Virus record (IMG/VR): IMGVR_UViG_3300046167_000694
Span: 1 to 45,619 of that record
Reading direction: 5' to 3' (one strand)
Length of the DNA stretch: 45,619 bases
Source: a virus
Shown: one piece after another, positions 1-45,619 of the stretch
Layout: each line of letters opens with the position of its first letter
How positions within the stretch are numbered: position 1 is the first letter of the stretch
The notes under the pieces: model-generated
What the model was told of the DNA's origin: nothing
Database searches by the model: none
Seen by the model: the letters and a program-made list of their open reading frames with translations, nothing else
Position numbers and translations under genes: made by a program

Positions 1-234
1 TCGAGTGAACTGGCCTCCGCAGCGGACGAGGCCGTGCGCACGCTCCGCACCATCCAAGGCGACGAAGACGTGTCACCATCGGTTCGGGTCGCAGCTGCAC
101 GCGCCATCATCTCCACGGCTCTGGAGGTGCAGCGCGAAGCGGAGCGGAGCCAGACTGCAAACGAGTACAATATTGCCGATTTGGATCAACTGATAGCCAA
201 TCAGAGAAGTAAGCTGGGCGAGACTGAGCAATAG
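1..234 (+). CDS. C-terminal end of a small phage protein, possibly terminase small subunit
   Basis: The reading frame is open from the first base and ends at a stop at 232-234, so the start lies outside the window. The visible 77 residues are mostly helical. A stretch with the pattern T-L-R-x-I-x-x-D-x-x-x-x-P-S-V-R-V-x-A-A-R-A-I is followed by a charged helix ending in many Q, E and K residues. That pattern is reminiscent of the C-terminal part of helix-turn-helix proteins annotated as terminase small subunits, but the DNA-binding part is missing here. A GTG at 34 is in frame and could be a start, but it would leave only 66 residues. Function is a guess from pattern and phage context. Confidence 0.45.
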   Translation, partial: SSELASAADEAVRTLRTIQGDEDVSPSVRVAAARAIISTALEVQREAERSQTANEYNIADLDQLIANQRSKLGETEQ

Positions 235-504
235 CTTAATAAAGCACAACACTGTGAATGTTATGCAGCGCAAAGTTATGTTGACCCCTGCCCTCGCTGC
301 ACCAGCACAGTGGCCTGCCCGCTGCACAGCGCAGAGCTGGAGCACTGGCGCACTGCACAGGTAATGAAAGCGTCGCAAGGGCGCAGCGATTGGACCGACC
401 TTTTACAGGGGCGCAGCGCCGGCCCGACCCCCGCCCGCGTCGCCCCGCCGCCGACTGCCATTGTTATCTGACCCCCGTATAAAATTATTTTTGTCTAGCG
501 TTAG
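235..504. other. Non-coding GC-rich leader between the first gene and the fibre operon
   Basis: No convincing gene is visible on either strand for about 330 bases up to the fibre start at 565. The stretch is GC-rich from about 280 to 465 with many GCGCAGC-like words, then becomes abruptly AT-rich at 478-495, just before a promoter-like TTGACA at 505. A leader of this type could hold a packaging recognition site or a regulator-binding region. Nothing in the sequence proves either. Confidence 0.5.
376..418. repeat. Direct repeat pair of 13 bases, 30 bp apart
   Basis: CAAGGGCGCAGCG at 376-388 recurs with one change as CAGGGGCGCAGCG at 406-418. The 30 bp period is close to three helical turns, which would place two bound proteins on the same DNA face. 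The repeats lie upstream of the fibre-operon promoter. Confidence 0.5.
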
Positions 505-533
505 TTGACAACCTTATTCCTACTTGAGACTAT
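505..533 (+). promoter_or_regulatory. Candidate sigma70-type promoter for the fibre operon
   Basis: A perfect TTGACA is at 505-510, then a 17-base spacer and GACTAT at 528-533, which matches three of six -10 positions. The TTG of this box is also an in-frame possible start codon of the downstream gene. The promoter reading is preferred because a GTG start lies at 565, about 30 bases after the -10 box. Confidence 0.4.
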
Positions 534-564
534 CGCGCGAACGCTACGCGCGCGAGACGCTACT

Positions 565-3500
565 GTGACAAAAAAATACGAGCCTAAGAACCAGTACAAG
601 CTACAGAGCGACCTCCCAGCGAGCGGCGGCAAGCTAGATGCCGAGTTTTCTGAAATTTCCGACTCAACGGACAAGATCGAAAAGTGGATTAAGCGGTCAG
701 ACCTAGATCAAGACACGGGCCGGCTGAAGGCTCACAAGGTCAATCATCACAATCTCAATCCGGATTTACTTCAGTATTTACTCGATACGGCCAATGGTGA
801 CAGCGAGCAGAATCGCGATGATGCGTTGGCGGCGTCGGCCAGTGCTGACAGGAGTGCAAATGAATCGGCTAAGTATGCGAAGAGCGCTGAAACGGCGCGT
901 GCTGGTATCGAAGGTTCGGCGGCTCGCGCTGAGGAATCGGCTGATACTGCTGAGGTGGCAGCTCAGTCTGCGGTGGAGTCATCAAGTGAGTCTGTTTCGT
1001 CTGCGGTTGACGCGAATAATGCTGCGAATCACGCAGAGGGTAGTGCTAACGAAGCATGGTTGAGCGAGAAGCAATCGGCTGACTGGGCTGAGTATTTGGC
1101 TGGCCCTGTCCCCCTGGCAGACGGGAGTTATTTACCTAACGATGCGCCGGAGTCGGTTCAGTCTGGATATTTTTCGGCCCGCTGGTGGGCAGCTCAGGCT
1201 CAGAAAATTGTTGATGAGGGTGGATCGTGGTGGCTGGGCAATCATGCGGGTCCGCCTAACGTTGATCCCCCTGCTGAAGAAGGGAATATTTACTGGGACA
1301 CGATCACGGAGACGTTCTGGATATTTGTTGACGGTGGTTGGCACGAGATAGGCCGTGCGAATGCGACGTTAGCTGATGAGCCGCCAAAGAATCCCTACAT
1401 AGGTGACATTTGGATGGACTCGGGGACCACGGCTGAAGAGTATACGTGGACGGGTCACGAGTGGGTGTCGATGACGGGCGGCGTGAGTATTGCTGATGAC
1501 TATGACGTACCGCCTAACGGTGAGTTGCATGGTGGTCGCAAGGGTGGCAATGGTCTGCTGGAATGGCACCGACTGCACACGGGCAATATTCCGGCTGACG
1601 GAGACTTGGATGGGTTAGGTGGTGATGCGTCGTTGACGACCCAGAAGCCGATCAATCAATTTTTGCAATCCGGTATACAGGCGAATGAGGTTCGGATTGA
1701 GTCGTTGGAGAATGCGCCGGAGTATGAGTTTGACACGACGCAGCTTGAGGCTGACATAAATAATCTTGAGGTTCGGGTTGAGCAGAATGAGTCTGACATT
1801 GACCTCAACCGGCAGCTCACTGAAGCGAACAAAGCGGACATTGAGGCGGAGGTCATTGCTCGCATACAGGGTGACGTAGACCTTGGTATTCGGATTGATG
1901 GCTTAGAGGATAAATTCTACGAGGATGAGGATATTCGTCAGTTATTGGCTGACGAGATCGTGGCGCGTGAGAACGGCGACATTGCCTTGGCGGGTCAGAT
2001 ACAGAAAGAGATAGCGGATCGGGTTGCGGCTGACAAGCACTTGCAAGATCAGATTGACGAGTTGCAGCCGGATAACAAGGACTATGTTGAGAAGCCGGCT
2101 GATGGTGACGACTGGTTGGTGTATCGCCAGAAAGGTGGTGCGGGTGAGTGGGCTACCGCGACGACGGACTTGATTGCGACAAACGGTGATGCGGTATTCC
2201 GCAGTGCTGACGGTCGGTTCAAGTCTCGGGGTGACTTGCCGGACCTTGCGAACCAGATGGAGGTGAATCGGTTTTTCTGGGAGCAGTTGGAGCAGTTGCT
2301 TGCCGAGCCGGAGTTGCCTGTAGATCGGTTGCCTATTTATGCGGAGGATGAGCCGGAAGAGTATCCGCACACGGACCCCGCGAGTGAGCTTGAGCCGGAT
2401 GACCAGTGGTATCAGGTTACTGATCCGGACTTTAACTATGACGACCCGCAGCCAGATGACTTGGATTTGTATATCTGGACGTTGGTTGAGGACGACTACG
2501 AGTGGGTGTTGTGGGAAGCAGAGATACCCGAGGGTGTGGTTATCATCAAGGACGAGCTTCCGGATATGGAAGAGGACTCGGTAGGTAACGGGTCGCTGTG
2601 GTTTGATAACACGCAAGACACCATGCAGCTCTTTGTTTTCCACAGTGCGTCAGATGCTTGGATTCCTGTTGCGCCTCCGACGACGCTTGAGGGTCGGGTG
2701 TCTGAGGGTGAGGCACTGCAAGCGCAGATCGTTGCTCAGATAGAAAAGAGTTTGCAGGATCAATCCGCGATCGTTGCGCAGGTAGAAACGAGTCTCGACG
2801 ATCAAGCCAAGATTGCTGCCAAGGTTGAAGAGCTAAGTATTACCAAGGGTGCGGTGGCGCGTTACGTGGTGAAGGGTGTGAGCGTTGGCGTTGCGACGCG
2901 TAACGGTGAGTTGTTTTTAAATTCGCCGGTTGCTGCCGATGTGACGTACATAAGTTTCGCGCCGTTTGACGCTAACGGGAACGCCACCAAGCCGACTAAT
3001 CCGGATGACATTGTTGAATTTATTGAGTCGTCTGGCTTCAGGAATGCGGGTGACATTACGCGCTACAAGGCGATCAGTGGTGACTCTAATGCGCTGGTGG
3101 TTGAGTATTTATCGGGAATAAATGACTTTGAGGTAGATGAGGCTGAAGAAGTTTACGTCTACCCGCAAAATCAAGACCTTGCCTCTATTGAATATGTCGA
3201 TGACAGTCTTACATCAAAGCTAAATAACTCAGGCTCCAATCAATTACCCGATGACACTGACTGGAAGGTTAAGCAGGTCAACGCAGAAGGCAAAAACAAG
3301 ACGCTGATACACAGCGTTGGTGGTCAGCTTGGCGTCTACAACTTAAAAGAGCCTGTCGAGTCACATCACGCGGCCACTAAAGCTTATGTAGACGCACATA
3401 CTAGCGGCATCTCTGCATCTAGGCCCCCAGGGCTTAGGTTTATGTGCAGCATCGTTAATTTGCCGAATGGGTATTTCCAGTGGTGGGTAAAGGAAAGCAC

Positions 3501-3780
3501 GGGTAATCAGCACCTAGAGCTTTCCACCACAGATAGAGATGGCATCGCTTGGGGAACAAATACGCCGCGTGAGGATGTGAAGTACACCGATAAGCAAAGT
3601 TTCACTATCTGGGAAGTCTCAGGTGGTGGGTGGAAGATGAAGGTAACAGGCACTATCAGTCGGATTGATTTTCACCCCGACCACGCTCTTTGCTATGTCT
3701 CCAGCAAGACTGCACTGAATGGAGGCAACTTCGCTAATGGGTCTGGGCCTTACTTCATAACAATCTCAGGAATCTTCTGA
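565..3780 (+). CDS. Tail fibre / receptor-binding protein 1 (long coiled-coil fibre)
   Basis: This is a 1071-residue virion fibre. After a charged N-terminal segment comes an Ala/Ser/Glu-rich helical stretch (about residues 70-160) typical of trimeric fibre shafts. Next come modules of the type G-N-I-Y-W-D and G-D-I-W-M-D followed by an aromatic W-x-x-I/V motif. Long heptad-like coils (about 390-520) precede further acidic W-rich modules. Near the C-terminus, H-H-A-A-T-K-A-Y-V-D is the K-x-Y-V-D motif common in tail fibres, followed by a globular end that may bind the receptor. An in-frame TTG at 505 would add 20 Arg-rich residues but coincides with a promoter-like box, so GTG 565 is chosen. 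It is the first of four consecutive fibre genes. The role is inferred from composition and context. Confidence 0.75.
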   Translation: MTKKYEPKNQYKLQSDLPASGGKLDAEFSEISDSTDKIEKWIKRSDLDQDTGRLKAHKVNHHNLNPDLLQYLLDTANGDSEQNRDDALAASASADRSANESAKYAKSAETARAGIEGSAARAEESADTAEVAAQSAVESSSESVSSAVDANNAANHAEGSANEAWLSEKQSADWAEYLAGPVPLADGSYLPNDAPESVQSGYFSARWWAAQAQKIVDEGGSWWLGNHAGPPNVDPPAEEGNIYWDTITETFWIFVDGGWHEIGRANATLADEPPKNPYIGDIWMDSGTTAEEYTWTGHEWVSMTGGVSIADDYDVPPNGELHGGRKGGNGLLEWHRLHTGNIPADGDLDGLGGDASLTTQKPINQFLQSGIQANEVRIESLENAPEYEFDTTQLEADINNLEVRVEQNESDIDLNRQLTEANKADIEAEVIARIQGDVDLGIRIDGLEDKFYEDEDIRQLLADEIVARENGDIALAGQIQKEIADRVAADKHLQDQIDELQPDNKDYVEKPADGDDWLVYRQKGGAGEWATATTDLIATNGDAVFRSADGRFKSRGDLPDLANQMEVNRFFWEQLEQLLAEPELPVDRLPIYAEDEPEEYPHTDPASELEPDDQWYQVTDPDFNYDDPQPDDLDLYIWTLVEDDYEWVLWEAEIPEGVVIIKDELPDMEEDSVGNGSLWFDNTQDTMQLFVFHSASDAWIPVAPPTTLEGRVSEGEALQAQIVAQIEKSLQDQSAIVAQVETSLDDQAKIAAKVEELSITKGAVARYVVKGVSVGVATRNGELFLNSPVAADVTYISFAPFDANGNATKPTNPDDIVEFIESSGFRNAGDITRYKAISGDSNALVVEYLSGINDFEVDEAEEVYVYPQNQDLASIEYVDDSLTSKLNNSGSNQLPDDTDWKVKQVNAEGKNKTLIHSVGGQLGVYNLKEPVESHHAATKAYVDAHTSGISASRPPGLRFMCSIVNLPNGYFQWWVKESTGNQHLELSTTDRDGIAWGTNTPREDVKYTDKQSFTIWEVSGGGWKMKVTGTISRIDFHPDHALCYVSSKTALNGGNFANGSGPYFITISGIF

Positions 3781-3782
3781 TT

Positions 3783-5969
3783 ATGAGTTACGCATTTTAC
3801 AAAGACGCTAAAGATGGCGACACGGTAACGCTAGAGAATGGTGTTCGCTATGTGTACGAGGCAGATAAGCAGCGCTGGGTCACTAAAGAAATTGTAGATG
3901 CCAGTGCTTGCCCGAAATTTGAAGCTGTGTGTTTAGCGTATCCGGACCTTAAAAGCACTGTTGAGCAGGTAGTTATTACGTATTACCCCGATGCCCCTCA
4001 AGGCAGTTATACGGGCTGGAGTGAGATTAAGCTTTATAATTTCCCTGCTGAGTTAGACGCAAGCAAGAAGTGGATTTCCATTAACGGGAATCGTCACAAG
4101 TTTAAAAAGACAACGATGGTAGGTGGTAATCCCTTTTACGAGATGCACCATGACGAGGGCGACTTATCGCATTACGAGGGCCAGAATGTTGTTGTTCATA
4201 ACTGTGGTGATGACGAAAGGCTCGACAATAAAAACTTTGTCATGCAGCTCAGGGGTAACTTTGAGTTCGATGATGATGGCAAGGGGATTATTCCATTAGA
4301 GTCGTATTACAACCCTGATAGCGATCCCGATTCAGTCCCCGATCCCATTTCGGGATGGAGCAATTATTGCCAATACCCTGGCGTCTGGTTTTATGACTCA
4401 GATCGCAATAACGGCACCTACAAGCCCCAGACCATTACCCACCTACTCATTAACTCTGCCAGACTGAATGAGCGCAACAAGCCCGATGGCTCGGCTGTAG
4501 CGGGCTGGACTGACTTCGTACAGAATTTTGAGGTCGGCGATACGGTTCAGGTTAGGACGTTTGCAGCTCAGGGTTTTCACGGGACCAATGCGAGTGGAAG
4601 CGTCGATTTGGATTCCATAGCGGGCGCATACTTCAATAACCTGTGGCGCATTACGGAGCTAGTTGAGGTTGTAGATACCCTTGATGACTGGGGTACATGG
4701 GGTTACTACTGCTTCGCGGTTGAGAAAGTAGATGATGATCGCTTTTACGAGGAAAGTATTTGGGTTACTCCGGATGCCGATAGAAACGAGGGGTTTTACC
4801 CGTGCGAAGTTATCAACAATCCTATTGTTACTCAGGATGAGTTCACAAAACTTCAGAATGACATTATTGAGTTAGAGGAAGAGATTGACGCAATTGCACC
4901 GTCTGTAGAGCGCGGCACATGGAAATTCAATCTTGGTGGTGTTGTTGGAAGCAGGGGCCAGCTCACCATGTATGACGGGATGAACGGCACTGGTTCACCC
5001 ATTGGCTTGTTCAAGAGCGTCAAGTCAGTATGGCTTAACGAGCTAGACAACGATGGCACGCCTCATGGTTTTTCCAATGTAAACGCAGGCGACTTGATTG
5101 AGCTGTTTGTTCAGGGGGAAGCGGATTACGGCCTGTTCACTGTTGTTGAGGTGCATGATGAGAGTCAAGGCGCCGCTCAGTATTGGGTGATTGATGTTGA
5201 TTTTGTTAGGGCGCTGAATGCCGATTCAAAGACAGACAACGCAGACAATCTAAGGGTCAAGATTATCCAGCCGCCAAGTGCTGAGGGTGAGTCTGACGAC
5301 CGCTACTTGAATAATGGTGGTGAAACCACACTCAGATCTACGACAACCATATTGGCTGGCAGTGCTGGTAAGTGGATGAACTTCCAAGCCGCTGATGACA
5401 GTGGAACTGGCTTCTTCGTGTTTAGAGACCATACCGGCGATAATATCCTCCAAGTTCGAGGATCCGGAGAGGTACGGCTCAAAGAAGGCAGAATGCCGAC
5501 TCACATTGATGAGATCACCACCAAGAGGTATGTCGATAGCAAAGTCGGTGGCGGCAATAATCCCCTTATTAAGTACCCTATGACAGTCGCGTGGAAGAGT
5601 GGCGTCGAAGAAACCCACACGATGAAGGCTGAAAATCAATTGAGCAAATGGTCTAACAGTAGCTTTGGGGGCCATAGCGCAGAAGTATTCAAGAACTTAT
5701 TTCAATGGTTCCCTCCGGAAGAATATGAGTTTATCCCTGGCAATATAATTTGGTTTGAGAAGAAGGTTTCGGGCGGCAGGACTTGGGAAGTCCAGCCACC
5801 ACACGCCGTTTTAGCTTGGCATGCAACGAACGTTATTGAATTCACTTCTGTGAGACAGCACCTTCAGGGCCATTCTAGTTGGGCGGGTTTTGGAATCAAT
5901 GACTCACAGCCTGATCGTGACAATTTAGCCTATGAAGTCATCTTTCAGTGTTTTAGGAGGAGGGGGTAA
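3783..5969 (+). CDS. Tail fibre / receptor-binding protein 2
   Basis: This 728-residue protein starts two bases after the stop of fibre 1. The N-terminal part (about 1-370) is rich in aromatic and acidic residues and reads as beta-sandwich modules. A short coil near residue 360 introduces a second beta-rich domain. D-D-R-Y-L-N-N-G-G-E at about 505 is a typical fibre repeat start, and E-I-T-T-K-R-Y-V-D at about 580 is the K-x-Y-V-D motif also present in fibre 1. The C-terminal 145 residues are globular and differ from fibre 1, as expected for a receptor-binding tip. It probably assembles with or beside fibre 1. No enzyme motif (lyase, peptidase or glycosidase) was recognised. Confidence 0.7.
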   Translation: MSYAFYKDAKDGDTVTLENGVRYVYEADKQRWVTKEIVDASACPKFEAVCLAYPDLKSTVEQVVITYYPDAPQGSYTGWSEIKLYNFPAELDASKKWISINGNRHKFKKTTMVGGNPFYEMHHDEGDLSHYEGQNVVVHNCGDDERLDNKNFVMQLRGNFEFDDDGKGIIPLESYYNPDSDPDSVPDPISGWSNYCQYPGVWFYDSDRNNGTYKPQTITHLLINSARLNERNKPDGSAVAGWTDFVQNFEVGDTVQVRTFAAQGFHGTNASGSVDLDSIAGAYFNNLWRITELVEVVDTLDDWGTWGYYCFAVEKVDDDRFYEESIWVTPDADRNEGFYPCEVINNPIVTQDEFTKLQNDIIELEEEIDAIAPSVERGTWKFNLGGVVGSRGQLTMYDGMNGTGSPIGLFKSVKSVWLNELDNDGTPHGFSNVNAGDLIELFVQGEADYGLFTVVEVHDESQGAAQYWVIDVDFVRALNADSKTDNADNLRVKIIQPPSAEGESDDRYLNNGGETTLRSTTTILAGSAGKWMNFQAADDSGTGFFVFRDHTGDNILQVRGSGEVRLKEGRMPTHIDEITTKRYVDSKVGGGNNPLIKYPMTVAWKSGVEETHTMKAENQLSKWSNSSFGGHSAEVFKNLFQWFPPEEYEFIPGNIIWFEKKVSGGRTWEVQPPHAVLAWHATNVIEFTSVRQHLQGHSSWAGFGINDSQPDRDNLAYEVIFQCFRRRG

Positions 5970-6526
5970 TGAGATTTCCCGAGTTCAAAAACGACGGTGA
6001 CCTATTTAATTACAGGGGTCGCGTATTTCGTTGGATTGAAAAGCCTTCATTTGAAGGTGGTGGCATGTGGTGCAGCGAAGGCTCCAGCCATGCCAATGAC
6101 ACGACTATTGAGCAAAGCCCGCTTTGGAAGGACGTTGTAGAAAAGCCCGACCCCATTATGGATCTGGGTTGGGATTGGAACATTGAAGGTCAAGAGGTAA
6201 CCATCCGGACTAGGCGCCTAGGTGAAAAGCCTTGGAATTTAGAAAACGGCGAGCTTGGCGTTGATCTGCAAGAGCGCAAGCTTTACATGGGCGTTATCAA
6301 CGGTTACGTGCCGATTGGTGGTGGCAATAGTGGTGGCGGTGACGGTCACGCCAATCCAGTCCATATATCTGATTACCCACCTAACCCTGCGGATACATTT
6401 GAAGGTGACCTCTGGTATTGCACGGGTACTAACGAGGGGCTGTACCTCTTCGATGGCTCTATCTGGTTTTCTACTGAGGTGTTTCCAGATCACGTTGCTC
6501 ACCATCCCAAGTTTCTTCAGGAGTAG
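5969..6526 (+). CDS. Small fibre-associated virion protein
   Basis: This 185-residue protein starts in a TAATG overlap with fibre 2, so the two are translationally coupled. A Trp-rich N-terminal region is followed by a Gly-rich linker (about 132-142, G-G-G-N-S-G-G-G). A compact C-terminal module contains F-E-G-D-L-W-Y and a Y-L-F-D-G-S-I-W motif. The same G-D-L-W / D-G-x-W signature occurs in fibre 1 at G-N-I-Y-W-D, so this looks like a detached fibre module, either a short accessory fibre or an adaptor. Function is inferred from composition and position only. Confidence 0.55.
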   Translation: MRFPEFKNDGDLFNYRGRVFRWIEKPSFEGGGMWCSEGSSHANDTTIEQSPLWKDVVEKPDPIMDLGWDWNIEGQEVTIRTRRLGEKPWNLENGELGVDLQERKLYMGVINGYVPIGGGNSGGGDGHANPVHISDYPPNPADTFEGDLWYCTGTNEGLYLFDGSIWFSTEVFPDHVAHHPKFLQE

Positions 6527-6529
6527 AGA

Positions 6530-7360
6530 ATGTATAACTTTCCAGCGAACCCATCTGTAGGACAGAGAGCGAATGGTCTTGAGTGGGACGGAGAAAAATG
6601 GATTGCGATATGGCCCACGCTTGATGACTCCAACTTTGTTTTAAAGAATGTTAATGAAGAGCAAATTGTTGCGGGACCATTAACCGCAGAGAGCTTTAAG
6701 GGCCGTGGCGAAGAGATTACGCACATTCTGACGGACCAGCTTGCCGATGTTAATTCTGAGAACGCGGTACGAGACGACCTATTAATTTTTAACGGCACCT
6801 TATGGGAAGCGACAAACTTTGCGTTCATTGAGACAAAGCTACAATTTCAGGGTGGCATTGACGTCACTGATTCATCTGAGTACCCAAGCGATATTGACGA
6901 TGGTGATCTGTACGTTGCCAACGATGATGGTGTTGTGGCGGCTGAGTGGATAGGCATTGCGGGAACGTCTGTTACTGCGGGTAACTTTGTCGGTTGGGCA
7001 GAAACGAAAGGTCGATGGTATTTGCTGGGCGACTTGGCATCCAGCGCGGTAACGGCGGTTGGTGCGGGAACGGGCATTGATGTTGATGACTCGGTAGCTG
7101 CCGTGCCGGTCGTGAGTATTGACCGAGCCGAGGTTGACACATGGTATGCGGACCTTGGTGACTTTAATGACTTGAAGGTTGATGTTTCAAATAACACGAA
7201 CGAGATAGCCGCTAACAAGCTAGAGATTGAAAACAACAAGTTAGAGATAGAAGCCAACGCGGAAAACATTGCAAACAATAAGCTAGAGATAGAAGCTAAC
7301 GCGGACAACATTAACGAGATTACAGGTCAACATTGGCGACATAGACCTTGGCAGTCTTGA
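6530..7360 (+). CDS. Tail fibre protein 3, N-terminal part (gene continues to 9251 after a frameshift)
   Basis: The protein opens with a short segment (P-S-V-G-Q-R) also seen in tail proteins and then carries module A, about 160 residues from A-G-P-L-T to V-D-T-W-Y. The module is repeated almost in parallel in the next segment. It ends in a tandem coiled-coil repeat, N-N-K-L-E-I-E-A-N-A-E-N-I-A, 14 residues per unit. The frame then runs into a Trp/Arg-rich tail and stops at 7360. From about 7328 the +1 frame continues the fibre naturally with N-I-G-D-I-D-L-G-S-L. Removing one base in GGTC at 7325-7328 gives one 906-residue protein over 6530-9251. Confidence 0.7.
   Translation: MYNFPANPSVGQRANGLEWDGEKWIAIWPTLDDSNFVLKNVNEEQIVAGPLTAESFKGRGEEITHILTDQLADVNSENAVRDDLLIFNGTLWEATNFAFIETKLQFQGGIDVTDSSEYPSDIDDGDLYVANDDGVVAAEWIGIAGTSVTAGNFVGWAETKGRWYLLGDLASSAVTAVGAGTGIDVDDSVAAVPVVSIDRAEVDTWYADLGDFNDLKVDVSNNTNEIAANKLEIENNKLEIEANAENIANNKLEIEANADNINEITGQHWRHRPWQS
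7232..7315 (+). repeat. Tandem 42-bp repeat (two copies) encoding a coiled-coil unit
   Basis: Units at 7232-7273 and 7274-7315 are near-identical and each encodes 14 residues of the pattern N-N-K-L-E-I-E-A-N-A-(E/D)-N-I. A degenerate third copy precedes them near 7212. The unit length fits two heptads of a trimeric fibre coil. Confidence 0.8.
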
Positions 7361-9251
7361 GGCTAATGTAGAGGCGAATCTTGAGGCGATAAACACGCTG
7401 GACGCTGATGCTGTTAAGAAGTCAGTGACGACAGTGCAAGCGATGGTTGGCGACTTAAAGGCGAAAAGCTTTGATGGCGATGGTTCTGAGTTAAGTGGAA
7501 TCACTACCGATCAGCTTGCCGATGTAAACAGTAAAGACGCGGACAAGGATCAATTTTTAATCTACAACGGCACTAACTGGGTTGCTGAAGATTTCCACAT
7601 TGATACAGAGCTGACCTTTGAGGGAGGCATAGACCTAACGGCTCCTTGTGCTGTGCCGTTGGTCAACGGTGCTTTGTATATCAACAACACGGATGGCGTC
7701 GCGCATAGCTCGTGGACTGGGATAGGTGGCAAGACTGTTCGCCCAGGGAACGCTGTTGGATATGGAGCTGTAAAAGCAAGCTGGTTTTTGTTAGGTGATA
7801 TATCCAGCGCCTCAGTGGTAGACGTTGAGGCTGGAGTAGGCATTGACGTTGATGACAGCAAGCCATCGGAGCCAGTTGTTAGCATTGATCGTGCTGAGGT
7901 CGATACGTGGTACGAGCCTAAATTCAACAAGCTATCGGCATTTAACAAAAACTTCGGCACGACTGCGGGAACGGTTAGCGAAGGCAATCACTTACACAGT
8001 CAATACCTCACAGGCTTCACTGAGACGGACCCGACTGTACCGGCACACGTAAAATCCATATCAACGGCAGACATTGCCAAGTGGAATACACCGGCACCGG
8101 CAGCTCCAGTTTCCTCAGTTAATGGCAAGACAGGCGCAGTTGTACTGGCGCACGGTGATGTAGGTGCAGCGCCGACTAGCCACACGCACAGTCAGTACCT
8201 GACCAGCTTCACTGAGTCGGACCCGACCGTACCTGCTCATGTTAAGAGCATATCCACCGCAGACATTGCGAAGTGGAACACACCAGCAGCAGGGGGTGGT
8301 GCGGTTGATTCAGTTAATGGTAAGACGGGTGTTGTTGTTCTTTCGCACACAGACGTAGGTGCAGCAGCGGCCAGTCACACCCACGCCTATTCGCCAACGA
8401 ACCACACGCACACCGAGTATGCGGCTAAGAGCCACACCCACACCGAGTATGCGGCTAAGAGCCACACCCACAGCAACTACCTTACAACGGTAGCGGCAGG
8501 TAACGGCACAAAGCTTACTGGTACGAACAAGATTGAAATGTCGGGTTCGTATACAGGCAACTTCACAGCTAGCGGAGCGATTACTGGCGCAACACTCAAG
8601 AACGCCAGTAACACAGCGGGCGATCAATTCACAGTCTCAGCCAACGGACACACCGTTGTTAAATCGGTTACTAGCCCAAGTAACCTAGCGGGTACACACG
8701 GGTGCACTAACTATGTTTTTAATAATGGATGGGGTGACACCCCTGGCAATGTGAAGGCAACGTCAACAATTGCAACCGGAAAGTATCATTGCGATTGGAC
8801 GCTGGCAGCTAACTTTTTTGCCGGACAAATCTCAATCATGGCAACAGGCGCAATCTCAGACTTTTACGCTTATTCAGTAAATACAAAGTCAACGGGCTTT
8901 TTTGAAGGCGCTGATCTGTACACGTATGAGAACAACGTAAAAGGCAAGCAAATCTCTTTCATGATGTTTGCGGGCATTCCTAGTAATAGCAGCGTAAGCC
9001 CAGCCAGCATTAACTTCGATCAGCAAAAATACGATCAGTACATGGCCGATATGGAAGCAGCGACCAAGCTGGAGTTTTGTGGCGGCGGTCACGATGATGT
9101 TTTTGCAGTGCCTAACGACAGCGGGTGTTTAACGATCACGACTCCCTACTACTCTGATTATGAATTCTGCATTCCTAATTTTAAAAACATGGTCAAGGCA
9201 AAGCGTTCAGAGTTGCCTTCGATATTGCTGCACAACGGCTTTAGGGCTTGA
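7326..9251 (+). CDS. Tail fibre protein 3, C-terminal part with HxH repeats
   Basis: This continues the fibre begun at 6530 in the +1 frame; the first ATG in this frame is 7425. It carries module B, a diverged copy of module A (T-D-Q-L-A-D-V-N-S, then G-I-D-V-D-D, then D-R-A-E-V-D-T-W-Y). Next are two copies of an F-T-E-T/S-D-P-T-V-P-A-H-V block with V-N-G-K-T-G. A series of H-x-H motifs (S-H-T-H, N-H-T-H, S-H-T-H) follows; in T4 gp37-type fibres such His pairs bind iron along the needle axis. A globular tip of about 250 residues ends the protein. The stop at 9249-9251 overlaps the next ATG. This is the best candidate for a host-range determinant in the window. Confidence 0.75.
   Translation, partial: VNIGDIDLGSLEANVEANLEAINTLDADAVKKSVTTVQAMVGDLKAKSFDGDGSELSGITTDQLADVNSKDADKDQFLIYNGTNWVAEDFHIDTELTFEGGIDLTAPCAVPLVNGALYINNTDGVAHSSWTGIGGKTVRPGNAVGYGAVKASWFLLGDISSASVVDVEAGVGIDVDDSKPSEPVVSIDRAEVDTWYEPKFNKLSAFNKNFGTTAGTVSEGNHLHSQYLTGFTETDPTVPAHVKSISTADIAKWNTPAPAAPVSSVNGKTGAVVLAHGDVGAAPTSHTHSQYLTSFTESDPTVPAHVKSISTADIAKWNTPAAGGGAVDSVNGKTGVVVLSHTDVGAAAASHTHAYSPTNHTHTEYAAKSHTHTEYAAKSHTHSNYLTTVAAGNGTKLTGTNKIEMSGSYTGNFTASGAITGATLKNASNTAGDQFTVSANGHTVVKSVTSPSNLAGTHGCTNYVFNNGWGDTPGNVKATSTIATGKYHCDWTLAANFFAGQISIMATGAISDFYAYSVNTKSTGFFEGADLYTYENNVKGKQISFMMFAGIPSNSSVSPASINFDQQKYDQYMADMEAATKLEFCGGGHDDVFAVPNDSGCLTITTPYYSDYEFCIPNFKNMVKAKRSELPSILLHNGFRA
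8411..8470 (+). repeat. Perfect 30-bp tandem duplication encoding H-T-H-T-E-Y-A-A-K-S
   Basis: 8411-8440 and 8441-8470 are identical. Each adds one HxH histidine pair to the fibre needle. Perfect identity in otherwise diverged repeats indicates a recent slippage or recombination event. Confidence 0.85.
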
Positions 9252-9507
9252 TGGCAAGAAGATTGTCCTCGATCTGGATGCGGCTCGTGCTGATGTTGAG
9301 CGACAGGTTACAGACACCCTTGCCGCGCTAATGATGAGACAGCAAAACAAGTCGTTGCTTACAGGTGATGTTCGTGAGGTTGAGCTAATAAAGGATGTTT
9401 ACAGAGGTTCGATGGAGCGAGTTAGGAAAGGTGACGAAGTAGAGCTAGCTAGGATTCTAACGGCGTTAAGTGATTTAACTGGAGAGTTTATGGGGCTTCG
9501 ATTATGA
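9251..9507 (+). CDS. Small hypothetical protein (start obscured by a probable indel)
   Basis: A convincing helical frame runs from about 9260 to the stop at 9507 (I-V-L-D-L-D-A-A-R-A-D-V-E-R-Q...). It has no ordinary start nearby; the first in-frame ATG is 9160, deep inside the fibre. The natural start is ATG 9251, overlapping the fibre stop, but it is in another frame. One missing base near 9256-9260 would give an 85-residue protein beginning M-A-R-K-I-V-L-D. The alternative, a one-base insertion making this a C-terminal extension of fibre 3, cannot be excluded. It ends in an ATGA overlap with the lipoprotein. Function is unknown. Confidence 0.5.
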
Positions 9508-10281
9508 ACAAGATACTTCTGGCGGTTGTAATCGGAGCAACGCTAACTGGCTGTACTTCGGCAGAGCAAAAGAAGGAGTATCGCAATGCCCAAGTCTCAG
9601 TTATTAGCACTCAAGTGGACGCGAGAGCCAGAGAAAATAGTGCTGACGCTGCGGCTAGAATTGCCCTTTATTCCGCAATGGCTGAAGTGGCTAGAACTTC
9701 GCCGGCCAGTGCTGACGCGATTGCTGTGGCGATGGCGATTAGCAGTGTTAAAGAGGAATCCGCTTCCGGTAATCCAATTGTTCAGCTTCATAAAGAACAG
9801 AATGAAGCCATAGAGGTTGTTAAGGCCGTTGCCCCTGCATTGATAGCAACAGCAGGGACTATTGCAGTAGCCGGTTATCAAGCCTCGGTTAGCAAGAACA
9901 ACAGTGACAATGCCGCACTGGTTGCTCTGGGGGAGTCGGGCAAAGACGCGGACATTATGCGGTCGGTGACCAACATGGCAAGCGTGGGACTAAACCGAGA
10001 GACGGTCAGCGTAGGTGGAGATTACACAACCGTAGGGAATGATATGGATCAGTCAGTAACAACGACAACAAGCTCAACGAAGCACAGAATCAAGCTCTGT
10101 AAGCAGCGTGACAGACAGTAATAACCAGACTACCTACCAGACAACGGAAGGTACGAACGTGTCCCTAGCGGACATAGAGGCGCTGATAGCAAACGGTATA
10201 CAGGTCACGGTCGTTATCGACGGTGAAGAGGTTGAAGTGACGCAGTGTGAAGATGAATTAACATTCGGCGGTACGGTGTGA
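9504..10281 (+). CDS. Phage lipoprotein (frameshifted near 10075)
   Basis: The N-terminus has a charged residue, a hydrophobic core and the lipobox L-T-G-C with Cys17, so a type II signal peptide and lipid-anchored export are expected. The mature part is Ala/Ser-rich and helical, with one longer hydrophobic stretch (about residues 108-128, A-P-A-L-I-A-T-A-G-T-I-A-V-A-G), followed by a Thr/Ser-rich region. The first frame stops at 10121. From about 10075 the +1 frame continues smoothly (S-T-E-S-S-S-V-S-S-V) and ends at 10281, giving about 258 residues. It overlaps both neighbours by four bases. Lipoproteins of temperate phages may block superinfection or act in lysis as outer spanins. Nothing here decides which. 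Confidence 0.7.
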
Positions 10282-10418
10282 GTGAGACTAGTGAAATGGA
10301 GCTGGCCGCTGTCAAGCGACTGGTTAGCGCCGTGGAAACGATGGCGAATTCTCAAGAGGCTATGGTGAGATTGTTGCTAGAAATTACCGAGGCTGTAAGG
10401 AAGGCAGAGCGTGGCTAA
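10278..10418 (+). CDS. 46-residue helical protein upstream of terminase
   Basis: GTG at 10278 overlaps the lipoprotein stop (GTGA), and the stop at 10416-10418 overlaps the GTG start of terminase at 10411. The peptide is a single amphipathic helix with acidic and basic faces (M-E-L-A-A-V-K-R-L-V, then A-M-V-R-L-L-L-E-I-T-E-A-V) and no membrane segment. Gapless packing on both sides supports a real gene. It could be a coil-forming accessory of packaging. The function is unknown. Confidence 0.55.
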   Translation: MSETSEMELAAVKRLVSAVETMANSQEAMVRLLLEITEAVRKAERG

Positions 10419-12027
10419 AGCGAAAGCGCCCGCGCTCACTATCCGCAGCAAGGTTGATAAGCCCAAAGACAATGAGGATGCTTTTGACTATCTAAGGAAG
10501 CTGGAGCGATTACGTGCGCTCAAGCTGGCGCGGGACGACATACTGGCGTTTGCTCAACTAATGATGCCTAGCCTGGATGATCCTCTTGATGTAAACCGCA
10601 GCCAGTACCAAGCGGCGGCGCACCACAAGTTAATGGCCGAGGGTATTCACAAGCAGGTAAAAGGCCACAAGCCGCGCTGGATCGTGACGATGCCACCTCG
10701 ACACGGCAAGACTCAGTTGGTGACCAAATTCTATGCCGCGTGGCGCATTGGTCGGTATCCGGATGAGTCAAACGTAGTTGCAACGTATAACTCAGAGCTG
10801 GCGGGTGACTTTGGCCGAGAGGTTCGGGCGATGGTCCAGTCTGAAACCTTTATGTCGATATTTCCCGAGGTCAAGCTGCGTAAGGGTTCAGCGGCGGCAG
10901 ATCGCTTGGTAACAGAGCAGAACGGCACAACGGTATTCGTGGGTCGGGGCCAAGCGCTCTCAGGTCGTGGTGCGCACTGCCTGATCTGTGACGATCTAGT
11001 AAAAGACGCCAGTGAGGCTGACTCCCCTACTGTTCGGGAGAAAATGTGGCAATGGTTTACACAGGTCGCTATGACGCGCTTGATGAGCAGCGTGGGGACC
11101 AGTGTGATGCTGACTTTCACGCGCTGGCACGAAGATGACATTATCGGGCGGCTAACCAATCCGGATAACCCCTGCTATGACCCCGACATTGCGCGGCAGT
11201 GGGAGATTACTAATTGCCCGTTTTTTGCGGAAGATGATGACCCGCTTGGTAGAAAGGTGGGAGAGCTATTGTGGCCGGAGCGGTTTGATAAGGAGTTTGG
11301 AGAGACACAGCAGCGATTGAACCCGCGCGCGTTCCAAGCGCTGTATCAGCAAAACCCCTCGGCTCAAGAAGGCAACTACTTCAAGAAGTCATGGCTGCAT
11401 ACGTTTGAAGATGCCCCGAAAAAAGAAGAGCTGAATATTTTTGCGGCGTCAGATCATGCGGTGGCGACGGGCGAGACGAACGATAAGACGGCAATGGTCA
11501 TTGCTGGGGTAGATAAGCACGGTCAGATATATGTACTTGATTGCATCTGGGGTCGGTTTGATGCCGCGCAACAAGTCGAGAAGATGATAGAGCTTATGAA
11601 GAAGTGGGAGCCGCGAATCTGGTGGGCTGAGAAACAGCACATGGGACAGGCTTTGGGTCCATTTCTCCGCAAGCGCAAACTAGAGGAAGGTGTGAGCTGT
11701 GTGATCGAAGAGGTTCACGCCAGTAAGGATAAAGAGGCAAGAGCGCGCTCACTGCAGGGAATGATGGCAGATAACCGCGTATTCTTTCCTTATAGGTGCT
11801 GGTGGCGCATGGCCGCTGAAGATGAGATTTTGAAGTTTCCGCGATCAACGTATGACGATTTCGTGGATGCGCTGTCATGGCTGGGGATGAAGATACAGCA
11901 GCTTTACGCGGTACGAGAACCGAAAAAACTGGATGCGCCTGCCCCACGGACGTTAGAGTGGATCAAGCGAGAGTCTAAACACCAACGGCGCATGGGCGAT
12001 ATGAAAAGAATTAGGGGTGGCTGGTAA
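10411..12027 (+). CDS. terL: Terminase large subunit (packaging ATPase and nuclease)
   Basis: This 538-residue protein is the motor that pumps DNA into the prohead and cuts it. The ATPase half has Walker A M-P-P-R-H-G-K-T at residues 94-101 and Walker B L-I-C-D-D with the acidic pair at 194-195, preceded by G-R-G-Q-A-L-S-G-R-G-A. The nuclease half is RNase-H-like, with an acidic residue in A-S-D-H at about 348 and D-D-F-V-D-A-L-S-W near 482-490 supplying the last Asp. This arrangement fits the family with the TIGR01630-type C-terminal domain. Start is GTG 10411. The stop overlaps the portal ATG (TAATG). Length and motifs are complete, with no frameshift in this gene. Confidence 0.93.
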   Translation: MAKAKAPALTIRSKVDKPKDNEDAFDYLRKLERLRALKLARDDILAFAQLMMPSLDDPLDVNRSQYQAAAHHKLMAEGIHKQVKGHKPRWIVTMPPRHGKTQLVTKFYAAWRIGRYPDESNVVATYNSELAGDFGREVRAMVQSETFMSIFPEVKLRKGSAAADRLVTEQNGTTVFVGRGQALSGRGAHCLICDDLVKDASEADSPTVREKMWQWFTQVAMTRLMSSVGTSVMLTFTRWHEDDIIGRLTNPDNPCYDPDIARQWEITNCPFFAEDDDPLGRKVGELLWPERFDKEFGETQQRLNPRAFQALYQQNPSAQEGNYFKKSWLHTFEDAPKKEELNIFAASDHAVATGETNDKTAMVIAGVDKHGQIYVLDCIWGRFDAAQQVEKMIELMKKWEPRIWWAEKQHMGQALGPFLRKRKLEEGVSCVIEEVHASKDKEARARSLQGMMADNRVFFPYRCWWRMAAEDEILKFPRSTYDDFVDALSWLGMKIQQLYAVREPKKLDAPAPRTLEWIKRESKHQRRMGDMKRIRGGW

Positions 12028-13598
12028 TGGAAGGTTATGTAAAGGCCGAGAATATTGAGCCTAGCGAGTCAGAGCGGGCATTTTGCAAAGAGCTGCAGAA
12101 CCGGATTAAGCAGGCAAAGCAGCACTACAAAGAGCCGTTCAAGGTCATGGTCGAAGATATGGATATGGCGTTTAGCGGCTCGACAGATGACTGGGATGAC
12201 GGTGCGTATGTTGTCAATGTCACGCAGCGCTTTGTAAGGCAGAAGACTGCCAGCTTGTACGCTAAGAACCCGCGCGCGACGGCAAAGCGTAAGCTGCGCA
12301 TGAATTACACGGTCTGGGATGGCAGCGCCTCATCATTGCAGGCTGCGCAGGAACAGATGGCGATGGCTGGCGAGGCTGGATTGCCACCACCTCCAGAAGC
12401 GCAGGCATTACTGGCTGACGTTCAGAACGGGCAGCAGCAAGAGCAAATGCTGCGTCGGATGGGTGAAACGCTAGAGATTTGCTACAACTATTACACCAAT
12501 GAGCAGATTCCTAGCTTCAAGGCCCAAATGAAGCAATGTGTACGATCTGCGGTCCAGACTGGGGTTGGCTATATAAAGCTGGGCTTCCAGCGTGAAATGG
12601 AGATACGGCCAGAGTCAAAGGCCAAGATCGCAGATACAGCAAGTCGATTGGCGCACATTGAGCGGTTGATGGCTGATGTAAAGGAAGGCACTGATGTTAC
12701 TGATGTGTCGGCAGAGAAGGCAGAGCTTGAGCTTGCACTGGGCCAGCTGCAGAAAGAAGGCCAGATTATCGCGCGCGAGGGACTGGTATTTGACTTCCCC
12801 TCCCCCACCAGCGTTATTCCGGACCCGCGTTGTCATAGCTTGAAGGGTTGGCTGGGCGCAGACTGGCTGGCTGAAGAAATCTTTATGACCAAGCAAGAGA
12901 TAAAGGAGATTTTTCAAGTTGACCTTTCTCTTGACTCCGGAGGGTCCGACGAAAGTGGGGTGAAGTTGTACACCCATACTGACGATGCCCACCAAATGAA
13001 CCCCCGTAACGATCTGAAAAAGAAAGATTGCGACGAGCTGGTATGCGTTTGGGTGATGTGGGACAAGCTGACTGGGCTGAAGTACACGCTGGCTGAGGGG
13101 TTCAAAACCTTCCTTGAGCCTCCGGAGCAGCCCGATGTTGTGCTGGAGAGGTTCTTTCCTGTCTATGCCTTCTCATACGGCGAGCTTACACACCCGTCAC
13201 GGCTTTTCCCGCCCTCTGATGTACGTCTGATGCGGGACGCTCAAATGGAGCTGAACAGAGCTAAGGAAGCGCTTAGAGAGCATCGTATTGCTAACCGTCC
13301 AGGGTATGTGGTGCCTAGGGGTTCAGTGTCAGAGGATGATAAGGATTTGTTGGCATACCACCCTGCTAGTGCTGTGTTTGAGTTAGATGGATTGCTCCCA
13401 GGCCAGAAGCTCCAAGATATGATGCAAGCACTCCCAAAGATGGGTGTGGACCCGAATCTTTACGAAACATCGACCACCATGCAGGACATTTACATGGCGG
13501 TTGGCTACAACGAGTCGAGCATGGGGGCCACCAGTAATTCCACGGCTACAGAGTCGGCTATTGCTGAATCCAGTCCGTTCGGCGGCGCTAGAAGCTGA
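12027..13598 (+). CDS. Portal protein, N-terminal three quarters
   Basis: This is the dodecameric ring at the head vertex through which DNA enters and leaves. The ATG overlaps the terminase stop. The 523-residue frame has the helical N-terminus typical of podophage portals, the stretch V-V-N-V-T-Q-R-F-V-R-Q-K-T-A-S-L, a D-F-P-S-P-T-S-V-I-P-D-P core and the conserved late motif S-R-L-F-P-P-S-D-V-R-L. The frame ends abnormally after T-A-T-E-S-A-I-A-E-S-S. Portals of this kind normally continue with R-S followed by a helical D-E-L/D-D-L segment, which is what the +1 frame encodes. One extra C near 13580 explains it. Joined with the next feature the gene is 12027-14097, 689 residues. Confidence 0.85.
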   Translation: MEGYVKAENIEPSESERAFCKELQNRIKQAKQHYKEPFKVMVEDMDMAFSGSTDDWDDGAYVVNVTQRFVRQKTASLYAKNPRATAKRKLRMNYTVWDGSASSLQAAQEQMAMAGEAGLPPPPEAQALLADVQNGQQQEQMLRRMGETLEICYNYYTNEQIPSFKAQMKQCVRSAVQTGVGYIKLGFQREMEIRPESKAKIADTASRLAHIERLMADVKEGTDVTDVSAEKAELELALGQLQKEGQIIAREGLVFDFPSPTSVIPDPRCHSLKGWLGADWLAEEIFMTKQEIKEIFQVDLSLDSGGSDESGVKLYTHTDDAHQMNPRNDLKKKDCDELVCVWVMWDKLTGLKYTLAEGFKTFLEPPEQPDVVLERFFPVYAFSYGELTHPSRLFPPSDVRLMRDAQMELNRAKEALREHRIANRPGYVVPRGSVSEDDKDLLAYHPASAVFELDGLLPGQKLQDMMQALPKMGVDPNLYETSTTMQDIYMAVGYNESSMGATSNSTATESAIAESSPFGGARS

Positions 13599-14097
13599 GA
13601 TGGATGAGTTAAATGACGTGCTTACTGAGATAGCGCGTGATGCAGGTCAAGTTATGTTGGCCGAGCTGGACATAGATACCGTCAAGGAGATTGCCGGAGA
13701 AGGTGCTATCTGGCCTCAAATGTCACGGTTAGACATTCAAAAAGAGGTCTATCTCGACATTGTTGCTGGCTCTAACGGCAGACCTAACAAGGCGCAGCGT
13801 CAACAGGCGCTCCAAATGCTAATGCCTTTCTTGCTGCAGATGCCCTATATCAATCCCGAGTGGCTAGGCCGGCTGATGGTTGAGGCGGTGGACGACACCA
13901 TTGACCTCAATGAAGCCATTGCCGCGAACATGCCCAGCATTATGGCGCAGAACAATCAGGCGCAAGTTTCTATGGGTGAAAACGACCCGAATGCCCAAGG
14001 CGGTCAAGGGGCTATGAATGCCGAGATGCCGCAGCAAGCTAACGGGGCCACGCAGGGCGTGCAGTCCAGACGGCGAATGCAAGGGCTACCACAGTGA
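13580..14097 (+). CDS. Portal protein, C-terminal quarter (in the +1 frame)
   Basis: From S-R-S-A-A-L-E-A-E-M-D-E-L this frame carries the crown/barrel helices of the portal (L-T-E-I-A-R-D-A-G-Q-V-M) and a Gln/Asn/Gly-rich flexible end. The frame is open well upstream (ATG 13444), but the part before 13580 is Arg/Thr-rich shadow. The stop at 14095-14097 overlaps the GTG of the next gene. It is not a slippery site of known type, so an ordinary indel is more likely than programmed frameshifting. Confidence 0.8.
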
Positions 14098-14360
14098 CGG
14101 ACGAGAAGAAGCCGATTGGCTGGCGCATGAAGGAATTTGAAGAGGCGTGTCGGTCACTACCCGAGGACGGTTGGTATACCAGCAGCTATATATGGAAAGC
14201 GCGACTTAGAAAGATGGGGTGGAGGTACGGATTAGCCAGACGTTACTGCACCTACCACCGCGAGAACGGGAAGCTGCAGTACCGGATTTATGATGATGTT
14301 TGTCGAAAGAATCCGTCTGTCCCTGTTTATGCACATAGATGGCGACAATGTATTGACTAA
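14094..14360 (+). CDS. Small basic hypothetical protein
   Basis: This 88-residue protein starts at GTG 14094 in a GTGA overlap with the portal. It is rich in Arg, Lys, Trp and Tyr (G-W-R-M-K-E-F-E-E-A-C, R-K-M-G-W-R-Y-G-L-A-R-R-Y-C) with five Cys residues but no clean CxxC pair. The basic character suggests nucleic-acid contact. No family was recognised. A promoter-like element covers its last codons. Confidence 0.6.
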   Translation: MTDEKKPIGWRMKEFEEACRSLPEDGWYTSSYIWKARLRKMGWRYGLARRYCTYHRENGKLQYRIYDDVCRKNPSVPVYAHRWRQCID

Positions 14361-14382
14361 AGTATGTCAACCTTTGCATACT
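14353..14382 (+). promoter_or_regulatory. Candidate promoter ahead of the scaffold and capsid genes
   Basis: TTGACT at 14353-14358 and CATACT at 14377-14382 are separated by 18 bases, matching five of six and four of six sigma70 positions. The -10 box is directly preceded by TG. It would add transcription of the two most abundant head proteins. The scaffold ATG follows 27 bases downstream. Confidence 0.45.
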
Positions 14383-14408
14383 CTCAACTACACAACTAGG
14401 ACGTAAAA

Positions 14409-15440
14409 ATGGAAGACACAGATTTACATTCCGAATCGTCAACGGATGAAGTGCAAGGTGAATTGCTTGAGGACTCACCTCCCTCAGACGTATCTGATGA
14501 GCCAGAACGCGGAACACTGGAAGACGCTATTCGTGATGCCCTGCAAACGCAGGTCGTAGACGATGAAGACGAGCCAGAAGTTGCAGAGGTTGCAGAAGAA
14601 GCCGAATCGTCATCGGAGGCTGAAGCGGTAGAAGAAGAGACTACTGAACAGCTTGATAGTGACCAACAGCTTTTAAGGGCTTTAGAAGACCTTAAATCGT
14701 CTGACGTTCCTCTTGGAAAGATTGACCGTTTTCGGGAAGTCATAGAAGAGAAGAACGGCTACAAGCAACGGGCTGAAAGCCTAATGCAAGTAGAAGAGCA
14801 TTTCAGAACGCTGCAGAACTCCGCGCGTGCCAGTGGCATGAACGAAGATCAGATAGCGCAGTATTTTGAGTTGCCCATGCTAATGCAGAACGATCCCGCG
14901 AAAGCTTACGAGCTTATTCAAGGGTTCCAATCTGATATGGCTACCCGTTACGGCATGACTGTGCCGGACGATCTTCAGCAGAAGGTTGATGACGGGTACA
15001 TAGATGAGGAGTCAGCCCAGCGTCTAGCACGGGCAGAAGCCGAGTCTCGCATGACGCAGCAGGCAATGCAGGCGAAGCAAGAGGAAGCAGAAGAGACAGC
15101 TCGCATGGCGACTGCTCAAGCTGTATCCAGTGCTGTTACAAGCTACGAGCAACAGTTAGCCAATTCCGACCCCGATTATCAGTCAAAACAGAAATGGCTG
15201 TATGAGAAGTTGCAGGTTAGGAAACTAGCCAGTGGGTTGCCAGCTTCACCCGAGCAAGCGATTGAATGGGTGAACGAGGCATACGGAGAGATAAACGAGA
15301 CATTCAAGGCAATGGCTCCACCTCCCCAGCCCAAGCGAACTCTCAGCAGTCGAGGGGTGAATCAGCCTTCATCCGCACCACCAGCTTCGATGTATGAGGC
15401 AGTGTTGCGAGCTGTAGGCGGTTCCGTGACTGGAGACTAG
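14409..15440 (+). CDS. Capsid scaffolding protein
   Basis: This 343-residue protein lies directly between portal and coat, the usual scaffold position. The first 100 residues are extremely acidic (runs of E, D and S). The middle is a long helical, Gln/Ala/Glu-rich region (about 180-270). The C-terminal part has P-P-P-Q-P-K-R-T-L-S-S-R-G, a basic proline-rich segment of the kind that touches the coat in other scaffolds. No protease motif was seen, so the coat is probably assembled around it without cleavage by this protein. The assignment rests on position and composition. Confidence 0.75.
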   Translation: MEDTDLHSESSTDEVQGELLEDSPPSDVSDEPERGTLEDAIRDALQTQVVDDEDEPEVAEVAEEAESSSEAEAVEEETTEQLDSDQQLLRALEDLKSSDVPLGKIDRFREVIEEKNGYKQRAESLMQVEEHFRTLQNSARASGMNEDQIAQYFELPMLMQNDPAKAYELIQGFQSDMATRYGMTVPDDLQQKVDDGYIDEESAQRLARAEAESRMTQQAMQAKQEEAEETARMATAQAVSSAVTSYEQQLANSDPDYQSKQKWLYEKLQVRKLASGLPASPEQAIEWVNEAYGEINETFKAMAPPPQPKRTLSSRGVNQPSSAPPASMYEAVLRAVGGSVTGD

Positions 15441-15471
15441 GGAATCCTAGTTTTCGACTGAGGACTTAATC

Positions 15472-16530
15472 ATGGCTTTTACAACTAACGAACTAGCAAG
15501 CATTGCAAACGCAGCACTGGACTACCACTTCCGTGGTCAACCGCTGCCACAATCCATTCAAGAGAAGCCTCTACTGGCAAAGCTTGAGTCTGCCACTAAG
15601 AGCTTCCCTGGGGGCAAGGGTGACATTACTAAAGCGGTCAAGGGCAAGTACGAGTATGAAGGGTCTGGCGCTTCGCGTGACGGTGATCTTAGTGGTTATA
15701 CCCACAACGATACTGTTACTTACGGCACTATCGCTGGCATTGAGCGCGCTCGCTATCCTTGGCGTGAGCTACACACTGGCCTCACTTTCACCTATACAGA
15801 GGCTAAGATCGACGGTATCACTATCGTTGACACGCTTAACTCTACTGGTGAGAAGAAGCACAGCAAGCGTGAGTTGACTGCAATTACCAACATCATGGAA
15901 GACAAGGCGTTCAGCATGAGTGAGATTCTGTCTCGCCAGATGAACGATATGCTCTGGGGTGATGGCACCAATGACCCACTAGCCTTCTTAGGCGTTCAGT
16001 ATTTCATTACTGCGACACCCGAAGTCGGTACTACTGGCGGCATTGATCGCGCAACAAACGAGTGGTGGAGAAACCGTTACGTCTCTTTTGACGGCACCGG
16101 AGTCTCTCGATCTCGTAGAAACCTTCAACACTGAAATGCGTCAGCTTCGTCGCTTCGGTGGTCGTCCTAACCTGTTCCTCTGCGGATCAGACTTCCTCGA
16201 CGCGCTTACTAAGGCGGTTCGTGAGAAGGGTCTGTACACGGATAGTAACTGGTCACGTCCATCCTGCGACTAACTTGACCATTGCGGCGTTGACGTTTGG
16301 TGGAGTTGAATTCCACTACGATCCAACACTGGATGACATTGGACTGGCTAAGTCTTGTTTCATGATTGATACCAAGCACATGTATATCATGGCTATGGAT
16401 CAAGAGTGGGGCCGACGACACCATCCAGCACGTCCCCATGATGAATACGCCTCATATAGCATCCATAACATATTCAGGCCAGTTGATCGCAGATCAATTG
16501 AACTGTCATGGTCGTATTGACATAGCGTAA
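15472..16530 (+). CDS. Major capsid protein (three frame breaks)
   Basis: The shell subunit starts at ATG 15472 after a GAGGACTTAATC leader. The first frame (to 16134) reads E-K-P-L-L-A-K-L-E-S, F-P-G-G-K-G-D-I-T, a K-Y-E-Y-E-G block, Y-P-W-R-E-L-H-T-G and G-G-I-D-R-A-T-N-E-W-W, a pattern I associate with HK97-fold coats of podophages. Then the +1 frame reads L-D-L-V-E-T-F-N-T-E-M-R-Q-L-R-R-F-G-G-R. The next frame reads F-H-Y-D-P-T-L-D-D-I-G-L-A-K and the last reads Y-S-G-Q-L-I-A-D-Q-L-N-C-H-G to the stop at 16528-16530. Shifts lie near 16085, 16253 and 16410, each as one extra base. Corrected length is about 351 residues. Confidence 0.85.
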
Positions 16531-16543
16531 GAGTCAGACGAAA

Positions 16544-16568
16544 GTGGGAAGAAGTTGTACAATCCCAC
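16544..16568 (+). promoter_or_regulatory. Hairpin in the capsid mRNA 3' leader
   Basis: GTGGGA at 16544-16549 pairs with TCCCAC at 16563-16568 around a 13-base loop, just after the capsid stop and before the terminator. It could stabilise the transcript end. Its role is unproven. Confidence 0.35.
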
Positions 16569-16591
16569 GAGGGAGTCATCCTGAAATGAGT

Positions 16592-16616
16592 GGGGGTGCA
16601 TTGCGCCCCCGTTTTT
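16592..16616 (+). terminator. Rho-independent terminator after the major capsid gene
   Basis: GGGGGTGC and GCGCCCCC form an 8-bp stem (one G-T pair) with a tiny loop, followed by GTTTTT. It would lower expression of the tail genes relative to coat and scaffold. Confidence 0.85.
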
Positions 16617-16635
16617 AAATCAGGAGAAAGAGAAT

Positions 16636-17079
16636 ATGCACATAATCAATTGCGTCATTAATGTCGGTGGAGATGCGCTTAACGCGGTCCCAAAAGCCAA
16701 GGTCAGCACGGCTGAGTTGCTTGTACTCCAAGCTATTCACGGACAGAGCGCTGTTCACAGCATTGAGGTTATAGATAACCCCTCAACGGTTGGCGTTGAA
16801 GAGCGCGATAGATTACTGAGCAGATACCCAAAGTATCGAAAAGTGGTTGATGCCATTTGGCAAAACAATGGGGGTTCATTTCCCTCAGACATACGAACAA
16901 TCGGATTGTCCAGCACCCTCTTTAAGCCAGATCACGAGCAGCGCTACAAGCAAGCAGACGCTCTTGAGAAGAAGGCAAAGAAGACGGTACGGGCAGCGAA
17001 AGCGCCTAAAGCAGAGTCAAAGCCAGCTCCAGCTCCAGCCCCAGAGGTTGATGCAGAGATTGACGACGACTTTGAGTAG
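16636..17079 (+). CDS. Hypothetical virion-associated protein between coat and adaptor
   Basis: This 147-residue protein has a strong Shine-Dalgarno AGGAGAA. The N-terminal 100 residues look globular (I-I-N-C-V-I-N-V-G-G-D-A-L). The tail is K/A/P-rich (K-A-P-K-A-E-S-K-P-A-P-A-P-A-P) and ends in acidic D-D-D-F-E. The position after the coat terminator and before the tail adaptor suggests a head-completion or decoration role, which is inference only. No family was recognised. Confidence 0.55.
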   Translation: MHIINCVINVGGDALNAVPKAKVSTAELLVLQAIHGQSAVHSIEVIDNPSTVGVEERDRLLSRYPKYRKVVDAIWQNNGGSFPSDIRTIGLSSTLFKPDHEQRYKQADALEKKAKKTVRAAKAPKAESKPAPAPAPEVDAEIDDDFE

Positions 17080-17106
17080 GTCTTTCGCAACCATTTGAGG
17101 TTGCAT

Positions 17107-20028
17107 ATGCGCGGCATAAGACTTGATGAGTTAGTTGATAGATTACGGGCAGAAGTGGGTCACTCTACTAATGCCCAAGTAGGCCAGAACAGCTACGACT
17201 ACTTAGTGCAGGTCTTGAGCCGCACCCAGCGCCGGTTGTGCGAAGAGTACGACTGGGCGCACCTAAAGATTAAGCGAGACATAGCTGTAGAAGCTGGTCA
17301 GCGCTACTACCCTACCCCCGACACATTGCACTACGAGCGCATTACGGACGTTGATTTTAAAGACGGTTCGATATGGCGCCCTCTTATTCGCGGTGTTGAT
17401 GAGTCACTTTTCAGTTTGCACGACAGCGATCGGGGCCACCAGAACTGGCCTCTACAGCACTGGGACGTTCACGAAAACCTAGATGGTCCAGCCGACACGA
17501 CTGGCTTCCTTGAGTTTTGGCCTATCCCCAATCGAAGCGCGTCACAGTTTGACGGAATGGTTCGTCTTACTGGCTACATGCAAGCGCCGGAGCTTACTCA
17601 CCCGAATGATAAGTGTGTGCTGGATGGCAGCTTGCTAGTCCTGTACGCGGCTGCGGAGATATGCGCAAGACAGAATCAAAGTGATGCGCAGATGAAGCTT
17701 ATGGCAGCGCAGCAGTTGATGAGCAGGCTGCAGAATCAGAATAGCAACAAAAAGAAGTATGTCAGCTTTTCCCCTAATGCGACCTCTAAGGTTAAAAACC
17801 CGTGGCGTCAGCGGAACATCATCGGTGTCTCCCGTAGCGGTGGAGGTAATAGCGGCGGCGGCATTCCAGAGGCACCGGCTGATGGCAATTGCTATGTACG
17901 AAAAGATTATCAATGGGTAGAAATTTCAGCGTGTATCTCCTGTGACGGAGATGGAGGATCAGGCGTGATTGACGGAACTATAGACAACGTAACTTTGCGG
18001 TGGGATGCCGATACTGGCGAATGGGTCGAGAACTCAGCGGTGCGGTCATCGGGTGTCGATAGCCTAAGTATCTATGACCAGCCTCGCACTAATGCTTGGA
18101 ATCTTCGCGCACTGCGCATGGAGAATGCTTACGATCCTTGGCTGGACGAGACTAAGGACTTTAACTTCCTAGTCGTAGAGCCTCGGGGTCCGTTCACCAG
18201 CAACAGCAATGAGAAGTTTGGTGTATCGGTACTAGCCGACAGGTTCACCGTGCGATCTGGTGACGAGTCTGGCGACCCAACGAAACAAGCGCCAGCCTTC
18301 CGCGTCGATAATGAGCAGATTGATATAGGTTTGCGCGACTACACGACTAACACCTTTATTAACGGTGATGCGTTTATTGGTATGTCGTCCAACATGTATG
18401 GCGTTGATCTGCCATTTAACAGCGACAATGCGCCTGGAACGCTATTTGCTGGTGGCATAGCGATGACTGGCTCTTATATCAACGGCCAATCACTCAGCCC
18501 GATAGGTGGTGAAAGCGGCGAGTCAGTGCTTAATAGAGCATTCGCTAAAGACGCGCAGCTCAACATGAATGGCAACAGACTGTATGGGTTGCCTTCTCCA
18601 ACGCGACCAGACGATGCCGTAAACCTTGCGTACTTTGAGGCGAATGGTGGCGGCAACGGTAACGGACCAGCCGACAACGTGGCTAACGGCACCGAAGAAG
18701 GTCAGTTACTTGGCTGGAACGGCGTAGATAAGTATGCGCCTGTAAGCTTTGCCAAGTTTCTATCGGGTCCAGACAGGCTTGAGACGCAAGCGCTATACGT
18801 CAACAGTCCGCCAACGGTCCCACAAGCAGCGGTCACGAAGGGTTATCTGGAAACCTATGTCGGTCTCGGTTCCTCTCAAGGTGCAATGCTTGTGTGGGAT
18901 GGCGCCTCAAAGTCTTACAAGGCAGAGTCTAATGTCAGTTACGCAGCTAACAGTTTCAATGTAGCCGACAAGATCACCCTCAGAAAAAACATGGGAGATA
19001 GCATTGGCTATCAGTTTGTACAGGAGCAGTACACAAGCGCGTTAGACCCTTGGACGGGCGAGTACATTAACCTTAACTCATTGCAGATCCAGCCCTATGC
19101 GGATTCGGCAGGTAGCGGTTATGAGTCTGGCATTGCGATGCTGGGTGATCGCTTTACGGTTCGTGTGCCTAGTGTTGGTGATGACCCCTATAACGGCGAA
19201 ATTGCCTTTAGGGTGCGCAAGCTGGAGGCTGTGGTTGGTGTAGACAGCATGGCAAGCTCGGTAATTCTTCAGGGTGATACTTACATCGGTTACGACCGCA
19301 CTAACCGGCCAGATAACAACGACCAAGAGCTAGGCACGCTTTTCATTGGGCGCGGCATTATTGTTGGCAAGGGTGTTGCCGCTGGTCAAGCCTCAATCAA
19401 CATGAGCGAGAACATCATCTTTAATCTTGGCGATCCGGTGAACGATACTTGCGCGGTTAGCAAGGGCTGGGTAAAGCAGAACGCTCTATTTACTGACGCT
19501 GGCACAACTAACTTAACGGTTAAGGGTGATTTGTTGGTCAAGGGTAAATCTGTATTTCAGGATGATGTTTCGATCCAAGCTAACGCGACGATTGGAAAAG
19601 ACGACTTCAGCACTATCAAACTTCTCGGTGATGTTTACATCGGACATGCTGGTGTACTTCCTAACAATGACGATGACGAGCCTGGGACTTTATTCTTGGG
19701 TCGAGGAATAATCATTGGCAGGGGTATGCCGCAAGACCAAGCTAGCCTCGGGATGGAAAATAACTTCATCTGGAATCTGCGCACTCCGGAGGCTCCACAC
19801 CATGCCGCGAACAAGGGGTATGTGGATCAGCTAATCGGAGATATTGATGCTCTTGAGGCAGACGTTGACACGAACGAAGTCAACATCGTCAATTTATATA
19901 ACGAGCAAATTAAGCAAGCGCTACAAATCCAAGGGCTGCAAAACACAGTCAACAATATGAGTAGTGCAATACAAACGGCCTCTAGTCTTGATGATCTAAA
20001 GAGTAAAGCCACAGGAATTATTGGCTAA
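17107..20028 (+). CDS. Tail tubular protein A-like adaptor fused to a fibre-like C-terminus
   Basis: ATG 17107 is chosen because GAGG lies six bases upstream; a TTG at 17095 is weaker. Residues 1-about 230 resemble the T7 gp11-type adaptor that sits under the portal: a helical start, R-R-L-C-E-E-Y-D-W, Y-Y-P-T-P-D-T-L and a late helical block A-A-E-I-C-A-R-Q-N. Adaptors usually end near residue 200-230. Here a Gly/Ser linker (about 240-250) leads into some 720 extra residues. These hold three related beta modules (G-T-L-F-x-G-x-G-I near 445, 745 and 870) each ending in a K-G-(Y/W)-V-like motif, then a C-terminal coiled coil. The extra part looks like a tail fibre, so the gene joins a connector and a fibre in one chain. 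Confidence 0.75.
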   Translation: MRGIRLDELVDRLRAEVGHSTNAQVGQNSYDYLVQVLSRTQRRLCEEYDWAHLKIKRDIAVEAGQRYYPTPDTLHYERITDVDFKDGSIWRPLIRGVDESLFSLHDSDRGHQNWPLQHWDVHENLDGPADTTGFLEFWPIPNRSASQFDGMVRLTGYMQAPELTHPNDKCVLDGSLLVLYAAAEICARQNQSDAQMKLMAAQQLMSRLQNQNSNKKKYVSFSPNATSKVKNPWRQRNIIGVSRSGGGNSGGGIPEAPADGNCYVRKDYQWVEISACISCDGDGGSGVIDGTIDNVTLRWDADTGEWVENSAVRSSGVDSLSIYDQPRTNAWNLRALRMENAYDPWLDETKDFNFLVVEPRGPFTSNSNEKFGVSVLADRFTVRSGDESGDPTKQAPAFRVDNEQIDIGLRDYTTNTFINGDAFIGMSSNMYGVDLPFNSDNAPGTLFAGGIAMTGSYINGQSLSPIGGESGESVLNRAFAKDAQLNMNGNRLYGLPSPTRPDDAVNLAYFEANGGGNGNGPADNVANGTEEGQLLGWNGVDKYAPVSFAKFLSGPDRLETQALYVNSPPTVPQAAVTKGYLETYVGLGSSQGAMLVWDGASKSYKAESNVSYAANSFNVADKITLRKNMGDSIGYQFVQEQYTSALDPWTGEYINLNSLQIQPYADSAGSGYESGIAMLGDRFTVRVPSVGDDPYNGEIAFRVRKLEAVVGVDSMASSVILQGDTYIGYDRTNRPDNNDQELGTLFIGRGIIVGKGVAAGQASINMSENIIFNLGDPVNDTCAVSKGWVKQNALFTDAGTTNLTVKGDLLVKGKSVFQDDVSIQANATIGKDDFSTIKLLGDVYIGHAGVLPNNDDDEPGTLFLGRGIIIGRGMPQDQASLGMENNFIWNLRTPEAPHHAANKGYVDQLIGDIDALEADVDTNEVNIVNLYNEQIKQALQIQGLQNTVNNMSSAIQTASSLDDLKSKATGIIG

Positions 20029-22994
20029 TGGCTTACTACCTCGTCAAAGACTTCATCCGTGGCCTTGACGTTAGAAGGCTGCAAGAGACGCAGGAGGCTG
20101 GCGCGCTTATCCAAGCGGATAACTGCGTCATCACTCGCGGGGGCGAGGTTGAGCGGCGCAAGAGCTTTGGCGCTGAGGTATTCCTAAGCGCTATTACTGA
20201 AGATAGTCGCGGCTTGTTTGTTAAGGATGAGGACGTTTGGGATAAATTTACGGTGTTCGTGGATTCCTATGCGCGGTTTGCTGATGGCTGGCAAGAGTCT
20301 GCTACGTCTCAGAGCGTCAGGGTTATAGAGCTGCCCCACCCCGATCCCGATGCCCGATTGCAGCGTGTTTGCTCAGTGCGGTTAGTGCGGAACAAGCTGT
20401 TTGTCAGTGCTGAATTTAATGCGGAGCCTGGGCGGTTCCTCAGTTACTACGGGGCATCCGATACCGGCATTGCGATCCGCGTCACAGAAAATATTGTGAT
20501 CGACCAGACAACCACGGATGAAGATGGTGAGATTGAAAACGATACTAATTGGCCCAGTATCGGCAATGGTCGGGCGCACACTAGCTTTACTCTTAACGTA
20601 CAGACGCCTCAGGAGGTGGACGATCAGGGCAATGCTACGCCTCGGTCCCTCAATATCTACGCGACCAACTTCTCTATGCAGGATATAGGGAGAAATATAG
20701 GTCTGCGGTTCAACGGCATCATTAACAACCGCGTCACGATATTTCAAGGCGATGTGACCGGCGACACTAACGAGCAGGTTGCCGTTGATATAGCCAAGCA
20801 GATCAATGCGGATTCGGCGTCCGGCTTTGCAGCACGAGCGGCGGGCGCGGTTCTATGGGTAAGTAGCAAAGAGCTGGGCGAGCGATACAACGGCTATAGC
20901 GTCTTTATGAATGCGGGTGCTGTTCCTTGGTTAGTTATGGACCCAACAGCCTCGGTTATGGATGGCGGTGTAGAGGCTTTGCCAGACGGTGATCTATTAC
21001 GCAAGGCGCGCTTTGGCCCTGTTAATCCGACCTTCCCGCCAATCATTGAAAGTCTTGAGCCTTCTGCTAACAGCATATTAATCCGATGGCGGGCAAGCAC
21101 GAATAGCGAGCAATCTGTATGGGCGCATTACAGCACTAGCACTGGCGGTTACAGCAAGCAGATTGACACAGGACTGCCAGCCTCACGCGGCACCTATAAC
21201 CTACAGGGGTTAGAGGCTGATACGCTGTATTACGTCGGGTTAAGCCTTGGCTCTATCAACATTATTCCCAGCCCCCCTAATCCTGCTTACTCAGCCCAGA
21301 CAACGGGCGGTGTGATTGCGCCACCTTCCAGCCCCGATGTGTTATCTGCGGTAGCTGCCGATGGCGTGATTACGGCAGAGATTGAGGTGATCGAAGGCGC
21401 GACTGGTTACGTGCTGTATGCCGAGGACTTGAGTAGCGCGGGTGAGATTGTGCTTGAGAGCAACACCACCCGTATCAGCGGTGTGCAGTCTGGCGTTTAC
21501 TACAATGTTTACGCAAAGGCTCGCAACGCTGGCGGTCTGTCTGCTCGCGGCAAGATGATACCCAACGTCTTTTATGTGGCGGCAGATGCGCAAGCGCCCG
21601 ATAGCGTCACGAATCTAAGCGTTAGCTACGACTTCGACGGCCCATCCATTACGGTCCGATGGGGTGCAGCTCCAGCTAACGGTGCGCCCGTTGAATATCT
21701 TGTTGCTTGTGATGCGACAGATAGGACGTGGGTAACTAGCAGCTTGAATGAGCTAATCACGGACCCCGCTGTATTAAATGCCGCAGAGTTAAATGGCGCA
21801 GGCATCGTCTTTACTGTTACTCCCAGTAACGCTATTGGCATAGGCCCAGCCAGCTCGGTAACACTCGCGCAGCAGGACAACGATTTAGACTACACGGCGC
21901 TGGGGGTTTACAAGTGGTTTAACCCTGCAAAGTTTGCGCTGCAAGTAGATCAGAAAGTCTACGGTGTTGCTGATGACAGGTGGACCCAAAGCTTTGATGA
22001 GGACGGGAATCCTAGCTTAGACAGCGAGGGCAACTTTGTTATCAACCGGCAAGACTCTAGCTTGTTGAATGTGTCGGCTATTAACCAGCCAAGCGAATGG
22101 TCCCCCGATGCAGACGGTGCTGGCTTCATTGACTTTTCATTCTACGGTGGTGACTCCAGCAATCTCCAATCCTTAGCCCAGTTTGGTAACCGGCTGGCGG
22201 TCTTCGCCAAAAAATCAGTCTATTTGTGGAACGTGGACCCCGATCTAGCACGTAGCAATCTGTCATCGGTCGTTGATAACACAGGAACATTTGCTCCCAG
22301 GTCTGTGGTGAGTTGGGGTAACCGCGATGTTTTCTATCTCGACCTCACTGGTGTGCGCAGCTTGAACAGCCGAGAGGTTACGGGTGCAGCGTTCAGCTCT
22401 GACATTGGAACTCCGATTGACCAGCTCGTACAAGAGAGCGTCGAGGGGTGTTTTGACGAGCGGTATATCACTGCCTGCATGGAGCCTCGGGATGGTCGTT
22501 ACACCATATCTATACCCCAGAAGAGCGGCGGCACCGATCTTTTCTGTTTCACCTACTTTGCGTCCAGCAAAATTTCTGCGTGGACCCGCTGGCAGGTTAA
22601 TAAGCGCATTGAGGTGCTGACAAACAACGGCAGCGATATGTATGTGCGCACCGACGATAACCTAATCATGCGGTATGGCTCTGGTGATGAAGGTCACGAG
22701 TGCACGGTCCAGCTTCCTTATTTAAGCGCTGGCAAGCCGGCAACCATGAAAGACATTCACGCCATCGACATAGCGGCTAAGGGTGACTGGCATATCGACT
22801 ACTCAGTCACACCGGATATGGACACTCCAATCTTTGAGACGGTTGGCATGGTCGAAGGTACGAGCTACCGGCAGCAGCGAATAGCCATTCAAAACTATGC
22901 GCCGCAGGTATCTTTCCGATTAAAGACCTCCAGCGAGGGAGCCAAGCTAGGGAATCTGGCATGGCACTACCGAGACGGGGAGGAAGCAAGTTGA
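20028..22994 (+). CDS. Tail nozzle (tubular protein B-like) with inserted fibronectin type III-like domains
   Basis: This 988-residue protein starts in a TAATG overlap with the adaptor. The N-terminal part (G-G-E-V-E-R-R-K-S-F-G near residue 42) and the C-terminal part (L-A-Q-F-G-N-R-L-A-V-F-A near 720, then Y-F-A-S-S-K-I-S-A-W-T-R-W near 845) match the pattern of podophage nozzle proteins that close the tail. Between about residues 337 and 625 lie three fibronectin type III-like domains, with I-R-W, Y-Y-V-G-L and Y-N-V-Y-A-K-A-R-N-A-G strands. FN3 domains in virions are thought to bind cell-surface sugars weakly. Adaptor followed by nozzle is the standard order. Confidence 0.8.
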   Translation: MAYYLVKDFIRGLDVRRLQETQEAGALIQADNCVITRGGEVERRKSFGAEVFLSAITEDSRGLFVKDEDVWDKFTVFVDSYARFADGWQESATSQSVRVIELPHPDPDARLQRVCSVRLVRNKLFVSAEFNAEPGRFLSYYGASDTGIAIRVTENIVIDQTTTDEDGEIENDTNWPSIGNGRAHTSFTLNVQTPQEVDDQGNATPRSLNIYATNFSMQDIGRNIGLRFNGIINNRVTIFQGDVTGDTNEQVAVDIAKQINADSASGFAARAAGAVLWVSSKELGERYNGYSVFMNAGAVPWLVMDPTASVMDGGVEALPDGDLLRKARFGPVNPTFPPIIESLEPSANSILIRWRASTNSEQSVWAHYSTSTGGYSKQIDTGLPASRGTYNLQGLEADTLYYVGLSLGSINIIPSPPNPAYSAQTTGGVIAPPSSPDVLSAVAADGVITAEIEVIEGATGYVLYAEDLSSAGEIVLESNTTRISGVQSGVYYNVYAKARNAGGLSARGKMIPNVFYVAADAQAPDSVTNLSVSYDFDGPSITVRWGAAPANGAPVEYLVACDATDRTWVTSSLNELITDPAVLNAAELNGAGIVFTVTPSNAIGIGPASSVTLAQQDNDLDYTALGVYKWFNPAKFALQVDQKVYGVADDRWTQSFDEDGNPSLDSEGNFVINRQDSSLLNVSAINQPSEWSPDADGAGFIDFSFYGGDSSNLQSLAQFGNRLAVFAKKSVYLWNVDPDLARSNLSSVVDNTGTFAPRSVVSWGNRDVFYLDLTGVRSLNSREVTGAAFSSDIGTPIDQLVQESVEGCFDERYITACMEPRDGRYTISIPQKSGGTDLFCFTYFASSKISAWTRWQVNKRIEVLTNNGSDMYVRTDDNLIMRYGSGDEGHECTVQLPYLSAGKPATMKDIHAIDIAAKGDWHIDYSVTPDMDTPIFETVGMVEGTSYRQQRIAIQNYAPQVSFRLKTSSEGAKLGNLAWHYRDGEEAS

Positions 22995-23404
22995 TGGATA
23001 TTTGCCATCCCTCAGACGATGATATGGGACTCGCTACCTGTATGCACCTCTGCGTCCATGATGATAACTGGATGCGCCGAAGCGTTCTCGACGTGCATCT
23101 ATATATCACCAGCCCAATGCGGACCGGCAACATTCTAGTGGCGTGGGCGAATGAGAAGCCAGTTGCATGGTTGAGCTTTGCTTACTTCTCGGATGACGCA
23201 GCAGAGCGTTTCCGTGCTGGCGAGATAATTGATCCCGACGAGTGGAACAGCGGCCCAAACTTTTGGGTTATTGATTTTGTGACGGGCAACACTGATGGCA
23301 GAGAAGTGATGATGGCGGTGAAAGAGTTACTGCCAGACGGTATGCGGGTCCATTGGTGGCGCGGGAAGAAAGACACCTTTCAAGAAAAAGTAGTGAGGCA
23401 TTGA
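22994..23404 (+). CDS. HlyC-like toxin-activating lysine acyltransferase family protein
   Basis: This 136-residue protein starts at ATG 22994 overlapping the nozzle stop (TGATG). It has the order of motifs of the RTX toxin-activating acyltransferases. H22 sits in V-H-D-D-N-W, then K-P-V-A-W-L-S-F-A-Y-F-S-D-D, then W-N-S-G-P-N-F-W-V-I-D-F with D94. In HlyC the essential residues are His23 and Asp92, close to these positions. Those enzymes move a fatty acid from acyl carrier protein to a lysine of a protoxin. No RTX toxin is seen here, so a virion protein or host target is possible. It lies inside the tail/ejection module. The family is fairly clear; the substrate is unknown. Confidence 0.7.
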   Translation: MDICHPSDDDMGLATCMHLCVHDDNWMRRSVLDVHLYITSPMRTGNILVAWANEKPVAWLSFAYFSDDAAERFRAGEIIDPDEWNSGPNFWVIDFVTGNTDGREVMMAVKELLPDGMRVHWWRGKKDTFQEKVVRH

Positions 23405-23405
23405 T

Positions 23406-24012
23406 ATGAGTAGCAGCGGATCAAGCGACGGATATACAAGACGAGCTGAACAGCGTGAGTTAGATCGTCAGCGCGATATTGAGGTCAGGCACAAAAAGAG
23501 TCAGTCAGACCTTTGCTAATCAGTTTACGCCGGAGTATTACGACAAAATCCGTGGCAACTTTGATGACTTCTACATGCCCCAGATGGACCGCCAGTATAA
23601 CGATGCGCGGCAAGGTCTGGTGTACCAGCTAGCGCGTTCAGGACTCAGTGATTCAAGTGTGCGATCTGACAAATACGGTGAGCTGAATGAGCAAATGTCA
23701 CTAGCCAAGCAGCAGATGCAGGTTAAGGGCGAGGACTATATTCAGAAAAGAAAGATGGACGTACAGCGTGCGCAAGCGAACACATTAGGCCAGCTCCAGC
23801 AATCAGCAGACGCGACGGGTGCGGCACGCGATGCAGCAGACGCGGCTTTAACTACGTCGCAAGCTCAGGGCTACGACCCATTAGGTCAATTGTTTACGGA
23901 TACTTCATTTGGGCTGGCGACTCAGGCAGAGCTTGAGCGCAGCAATAACTCACGCTTTAACACCGGACTGTTTAGCAACAACAACAGCAAATCCGGCACA
24001 AACGTAGGATAA
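23406..24012 (+). CDS. Internal virion / DNA-ejection-type protein (frameshift near 23485)
   Basis: ATG 23406 opens a frame (M-S-S-S-G-S-S-D-G-Y-T-R-R-A-E-Q) that stops at 23520. The +1 frame takes over near 23485 (G-T-K-R-V-S-Q-T-F-A-N-Q-F-T-P-E-Y-Y) and runs to 24012. One extra base within GAGGTCAGG explains the break, giving about 201 residues. The protein is polar and helical, rich in Gln, Ala, Asp and Ser, with a disordered C-terminus. It lies in the cluster that usually encodes ejection proteins. It precedes two similar helical proteins and the giant one. Confidence 0.6.
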
Positions 24013-24016
24013 GACT

Positions 24017-24736
24017 ATGGCTATTCCAATTTGGTTACCGATTGCTCTGGCTGCAGGAAGCATGGGCGCAAACACATTGGCGCAGCGCAAGGTCGATAAG
24101 GCCAGCGCTCAAGCCTATAAGTGGGTTGAGTCACGCAATGACAAGAACATTGAAGACTCCAAGAAGGCTGCGCGCAAGACCGAGGACTTGTATAAGAACC
24201 AGCAAAGCAAGGAGGCTGCAGAGTCAAAGCGCCTATCTGATGTATTCCAAGAGACTAAGCCTGCAGAGCGCGCTATGTCGGCAGTAAGTAATGCTGGCAC
24301 CACGGATACGGTGGTCGCTGAGAATAACCGGCAGCGTGCAAGCGGCAAGCGGTACACAGATATGGTGGCTAATGCGCGGGCTGATTTGCTATCAGGCGGC
24401 TACGTGCTGGGCAACAACGCGCGACAGTCTATGGATAACGCGACAGACATTAAGCGCTCGGTAGATTTTATGAAGGGCGACAACGCTGTATTTAACACGC
24501 AGCTTCAGAACGCGCAGACCAAAGGCCAGACGCTTGGGACGATCGGTGATCTTATGTCCATGGCAAGCATGGTCACTGGGATGGGCGCAATGATGGCTCC
24601 CGCTGCGGGTGCTGGTAATGCAGCGTCAGCGCTTGGACCCAATGGGGTTACCCCGCTAAACCTCGGTCAGCAGCTTCGTCCAATACCTTTTTCGCCAGCT
24701 CCTACTGGCGGCTTCCGTCTACCCCCGTCTTTATGA
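24017..24736 (+). CDS. Internal virion / ejection-type protein with a hydrophobic N-terminus
   Basis: This 239-residue protein begins with a hydrophobic segment (I-P-I-W-L-P-I-A-L-A-A-G-S-M-G-A) that could insert in a membrane. A long charged helical region (about 25-165) follows, then a second Gly/Ala/Met-rich hydrophobic stretch (about 180-205), and the protein ends in Pro-rich sequence. Small helical proteins with amphipathic or membrane-active parts are typical of podophage ejectosomes. The assignment is by composition and position. Confidence 0.5.
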   Translation: MAIPIWLPIALAAGSMGANTLAQRKVDKASAQAYKWVESRNDKNIEDSKKAARKTEDLYKNQQSKEAAESKRLSDVFQETKPAERAMSAVSNAGTTDTVVAENNRQRASGKRYTDMVANARADLLSGGYVLGNNARQSMDNATDIKRSVDFMKGDNAVFNTQLQNAQTKGQTLGTIGDLMSMASMVTGMGAMMAPAAGAGNAASALGPNGVTPLNLGQQLRPIPFSPAPTGGFRLPPSL

Positions 24737-24745
24737 GGCACTGAA

Positions 24746-25840
24746 ATGAATCCGTATGCAAAAGGCTTGAGCAACGCAGTTTTGGGGCAGTCAGCCCCCA
24801 CCAGTGCGGGTAAGGTGTCAACGCATTTTAACTCGCCGTATATGAAGGCTATATCGCAAAACTTGATGACGGCCATTTACGGTTCGCCTCAAGATGAGCT
24901 GACGCGCCAACAGATTGCGGCAAGCAAACTGAGTATGCAGCAAACACAGGCTGAGATGGATGCGGCTACAGCTGAAGGAATTGCTGGCACTGCGCTAGGC
25001 AATATGCTTGGCGATCAAAACTCCTATGATGAAAATGATAATTTAACAGCGTCGGCAAGGCGGCAATTGTCACAGCTTAATATTGCGGCGGGTGGGCAAC
25101 TTGGAGACTTCTTTACATTCACAGGCGATCACCAACGCACCATAGCCTCCCAGGATCATGCGGGCAACATTGCTGCGACTGCCGCAGAGACAGGGCATGG
25201 GTACGACGTAAATATGGCAGAGTTAAATCATGGCCTTGATAAAGCGCTTGCCAATTTGAATCACTCGAACACTTTGGGAAGAGATGCGATCCAAAACGAT
25301 TACACCACGGAAAGAGATAACCGTCTGCACATTCAGGGCGTCGAAGACCTAATGCTCGGTGCTTCAAACGCCCTCTACAGAGACGGCATGAACAACCAAT
25401 TTACAGCCGGCCAGAATGATCTAGACCGCCAGCTTGATCGCACACAATCAGCCGTAGACGCAGTGCTGGAAAATCAAACAGACCCGAGCCAAGTGGGTAG
25501 CATTGCCGAAATATTTGGCGTCCCTATGGGCACTGATTTGACTGAGAGCCTATCTGGAATACAACCGAACCCAACAGGGATAAAGCCGAATGAATTTATC
25601 ACCTTACTGGATACGTCATCGGAACTTCTTTGGAAGAACCTAGGCTTAGATTACAACAATGCCCAGCACAAGGAAGCCTTTGGACCAATATCCCAGAAGC
25701 TTGCGGCTCTATTGCAGGGCAACCCAAATGACGCAACCGAAATCATTGCAAGACTACAGAGTCAAGCCCGTCTTGATGACGGTGACCTAGTGTTTGATGG
25801 TGGTGATGTCGAGAGCTGGGGAATGAAGAGGAAAAATTAA
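24746..25840 (+). CDS. Hypothetical virion protein upstream of the giant protein
   Basis: This 364-residue, mostly helical, Gln/Asn/Asp-rich protein shows no hydrophobic span. The N-terminal 60 residues contain N-P-Y-A-K-G-L and [10 protein letters not shown]. The middle has Ala-rich coils ([14 protein letters not shown]), and the C-terminus is globular and acidic. Its stop overlaps the ATG of the 2109-residue gene (TAATG), indicating coupled translation. It is likely an ejection-complex partner. No family was recognised. Confidence 0.5.
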
Positions 25841-28800
25841 TGCCTGTATATGAAATGACCTCTCCGGATGGCGAGGTTTACGAAGTCACAGCCCCAGAAG
25901 GTGCCACGAAAGCCGAAATAGTGGCTTATGTGCAAAAGAACAAGCAAGGCTTTATTGGCGATCGCGTCGATCAGTTACAAGAAGCTGGCACTAATTTGCA
26001 GCGCGGCGTTAATCGCCTACACCAAAATGCGGCGATGGCATTCGGTAACTATGAAAGCGTCGCCCAGCAGGAACGTGATCTGCAGGCGCTAGGTACGGAC
26101 CCCGACGTACAGAATCTTTACGATGGCGGTCTAGGTAACCTACTCGGAAATCTTGACGGTGTTGGCAATGTTGCCTTGGAGTCAGCGGCCCAGAGCTTGG
26201 CTCCCTCCTTGGCGGCAGCTGGTGCTGGTGCAGCAGCAGGCTCTCCTTTTGGTCCCCTTGGCGTAGTGCTTGGCGCTGGAGCTGGCGCTGGACTTTCATC
26301 ATTCGGTATTGAATACCAGTCAACCATACTAAACGGATTGCGCGAGAATGGTGTTGACCTCACCGATATGGGGAACATCGAGGCAGCAGTACAGAACCCA
26401 GAGCTAATGGCGCAGGTTGGTAATGACGCACTGCAACGGGGTGTCCCTATTGCCATGCTTGATGCCTTCACTATGGGTATAGCGGGCAAGCCATTTAAGT
26501 ATATTGTTGACGCGGTTGAAGCTACGAGCAAGGCAGGCAAGGTCGCCAAATATGGAGGCGGTGCAGCTGCGGAGGTTGGCGTACAGGCTGCAGGCGGTGC
26601 GACGGGTGAGGCGTTAGCTCAAATTGCTGATACTGGTGGCATTGAAAGTGGCTTGGACATTGCGATAGAGGGATTAGCTGAGGGTCCGACTGCCGTTGTG
26701 GAAGCGCCTGCAATGATAACGGCCAGAGCATTGGCAGAGCAGAATGCGCAGATTACTACCCCTCCGGTTGAGCCTAATGAAAACAGCTCTGGAGACATAC
26801 TTTTAGATTACGCTGTCCCAGTACCCGAGGACGTGCAGCAAGAGCTAAACGACCAGAACCTACCAGCGCCAGTGCAAGCGGTTGATGAGCCAATACCAGC
26901 ACCAGTGCAAGCGGTTGACGAGCCAGTAGCAGCGCCAGTGCAAGATCAAGAGCAAGCTAAGGCTTGGAGCGAGTATAAAAAGACAAACACGGAAACTGTA
27001 GAGAACGTAGCAAAGAGGGGAGACACCGCATTCTCTCCTTACCTGCTAGATGACGGGACGATCATGTATACGGGTGGCGATCATCTTGATGCAATTATGG
27101 CCTATTACGGAAATGACCCCCATCAAGATTATGAGCGCTTCCAAAATGATACGGGCGCAAGCAGAGCTGCCTTTTTCTATGAGAACCCTGAAACCTTTGT
27201 CATCTCAGTACAGCTATTTGACCAGCAAAAGCTGACGGTAAAGCAAGCTGAAACAATGCAGCAGCTTGCAGAGCAGAACACCGCCAAAGAAACCAAGGTT
27301 ATGGTTGGTGTGTCGCCAAAGGGTGACGGCACAGAGAACCCTCCGAGCTACCAAGTTATGTCGGTGGATGAGGCGCTAAAGGGTTACAGCGATCTAGTAG
27401 TGCCTGAGCCAACACCCGAGCCTGTACCTGAGCCGACTCCCGAGCCTGCGCCGGAGCCAGTGCCTGAGCCTGCACCCGAGCCAGTGCCTGCACCCGAGCC
27501 AACGCCTGAGCCTGCACCCGAGCCAGTGCCTGAGCCTGCACCCGAGCCAACGCCTAAGCCTAAAGCCAAGCCGAAGCCTAAAGCCAAGGCCAAGCCGAAG
27601 CCAGCACCTAAGCCAGAGCCAGTACCCGAGCCTGAGCCTGAGCTTCCAGTATTAGAGGCGGCACAGAAAGAGCCTACGGGTTCCACTAAGCAGCACGAAA
27701 TACTTATGTCTCGCCTAGAGGAAGCTAAAGACCTTACCGTTACAGGCGACGTTGCTGCACGGATTATTCAGGTATATAGAGAATCTAATCAGTTGTGGGC
27801 TAACAATCTTACCGAAGAGTTTGACGAATACATGGCGGACCGCAACCAAGGCGGCAAGCCCATAAGTGCAGAGGGTGTTAGCCGCTGGTTCCAAGAACGT
27901 GCTGACAGAAGTCTTAGAAGTGACGCCTTGCAGTATCACAAAAAGCGATACAAGGACGCAGGGCCAAAAGAACGGCGGGCGTTAAACAAAAGCAAAAAGG
28001 ATGCGGAAAAGTCGTTTGACGATGACAGATTTAATTACGCAGACGTAGCCGATGAACACGATGAGGCCATCTATCAGGCTAGAAGAAAAGATGATGGAGC
28101 AGCTGATAACAGTAGCTTAATAGATTCAGTAGCGCCTGGAGCTGAAGATAGGCGTAAGAGAAGGGATACAAAGAAAGCCAAGATTCCATTCCGGAAGCGC
28201 AAAGAAGGGCCGTCCCTATCGGCTAAATCTACAGAGATATGGAGAGATTTGGCAGAGCTGGAGCCTAGTTTTGATCCAGACACCGTAAGGTCTATGCCTC
28301 CAGAGCGGCAGTTTAAGCTGGCGTCTAAGCAATTCAAACGGAAGTTTGGCTTTAAAGACATTGTTAAGGATAAGAACCACAGTACCCGTGAGGCATTGGA
28401 CCTACTAACGGATATTTATGCCAACGCCAAAACAATGGCTGCGGTGATGGAAATGCCAGAAATCATGCTGTCTTTTAACGGCAAGATAACCACCCTGCAC
28501 TTGTATTCCAGAGGTATGAATGCGCTGGCTTACCACCTTTTAAATACTAACATCGGACCCGTTACAGAAAATGGCGTAACAATACAGTCCGGAGAGCAGA
28601 TGATAGGTGTCGGGCGGCGTAACGATAGCTTTGCTCACGAATGGGGACACGCGCTTGATGGCCGGCTGATGTGGGATTACATGGTCGATTTTACCGATAT
28701 GAACGATGGCCGGTTGCTATCGGGTCAGAGCTTCGTTAATGGCATTCATAACACGACTCTGGAGCAAAATACGCAGGTAGCATTTGCCAATCTATTAAAC

Positions 28801-31800
28801 GCGCTATTCCAAGACAGTGCTGCACTGGCTAGTGAAATAATGGTACTGAAGCGAGACATAGATAAGACCAGAGACGGCACGAAAAAAGAGGCTAAGTTAA
28901 AGTCAATATTGAAGCGGCTGGAGACAGGTGAAAATAAGACTCGGCTAGACCGATTCAAAAATAGCCAGATGTTTGATAACACAAGGATCGCGGGGAAAGG
29001 ATCACCGCACCCGTATCTATCAAGACCTACGGAAATGCTAGCCCGATCATTTGAGGCATACGTGGGTTATAGGGCGGCTGGCATGGGCGCAAACGCAGAT
29101 GGCCTTGCTCGCCGTGATGCTATCTATAAAACAGAGGGGGCAATTGAATCATATCCACCAGAGTCAGATCGTCCTGCAATCTTTGCGGCATGGGACGTAC
29201 TCATTAGAGCTTTGTCGCAATCGACAATCCTCAATCCAGACTCAAAAGAAGTGCCGGCAGCTGCCCAGTACAGATTAGAAATGAAGTCTGCACCGCCAGA
29301 TGCGCGGTTAAATGCAACGCTGAAAAATCAGACCGATAGCAAGATAAAGAGGGAGATTGATAAAAACAAAAAGCTTGCTTTGCAGGCTAACAAGCTGGTC
29401 CGAGATGCTCAAATTCGCCACAAAAACTCCAAGAGCGCAGCGCTAGTAAAAGCAGAGGGTGACTTGTTAGAGGCTCAAAAAGAGCTAGACGAGGCAAAAG
29501 AATCTGGCGGTTACGGCGTAGGCAAAGCGCAGGAAAAAGTAGACAAGCTGGCCGACCAAATAGGTGATATGGAAAAGGCGGTCCCTTGGGATAAATTCTT
29601 CGATCACAAAGCCTTCCGTAAGGTTGATGAGCTGTCTCAGCAATCTATGGGAATGATTTGGTGGTCTATCCGTGGAGAGTTGCTGCACTTCCAAAATAAG
29701 TATCCAGAAAACGAAGGCTTGAAATTCGTAATCGACAAGGTTGCAACAGACCCAGGCTCCGGAACGTATCAAGGGCCAAAGTTTGAAGAGACTATTAGAC
29801 GCTACACAAGGAAGTTCGCCAATCAGGTAAGTGATATTTTCAAAAAGCACAATATCAACAAGATGGACGCAAAGCAGATGAAGATTCTGCGCGATCTAAT
29901 GGTTGCTACTGACCAAAATTACGAGCGTTTAGCAGAGGATCATCCAGAGTACCTGCGTGCTGCGGCAGACCTTAGAGTGCCACTGGACGATATTTACAAC
30001 TTCATGCAGTCAATGGGGGTTGAGCTAGGGTACGCAAAGAACGCATACCTTCCTCGGCTATGGGACGACTTAGGTATTCGTTATGCGATAGATAACGGGA
30101 ATAAATTCAAAGAGGACGCCACTAGGGTTTATCGGCTAGTTTTTGATGACGACGTAGTTGAGCAAGGAATGCTCGATGTTGCTGAAAATCCCGAAGTAAT
30201 CAAAAAGTTTGAGAGTCTGGTGCGTCGGTATATCCCTAAGAAGGATGGCACGTTCCGTAATAGGCACATGATCCATATCGGGAATAAAGGCGAGAGCATT
30301 TGGGCTGACATTCAAGACTTAAAGAAAGAGCTTGCTGATTTGCAGGAGGCTTTTAGCGCTGCCAAGGATGAAGATGCCGAAACAGATGCTATTGCGGATG
30401 AAATTCTTGATCTTGAAGAGCAATTAAATGAGAAGTATCAAGAGCTGCACCCCCATGTAAGGCACGCTTGGGCGCGTGAGTCTGCATTTGACTGGCACCA
30501 ATCAATAGCCCAGCCACAGAGTTGGTCAAGAAGCTCACTGCACGATAACGGTGTGCCGCGCTCAGACTTTGAGAGGTCAAGGCAGTTGCCACCAGAAGCC
30601 GATGAAATTATGGCCGATTGGTTGATACAGGATATTCCAGGCATTTTTGATGGTTACATTACCAAGGCAGTTCGCAGAGCTGTCTACAGCGATATGTTTG
30701 GTCGAGAGATTAGGGGTAAAAAACCAGTTGGCTGGCAGCTACACGAAGCAATGGACAATATCGCAGGGGAGCTACAGCAGCCTCATTATGAAGCCATTGA
30801 AATGGGTGTAAATCAGATTCTTGGAAATCAAGGAAATGAAGGGTTTACCTATCGCGGTCTAAGGGTAATCGCTGGAGTAAAAACAACGACCATCCCGTAT
30901 ATGCTTTTACGCGCAGTGTTTTCTCAGATTGCGGAGCCAACAATAGCGGGTATGCGCGCTAATAAGGCAATAACAGCCACCGGAAAAATTTACGGCAAAA
31001 TGGCGGCAGACTTATTTAGCATTACGAAAACGTGGGTGGGTCTGGAGCCAAGTGAAGCCTCGCGTTATCGGTATGAAATGGCACGATTCATCGGAATCAT
31101 TCAAGATGTTGGTACGGAAACATCAATGCAAAACCGGATAAATTTGGAGGCGGTTAGCAGGGGTGGCGCTGATATGTATGCGGCCATGATGATTTATTCT
31201 GGTCAGCAGCCCCTAATGATCGGAACTAAAATCGCCACTACAAGTTATGTTATGGAGCAGATGCCATTAATTGCGCAGCGTGCAAAGGACGGGGATAAAG
31301 ATTCCATAAAGTTAATGGCAGAGCTTGGGCTGGTTGAGAGGCACTGGGATTACGTAATAAAGCTTGGGCCTAAGCCTACGATTGAAGAGCTGGACCAAGC
31401 ACCAGAAACCCAGCAAATCCAAAGCGCAATTGATCGCTGGGTCCATGATTCAATTATGGACCCTGCGAGAGTTGACAAGTCGAGGTTTGCAAATCAAAAG
31501 GGCTGGGGTGGGTTGGTGATGGGCATTCTCAGCTTCGCAGCCAGATTCAACCGAATGCTTATACGCCAAGCCAAGATAATAAAAAATTATGGACCTTCTA
31601 TCTACGTACCTTCAATGGTCGCGCTCGGCACATTGATCGGGCTGCAGGGTTTAGTCTGGATGGTCCGCTACGGATTGACTGGCGACTATGAGGATGACGA
31701 TGAGTATTGGGAGAAGGTAAAAGGCGAGTTTTGGCAGCAGGCCGTGATGCGAGCAGGTTTGTTTGGAGTAACGGAGCCGATGGTCAACGCAGTTTACGGC

Positions 31801-32169
31801 ATCAAGTACCAGCGCGATATTACGTCGCTATCAGCTGGTGCGGCTCCGTCTTACTACTATAATAATATTCAGAACATCACAACAATGTTTACTGATCGAA
31901 ACAGCCCGAATACAAATACAGCGGAGCATAATGCCGTAAAATCCACTTTGGACTTAGTGATGATGGGTGCTTATTCCGCGCTCATGCACGCTCCCGTTCC
32001 GATACCTTTCAAAGCGGCTGGCACAATCGGTACTGCAATCCTCTCTACCTCTAAGAGCAGGGGGCAAATTACCGATGAAATTGTGGGTGAAAAAGGCGAG
32101 ACAAAGAAGTCTGGAAGAGGTGGTCGGGATGGTCGGGGTGGTCGCAAAGATGACCGTGAAGGCAGGTGA
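25840..32169 (+). CDS. Giant 2109-residue polyvalent virion protein with zinc-peptidase motif
   Basis: The N-terminus ([11 protein letters not shown], then [10 protein letters not shown]) is a short module common at the front of giant phage ejection proteins. Gly/Ala-rich hydrophobic stretches follow near residues 125-155. A Pro-Glu repeat with a Lys-Pro-rich end spans about 520-600. A zinc-metallopeptidase signature H-E-W-G-H lies at 933-937, followed by [13 protein letters not shown] near 1065, a combination typical of large polyvalent proteins. Then come helical domains with A-Y-L-P-R-L-W-D near 1405, a probable membrane segment near 1930, and a Gly/Arg-rich tail. It is likely ejected with the DNA, acting on the envelope or host proteins. 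It closes the late operon. Confidence 0.8.
27403..27640 (+). repeat. Low-complexity Pro-Glu / Lys-Pro repeat in the giant gene
   Basis: Units of the type CCTGAGCCAGTGCCTGAG repeat with small changes and encode P-E-P-x-P-E-P. The run passes into K-P-K-A-K repeats near 27550-27615 and back to P-E-P. The switch from acidic to basic suggests an extended, periplasm-spanning linker such as in TonB-like proteins. Confidence 0.85.
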
Positions 32170-32210
32170 TTTAGTCGCCAGTATAGACACCAGTCGCCGG
32201 ACCTAGTTAG

Positions 32211-32240
32211 TGACCGCTTCGCTTGTAGGCTAGGCGGTCA
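32211..32240. other. Hairpin at the end of the late operon, beside attP
   Basis: TGACCGC at 32211-32217 pairs with GCGGTCA at 32234-32240 (7 bp, 16-base loop). No T-run follows on either strand, so it is a poor intrinsic terminator. It abuts the tRNA-like core and could instead be part of the recombination site. Confidence 0.4.
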
Positions 32241-32241
32241 T

Positions 32242-32316
32242 TGGTGGAGCCAGACGGGATCGAACCGACGACCTCAACACTGCCAGTATGGTGACTCTGC
32301 ATACTCATTTGTCCAC
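32242..32316 (-). other. attP: Candidate attP core: tRNA-Ala-like 3' end
   Basis: Read on the minus strand, 32289-32242 gives an anticodon loop CTGGCAG (anticodon GGC, Ala), a variable region, T-loop TTCGATC, acceptor strand TGGCTCC, discriminator A and CCA. The 5' part (32316-32290) only loosely folds as a D-arm and acceptor: about five of seven acceptor positions pair and the T-stem has one mismatch. It is therefore probably not a working tRNA gene. Phages that integrate into tRNA genes carry the 3' part of the gene next to int so that the host gene is restored on insertion. The integrase gene ends about 95 bases away and points at this site. Confidence 0.6.
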
Positions 32317-32410
32317 GAAACCATTGTATAGCGCAGTTTCATTGAGTATTTTGTCGGCATGGTGTTGATAATAAGTTGTACGAACTTGTCAATTTAGTGT
32401 CCACTGGTGT

Positions 32411-33410
32411 CTATTTAGGCTCCAGATGGACCAGCGCTGAACGCTGTGCTTCGCGGTTTAAATGGCCGTAAGTTTGTTCAATCATCTGGGCGTGTATTGC
32501 CCAAAATCCGGCTAACCACAAACGTAGAAACACCGGCACTTACGAGGATGCTAGCGCAGGTATGTCTCAGGGTGTTTGGGGTGAAGTCGGTGATGCCAGC
32601 CTTGGTCTGCATGTTATTGAACGTGGTCCGGATTGAGCCATCGTTGTACAGCACGTATTTGGTATCACGTTGCTTAAACAGCTCTAACAAAAACTCCCGC
32701 AGCTTCGGGTGCATTTCAACATCACCACTGCGCTTGCTTGATTGTTTCTCGCGGTACTGGAAGTCAATGACGTTGCCACCAAAATCCACACGATCCCAGG
32801 TTAGCGTTTCAATGGCTCTTTTGCGCTGCCCAGTGTATAGACCTAGCTCAAGGTATATTTCGACCCTAGCGGGCTTCTCTGGCGTCAGACGCATAGACTT
32901 AGCGGTAGTCCGTAGATGATTAATCTCATCCCAGTTAAGCCAGCGCTTGCGAGGCGGGTTATAGGCGGGTAAGTCAATATGGGGTACGGCGTCGATAAAC
33001 CCCTCTTTCTTTGCAAAGTTAAGCGCCGCTACGAGCATACTAAGCTCCCCGCGCTGCGTACCACTGGTTACACCAGCTCTCGCAAGCCTGTACCGCGTAA
33101 TATCTGCGCGCTTGAGCTTGCCTACGACGATACTTCCAAGGATTTTATTAACGGCAGCGATCTTTGTCTTGCTGGACTCTGGGTTGATGTTGTTGATGTT
33201 GATATGTTCGATCACGTAGCGATCTAGGATTTCACCGACAGTAACAAGGTCTTCGATGCCCTGCTCTGCTTGAAGATTGATTAGTTGCTGCGCGTTAGCA
33301 ACCGCCGTTTTGTGATCGCGCGTGTAAAGGCTCTGCTTCCTGCTACGTCCGTTGTTCGGGTCGTAGTAAAATGCGTAATAGATACCATTGCTTCGCTTTT
33401 TAATTTGCAC
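32411..33410 (-). CDS. int: Tyrosine-family integrase (frameshift near 32497)
   Basis: This enzyme would recombine attP with the host attB. It has an N-terminal arm-binding segment (S-N-G-I-Y-Y-A-F-Y-Y-D), a core-binding helical domain (about 55-150) and a catalytic domain. Visible catalytic residues are Arg in Y-T-G-Q-R-K-R-A-I-E and the H/R pair in N-T-L-R-H-T-C-A-S. The frame then stops at 32478 without a tyrosine. The adjacent frame supplies M-I-E-Q-T-Y-G-H-L, which holds the nucleophilic Tyr, and ends at TAG 32411-32413, giving about 332 residues. As written the protein would lack its nucleophile. Start is GTG 33410, and the front overlaps the xis frame. Confidence 0.88.
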
Positions 33411-33550
33411 ACATATGCCTCTAAGTCGTCTGAATCAATGAGAATGGGTTTTGTTTTTAGTGCTACGAGCTTTCCCTCCTTTCTTAGTTTCGCAACCGTC
33501 TGCACGCTGACGCGCAAACGGGTAGCGACTTCACTCTGAGTCAATAACAT
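33281..33550 (-). CDS. Excisionase-like small winged-helix DNA-binding protein
   Basis: The first 50 residues have the MerR/excisionase-type helix-turn-helix pattern: L-L-T-Q-S-E-V-A-T-R-L-R-V-S, then Q-T-V-A-K-L-R-K-E-G-K-L, and a wing with K-P-I-L-I-D-S-D-D-L-E-A-Y. Such proteins bend attachment DNA and set the direction of the integrase, or place plasmid and phage proteins on DNA. The last 40 residues overlap int in another frame and look like shadow, so the true end may be earlier, obscured by an indel. ATG 33550 overlaps the end of the repressor gene, placing it in a repressor-xis-int operon. Confidence 0.65.
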   Translation of the reverse strand: MLLTQSEVATRLRVSVQTVAKLRKEGKLVALKTKPILIDSDDLEAYVCKLKSEAMVSITHFTTTRTTDVAGSRAFTRAITKRRLLTRSN

Positions 33551-33926
33551 CGGCGCCCCTTGGTATTTTTGAAATTAGCTCGTTCGCCTCCAGTAGCGTG
33601 CAAACGACGTTAATGCTTAAAAAGTAGTTGCCAGAGTTATCACCCACGGACATAAGTTTTACGCTTGGGTTTGTTGGTGACTCGTCGTATCTTCGGGGCA
33701 ACAGCTGTTCTTCTTCGATTCCAAGCTCTTTGCAGATTTGGACCATAGTTTCGTCTTTAGGTAAACACCGACCGCGCACGTAACTGCTAACAGCATCTTT
33801 AGTTAATCCTAATCGTCGAGCTAAATCGCTCTGGTTCATGTTGGCATCTCTGATTGCATCAAGCAGTTTCTTGCCGAAGACCTTCCTAGTCTCTTCCGTA
33901 CTTCTAATCCGTGTATTTCGTGACAT
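33531..33926 (-). CDS. Cro/CI-type phage repressor without a peptidase domain
   Basis: This 131-residue protein has an XRE-family helix-turn-helix at about residues 20-75: L-L-D-A-I-R-D-A-N-M-N-Q-S-D-L-A-R-R-L-G-L, then K-D-A-V-S-S-Y-V-R-G-R and L-G-I-E-E-E-Q-L-L-P. The remaining 50 residues are too short for, and do not resemble, the S24 self-cleaving domain of LexA and lambda CI. It faces away from the early operon across a 238-base gap, the usual immunity arrangement. Induction is therefore unlikely to work by RecA-triggered self-cleavage and may need an antirepressor. Confidence 0.8.
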   Translation of the reverse strand: MSRNTRIRSTEETRKVFGKKLLDAIRDANMNQSDLARRLGLTKDAVSSYVRGRCLPKDETMVQICKELGIEEEQLLPRRYDESPTNPSVKLMSVGDNSGNYFLSINVVCTLLEANELISKIPRGADVIDSE

Positions 33927-33958
33927 AGCATTTCTACCATGGAGATGGGTGTGTCAAA

Positions 33959-33988
33959 AGTATACTCCCGTTAGTCGATAGTCTGCAA
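33959..33988 (-). promoter_or_regulatory. Candidate promoter for the repressor-xis-int operon
   Basis: On the minus strand TTGCAG (33988-33983) and TATACT (33964-33959) are 18 bases apart. The -10 box lies in the 8-bp palindrome AGTATACT, a possible operator core. The repressor ATG is 33 bases downstream. Confidence 0.45.
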
Positions 33989-34014
33989 ACATCATTAGTG
34001 TTGTGACCTATGAT
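33986..34014 (+). promoter_or_regulatory. Weak candidate early rightward promoter
   Basis: TATGAT at 34009-34014 is a good -10 box. The element 17 bases upstream (CAAACA, 33986-33991) is poor. It overlaps the -35 of the leftward promoter, so one bound repressor could control both. The early operon start is 34165, leaving a leader of about 145 bases in which I see no gene. Confidence 0.3.
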
Positions 34015-34164
34015 TCTAACTTAATTCTACAAACTCCTGCAATAGGTATTTCCTGGGTATTCTACGAGTGGTTAATGGAGACTTTTCCTTACAGAACTCG
34101 ACAAAAGGTGTTGATTTGCAGTTTGACGAAAGGTAGGGTTGGTTTTCCACAACGAGGACCAAGT

Positions 34165-35040
34165 ATGAAATCAATCCCCACCCCAAGCCGCAATGAGTGG
34201 CTGGCTCTCAAGTCAAAGCTACTGGGCGGCAGTGAAGTCGCTTCGCTATTCGGTATCGGTTACAAGACCCCGCTGCAGATGTACATGGAGAAGGCTGGGC
34301 TGTCCGAGCCAGAAGACTTGTCAGGAGTTGTGCCTGTGATGGCTGGCTCAATTTTCGAGGACAGCATTGCAGAGCTGGCTATGACTATCCGTGGTATCAG
34401 CATCCACAAGTCTGAGAAGTTTCACTACGACGAAGAGCGGCGCACTTGCGCCACGCTTGACTACCTGTACACCGAAGACGATGGCAGCACTGTACCAGTG
34501 GAGCTGAAGTTTCTTGGCGGCAAGCGTGACTACATCGCGCTGGAGAATGAGGGTGAGTACCTGCCTCCCGACAAATTCGTCGTGCAGACGCAATTCCAAA
34601 TGCACCACACGAACACGTCCCATGCGTATTTAGTAGCCATGATAGGCAACAGCGAGTTGATGGTTAATCGGATCGAGCGGGATCAAGACCTCATTGACAA
34701 CATGTTGACCGCTACTGATCTTTTCTGGGAGAGCGTTGATAACAGGACGCCACCAGAGCCAATCCTTCCCAGCGATTACGAAGCTGTCATGGCGTTAATG
34801 AACCGAGTCGATGAGAGCAGGACCGTACAGGCGTTCAGCAATCTAAAAATTGAGCAGCTGATACTGGACTACAAGGAAGCGGCGACCGCCGAGAAGGTTG
34901 CCGCAGACACAAAGAAATCGGCCAAGGCCCAGCTCCTTGAGTTTATGGGTGACGCCATAGCTCTGGAGTGTAACGCGGGCAAGGTCAGCGCAAAGCTAAA
35001 CAAACACGGAAACCGATCTATGAGGGTAAATGCAAAATGA
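34165..35040 (+). CDS. YqaJ-family (lambda Exo-type) recombination exonuclease
   Basis: This degrades one strand of duplex ends to leave single strands for annealing. ATG 34165 follows GAGGA by six bases; the frame is open further upstream to GTG 34003, but that stretch is not protein-like. The 291-residue product has the family order G-G-S-E-V-A-S-L-F-G near the start, A-G-S-I-F-E-D, then C-A-T-L-D-Y-L and V-P-V-E-L-K-F-L, where D and E-x-K are the metal ligands. V-V-Q-T-Q-F-Q-M then matches the conserved Gln motif. The C-terminus is a charged helix. It overlaps the ERF gene by four bases, and such pairs work together. Confidence 0.88.
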   Translation: MKSIPTPSRNEWLALKSKLLGGSEVASLFGIGYKTPLQMYMEKAGLSEPEDLSGVVPVMAGSIFEDSIAELAMTIRGISIHKSEKFHYDEERRTCATLDYLYTEDDGSTVPVELKFLGGKRDYIALENEGEYLPPDKFVVQTQFQMHHTNTSHAYLVAMIGNSELMVNRIERDQDLIDNMLTATDLFWESVDNRTPPEPILPSDYEAVMALMNRVDESRTVQAFSNLKIEQLILDYKEAATAEKVAADTKKSAKAQLLEFMGDAIALECNAGKVSAKLNKHGNRSMRVNAK

Positions 35041-35567
35041 ATACAAGCGAAGGGACAGGCCAGATAAGTACAGCTCTGGCAAAGGCGCAGCAAGATTGTC
35101 AGCCAGCTGAACAGGGTGGCAACGGCGGCGGGATGATTGGTAAGTACGCAAGAATTGAAGACCTCCAAAAACAGTCTAGGAAGGTCTTTGGTGAGAACGG
35201 TCTGGCGCTCTTAATGGCCCCGTACTCAGCAACGGTAGGGGCGGTCGGCATTCGATGGCGCTTAAACCATATCAGTGGCGAGTTTATTAGTGACGAGTTT
35301 GAGGTCCCAATGACCGTCAAGAAGACGCAGGACTTAGGCTCTATGCTGACTTATTTCCGGCGCTATGTACTGGCTGGCCTGCTTCCTCTGCTAGCTCCAG
35401 ACGAAGACATTGACGAGGTGGTAGAGGCTGAACCCGCCAAGAAAGGTTTGCCCAAGGCGTCAGCTACTAGTCGGAAAGAGTTGACCGACGCCGTAACAAA
35501 GACGGTTAAGGCGACAACAAAGACCCCGCCGCCTGAGACTTTTGATGACGATGACTTCGACTTTTAG
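35037..35567 (+). CDS. erf: ERF-family single-strand annealing protein
   Basis: This 176-residue protein starts in an ATGA overlap with the exonuclease. The core motif G-S-M-L-T-Y-F-R-R-Y-V-L-A-G-L-L-P-L followed by D-E-D-I-D-E is the ERF-superfamily signature, which anneals complementary single strands coated by SSB. A basic Thr/Lys-rich linker leads to the acidic end D-D-D-D-F-D-F, resembling the C-terminal tip of SSB. That may recruit the same host partners. With YqaJ it forms a two-component recombinase that could also circularise the genome and drive mosaic exchange. Confidence 0.85.
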   Translation: MNTSEGTGQISTALAKAQQDCQPAEQGGNGGGMIGKYARIEDLQKQSRKVFGENGLALLMAPYSATVGAVGIRWRLNHISGEFISDEFEVPMTVKKTQDLGSMLTYFRRYVLAGLLPLLAPDEDIDEVVEAEPAKKGLPKASATSRKELTDAVTKTVKATTKTPPPETFDDDDFDF

Positions 35568-35578
35568 GGAGAGTTTCG

Positions 35579-35890
35579 ATGAGTGAGATACGAGTAATGA
35601 GTGACGAGATTAACAAGGCTCTAGTCCAAGAGTTGACGACGCTGTGTGAGCAAGCGCACGGCGTCACACGTCAGCTGGATGCGTCCGATACGGTTAGGCA
35701 GGCGCTCTTCACATTCGGCAACTTTATAGCCGCGCGGGCAATGGTGAGGCTTGAGGCCGTGTCTGACGAAGAATGGCAGGCCAATGCAGCTGACTTAAAG
35801 ACAGAGCTGCAGCGACTTGCTGGGATTCACACCAATTCTTTCGTGCCAGTCCTTGAGCCGGAGGTCGCTACTGATGCCGATTCCGAGTAA
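35579..35890 (+). CDS. Small helical hypothetical protein in the recombination cluster
   Basis: This 103-residue protein follows ERF after 11 bases with a GGGAGAG ribosome site. It is helical, with E-L-T-T-L-C-E-Q-A-H-G-V, then V-R-Q-A-L-F-T-F-G-N-F-I-A-A-R-A-M-V, and ends in an acidic tail. Its end overlaps the next gene by 17 bases. No family was recognised. The context suggests replication or recombination. Confidence 0.6.
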   Translation: MSEIRVMSDEINKALVQELTTLCEQAHGVTRQLDASDTVRQALFTFGNFIAARAMVRLEAVSDEEWQANAADLKTELQRLAGIHTNSFVPVLEPEVATDADSE

Positions 35891-36050
35891 TCAATGCCCT
35901 GAGTGTGGCGAGGAACACTGCCCACCCATCGGACAATTAGGCTTTCACGATGAGCTGGACGTGGCGCTCTTATGTCACCAGTGCAGCAATTGCGGCGTAG
36001 TTTTTGAAACCTGCTTTGAGCCTGTCAGCCGGCTTGTGGTGGAAGAGTGA
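35874..36050 (+). CDS. Small zinc-ribbon protein
   Basis: ATG 35874 gives 58 residues with two Cys pairs, C-P-E-C near the start and C-H-Q-C-S-N-C-G later, plus an extra C and H. This is a one-zinc ribbon of the kind that binds nucleic acid or protein. The start lies inside the previous gene. The longer frame back to 35817 adds only shadow sequence. It ends in a GTGA overlap with the next gene. Confidence 0.65.
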   Translation: MPIPSNQCPECGEEHCPPIGQLGFHDELDVALLCHQCSNCGVVFETCFEPVSRLVVEE

Positions 36051-36256
36051 GCCGCCGTGGAATTCCACGATTACTTACGCCTTCTGCACGCGCAGCGCAG
36101 CGTCGGGTTAGACACATGCGGGAAGCAGTACATGGAGCTTTGCATGAGCCTTCATCTATGTCTGATGCCCAGCGCCGCCGAGAGAAGGCAATTCGGGGAA
36201 CTACTAGCGAAGAAGCATTCAACGAATTATTCAATGACCGTGATGGCGAGGGCTAG
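36047..36256 (+). CDS. Small basic hypothetical protein
   Basis: GTG 36047 overlaps the stop of the zinc-ribbon gene, and the stop TAG at 36254-36256 lies in the Shine-Dalgarno of the next gene. This tight packing favours this frame over a competing one (36057-36323). The 69 residues are Arg-rich in the first half and acidic at the end (E-E-A-F-N-E-L-F-N-D). No family was recognised. Confidence 0.5.
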   Translation: MSRRGIPRLLTPSARAAQRRVRHMREAVHGALHEPSSMSDAQRRREKAIRGTTSEEAFNELFNDRDGEG

Positions 36257-36264
36257 GAAATTCC

Positions 36265-36429
36265 ATGGTGAAGCGCGAGAGCTTAGAGATAAAGCAATGT
36301 CTGAAGTGCAAGGCTGCGGCTAAAGAAGTGGTCTACGCAGAGAAGAAGGTTAGACAGGGTTGGTACTGCCAGCTCTGCAACAGTTTCGACCAAGCGATCG
36401 GTCGAGAGAGAATCCTATCGGGCAGGTAG
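36265..36429 (+). CDS. 54-residue zinc-ribbon protein
   Basis: ATG 36265 follows TAGGAA by seven bases. Two Cys pairs, C-L-K-C and C-Q-L-C, are separated by about 25 residues with a basic linker, as in single zinc ribbons. Its stop lies just before a strong terminator, so it ends the first early transcript. Confidence 0.65.
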   Translation: MVKRESLEIKQCLKCKAAAKEVVYAEKKVRQGWYCQLCNSFDQAIGRERILSGR

Positions 36430-36435
36430 GACTTG

Positions 36436-36476
36436 CCCACCCCTAGTCTTAGGAGGCTCCAGGGGTGGGATTTTTT
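36436..36476 (+). terminator. Rho-independent terminator inside the early operon
   Basis: CCCACCCCT (36436-36444) pairs perfectly with AGGGGTGGG (36461-36469), followed by ATTTTTT. The 16-base loop contains GGAGG. It separates the recombination genes from the replication genes unless antitermination occurs. Confidence 0.85.
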
Positions 36477-36491
36477 AACTAGGAGAAAAAA

Positions 36492-36710
36492 ATGGCTTCA
36501 AAGAAAGTAAAGGTACTGAAGGCTGCGACTGGCACCTATCAGTTAAACGGCGAAGAGAAAACGCGATGGGTCACCATTGGCTCGGTCTTCAAGAACGACG
36601 AAACGAAGAAAACGAGCATGAAGATCGACGCCATACCCTGCGGTAACGAGTGGGATGGGTGGGTCCAGATGTTTGAACCCGAAGAGCCAAAGCCCCGAGA
36701 GGACTTCTAA
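36492..36710 (+). CDS. Small conserved-looking phage protein
   Basis: This 72-residue protein starts just after the terminator with an AGGAGAAAA ribosome site. The sequence is beta-rich: T-G-T-Y-Q-L-N-G, then W-V-T-I-G-S-V-F-K-N, then K-I-D-A-I-P, then W-D-G-W-V-Q-M-F-E-P. It ends acidic and proline-rich. It looks like a small OB- or SH3-like fold protein of replication clusters, but that is inference. Confidence 0.6.
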   Translation: MASKKVKVLKAATGTYQLNGEEKTRWVTIGSVFKNDETKKTSMKIDAIPCGNEWDGWVQMFEPEEPKPREDF

Positions 36711-36971
36711 ATGTTTAAGGTTAAACGCGACGAAGAGCGCATGGCTATCCCAGCGGTTCGCAGGAACCGCTCGGACGCCGAGGCAAAGGTTATCAACATG
36801 ATGGAGGCGCTGGAAGTTGGCGGCTCTATCACAATCAAGATTGATGACTTGACCGGCGGCTATGGCGTTTTAAAGAACATCGTCTACCGATACCCTCGCA
36901 CCAAGAGCGAGCTGCGGTTCACGATGCGAAAGCTGGATGACTCCAAGTACCGCATTTGGCGCAGCCAGTGA
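36711..36971 (+). CDS. Small hypothetical replication-cluster protein
   Basis: This 86-residue protein starts directly after the preceding stop. It is basic and mixed alpha/beta: K-V-I-N-M-M-E-A-L-E-V-G-G-S-I-T-I-K, then K-S-E-L-R-F-T-M-R-K-L. Its stop overlaps the helicase GTG by four bases (GTGA), suggesting coupling with the helicase. No family was recognised. Confidence 0.55.
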   Translation: MFKVKRDEERMAIPAVRRNRSDAEAKVINMMEALEVGGSITIKIDDLTGGYGVLKNIVYRYPRTKSELRFTMRKLDDSKYRIWRSQ

Positions 36972-38389
36972 AGCTAAGGCATTACCAGTCAAGTGCGGTG
37001 CAACGCTGCCGCGATGCCTTTAGGGATGGTCGCAGACGATTGATCGTGCAGGCACCTACGGGTGCAGGTAAGACGGTGATCGCTGCGGCCATTATTGATG
37101 GCGCGCTTAGTAAAGGCAGGCGAGTGGTCTGGTTCAGTCATAGCGAGACGTTAGGCAATCAAGCGATAGATACGTTTGATTGTGATGTGCAGCGGTTGTT
37201 CAGTGGCGATAAGTTGCCAGAGCATTATGACGTCCTAGTCACGATGGCGAAGACGCTTAAAAACTGCATGTATGATATAGCGGCTCCCGATGTGGTCATC
37301 ATTGATGAGGCGCACCATGCCGCAGCGTCCACGTATACAACCATTATGGATCACTGGCCGGACGCTAAGGTGGTAGGGTTCACGGCCACCCCAGAGCGGC
37401 TGGATGGCAAGCCCCTCAAAGCCTTTGACCAGATCATCGACATGCCAAGCCCACGGTGGTTTATCGACCAAGGCTATTTAGCGGACTATCACTACCTAGC
37501 GCCACCTATGGAACTGAGGGATCTGGCAGCGCTCAATGAGGTAAAGAACGTCGCTGGCGACTGGAGCAAGAAGGGTCTACAAGCCTTTGTTGAAGAGCGC
37601 CCTTCGATACTGGGCAATGCCGTGCAGCATTATATTGCCCATGCACTCAATACCCAGTGCCTTGTCTTCTGCGTTGGCGTTAAAGCCGCGAAGATGACAG
37701 CCGATGCGTTCTGGGCTGAGGGCATACCTGCAGCATATTTATCCGGTGTTATGAAGCGTCACGAGCGCGCGGACATTATCAGTCGGTTTAAAGCCGGCAA
37801 AATAAAGGTACTAACCAGCTGTATGCTCATCGGGGAAGGCTTCAACATCCCCGCCGTGCAGTCAGTCATCTTAATGCGCCCCACCAAAAGCCTCACGATC
37901 TACCTGCAGCAAGTCGGGCGGGTACTGCGCCCTAAAGAAGACGGGTCCAAAGCAATTATTCTGGATATGGTCAACAACGTCAAAACTCACGGCCTACCCT
38001 GTATTGAGAGAGAGTGGTCGCTGGAGGGAAAGGTCAAGCGCGAGAAGCCAGAGCAGCTGATTCGGACGTGTGACTCATGCCTCGGGGTGTTTGAGAACAT
38101 GCAGTATCAGAGCTGCCCTTCTGAGTATCCTGAGTTTCCTTGCGGCCTCATGCGCCAATTAGAGGGTGAGAGAAAGCTTAAAGAAGAAGAAGGCGAGCTG
38201 GTCCGAATAGATCAATGGCGGGAAGAGCACCCTGAGTGGACTGGGCGGCGTAGCTTGAAGCTGATGGAGCTGGCCGAAGCAAAGAAGCTGGCTAGAGGCG
38301 ACTGGGCCAAGCTGCACGCCATAGCGAGGGCCAAAGGCTATAAACCTGGGATCGTGCATTTTTGGGCTAAGGAGAAAGTCAGTGGTTAG
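36968..38389 (+). CDS. DEAD/DEAH-type superfamily 2 helicase
   Basis: GTG 36968 gives 473 residues (M-K-L-R-H-Y-Q-S-S-A-V). Motif I A-P-T-G-A-G-K-T is at residues 29-36, motif II D-E-A-H at 113-116, motif III as G-F-T-A-T-P-E-R-L-D, and motif VI as Q-Q-V-G-R-V-L-R-P. The order and the early Gln place it with the ResIII/RadD-like helicases common in phage replication modules. A C-terminal region with C-D-S-C and another Cys pair may hold zinc. It probably unwinds DNA during replication start or recombination. Confidence 0.9.
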   Translation: MKLRHYQSSAVQRCRDAFRDGRRRLIVQAPTGAGKTVIAAAIIDGALSKGRRVVWFSHSETLGNQAIDTFDCDVQRLFSGDKLPEHYDVLVTMAKTLKNCMYDIAAPDVVIIDEAHHAAASTYTTIMDHWPDAKVVGFTATPERLDGKPLKAFDQIIDMPSPRWFIDQGYLADYHYLAPPMELRDLAALNEVKNVAGDWSKKGLQAFVEERPSILGNAVQHYIAHALNTQCLVFCVGVKAAKMTADAFWAEGIPAAYLSGVMKRHERADIISRFKAGKIKVLTSCMLIGEGFNIPAVQSVILMRPTKSLTIYLQQVGRVLRPKEDGSKAIILDMVNNVKTHGLPCIEREWSLEGKVKREKPEQLIRTCDSCLGVFENMQYQSCPSEYPEFPCGLMRQLEGERKLKEEEGELVRIDQWREEHPEWTGRRSLKLMELAEAKKLARGDWAKLHAIARAKGYKPGIVHFWAKEKVSG

Positions 38390-38864
38390 TCTGAATATCT
38401 GCCCCGACTGTCGAGGTTATGGGGAACATTACGAAGGATGCCCCAGTGCTGAGGATGATGGGCCAGTGGATCGCCATGCCTTCCTATTGACGGGAAGAGT
38501 CGCGACCAGCCCGTATGACTTACACCTGAAGACCGACTGGCCGATGCCAGAATGTGTTAAGTGGTGGCGCGAGAATCGCCTAGATTTTACGCAGGTTTTA
38601 AACATCACTGAGGATAGCTGTGTCTGGAGACGCAGAATGGAATGGAGTGCGCAGGACGCGCTATGGAACACGAAATACGCAGGCAAACCCGCTGGCAGTC
38701 TTCGGAAAGCGAGTGGAAAAATAGTGGTCAAATATTCTGGTAAGCAGTATCTTTTGTCAAACTGGCTCCGAAAAAACGGATATGACAAAGAAGCCCAATG
38801 GATCGAAGCCCGAGAGCACGATCCAGCAAGAGATACAGCTGGCTCTACAGCAAGCCTTCCCTAG
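38382..38864 (+). CDS. Hypothetical protein with an N-terminal zinc-binding Cys pair
   Basis: This 160-residue protein begins at GTG 38382, overlapping the helicase stop. C-P-D-C-R-G-Y-G-x-x-Y-x-x-C near the start resembles a DnaJ-type or ribbon zinc site. The middle is Trp-rich (K-W-W-R-E-N-R, C-V-W-R-R-R-M-E-W). The end overlaps the nuclease gene by 83 bases in another frame, which is long for this genome. Part of the C-terminus may be shadow after an indel. Function is unknown. Confidence 0.5.
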   Translation: MVSLNICPDCRGYGEHYEGCPSAEDDGPVDRHAFLLTGRVATSPYDLHLKTDWPMPECVKWWRENRLDFTQVLNITEDSCVWRRRMEWSAQDALWNTKYAGKPAGSLRKASGKIVVKYSGKQYLLSNWLRKNGYDKEAQWIEAREHDPARDTAGSTASLP

Positions 38865-39138
38865 CGCGCTCGTGCTGCGCCAGAACACGGGCGCTATGCG
38901 GGACCAATCGGGAAGACTGGTGAAGTTTGGAATAAAAGGTCAAGGGGATTTGCGCTGCGTCATCAATGGACACTCGGTTGAGATTGAGGTCAAAACCGCA
39001 AAAGGAAAGCAGTCTGATGCGCAAAAACAATACGAAAAAATATTCAACAGAGCTGGCGGCACCTACCTTGTCTGTACAGACGCGGAGGACTGTCTGAATG
39101 AAGTACGAAGCAGACTTCCTGAGAGCGATCGAAAATAG
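38782..39138 (+). CDS. VRR-NUC-type nuclease
   Basis: This 118-residue protein has the compact PD-(D/E)xK fold signature of VRR-NUC: Q-x-x-I-Q-x-A-L near the start, R-Q-N-T-G-A, then K-G-Q-G-D-L-R-C, then V-E-I-E-V-K-T-A-K-G-K-Q-S-D-A-Q. The D and E-x-K residues are metal ligands. Stand-alone phage VRR-NUC proteins are thought to resolve branched DNA. The C-terminus overlaps the primase-helicase gene by 41 bases, so the two are co-translated. Confidence 0.85.
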   Translation: MTKKPNGSKPESTIQQEIQLALQQAFPSALVLRQNTGAMRDQSGRLVKFGIKGQGDLRCVINGHSVEIEVKTAKGKQSDAQKQYEKIFNRAGGTYLVCTDAEDCLNEVRSRLPESDRK

Positions 39139-41419
39139 CCTAGGCTACGCGCCAGACAACATTAAAGAAACCGGACGGATGCAGCGCTTTAGCACCAAGG
39201 ATAATGGTCGAGGCGATGCGGGCTGGTGTGTCTTCCACACTGAGGGGGATCGGGCTGGCGGCGCGTTTGGTGACTGGCGAACCTCTGAGCATACGACGTG
39301 GACCAGTAGCAATTGCACCCCCGAACAAAAGCGCACCATGCAGCGTAAAGGTGCTGAGGGCCAGAAGAAGCAGCAGGCCATGCTGCATAAGGAGGTCCGA
39401 GAGAAGCTGGAGGGTATGCCACTCGGTCCGCTAATCGAAACACCCTACACCGTTCGCAAACAGATCGACATTACCCTTCCGGCCATTTCGGATAAGGCTG
39501 GCAGCAATAGCGATGGCACCAAGCTCAATATCAACATGTTTGATATACACGGTACTCGGGTCAATGTGCAGACCATTAAAGACACCCCTACCGAGCTAGG
39601 CCAAAAACGATTCATGCGCGGGGGCCGTACCAGTGAGGCGTTCACCATTCTTGGCGCGCCTACCCCTAGAATTTTTATCTGTGAAGGCTTTGCCACCAGC
39701 TGTTCAGTACATCAAGCGACTGGCGATATGGTGGTATGCGCGTTTGCGTCCGGTAACGTTATGGACGTGACGCGGCTCATCAAAACCCAATCACCCGCTG
39801 CGACAGTCATCATTGCTACGGACAATGACCATGCCGGCATTGACGCTGCGCGCAAGTCAGCCCAGCTGGCCGACAACCTGCAGTGTCTACCTCCTGAGCA
39901 TAATACAGATTGGAATGACTACCTCTGTGAACACGGCAAAGAGCAGACGTGTGCTGCCATAAAAGAGCGGGTCTCGGAGGTGCCTGAATTAAGCGTGGGA
40001 AAGCCCGTACCCGACGCAAGCGAAACGCCAAGCGTAGACAGCAGCCCCATCGCTTCGCTCCGCGCGACAGTTAAACCCATATTGCTGGACCCAACACCTG
40101 TACCCTGGAGTAGAACGGGATTACCTGAAGTGATTGCCGACTGCGCCGAAGCCAGCGCCGCCGCAACGGGCAGTGATCCGTGGCTCTTTGCCTCACCTGC
40201 CATCGCGGTTTTAGCCGCAGCGGTCCACGATATGACTAAGGTGAATCTGAAACGCACCGAGAACTATACTCAGCGCGCTTGCATCTGGGCCACGACGCTT
40301 GCGACCAGTGGAGCCGGTAAATCACCCATGGCAAGCAAGGCTTGCGCGCCCCTACGTGAAATCGAGAAAGATTTGCTGCCCAAAGCCCGCGAGATGCGCG
40401 AGGCGTACAATGTGGAGCTGAAAAAACGGGCCTCAACGATAAAAGACATAGAAAAAGGCGAAGACATACCTATTCCCCCACCCGTGAACCCGCTTGATTA
40501 CGAGCAGCCCAGACTCGTGCTGCAGGACATTACGATCGAAGGCGTTTGTAAGGTCCAGCAATTCTGGAATGGCGGCAGCGTCATTATTGCTGATGAGCTG
40601 GCTGCATTGATGGGGGGATTTGATCGCTACGCTGCGGGCGGTGCGGGAAAGGATGCCAGTGTGATGCTCACGGCATATGACGGAGGCCAATATCAAATTG
40701 ATAGAAAGCAGGACGGTGCCACCACGGTCGAAAACCTAAGCCTTGGCATCATCGGAGGCATCCAGCCAGCCGTCGCAGCCCAGCTGTTTAAGGCAACTGG
40801 CAGTAACGGATTCATTGAGCGGCATCTGCTATCGGTTGCTGGACCCCGCCGCTTGCCCGATGAGTCGGTATCTGATCTGGAGCCATTAGCTAAGTGGGAC
40901 GCAACGGTAAAGCGCGCCTATCGACGCGGCCTACAGAAAGCAGAGCTGCAGCTATCAGCTGGCGCCGATCGGGTCCGCGTGAAGCTTAACCATTGGGTCT
41001 TTAAGCAGAGCCGGTCGGAGTATGAAGGGCTGAACAGTGCGCTCAACAAATACTCCGCGCTGTTTGGCCGGCTACTAATCGTCTGGCACTTCGCTGATGC
41101 GGCAGGGTTTGATAATGACACTGAGATTTCAGAAGAGACGGCGCAGCTGGTGTATGACTTCCTGACGCAGAATCAATACCTGCACACTAAAAGCGCGTTT
41201 GAATTTTTCGGTGAGGCTAAGGATTACACGCCGGAGCTGGTGCGAATCTGCAGGTACTTGTCTGTCTATCCGGACGAGAACATCACGATAGAAGAGCTGC
41301 GATCTATCTGCAGCACCATGACAACGAGCAAGCTGCGGGACATTGTGGCGTTTCTGGTGAGTCGGGACTACCTGATTCAAGACGGGACGATCGGGGTGTA
41401 TGCGGTTGCGAAGCTATAA
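39098..41419 (+). CDS. Primase-helicase: TOPRIM domain fused to a DUF3987 ATPase
   Basis: This 773-residue protein is likely the main replication enzyme of the phage. The N-terminal 290 residues carry a TOPRIM primase core: I-F-I-C-E-G-F-A-T-S with the catalytic Glu near 195 and I-I-A-T-D-N-D-H-A-G with the acidic pair near 247. The C-terminal half is a DUF3987-type P-loop ATPase, with T-S-G-A-G-K-S at 403-409 and V-I-I-A-D-E-L-A-A-L as Walker B. No zinc finger of the DnaG type is evident at the front. With no DNA polymerase in view, it presumably primes for the host replisome. It is followed by a converging terminator. Confidence 0.88.
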   Translation: MKYEADFLRAIENSLGYAPDNIKETGRMQRFSTKDNGRGDAGWCVFHTEGDRAGGAFGDWRTSEHTTWTSSNCTPEQKRTMQRKGAEGQKKQQAMLHKEVREKLEGMPLGPLIETPYTVRKQIDITLPAISDKAGSNSDGTKLNINMFDIHGTRVNVQTIKDTPTELGQKRFMRGGRTSEAFTILGAPTPRIFICEGFATSCSVHQATGDMVVCAFASGNVMDVTRLIKTQSPAATVIIATDNDHAGIDAARKSAQLADNLQCLPPEHNTDWNDYLCEHGKEQTCAAIKERVSEVPELSVGKPVPDASETPSVDSSPIASLRATVKPILLDPTPVPWSRTGLPEVIADCAEASAAATGSDPWLFASPAIAVLAAAVHDMTKVNLKRTENYTQRACIWATTLATSGAGKSPMASKACAPLREIEKDLLPKAREMREAYNVELKKRASTIKDIEKGEDIPIPPPVNPLDYEQPRLVLQDITIEGVCKVQQFWNGGSVIIADELAALMGGFDRYAAGGAGKDASVMLTAYDGGQYQIDRKQDGATTVENLSLGIIGGIQPAVAAQLFKATGSNGFIERHLLSVAGPRRLPDESVSDLEPLAKWDATVKRAYRRGLQKAELQLSAGADRVRVKLNHWVFKQSRSEYEGLNSALNKYSALFGRLLIVWHFADAAGFDNDTEISEETAQLVYDFLTQNQYLHTKSAFEFFGEAKDYTPELVRICRYLSVYPDENITIEELRSICSTMTTSKLRDIVAFLVSRDYLIQDGTIGVYAVAKL

Positions 41420-41439
41420 AAAACCCCGCCGGAGCGGGG
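41418..41439 (-). terminator. Terminator for the leftward genes 41449-41960
   Basis: On the minus strand CCCCGC and GCGGGG form a 6-bp stem with a 4-base loop followed by six T residues. It overlaps the stop codon of the primase-helicase gene, and the hairpin may also slow rightward transcription. Confidence 0.85.
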
Positions 41440-41448
41440 TCTGGTAGC

Positions 41449-41673
41449 CTACTTCCTCGCTGCGTCAGCTGCGGCGTGTGCAGCGCGCTTGGCCTCATCC
41501 AGCGTCTTGTAGCACTTCTTATATAAGGCGTCTGGCTTGTCATGGGTTTCTACCGTCAGCTGGAACTTCCACATGATGTTTTTGTGACGCCGAACAGTAG
41601 CGACCACACCCTGCCCCATTATGCCAAAAACAGCATCGGGACCATGAGCCGTGTAACCTTCTATTTCATTCAT
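41449..41673 (-). CDS. Small hypothetical accessory protein
   Basis: This 74-residue protein starts in an ATGA overlap with its upstream neighbour. The front is globular (Y-T-A-H-G-P-D-A-V-F-G) and the end is a Lys/Ala-rich helix (L-D-E-A-K-R-A-A-H-A-A-A-D-A-A-R-K). It is the first gene of the reverse-strand accessory region and ends at the terminator. No family was recognised. Confidence 0.55.
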   Translation of the reverse strand: MNEIEGYTAHGPDAVFGIMGQGVVATVRRHKNIMWKFQLTVETHDKPDALYKKCYKTLDEAKRAAHAAADAARK

Positions 41674-41960
41674 GCTCTAACCTCCTTTATGACTTTGGCT
41701 AACTCAGCGTGAAAGCGCTTTGGTATGCGCACTGTGTCGCGCTGGTAGGCGCATTGGAAAAACTCGGGGAGCTTTGCATCCTGAACATGCGCCCAGTGCC
41801 GGCCCGAATCATCATCGCGCACTAACACCAAGCCTCGCCGGTTTCCGTAAGTGATTGCGTCAAGCGCCATATCTGGCCGGAGCTTGTCGTCGTGGTCGTG
41901 GTCTTCTATGTCGCCGTATTGGTCACACGTTTCGACGTCCCATTCATATCTAACTGTCAT
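41670..41960 (-). CDS. Small hypothetical accessory protein, His/Asp-rich
   Basis: This 96-residue protein has TTAGGGAAATAACT as its ribosome site, very like the leader of 44959-44597. It has an acidic H-D-H-D-D cluster near residue 22 and a basic C-terminus (R-I-P-K-R-F-H-A-E-L-A-K-V). A promoter with TTGAGC (42031-42026) and AATACT (42009-42004) may lie upstream, but it is weak. Small acidic proteins of phage accessory regions often inhibit host functions. Nothing specific is visible here. Confidence 0.55.
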   Translation of the reverse strand: MTVRYEWDVETCDQYGDIEDHDHDDKLRPDMALDAITYGNRRGLVLVRDDDSGRHWAHVQDAKLPEFFQCAYQRDTVRIPKRFHAELAKVIKEVRA

Positions 41961-42172
41961 AGTTATTTCCCTAACATCGCACTGCGGAATTGCAGCGCGT
42001 GACAGTATTATCTCAAACGGTTATTGCTCAACTTTTCACTTTTCATTGGCCGCGCAGAAATACGCTATGGATACAGGGGTGAAACGGGGACTTACTGGGG
42101 GCTTGACACCGACAAACGCAGATCGAAACGCGGTGAATCAGCCAATTCGTGAGGCTGAAGCCCGCGCCATTG

Positions 42173-43192
42173 CTAGACTAAATTTTTTATATCGCTGTAA
42201 CTTTTGCCTGCGGGGTGATGCGCTTTAAACCATTCCCCGAAGTTGGCTGATGACTTGCCGAAGTGATCTGCGGCGTCAACACGACTTGCTCCGCCTTCGG
42301 CTAGCCTAAGCGCAATCTGCATCCAAGCTTCATTTCTAGCCTCAGTGAACGTCGAGCCTTCAGTCCTTAGTCTATCTTTAAACGCGGTCTCGGATTGCCC
42401 GATCTCTTTTGCTGTGGATTTCAAATCCACGTCAAGCGGGTCCATTTGGCGAACGGTATCAATAACGGTACGGGTGTAACTTTTGTTATCTTTTGCCGTT
42501 ATAGAATCAAAAAACAACTCAGCATATTCTTTGGACACTTTGTAGACCAATTCATCGCTATTAATAAGCCGCTGCTTTAAAAACGCAGCCGGAACATGCA
42601 GACCCATTTCCTTGCTAGTGCCACACCAGTTAATCGTAATGTTATTTAATGCGCCTGAGATTAGATCAGCAGCGACAACGCAATCCGTAGGTAGTGTTAA
42701 AACGCATTTGCGAATCGGAACCCCATCGCAGCCCTGCGCTAAAATCTCACTGGCAATTTTAGCGGTTGCCATGATCGCGCACTCTCGGCACCCAGCCGTG
42801 AGGTTTTTATCCATTTCCCACGTCAACTCAGCATCGCCGTTGATAACAAACATTTTAACTCTAGTGCCACTTTCATTATTTGTTACCCGCACGGCCCAAG
42901 CTAACGCCGCTTGGACGTTTGGCGCTGAAAGCATTACCGCCGCAGCTGGACCCATATAGCTCAGTCGAATTTCGCGCGCGAATAAAAAGCTCGCTGACAC
43001 CCCCATTTTGTCCACCAGCAAATCCATAACCGCGTTTAAGTCTTCGGGGGTACACGTCATCTCGCTATTGATTCGGTCTACATCAATGTCGCGCTCATTA
43101 AAATGTTTATCAATATTAGGCCAGCGCTGCCTCAGTAAGTGGATGCCACGGCGCGCATAGGTGGATAGGTAGGTATAGCTGCTTATATTCAT
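42173..43192 (-). CDS. AraC-family transcription regulator (phage-borne)
   Basis: The 339-residue architecture matches the AraC regulators with an N-terminal arabinose-binding-like domain. A long N-terminal sensor region (about 1-240) contains a V-Q-A-A-L-A-W-A-V-R segment. Then two helix-turn-helix units span about 255-335: L-K-S-T-A-K-E-I-G-Q-S-E-T-A-F-K-D-R-L, and S-R-V-D-A-A-D-H-F-G-K-S-S-A-N-F-G-E-W-F-K-A-H-H. The second ends in P-A-G-K-S-Y-S-D-I. Spacing and the final P-x-x-Y-like motif fit the family. Such regulators are rare in phages. It faces a small rightward gene across an AT-rich gap holding an 18-bp palindrome. Confidence 0.78.
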   Translation of the reverse strand: MNISSYTYLSTYARRGIHLLRQRWPNIDKHFNERDIDVDRINSEMTCTPEDLNAVMDLLVDKMGVSASFLFAREIRLSYMGPAAAVMLSAPNVQAALAWAVRVTNNESGTRVKMFVINGDAELTWEMDKNLTAGCRECAIMATAKIASEILAQGCDGVPIRKCVLTLPTDCVVAADLISGALNNITINWCGTSKEMGLHVPAAFLKQRLINSDELVYKVSKEYAELFFDSITAKDNKSYTRTVIDTVRQMDPLDVDLKSTAKEIGQSETAFKDRLRTEGSTFTEARNEAWMQIALRLAEGGASRVDAADHFGKSSANFGEWFKAHHPAGKSYSDIKNLV

Positions 43193-43261
43193 GTGTCACC
43201 ATTTGATAGCTAATGAGCTGTAATCAATACTAATTTCGTCTGTAATAAATACTTTGTAAAA

Positions 43262-43279
43262 CAATATATAGTTATATTG
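43262..43279. promoter_or_regulatory. 18-bp palindromic operator candidate between divergent genes
   Basis: CAATATA, spacer TAGT, TATATTG form a perfect 7+4+7 inverted repeat in the 126-base gap between the AraC-type gene (start 43192) and the small gene at 43319. The AT-rich gap should contain both promoters. The binding protein is not known. Confidence 0.55.
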
Positions 43280-43318
43280 ATCGACCGCCAATTGGTAATA
43301 AAAAATAAGGCAAGCGTT

Positions 43319-43480
43319 ATGGAGAAGTATTCACACTGGCACCCTGCATTAGAAGACCAGTCCATAGTGCCGCTAGTGCCGATATTGGATGAAATCATTG
43401 CCGAGCTACTAGAACAGGCAAACCACGAAAACACCCAAGCTTTACTCCAGGTTTTAGCTGCGATAAAAAACCCCACCTAA
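43319..43480 (+). CDS. 53-residue hypothetical protein divergent from the AraC-type gene
   Basis: ATG 43319 follows TAAGG by eight bases; a TTG at 43277 would place the start inside the palindrome. The peptide begins M-E-K-Y-S-H-W-H-P and is then a Leu/Ile-rich helical pair (V-P-L-V-P-I-L-D-E-I-I-A-E-L-L, then Q-A-L-L-Q-V-L-A-A-I). Its last codons form part of the terminator for the opposite operon. It is a likely target or partner of the AraC-type regulator. Confidence 0.5.
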   Translation: MEKYSHWHPALEDQSIVPLVPILDEIIAELLEQANHENTQALLQVLAAIKNPT

Positions 43481-43486
43481 GTGGGG
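43465..43486 (-). terminator. Terminator for the leftward genes 43516-44959
   Basis: On the minus strand CCCCAC, loop TTAG, GTGGGG, then six T residues. It overlaps the end of the rightward gene 43319-43480, so the two transcripts converge here. Confidence 0.85.
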
Positions 43487-43515
43487 CCAAAACTGACGGG
43501 TTAGGGACCGCCGTT

Positions 43516-43731
43516 TTAAATTTGGTCATTGAGCGACTTGAGAATAGCCTCGATCTCATCTATTTCCTGCCTGAGATTCTTCAGCTTTTCAGTGTAACAG
43601 CGAATTTTTCTCACGATAACCTTGTCACTCAATGGCTTGCTGCGGCGTACCAGCTCCTTTTCAGCGGCTAAACCCTGCTCACTGTCAATAAGCGCCAGAC
43701 TGCGCAGCTTGGATTCGTCCCAGTTTCTCAT
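43516..43731 (-). CDS. Small coiled-coil hypothetical protein
   Basis: ATG 43731 is preferred to 43809 because GAGG lies five bases upstream and it avoids overlap with the nuclease gene. The 71 residues start M-R-N-W-D-E-S-K-L and end in a coil, L-K-N-L-R-Q-E-I-D-E-I-E-A-I-L-K. It lies 28 bases after the GIY-YIG gene in the same operon and may assist it. The function is unknown. Confidence 0.5.
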   Translation of the reverse strand: MRNWDESKLRSLALIDSEQGLAAEKELVRRSKPLSDKVIVRKIRCYTEKLKNLRQEIDEIEAILKSLNDQI

Positions 43732-43759
43732 GCTGACCTCACCTGCAAGCTGATAAACC

Positions 43760-44000
43760 TTACCAAGCTCGTGATCGGTGTAGCGTCCTGAACTCAGTGT
43801 GGCCGTCAATGCTAGTCGGGTAGTCCACGCTCTCGCCCATCTCTAGCGCCTTGCGCTCAATGTCTCTAGCGTTAGGGGCCGCAAGTATTAGGACAATGTT
43901 AGCCTTCATTTTGTTTTGCCTCGTGCATATCGCAATGCGATCATCTGCAAGGCGCTCACTGGTGATGCCGACCTTGTACACGCCTGCGTCTTCTGCGTTT
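43760..44000 (-). CDS. GIY-YIG-like nuclease domain, C-terminal part of the zinc-finger gene
   Basis: After removal of one T at 43998-44000 the chain reads V-F-Y-I-W-E-N-A-E-D-A-G-V-Y-K-V-G-I-T-S-E-R-L, then a central helix and D-G-H-T-E-F. F-Y-I and Y-K-V-G-I-T correspond to the GIY...YIG strands in the T5orf172/MUG113-like branch, and T-E provides the metal-binding Glu. An Arg in the helix after G-I-T-S is in the expected place (D-D-R-I-A). Zinc-finger plus GIY-YIG proteins cut DNA, as in homing or host-DNA degradation enzymes. Target specificity would come from the three modules. Confidence 0.72.
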
Positions 44001-44597
44001 CTCCCAGATGTAAAAAACATTGGCGTCTGTAGCAATTGCGTTGCAGGTGGGGCAGCCAGTGCCTTTTTTAATACTGCTCGGCACTGCAGGCCACTGATGC
44101 CCCTCTGAGCATTGGTGCTTAATTGGAGTGTGCGCGCCGGCATAAGGCTCTAACGCAACAATGCCCCTGCCGTCCTGCTCAAGCCAAGCGCTGTATTGCT
44201 CTGTATTATGTTTGCATTTATTGCGACTGCAATCACCGCAACCTTTGCCCGCTTTAATATCGCGAGGCTTTACCTCCCACTGATGACCTTTTAAACATTG
44301 ATGTAGGATTTTGGTAGCGCTCCCTACATACGGCTCAAGCGCCACGATGCCTCGCCCATCCTGCTCTAGCCATTCGCTGTACTGCCCTGCATCGTGTTTA
44401 AGGATTTTCCGGTAGCAAATAACGCAACCTTTGCCGCGTTTAATACTGACAGGCATTACCGGCCACGAATGCCCTTCTGAGCATTGGTGCAGGATTTTGG
44501 TGAGGTTATTCACATACGGCTCAAGCGCGACAATGCCGCGCCCGTCCTGCTCAAGCCACTCGTTGTATTCGCCTGGGGTTATTTTTTTACGTGTCAT
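43956..44597 (-). CDS. Triple zinc-finger protein, N-terminal part of a GIY-YIG-like nuclease
   Basis: Three tandem modules of exactly 62 residues start near residues 11, 73 and 135. Each begins Y-x-x-W-L-E-Q-D-G-R-G-I-V-A-L-E-P-Y and ends with zinc ligands in the pattern C-x3-H-x14-C-x2-C (C39, H43, C58, C61, and the same at +62 and +124). H-x-C-x-x-G-H-x-W with a later G-x-G-C-x-x-C is typical of treble-clef zinc fingers of phage nucleases. The frame then degrades into an Arg run and stops at 43956. The other frame continues with a nuclease domain, so the whole gene is 43760-44597, about 278 residues. ATG 44597 overlaps the preceding stop (TAATG). Confidence 0.8.
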   Translation of the reverse strand: MTRKKITPGEYNEWLEQDGRGIVALEPYVNNLTKILHQCSEGHSWPVMPVSIKRGKGCVICYRKILKHDAGQYSEWLEQDGRGIVALEPYVGSATKILHQCLKGHQWEVKPRDIKAGKGCGDCSRNKCKHNTEQYSAWLEQDGRGIVALEPYAGAHTPIKHQCSEGHQWPAVPSSIKKGTGCPTCNAIATDANVFYIWEKRRRRRRVQGRHHQ

Positions 44598-44959
44598 TAC
44601 ACGTTTCGCCCATATCCGAATGTCGCCGTCACGTCATAACAAGGCTTGCTGTTACCGTATATATTGCGCGTCGGCTTAATGTCGATCTTTACGTGGCTAG
44701 TAAACCAGCACCCGCAGCAATCGTGGGAGTGACTGCAGCCGTCGTTATAATAAAGCCGGTGCAAGGAATCTTCTATGCGCTCCTTAGTTTTTGATATGCG
44801 CGCCAGCGAATCCGACTCAACAACCGTGCAGTTGACAATAAAACCGGCACTCTCGTCGTCATCTTCTATCGACTGATAAAAACTCGGGTATACGCTTTCA
44901 AGCTTTTCCTGCTCAAACACGCGGCTCATTCGCTCGCTCATCTCATTTGCACTATCCAT
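44597..44959 (-). CDS. Hypothetical protein with a Cys/His cluster
   Basis: ATG 44959 (120 residues) is chosen for its AGGGAG ribosome site; the frame is open to 44992. The N-terminal half is helical and acidic. Residues near 80-92 contain C-S-H-S-H-D-C-C-G-C-W, a dense metal-binding cluster, followed by beta strands (F-T-S-H-V-K-I-D-I-K-P). Its stop overlaps the ATG of the zinc-finger nuclease, so both are coupled. A metal-dependent role with the nuclease is possible but unproven. Confidence 0.6.
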   Translation of the reverse strand: MDSANEMSERMSRVFEQEKLESVYPSFYQSIEDDDESAGFIVNCTVVESDSLARISKTKERIEDSLHRLYYNDGCSHSHDCCGCWFTSHVKIDIKPTRNIYGNSKPCYDVTATFGYGRNV

Positions 44960-44994
44960 TTTAAATCTCCCTAACACTGCCGGTATTGGCACTG

Positions 44995-45023
44995 AAAAAC
45001 CCCCGCAGCCGAACTGGTGGGGG
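44995..45023 (-). terminator. Terminator for the leftward genes 45043-45619
   Basis: On the minus strand CCCCC...CAG and CTG...GGGGG form a bulged stem with loop TTCGG, then five T residues. This separates the two leftward transcription units. Confidence 0.75.
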
Positions 45024-45042
45024 TGGGTTAATTGCAGCTGGC

Positions 45043-45462
45043 TTATGCGGGGTAGCGATTCCGGTCAAACAGATTGGACATACGGGTTTGATAATCCCTG
45101 ACAATGCCCAGCGCTTCTTCGCCGCTGATTACTTTTATAGCCACGCCATCAAAATAATGATGGATCGCCTTTTCGCTGGCTTTCGATAGTGTCCCACAAG
45201 CGTTTTTCACAATCGTCCGCGCGTCAGCTTCGCCAAACAAGTACCGGCGCTTTTTCCCGCGTGCGGGCAGCTGATCTAGCGTGAACATCGGCGCAGAGTG
45301 CGTTCCCATTTCGTCAGCCCAGTACACGCCAGCGATGCCCTCCTGCATCATTTGAATGTCGATCTCAATATCCTCGTGATAGGCGCGCACAACACGGTTA
45401 CAGCTGTCCCTGTAGGCTTGCCAATCATTAACTATCGTACAGTCCACTTTCATTGCTCTCAC
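45043..45462 (-). CDS. Hypothetical accessory protein
   Basis: GTG 45462 overlaps the upstream stop (GTGA); ATG 45453 is equally possible and gives 136 residues. The protein is alpha/beta, with W-Q-A-Y-R-D-S-C-N-R-V-V, then I-E-I-D-I-Q-M-M-Q-E-G, and a basic R-G-K-K-R-R-Y-L-F-G-E-A-D segment near 75. No catalytic or zinc motif is evident. It is part of a leftward unit that enters from beyond the window. Confidence 0.55.
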   Translation of the reverse strand: MRAMKVDCTIVNDWQAYRDSCNRVVRAYHEDIEIDIQMMQEGIAGVYWADEMGTHSAPMFTLDQLPARGKKRRYLFGEADARTIVKNACGTLSKASEKAIHHYFDGVAIKVISGEEALGIVRDYQTRMSNLFDRNRYPA

Positions 45463-45619
45463 AATGCCACCTCCCATTCTGGCTGGATCATTTCGGCGTG
45501 ATTCGTGATGTTGATAACCAGCACCGTTTCGCCTTGCTCCGTTATTTTAAACGTGATCGCGATGGTGTCCCCTGCAGCTGCGTTAGCCTTTAGCCCTTGC
45601 ACGCTAAAACGCCTGTCGC
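45459..45619 (-). CDS. C-terminal end of a small hypothetical protein (truncated by the window)
   Basis: A frame open at the window edge gives 53 residues ending at TGA 45461-45459. It reads as beta strands: R-R-F-S-V-Q-G-L-K, then D-T-I-A-I-T-F-K-I-T-E-Q-G-E-T-V-L-V-I-N-I-T. It overlaps the next gene by four bases. The start and function lie outside the window. Confidence 0.55.
   Translation of the reverse strand, partial: DRRFSVQGLKANAAAGDTIAITFKITEQGETVLVINITNHAEMIQPEWEVAL

Follow-up and report, generated by a model that had tools for sequence, protein, structure and literature searches.

The window (45,619 bases, the whole stretch analysed here, from IMGVR_UViG_3300046167_000694) is the contig of an uncultivated tailed phage that encodes a terminase, a portal, a helicase, a primase and a RecE-like exonuclease. 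On its minus strand, close to the right end, lies a zinc-finger/nuclease gene. The main open reading frame of this gene (43956-44597) encodes a 213-aa protein with three zinc modules, a first nuclease motif and a frame-shifted tail (KRRRRRRVQGRHHQ); the rest of the nuclease domain and its C-terminal tail follow in two other frames. The neighbours on the same strand are an upstream gene for a 120-aa protein with a Cys/His cluster (CSHSHDCCGC; 44597-44959) and a downstream gene for a 71-aa predicted coiled-coil protein (43516-43731), and both products are orphans.

Zinc-module array and leader

Module 1 spans residues 8-62 (44412-44576; ligands C39, H43, C58 and C61), module 2 residues 70-124 (44226-44390; ligands C101, H105, C120 and C123), and module 3 residues 132-186 (44040-44204; ligands C163, H167, C182 and C185). 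The preliminary description of three 62-residue repeats with zinc ligands was borne out: the module anchors are exactly 62 residues apart, the gene contains three direct repeats at 186-nt steps, and 3/3 modules show the ligand pattern C-x3-H-x14-C-x2-C. At an offset of 62 the protein is identical to itself at 78 of 137 residues, whereas 2,000 shuffles, scored at every offset between 20 and 100, gave at most 22. The triple repeat is real and far beyond chance expectation. DUF4379 (Pfam), a probable treble-clef zinc finger, matches all three modules in three stretches (E=1.8e-12, 47.7 bits, cut-off 24.5), and the Pfam CapR domain matches the 213-aa protein (E=7e-6, 26.6 bits, cut-off 24.2). The zinc-finger assignment, which the preliminary description had made dependent on a profile match, thus has two matches above the Pfam cut-offs. 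In a structure model of the read-through protein the repeated modules mostly reached a pLDDT of 70-90. Judged by these profile matches, the window gene possesses the N-terminal zinc fingers of CapR/DUF723/DUF4379 type that belong to a T5orf172-type homing endonuclease.

Each module contains a 15-residue leader, WLEQDGRGIVALEPY (44514-44558, 44328-44372 and 44142-44186 in modules 1, 2 and 3, respectively). Earlier called almost invariant, it is in fact identical at 15/15 positions in all three modules. The leader codons vary between modules (5, 7 and 10 nucleotide changes) and every change is synonymous; in the remainder of the module the changes are spread near-evenly over the three codon positions. 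Recent homogenisation was considered as the cause of the identity and rejected, since third codon positions differ in the leader about as often as elsewhere (5, 5 and 8 of 15 vs. 16, 23 and 29 of 47 in the module remainder). We concluded that the leader has been kept by selection and not recently copied, because its changes are synonymous and those elsewhere in the module are even across codon positions. The finger faces have diverged among the three modules while the leader stayed constant, a combination that would be compatible with a fixed pitch-setting frame carrying module-specific reading faces. We regard as unlikely a finger code in which the leader fixes the pitch, every face recognises a constant number of base pairs and the module number (2 to 6 in the family) sets the site length; no answer as to whether module number sets site length was found in the literature on these zinc-module nucleases.

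Nuclease domain and frame breaks

The first nuclease motif, NVFYIWEK (43998-44021, minus strand), contains the invariant Tyr and is read in the finger frame; the first break lies at its end. The rest of the GIY-YIG-like domain (43787-43999, minus strand) is in the next frame and reads VYKVGITSERL...DRI...NARDIE...DGHTEFR, which includes the VYKVGIT, R, E and DGHTEFR motifs. A GIY-YIG-like C-terminus had been proposed for this gene; the domain is present, and only its FYIW stretch falls inside the 213-aa frame.

The breaks were located with the help of an intact relative, L011 (IMGVR_UViG_3300014775_001314, gene at 2040-3278), which was found in IMG/VR with a two-member nuclease alignment. IMG/VR searches with the window's own fingers or its own nuclease half gave no match, nor did the two-member alignment as a query against genome_contigs. 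The L011 nuclease domain is 63-68% identical to that of the window and follows an array of like modules at intervals of 66, 61, 62 and 62 residues. L011 differs from the window in having five modules, an unbroken frame and other neighbours, and its modules are only 29-40% identical to those of the window. Alignment of the L011 product to the window placed one frame change near 43998-44003, within the region (43980-44010) where a break had been suspected, and a second near 43785-43787 that had been missed. Beyond the second break the nuclease C-terminal tail RYTDHELGKVYQLA (43744-43785, minus strand) is read in the third frame, the one used by the downstream coiled-coil ORF. It matches RYSDAELGEVWRMA of L011 (57% identity over 14 residues, short and weak by itself) and adjoins the preceding aligned piece exactly in both sequences. 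With two breaks and a tail in the third frame, the true 3' end of the gene is at about 43744, and not at 43760 as first described. Each break amounts to a net shift of one base, in the same direction for both, and as a result the invariant Tyr is in another frame than the invariant Gly, Arg and Glu. A single ORF joining reader and nuclease exists in L011 and is missing in the window; hence the window copy is a broken member. Programmed frameshifting was set aside, because two shifts would be required and a single frame suffices for the same protein in L011. Since the main frame yields just three fingers and a basic tail, no nuclease activity is expected from the window copy unless the breaks are assembly errors.

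The nuclease domain alone scored below the cut-off of 20 bits for T5orf172 (Pfam), with 15.0 bits (E=0.036) for the window and 19.4 bits for L011. A single uninterrupted match to phrog_681, annotated 'endonuclease', covered residues 25-271 of the read-through protein (E=1.3e-35); the E-value for the nuclease domain alone was 6e-5. Five residues (Y10, K22, G24, R34 and E61) are invariant across seven nuclease relatives, and all five are present in the window, split over two frames; the putative GIY-YIG catalytic residues (Tyr, Gly, Arg and Glu) are among them. A profile of the seven relatives could be aligned across 86 columns to two proven T5orf172 domains (E=2.6e-4, probability 42%). The GIY-YIG match on which the earlier assignment hinged is accordingly made up of the phrog_681 match, the shared Tyr/Lys-x-Gly/Arg/Glu residues and the T5orf172 profile alignment. 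We claim no fold evidence, because the nuclease part of the read-through model had a pLDDT below 50 and was unusable, the intact L011 domain folded alone was poor (mean 43), and a Foldseek search gave no significant match. The sequence comparisons give good but not complete support for placing the domain on a divergent branch of the GIY-YIG nucleases of T5orf172/MUG113 type.

The two breaks fall within about 0.84 kb, whereas ∼40 kb of other contig ORFs of at least 150 codons look unbroken, which favours decay rather than random sequencing error. That the real phage has an intact gene and that both breaks are metagenome assembly errors is nonetheless a possibility to be taken seriously, if a somewhat doubtful one. 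The shared direction of the two single-base shifts and the position of the gene near a contig end speak for such errors, as does the continued conservation of the nuclease residues after the first break (63-68% identity to L011), with dN (0.24) much below dS (near saturation). Selection on the nuclease is thus not visibly relaxed, so the break is either recent or an error. Against errors, no other long ORF of the contig looks broken, and well-sequenced ICP1 isolates often carry frameshifted homing genes of just this T5orf172/zinc-finger family (PMC10448857).

Relatives and known systems

Relatives of the finger part were found in 240 phage records, many of them annotated as homing, HNH or GIY-YIG endonucleases. 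As the preliminary description had anticipated, homologues with other repeat numbers exist: GIY-YIG-type ends carry 2 (Bf23), 3 (ZJUN2) or 5 modules (RcXuper and L011), and Vsr-like ends carry 3 or 4 (P70 and L008; ends assigned by eye). Escherichia phage vB_EcoS_HZ_ZJUN2 (WVX92493.1) encodes three DUF4379/CapR modules and Bf23 (WLW40688.1) two, in each case followed by T5orf172/MUG113. Unlike the window gene these two are intact; their identity to it is ∼31-33%, and the ZJUN2 gene adjoins nrdD. In Rhodobacter phage RcXuper (UVD36523.1) five modules follow one another at a spacing of exactly 61 residues and lead into a GIY-YIG-like start; this protein differs from that of the window in its larger C-terminal part, which scores weakly as GIY-YIG. 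Proteins with another nuclease type, namely gp102 of Listeria phage P70 and the group II intron endonucleases reported in PMC12350094, resemble the window gene in their three to five CapR/DUF4379-like modules of ∼60 residues; their C-termini are Vsr/EDxHD-like (by eye for P70 gp102, per PMC12350094 for the intron proteins) and not GIY-YIG.

Even spacing (61-63) and leader conservation within a protein are also found in relatives. The leader itself differs across proteins, being xALGKGIxVVGEYV in L011 and RLAERGFELAGPYVG in RcXuper, where it is near-invariant in 4/5 modules (the first four). L011 and RcXuper show the contrast between leader and fingers less strongly, and P70 and ZJUN2 lack it; it therefore does not hold across the family.

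Barth et al. (2023, PMC10448857) have described T5orf172 homing endonucleases of phages in which CapR/DUF723/DUF4379 zinc fingers are repeated; the number of modules varies, domains are swapped and frameshifts are frequent. Fingers of this type occur on 87% of 229 such enzymes, many with several, and the modules were proposed to cooperate like beads on a string; one six-repeat case, one in-frame repeat loss and the swapping of readers and nucleases were also shown (PMC10448857). The window gene shares with these enzymes the N-terminal array of related fingers and the C-terminal GIY-YIG-type domain, and is unlike them in its divergent nuclease domain that falls under the Pfam T5orf172 cut-off. 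The preliminary description was therefore right that zinc-finger GIY-YIG nucleases are known in phages (PMC10448857). The regular leader-plus-finger unit, which it had held to be new, is not, given the repeated fingers on T5orf172/GIY-YIG enzymes in the same work and the five evenly spaced modules of RcXuper. The design, with two to six fingers on a GIY-YIG nuclease in phage genes, is already known.

Nuclease domains of the window type were also seen behind other readers. In Aeromonas phage Ahp1_CNU-2021 (L013 1371-2285) the domain follows DUF723-type fingers in a protein annotated as hypothetical only; the gene is flanked on either side by an annotated class III ribonucleotide reductase gene, a typical position for a homing gene. 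In Vibrio phages 1.210.O and pYD38-B (L002 2305-3264 and L015 1419-2276) it follows unrelated repeats of roughly 35-50 residues that lack cysteine clusters and match no Pfam family above cut-off. Swapping of DNA-binding parts is thus seen in the nuclease branch of the window as well.

Interpretation, neighbours and phage setting

We consider it likely that the gene is a free-standing one for a phage homing endonuclease, T5orf172-like (GIY-YIG) in kind and most probably in decay. In the intact form, as inferred from relatives, three adjacent treble-clef modules would together bind a long DNA site, and the finger array would position the C-terminal GIY-YIG domain for cutting close by. The nuclease would then cut related phage genomes that lack the gene, and the gene would spread when the cut is repaired on the template of the uncut copy; that a protein of the window type binds DNA, cuts it and homes is in each case inferred. 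Besides the nuclease scores below the T5orf172 cut-off, the unusable nuclease models and the lack of visible relaxation of selection, one more feature counts against a decaying homing gene: beyond the second break there is no stop between the nuclease tail and the coiled-coil frame.

It is improbable, in our estimate, that the truncated 213-aa product is itself in use as a CapR-like repressor, made up of three fingers and a basic tail after loss of the nuclease. The fingers do match the CapR domain, the leader shows synonymous codon changes only, and a repressor that lacks a nuclease, CapR of PLE satellites, is related to these enzymes (PMC10448857). That CapR has the CapR domain without a nuclease and represses a capsid promoter, whereas the window combines the CapR match with a nuclease half that is still conserved and that a repressor would not need; moreover, the basic tail is a chance product of the shifted frame. 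We give little credence to an anti-competitor nuclease like Odn of ICP1, which would cut a satellite or a rival phage and not spread itself. In Odn a T5orf172 domain is joined to a DNA-binding part that has been exchanged (PMC8263062), and domain exchange is seen in the window's nuclease subfamily too, but the Odn reader is a RepA_N domain and not a finger array.

The three genes had been suggested to form a unit. The stop codon of the upstream gene and the ATG of the zinc-finger gene share one base (TAATG), so co-translation with the Cys/His protein is plausible. The downstream gene does encode a predicted coiled coil, probably from its own ATG at 43731, but the first ∼26 codons of the ORF at 43516-43809 are, or overlap, the nuclease tail. 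The Cys/His protein had no relative in annotated phages or in IMG/VR, the coiled-coil protein none in annotated phages, and no counterpart of either was found beside the fetched nuclease and finger relatives. With neighbours that have no detectable relatives, the three-gene unit and the conservation of its neighbours are unsupported. Despite the tight packing and the one-base overlap, a conserved functional trio of Cys/His protein, nuclease and coiled-coil protein is highly improbable, since the neighbours are missing beside the fetched relatives and the presumed coiled-coil ORF is partly the nuclease's own tail.

Returning to the probable decaying homing gene, the window copy alone is one more broken copy in a family that has been described. 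Its value lies in the invariant leader with drifting codons set against differing finger faces inside one array, and the window array and the intact five-module L011, with the same nuclease, form a natural pair for asking how the modules read DNA and whether their number determines the length of the site.

The surroundings of the gene were compared as well. The right 20.6 kb of the window had no DNA match in annotated phages, and no close contig relative was found; nor was a sister phage without the zinc-finger/nuclease gene. A terminase match, sought in the L011 contig (10,962 bases) for an empty-site comparison, was absent. An Rfam search around the gene, introns included, gave no known RNA family. 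A 339-aa protein (42173-43192, minus strand) shows a weak match to Arabinose_bd, the AraC-type N-terminal domain (E=5e-4, below cut-off), and has a C-terminal helix-turn-helix that is AraC-like by eye; an IMG/VR search gave no relative. AraC-type regulators are unusual in phages. An integrase gene (32481-33410, minus strand; E=1.2e-13) adjoins a gene for a Cro/C1-type repressor (33534-33926, minus strand), and the phage is therefore probably temperate. Downstream of the structural genes a single ORF (25840-32169, plus strand) encodes 2,109 aa. The closest relatives of the terminase (10411-12024, plus strand) are those of Microcystis phage Mae-Yong1326-1 and Rhizobium phage RHph_N65, at ∼43%.
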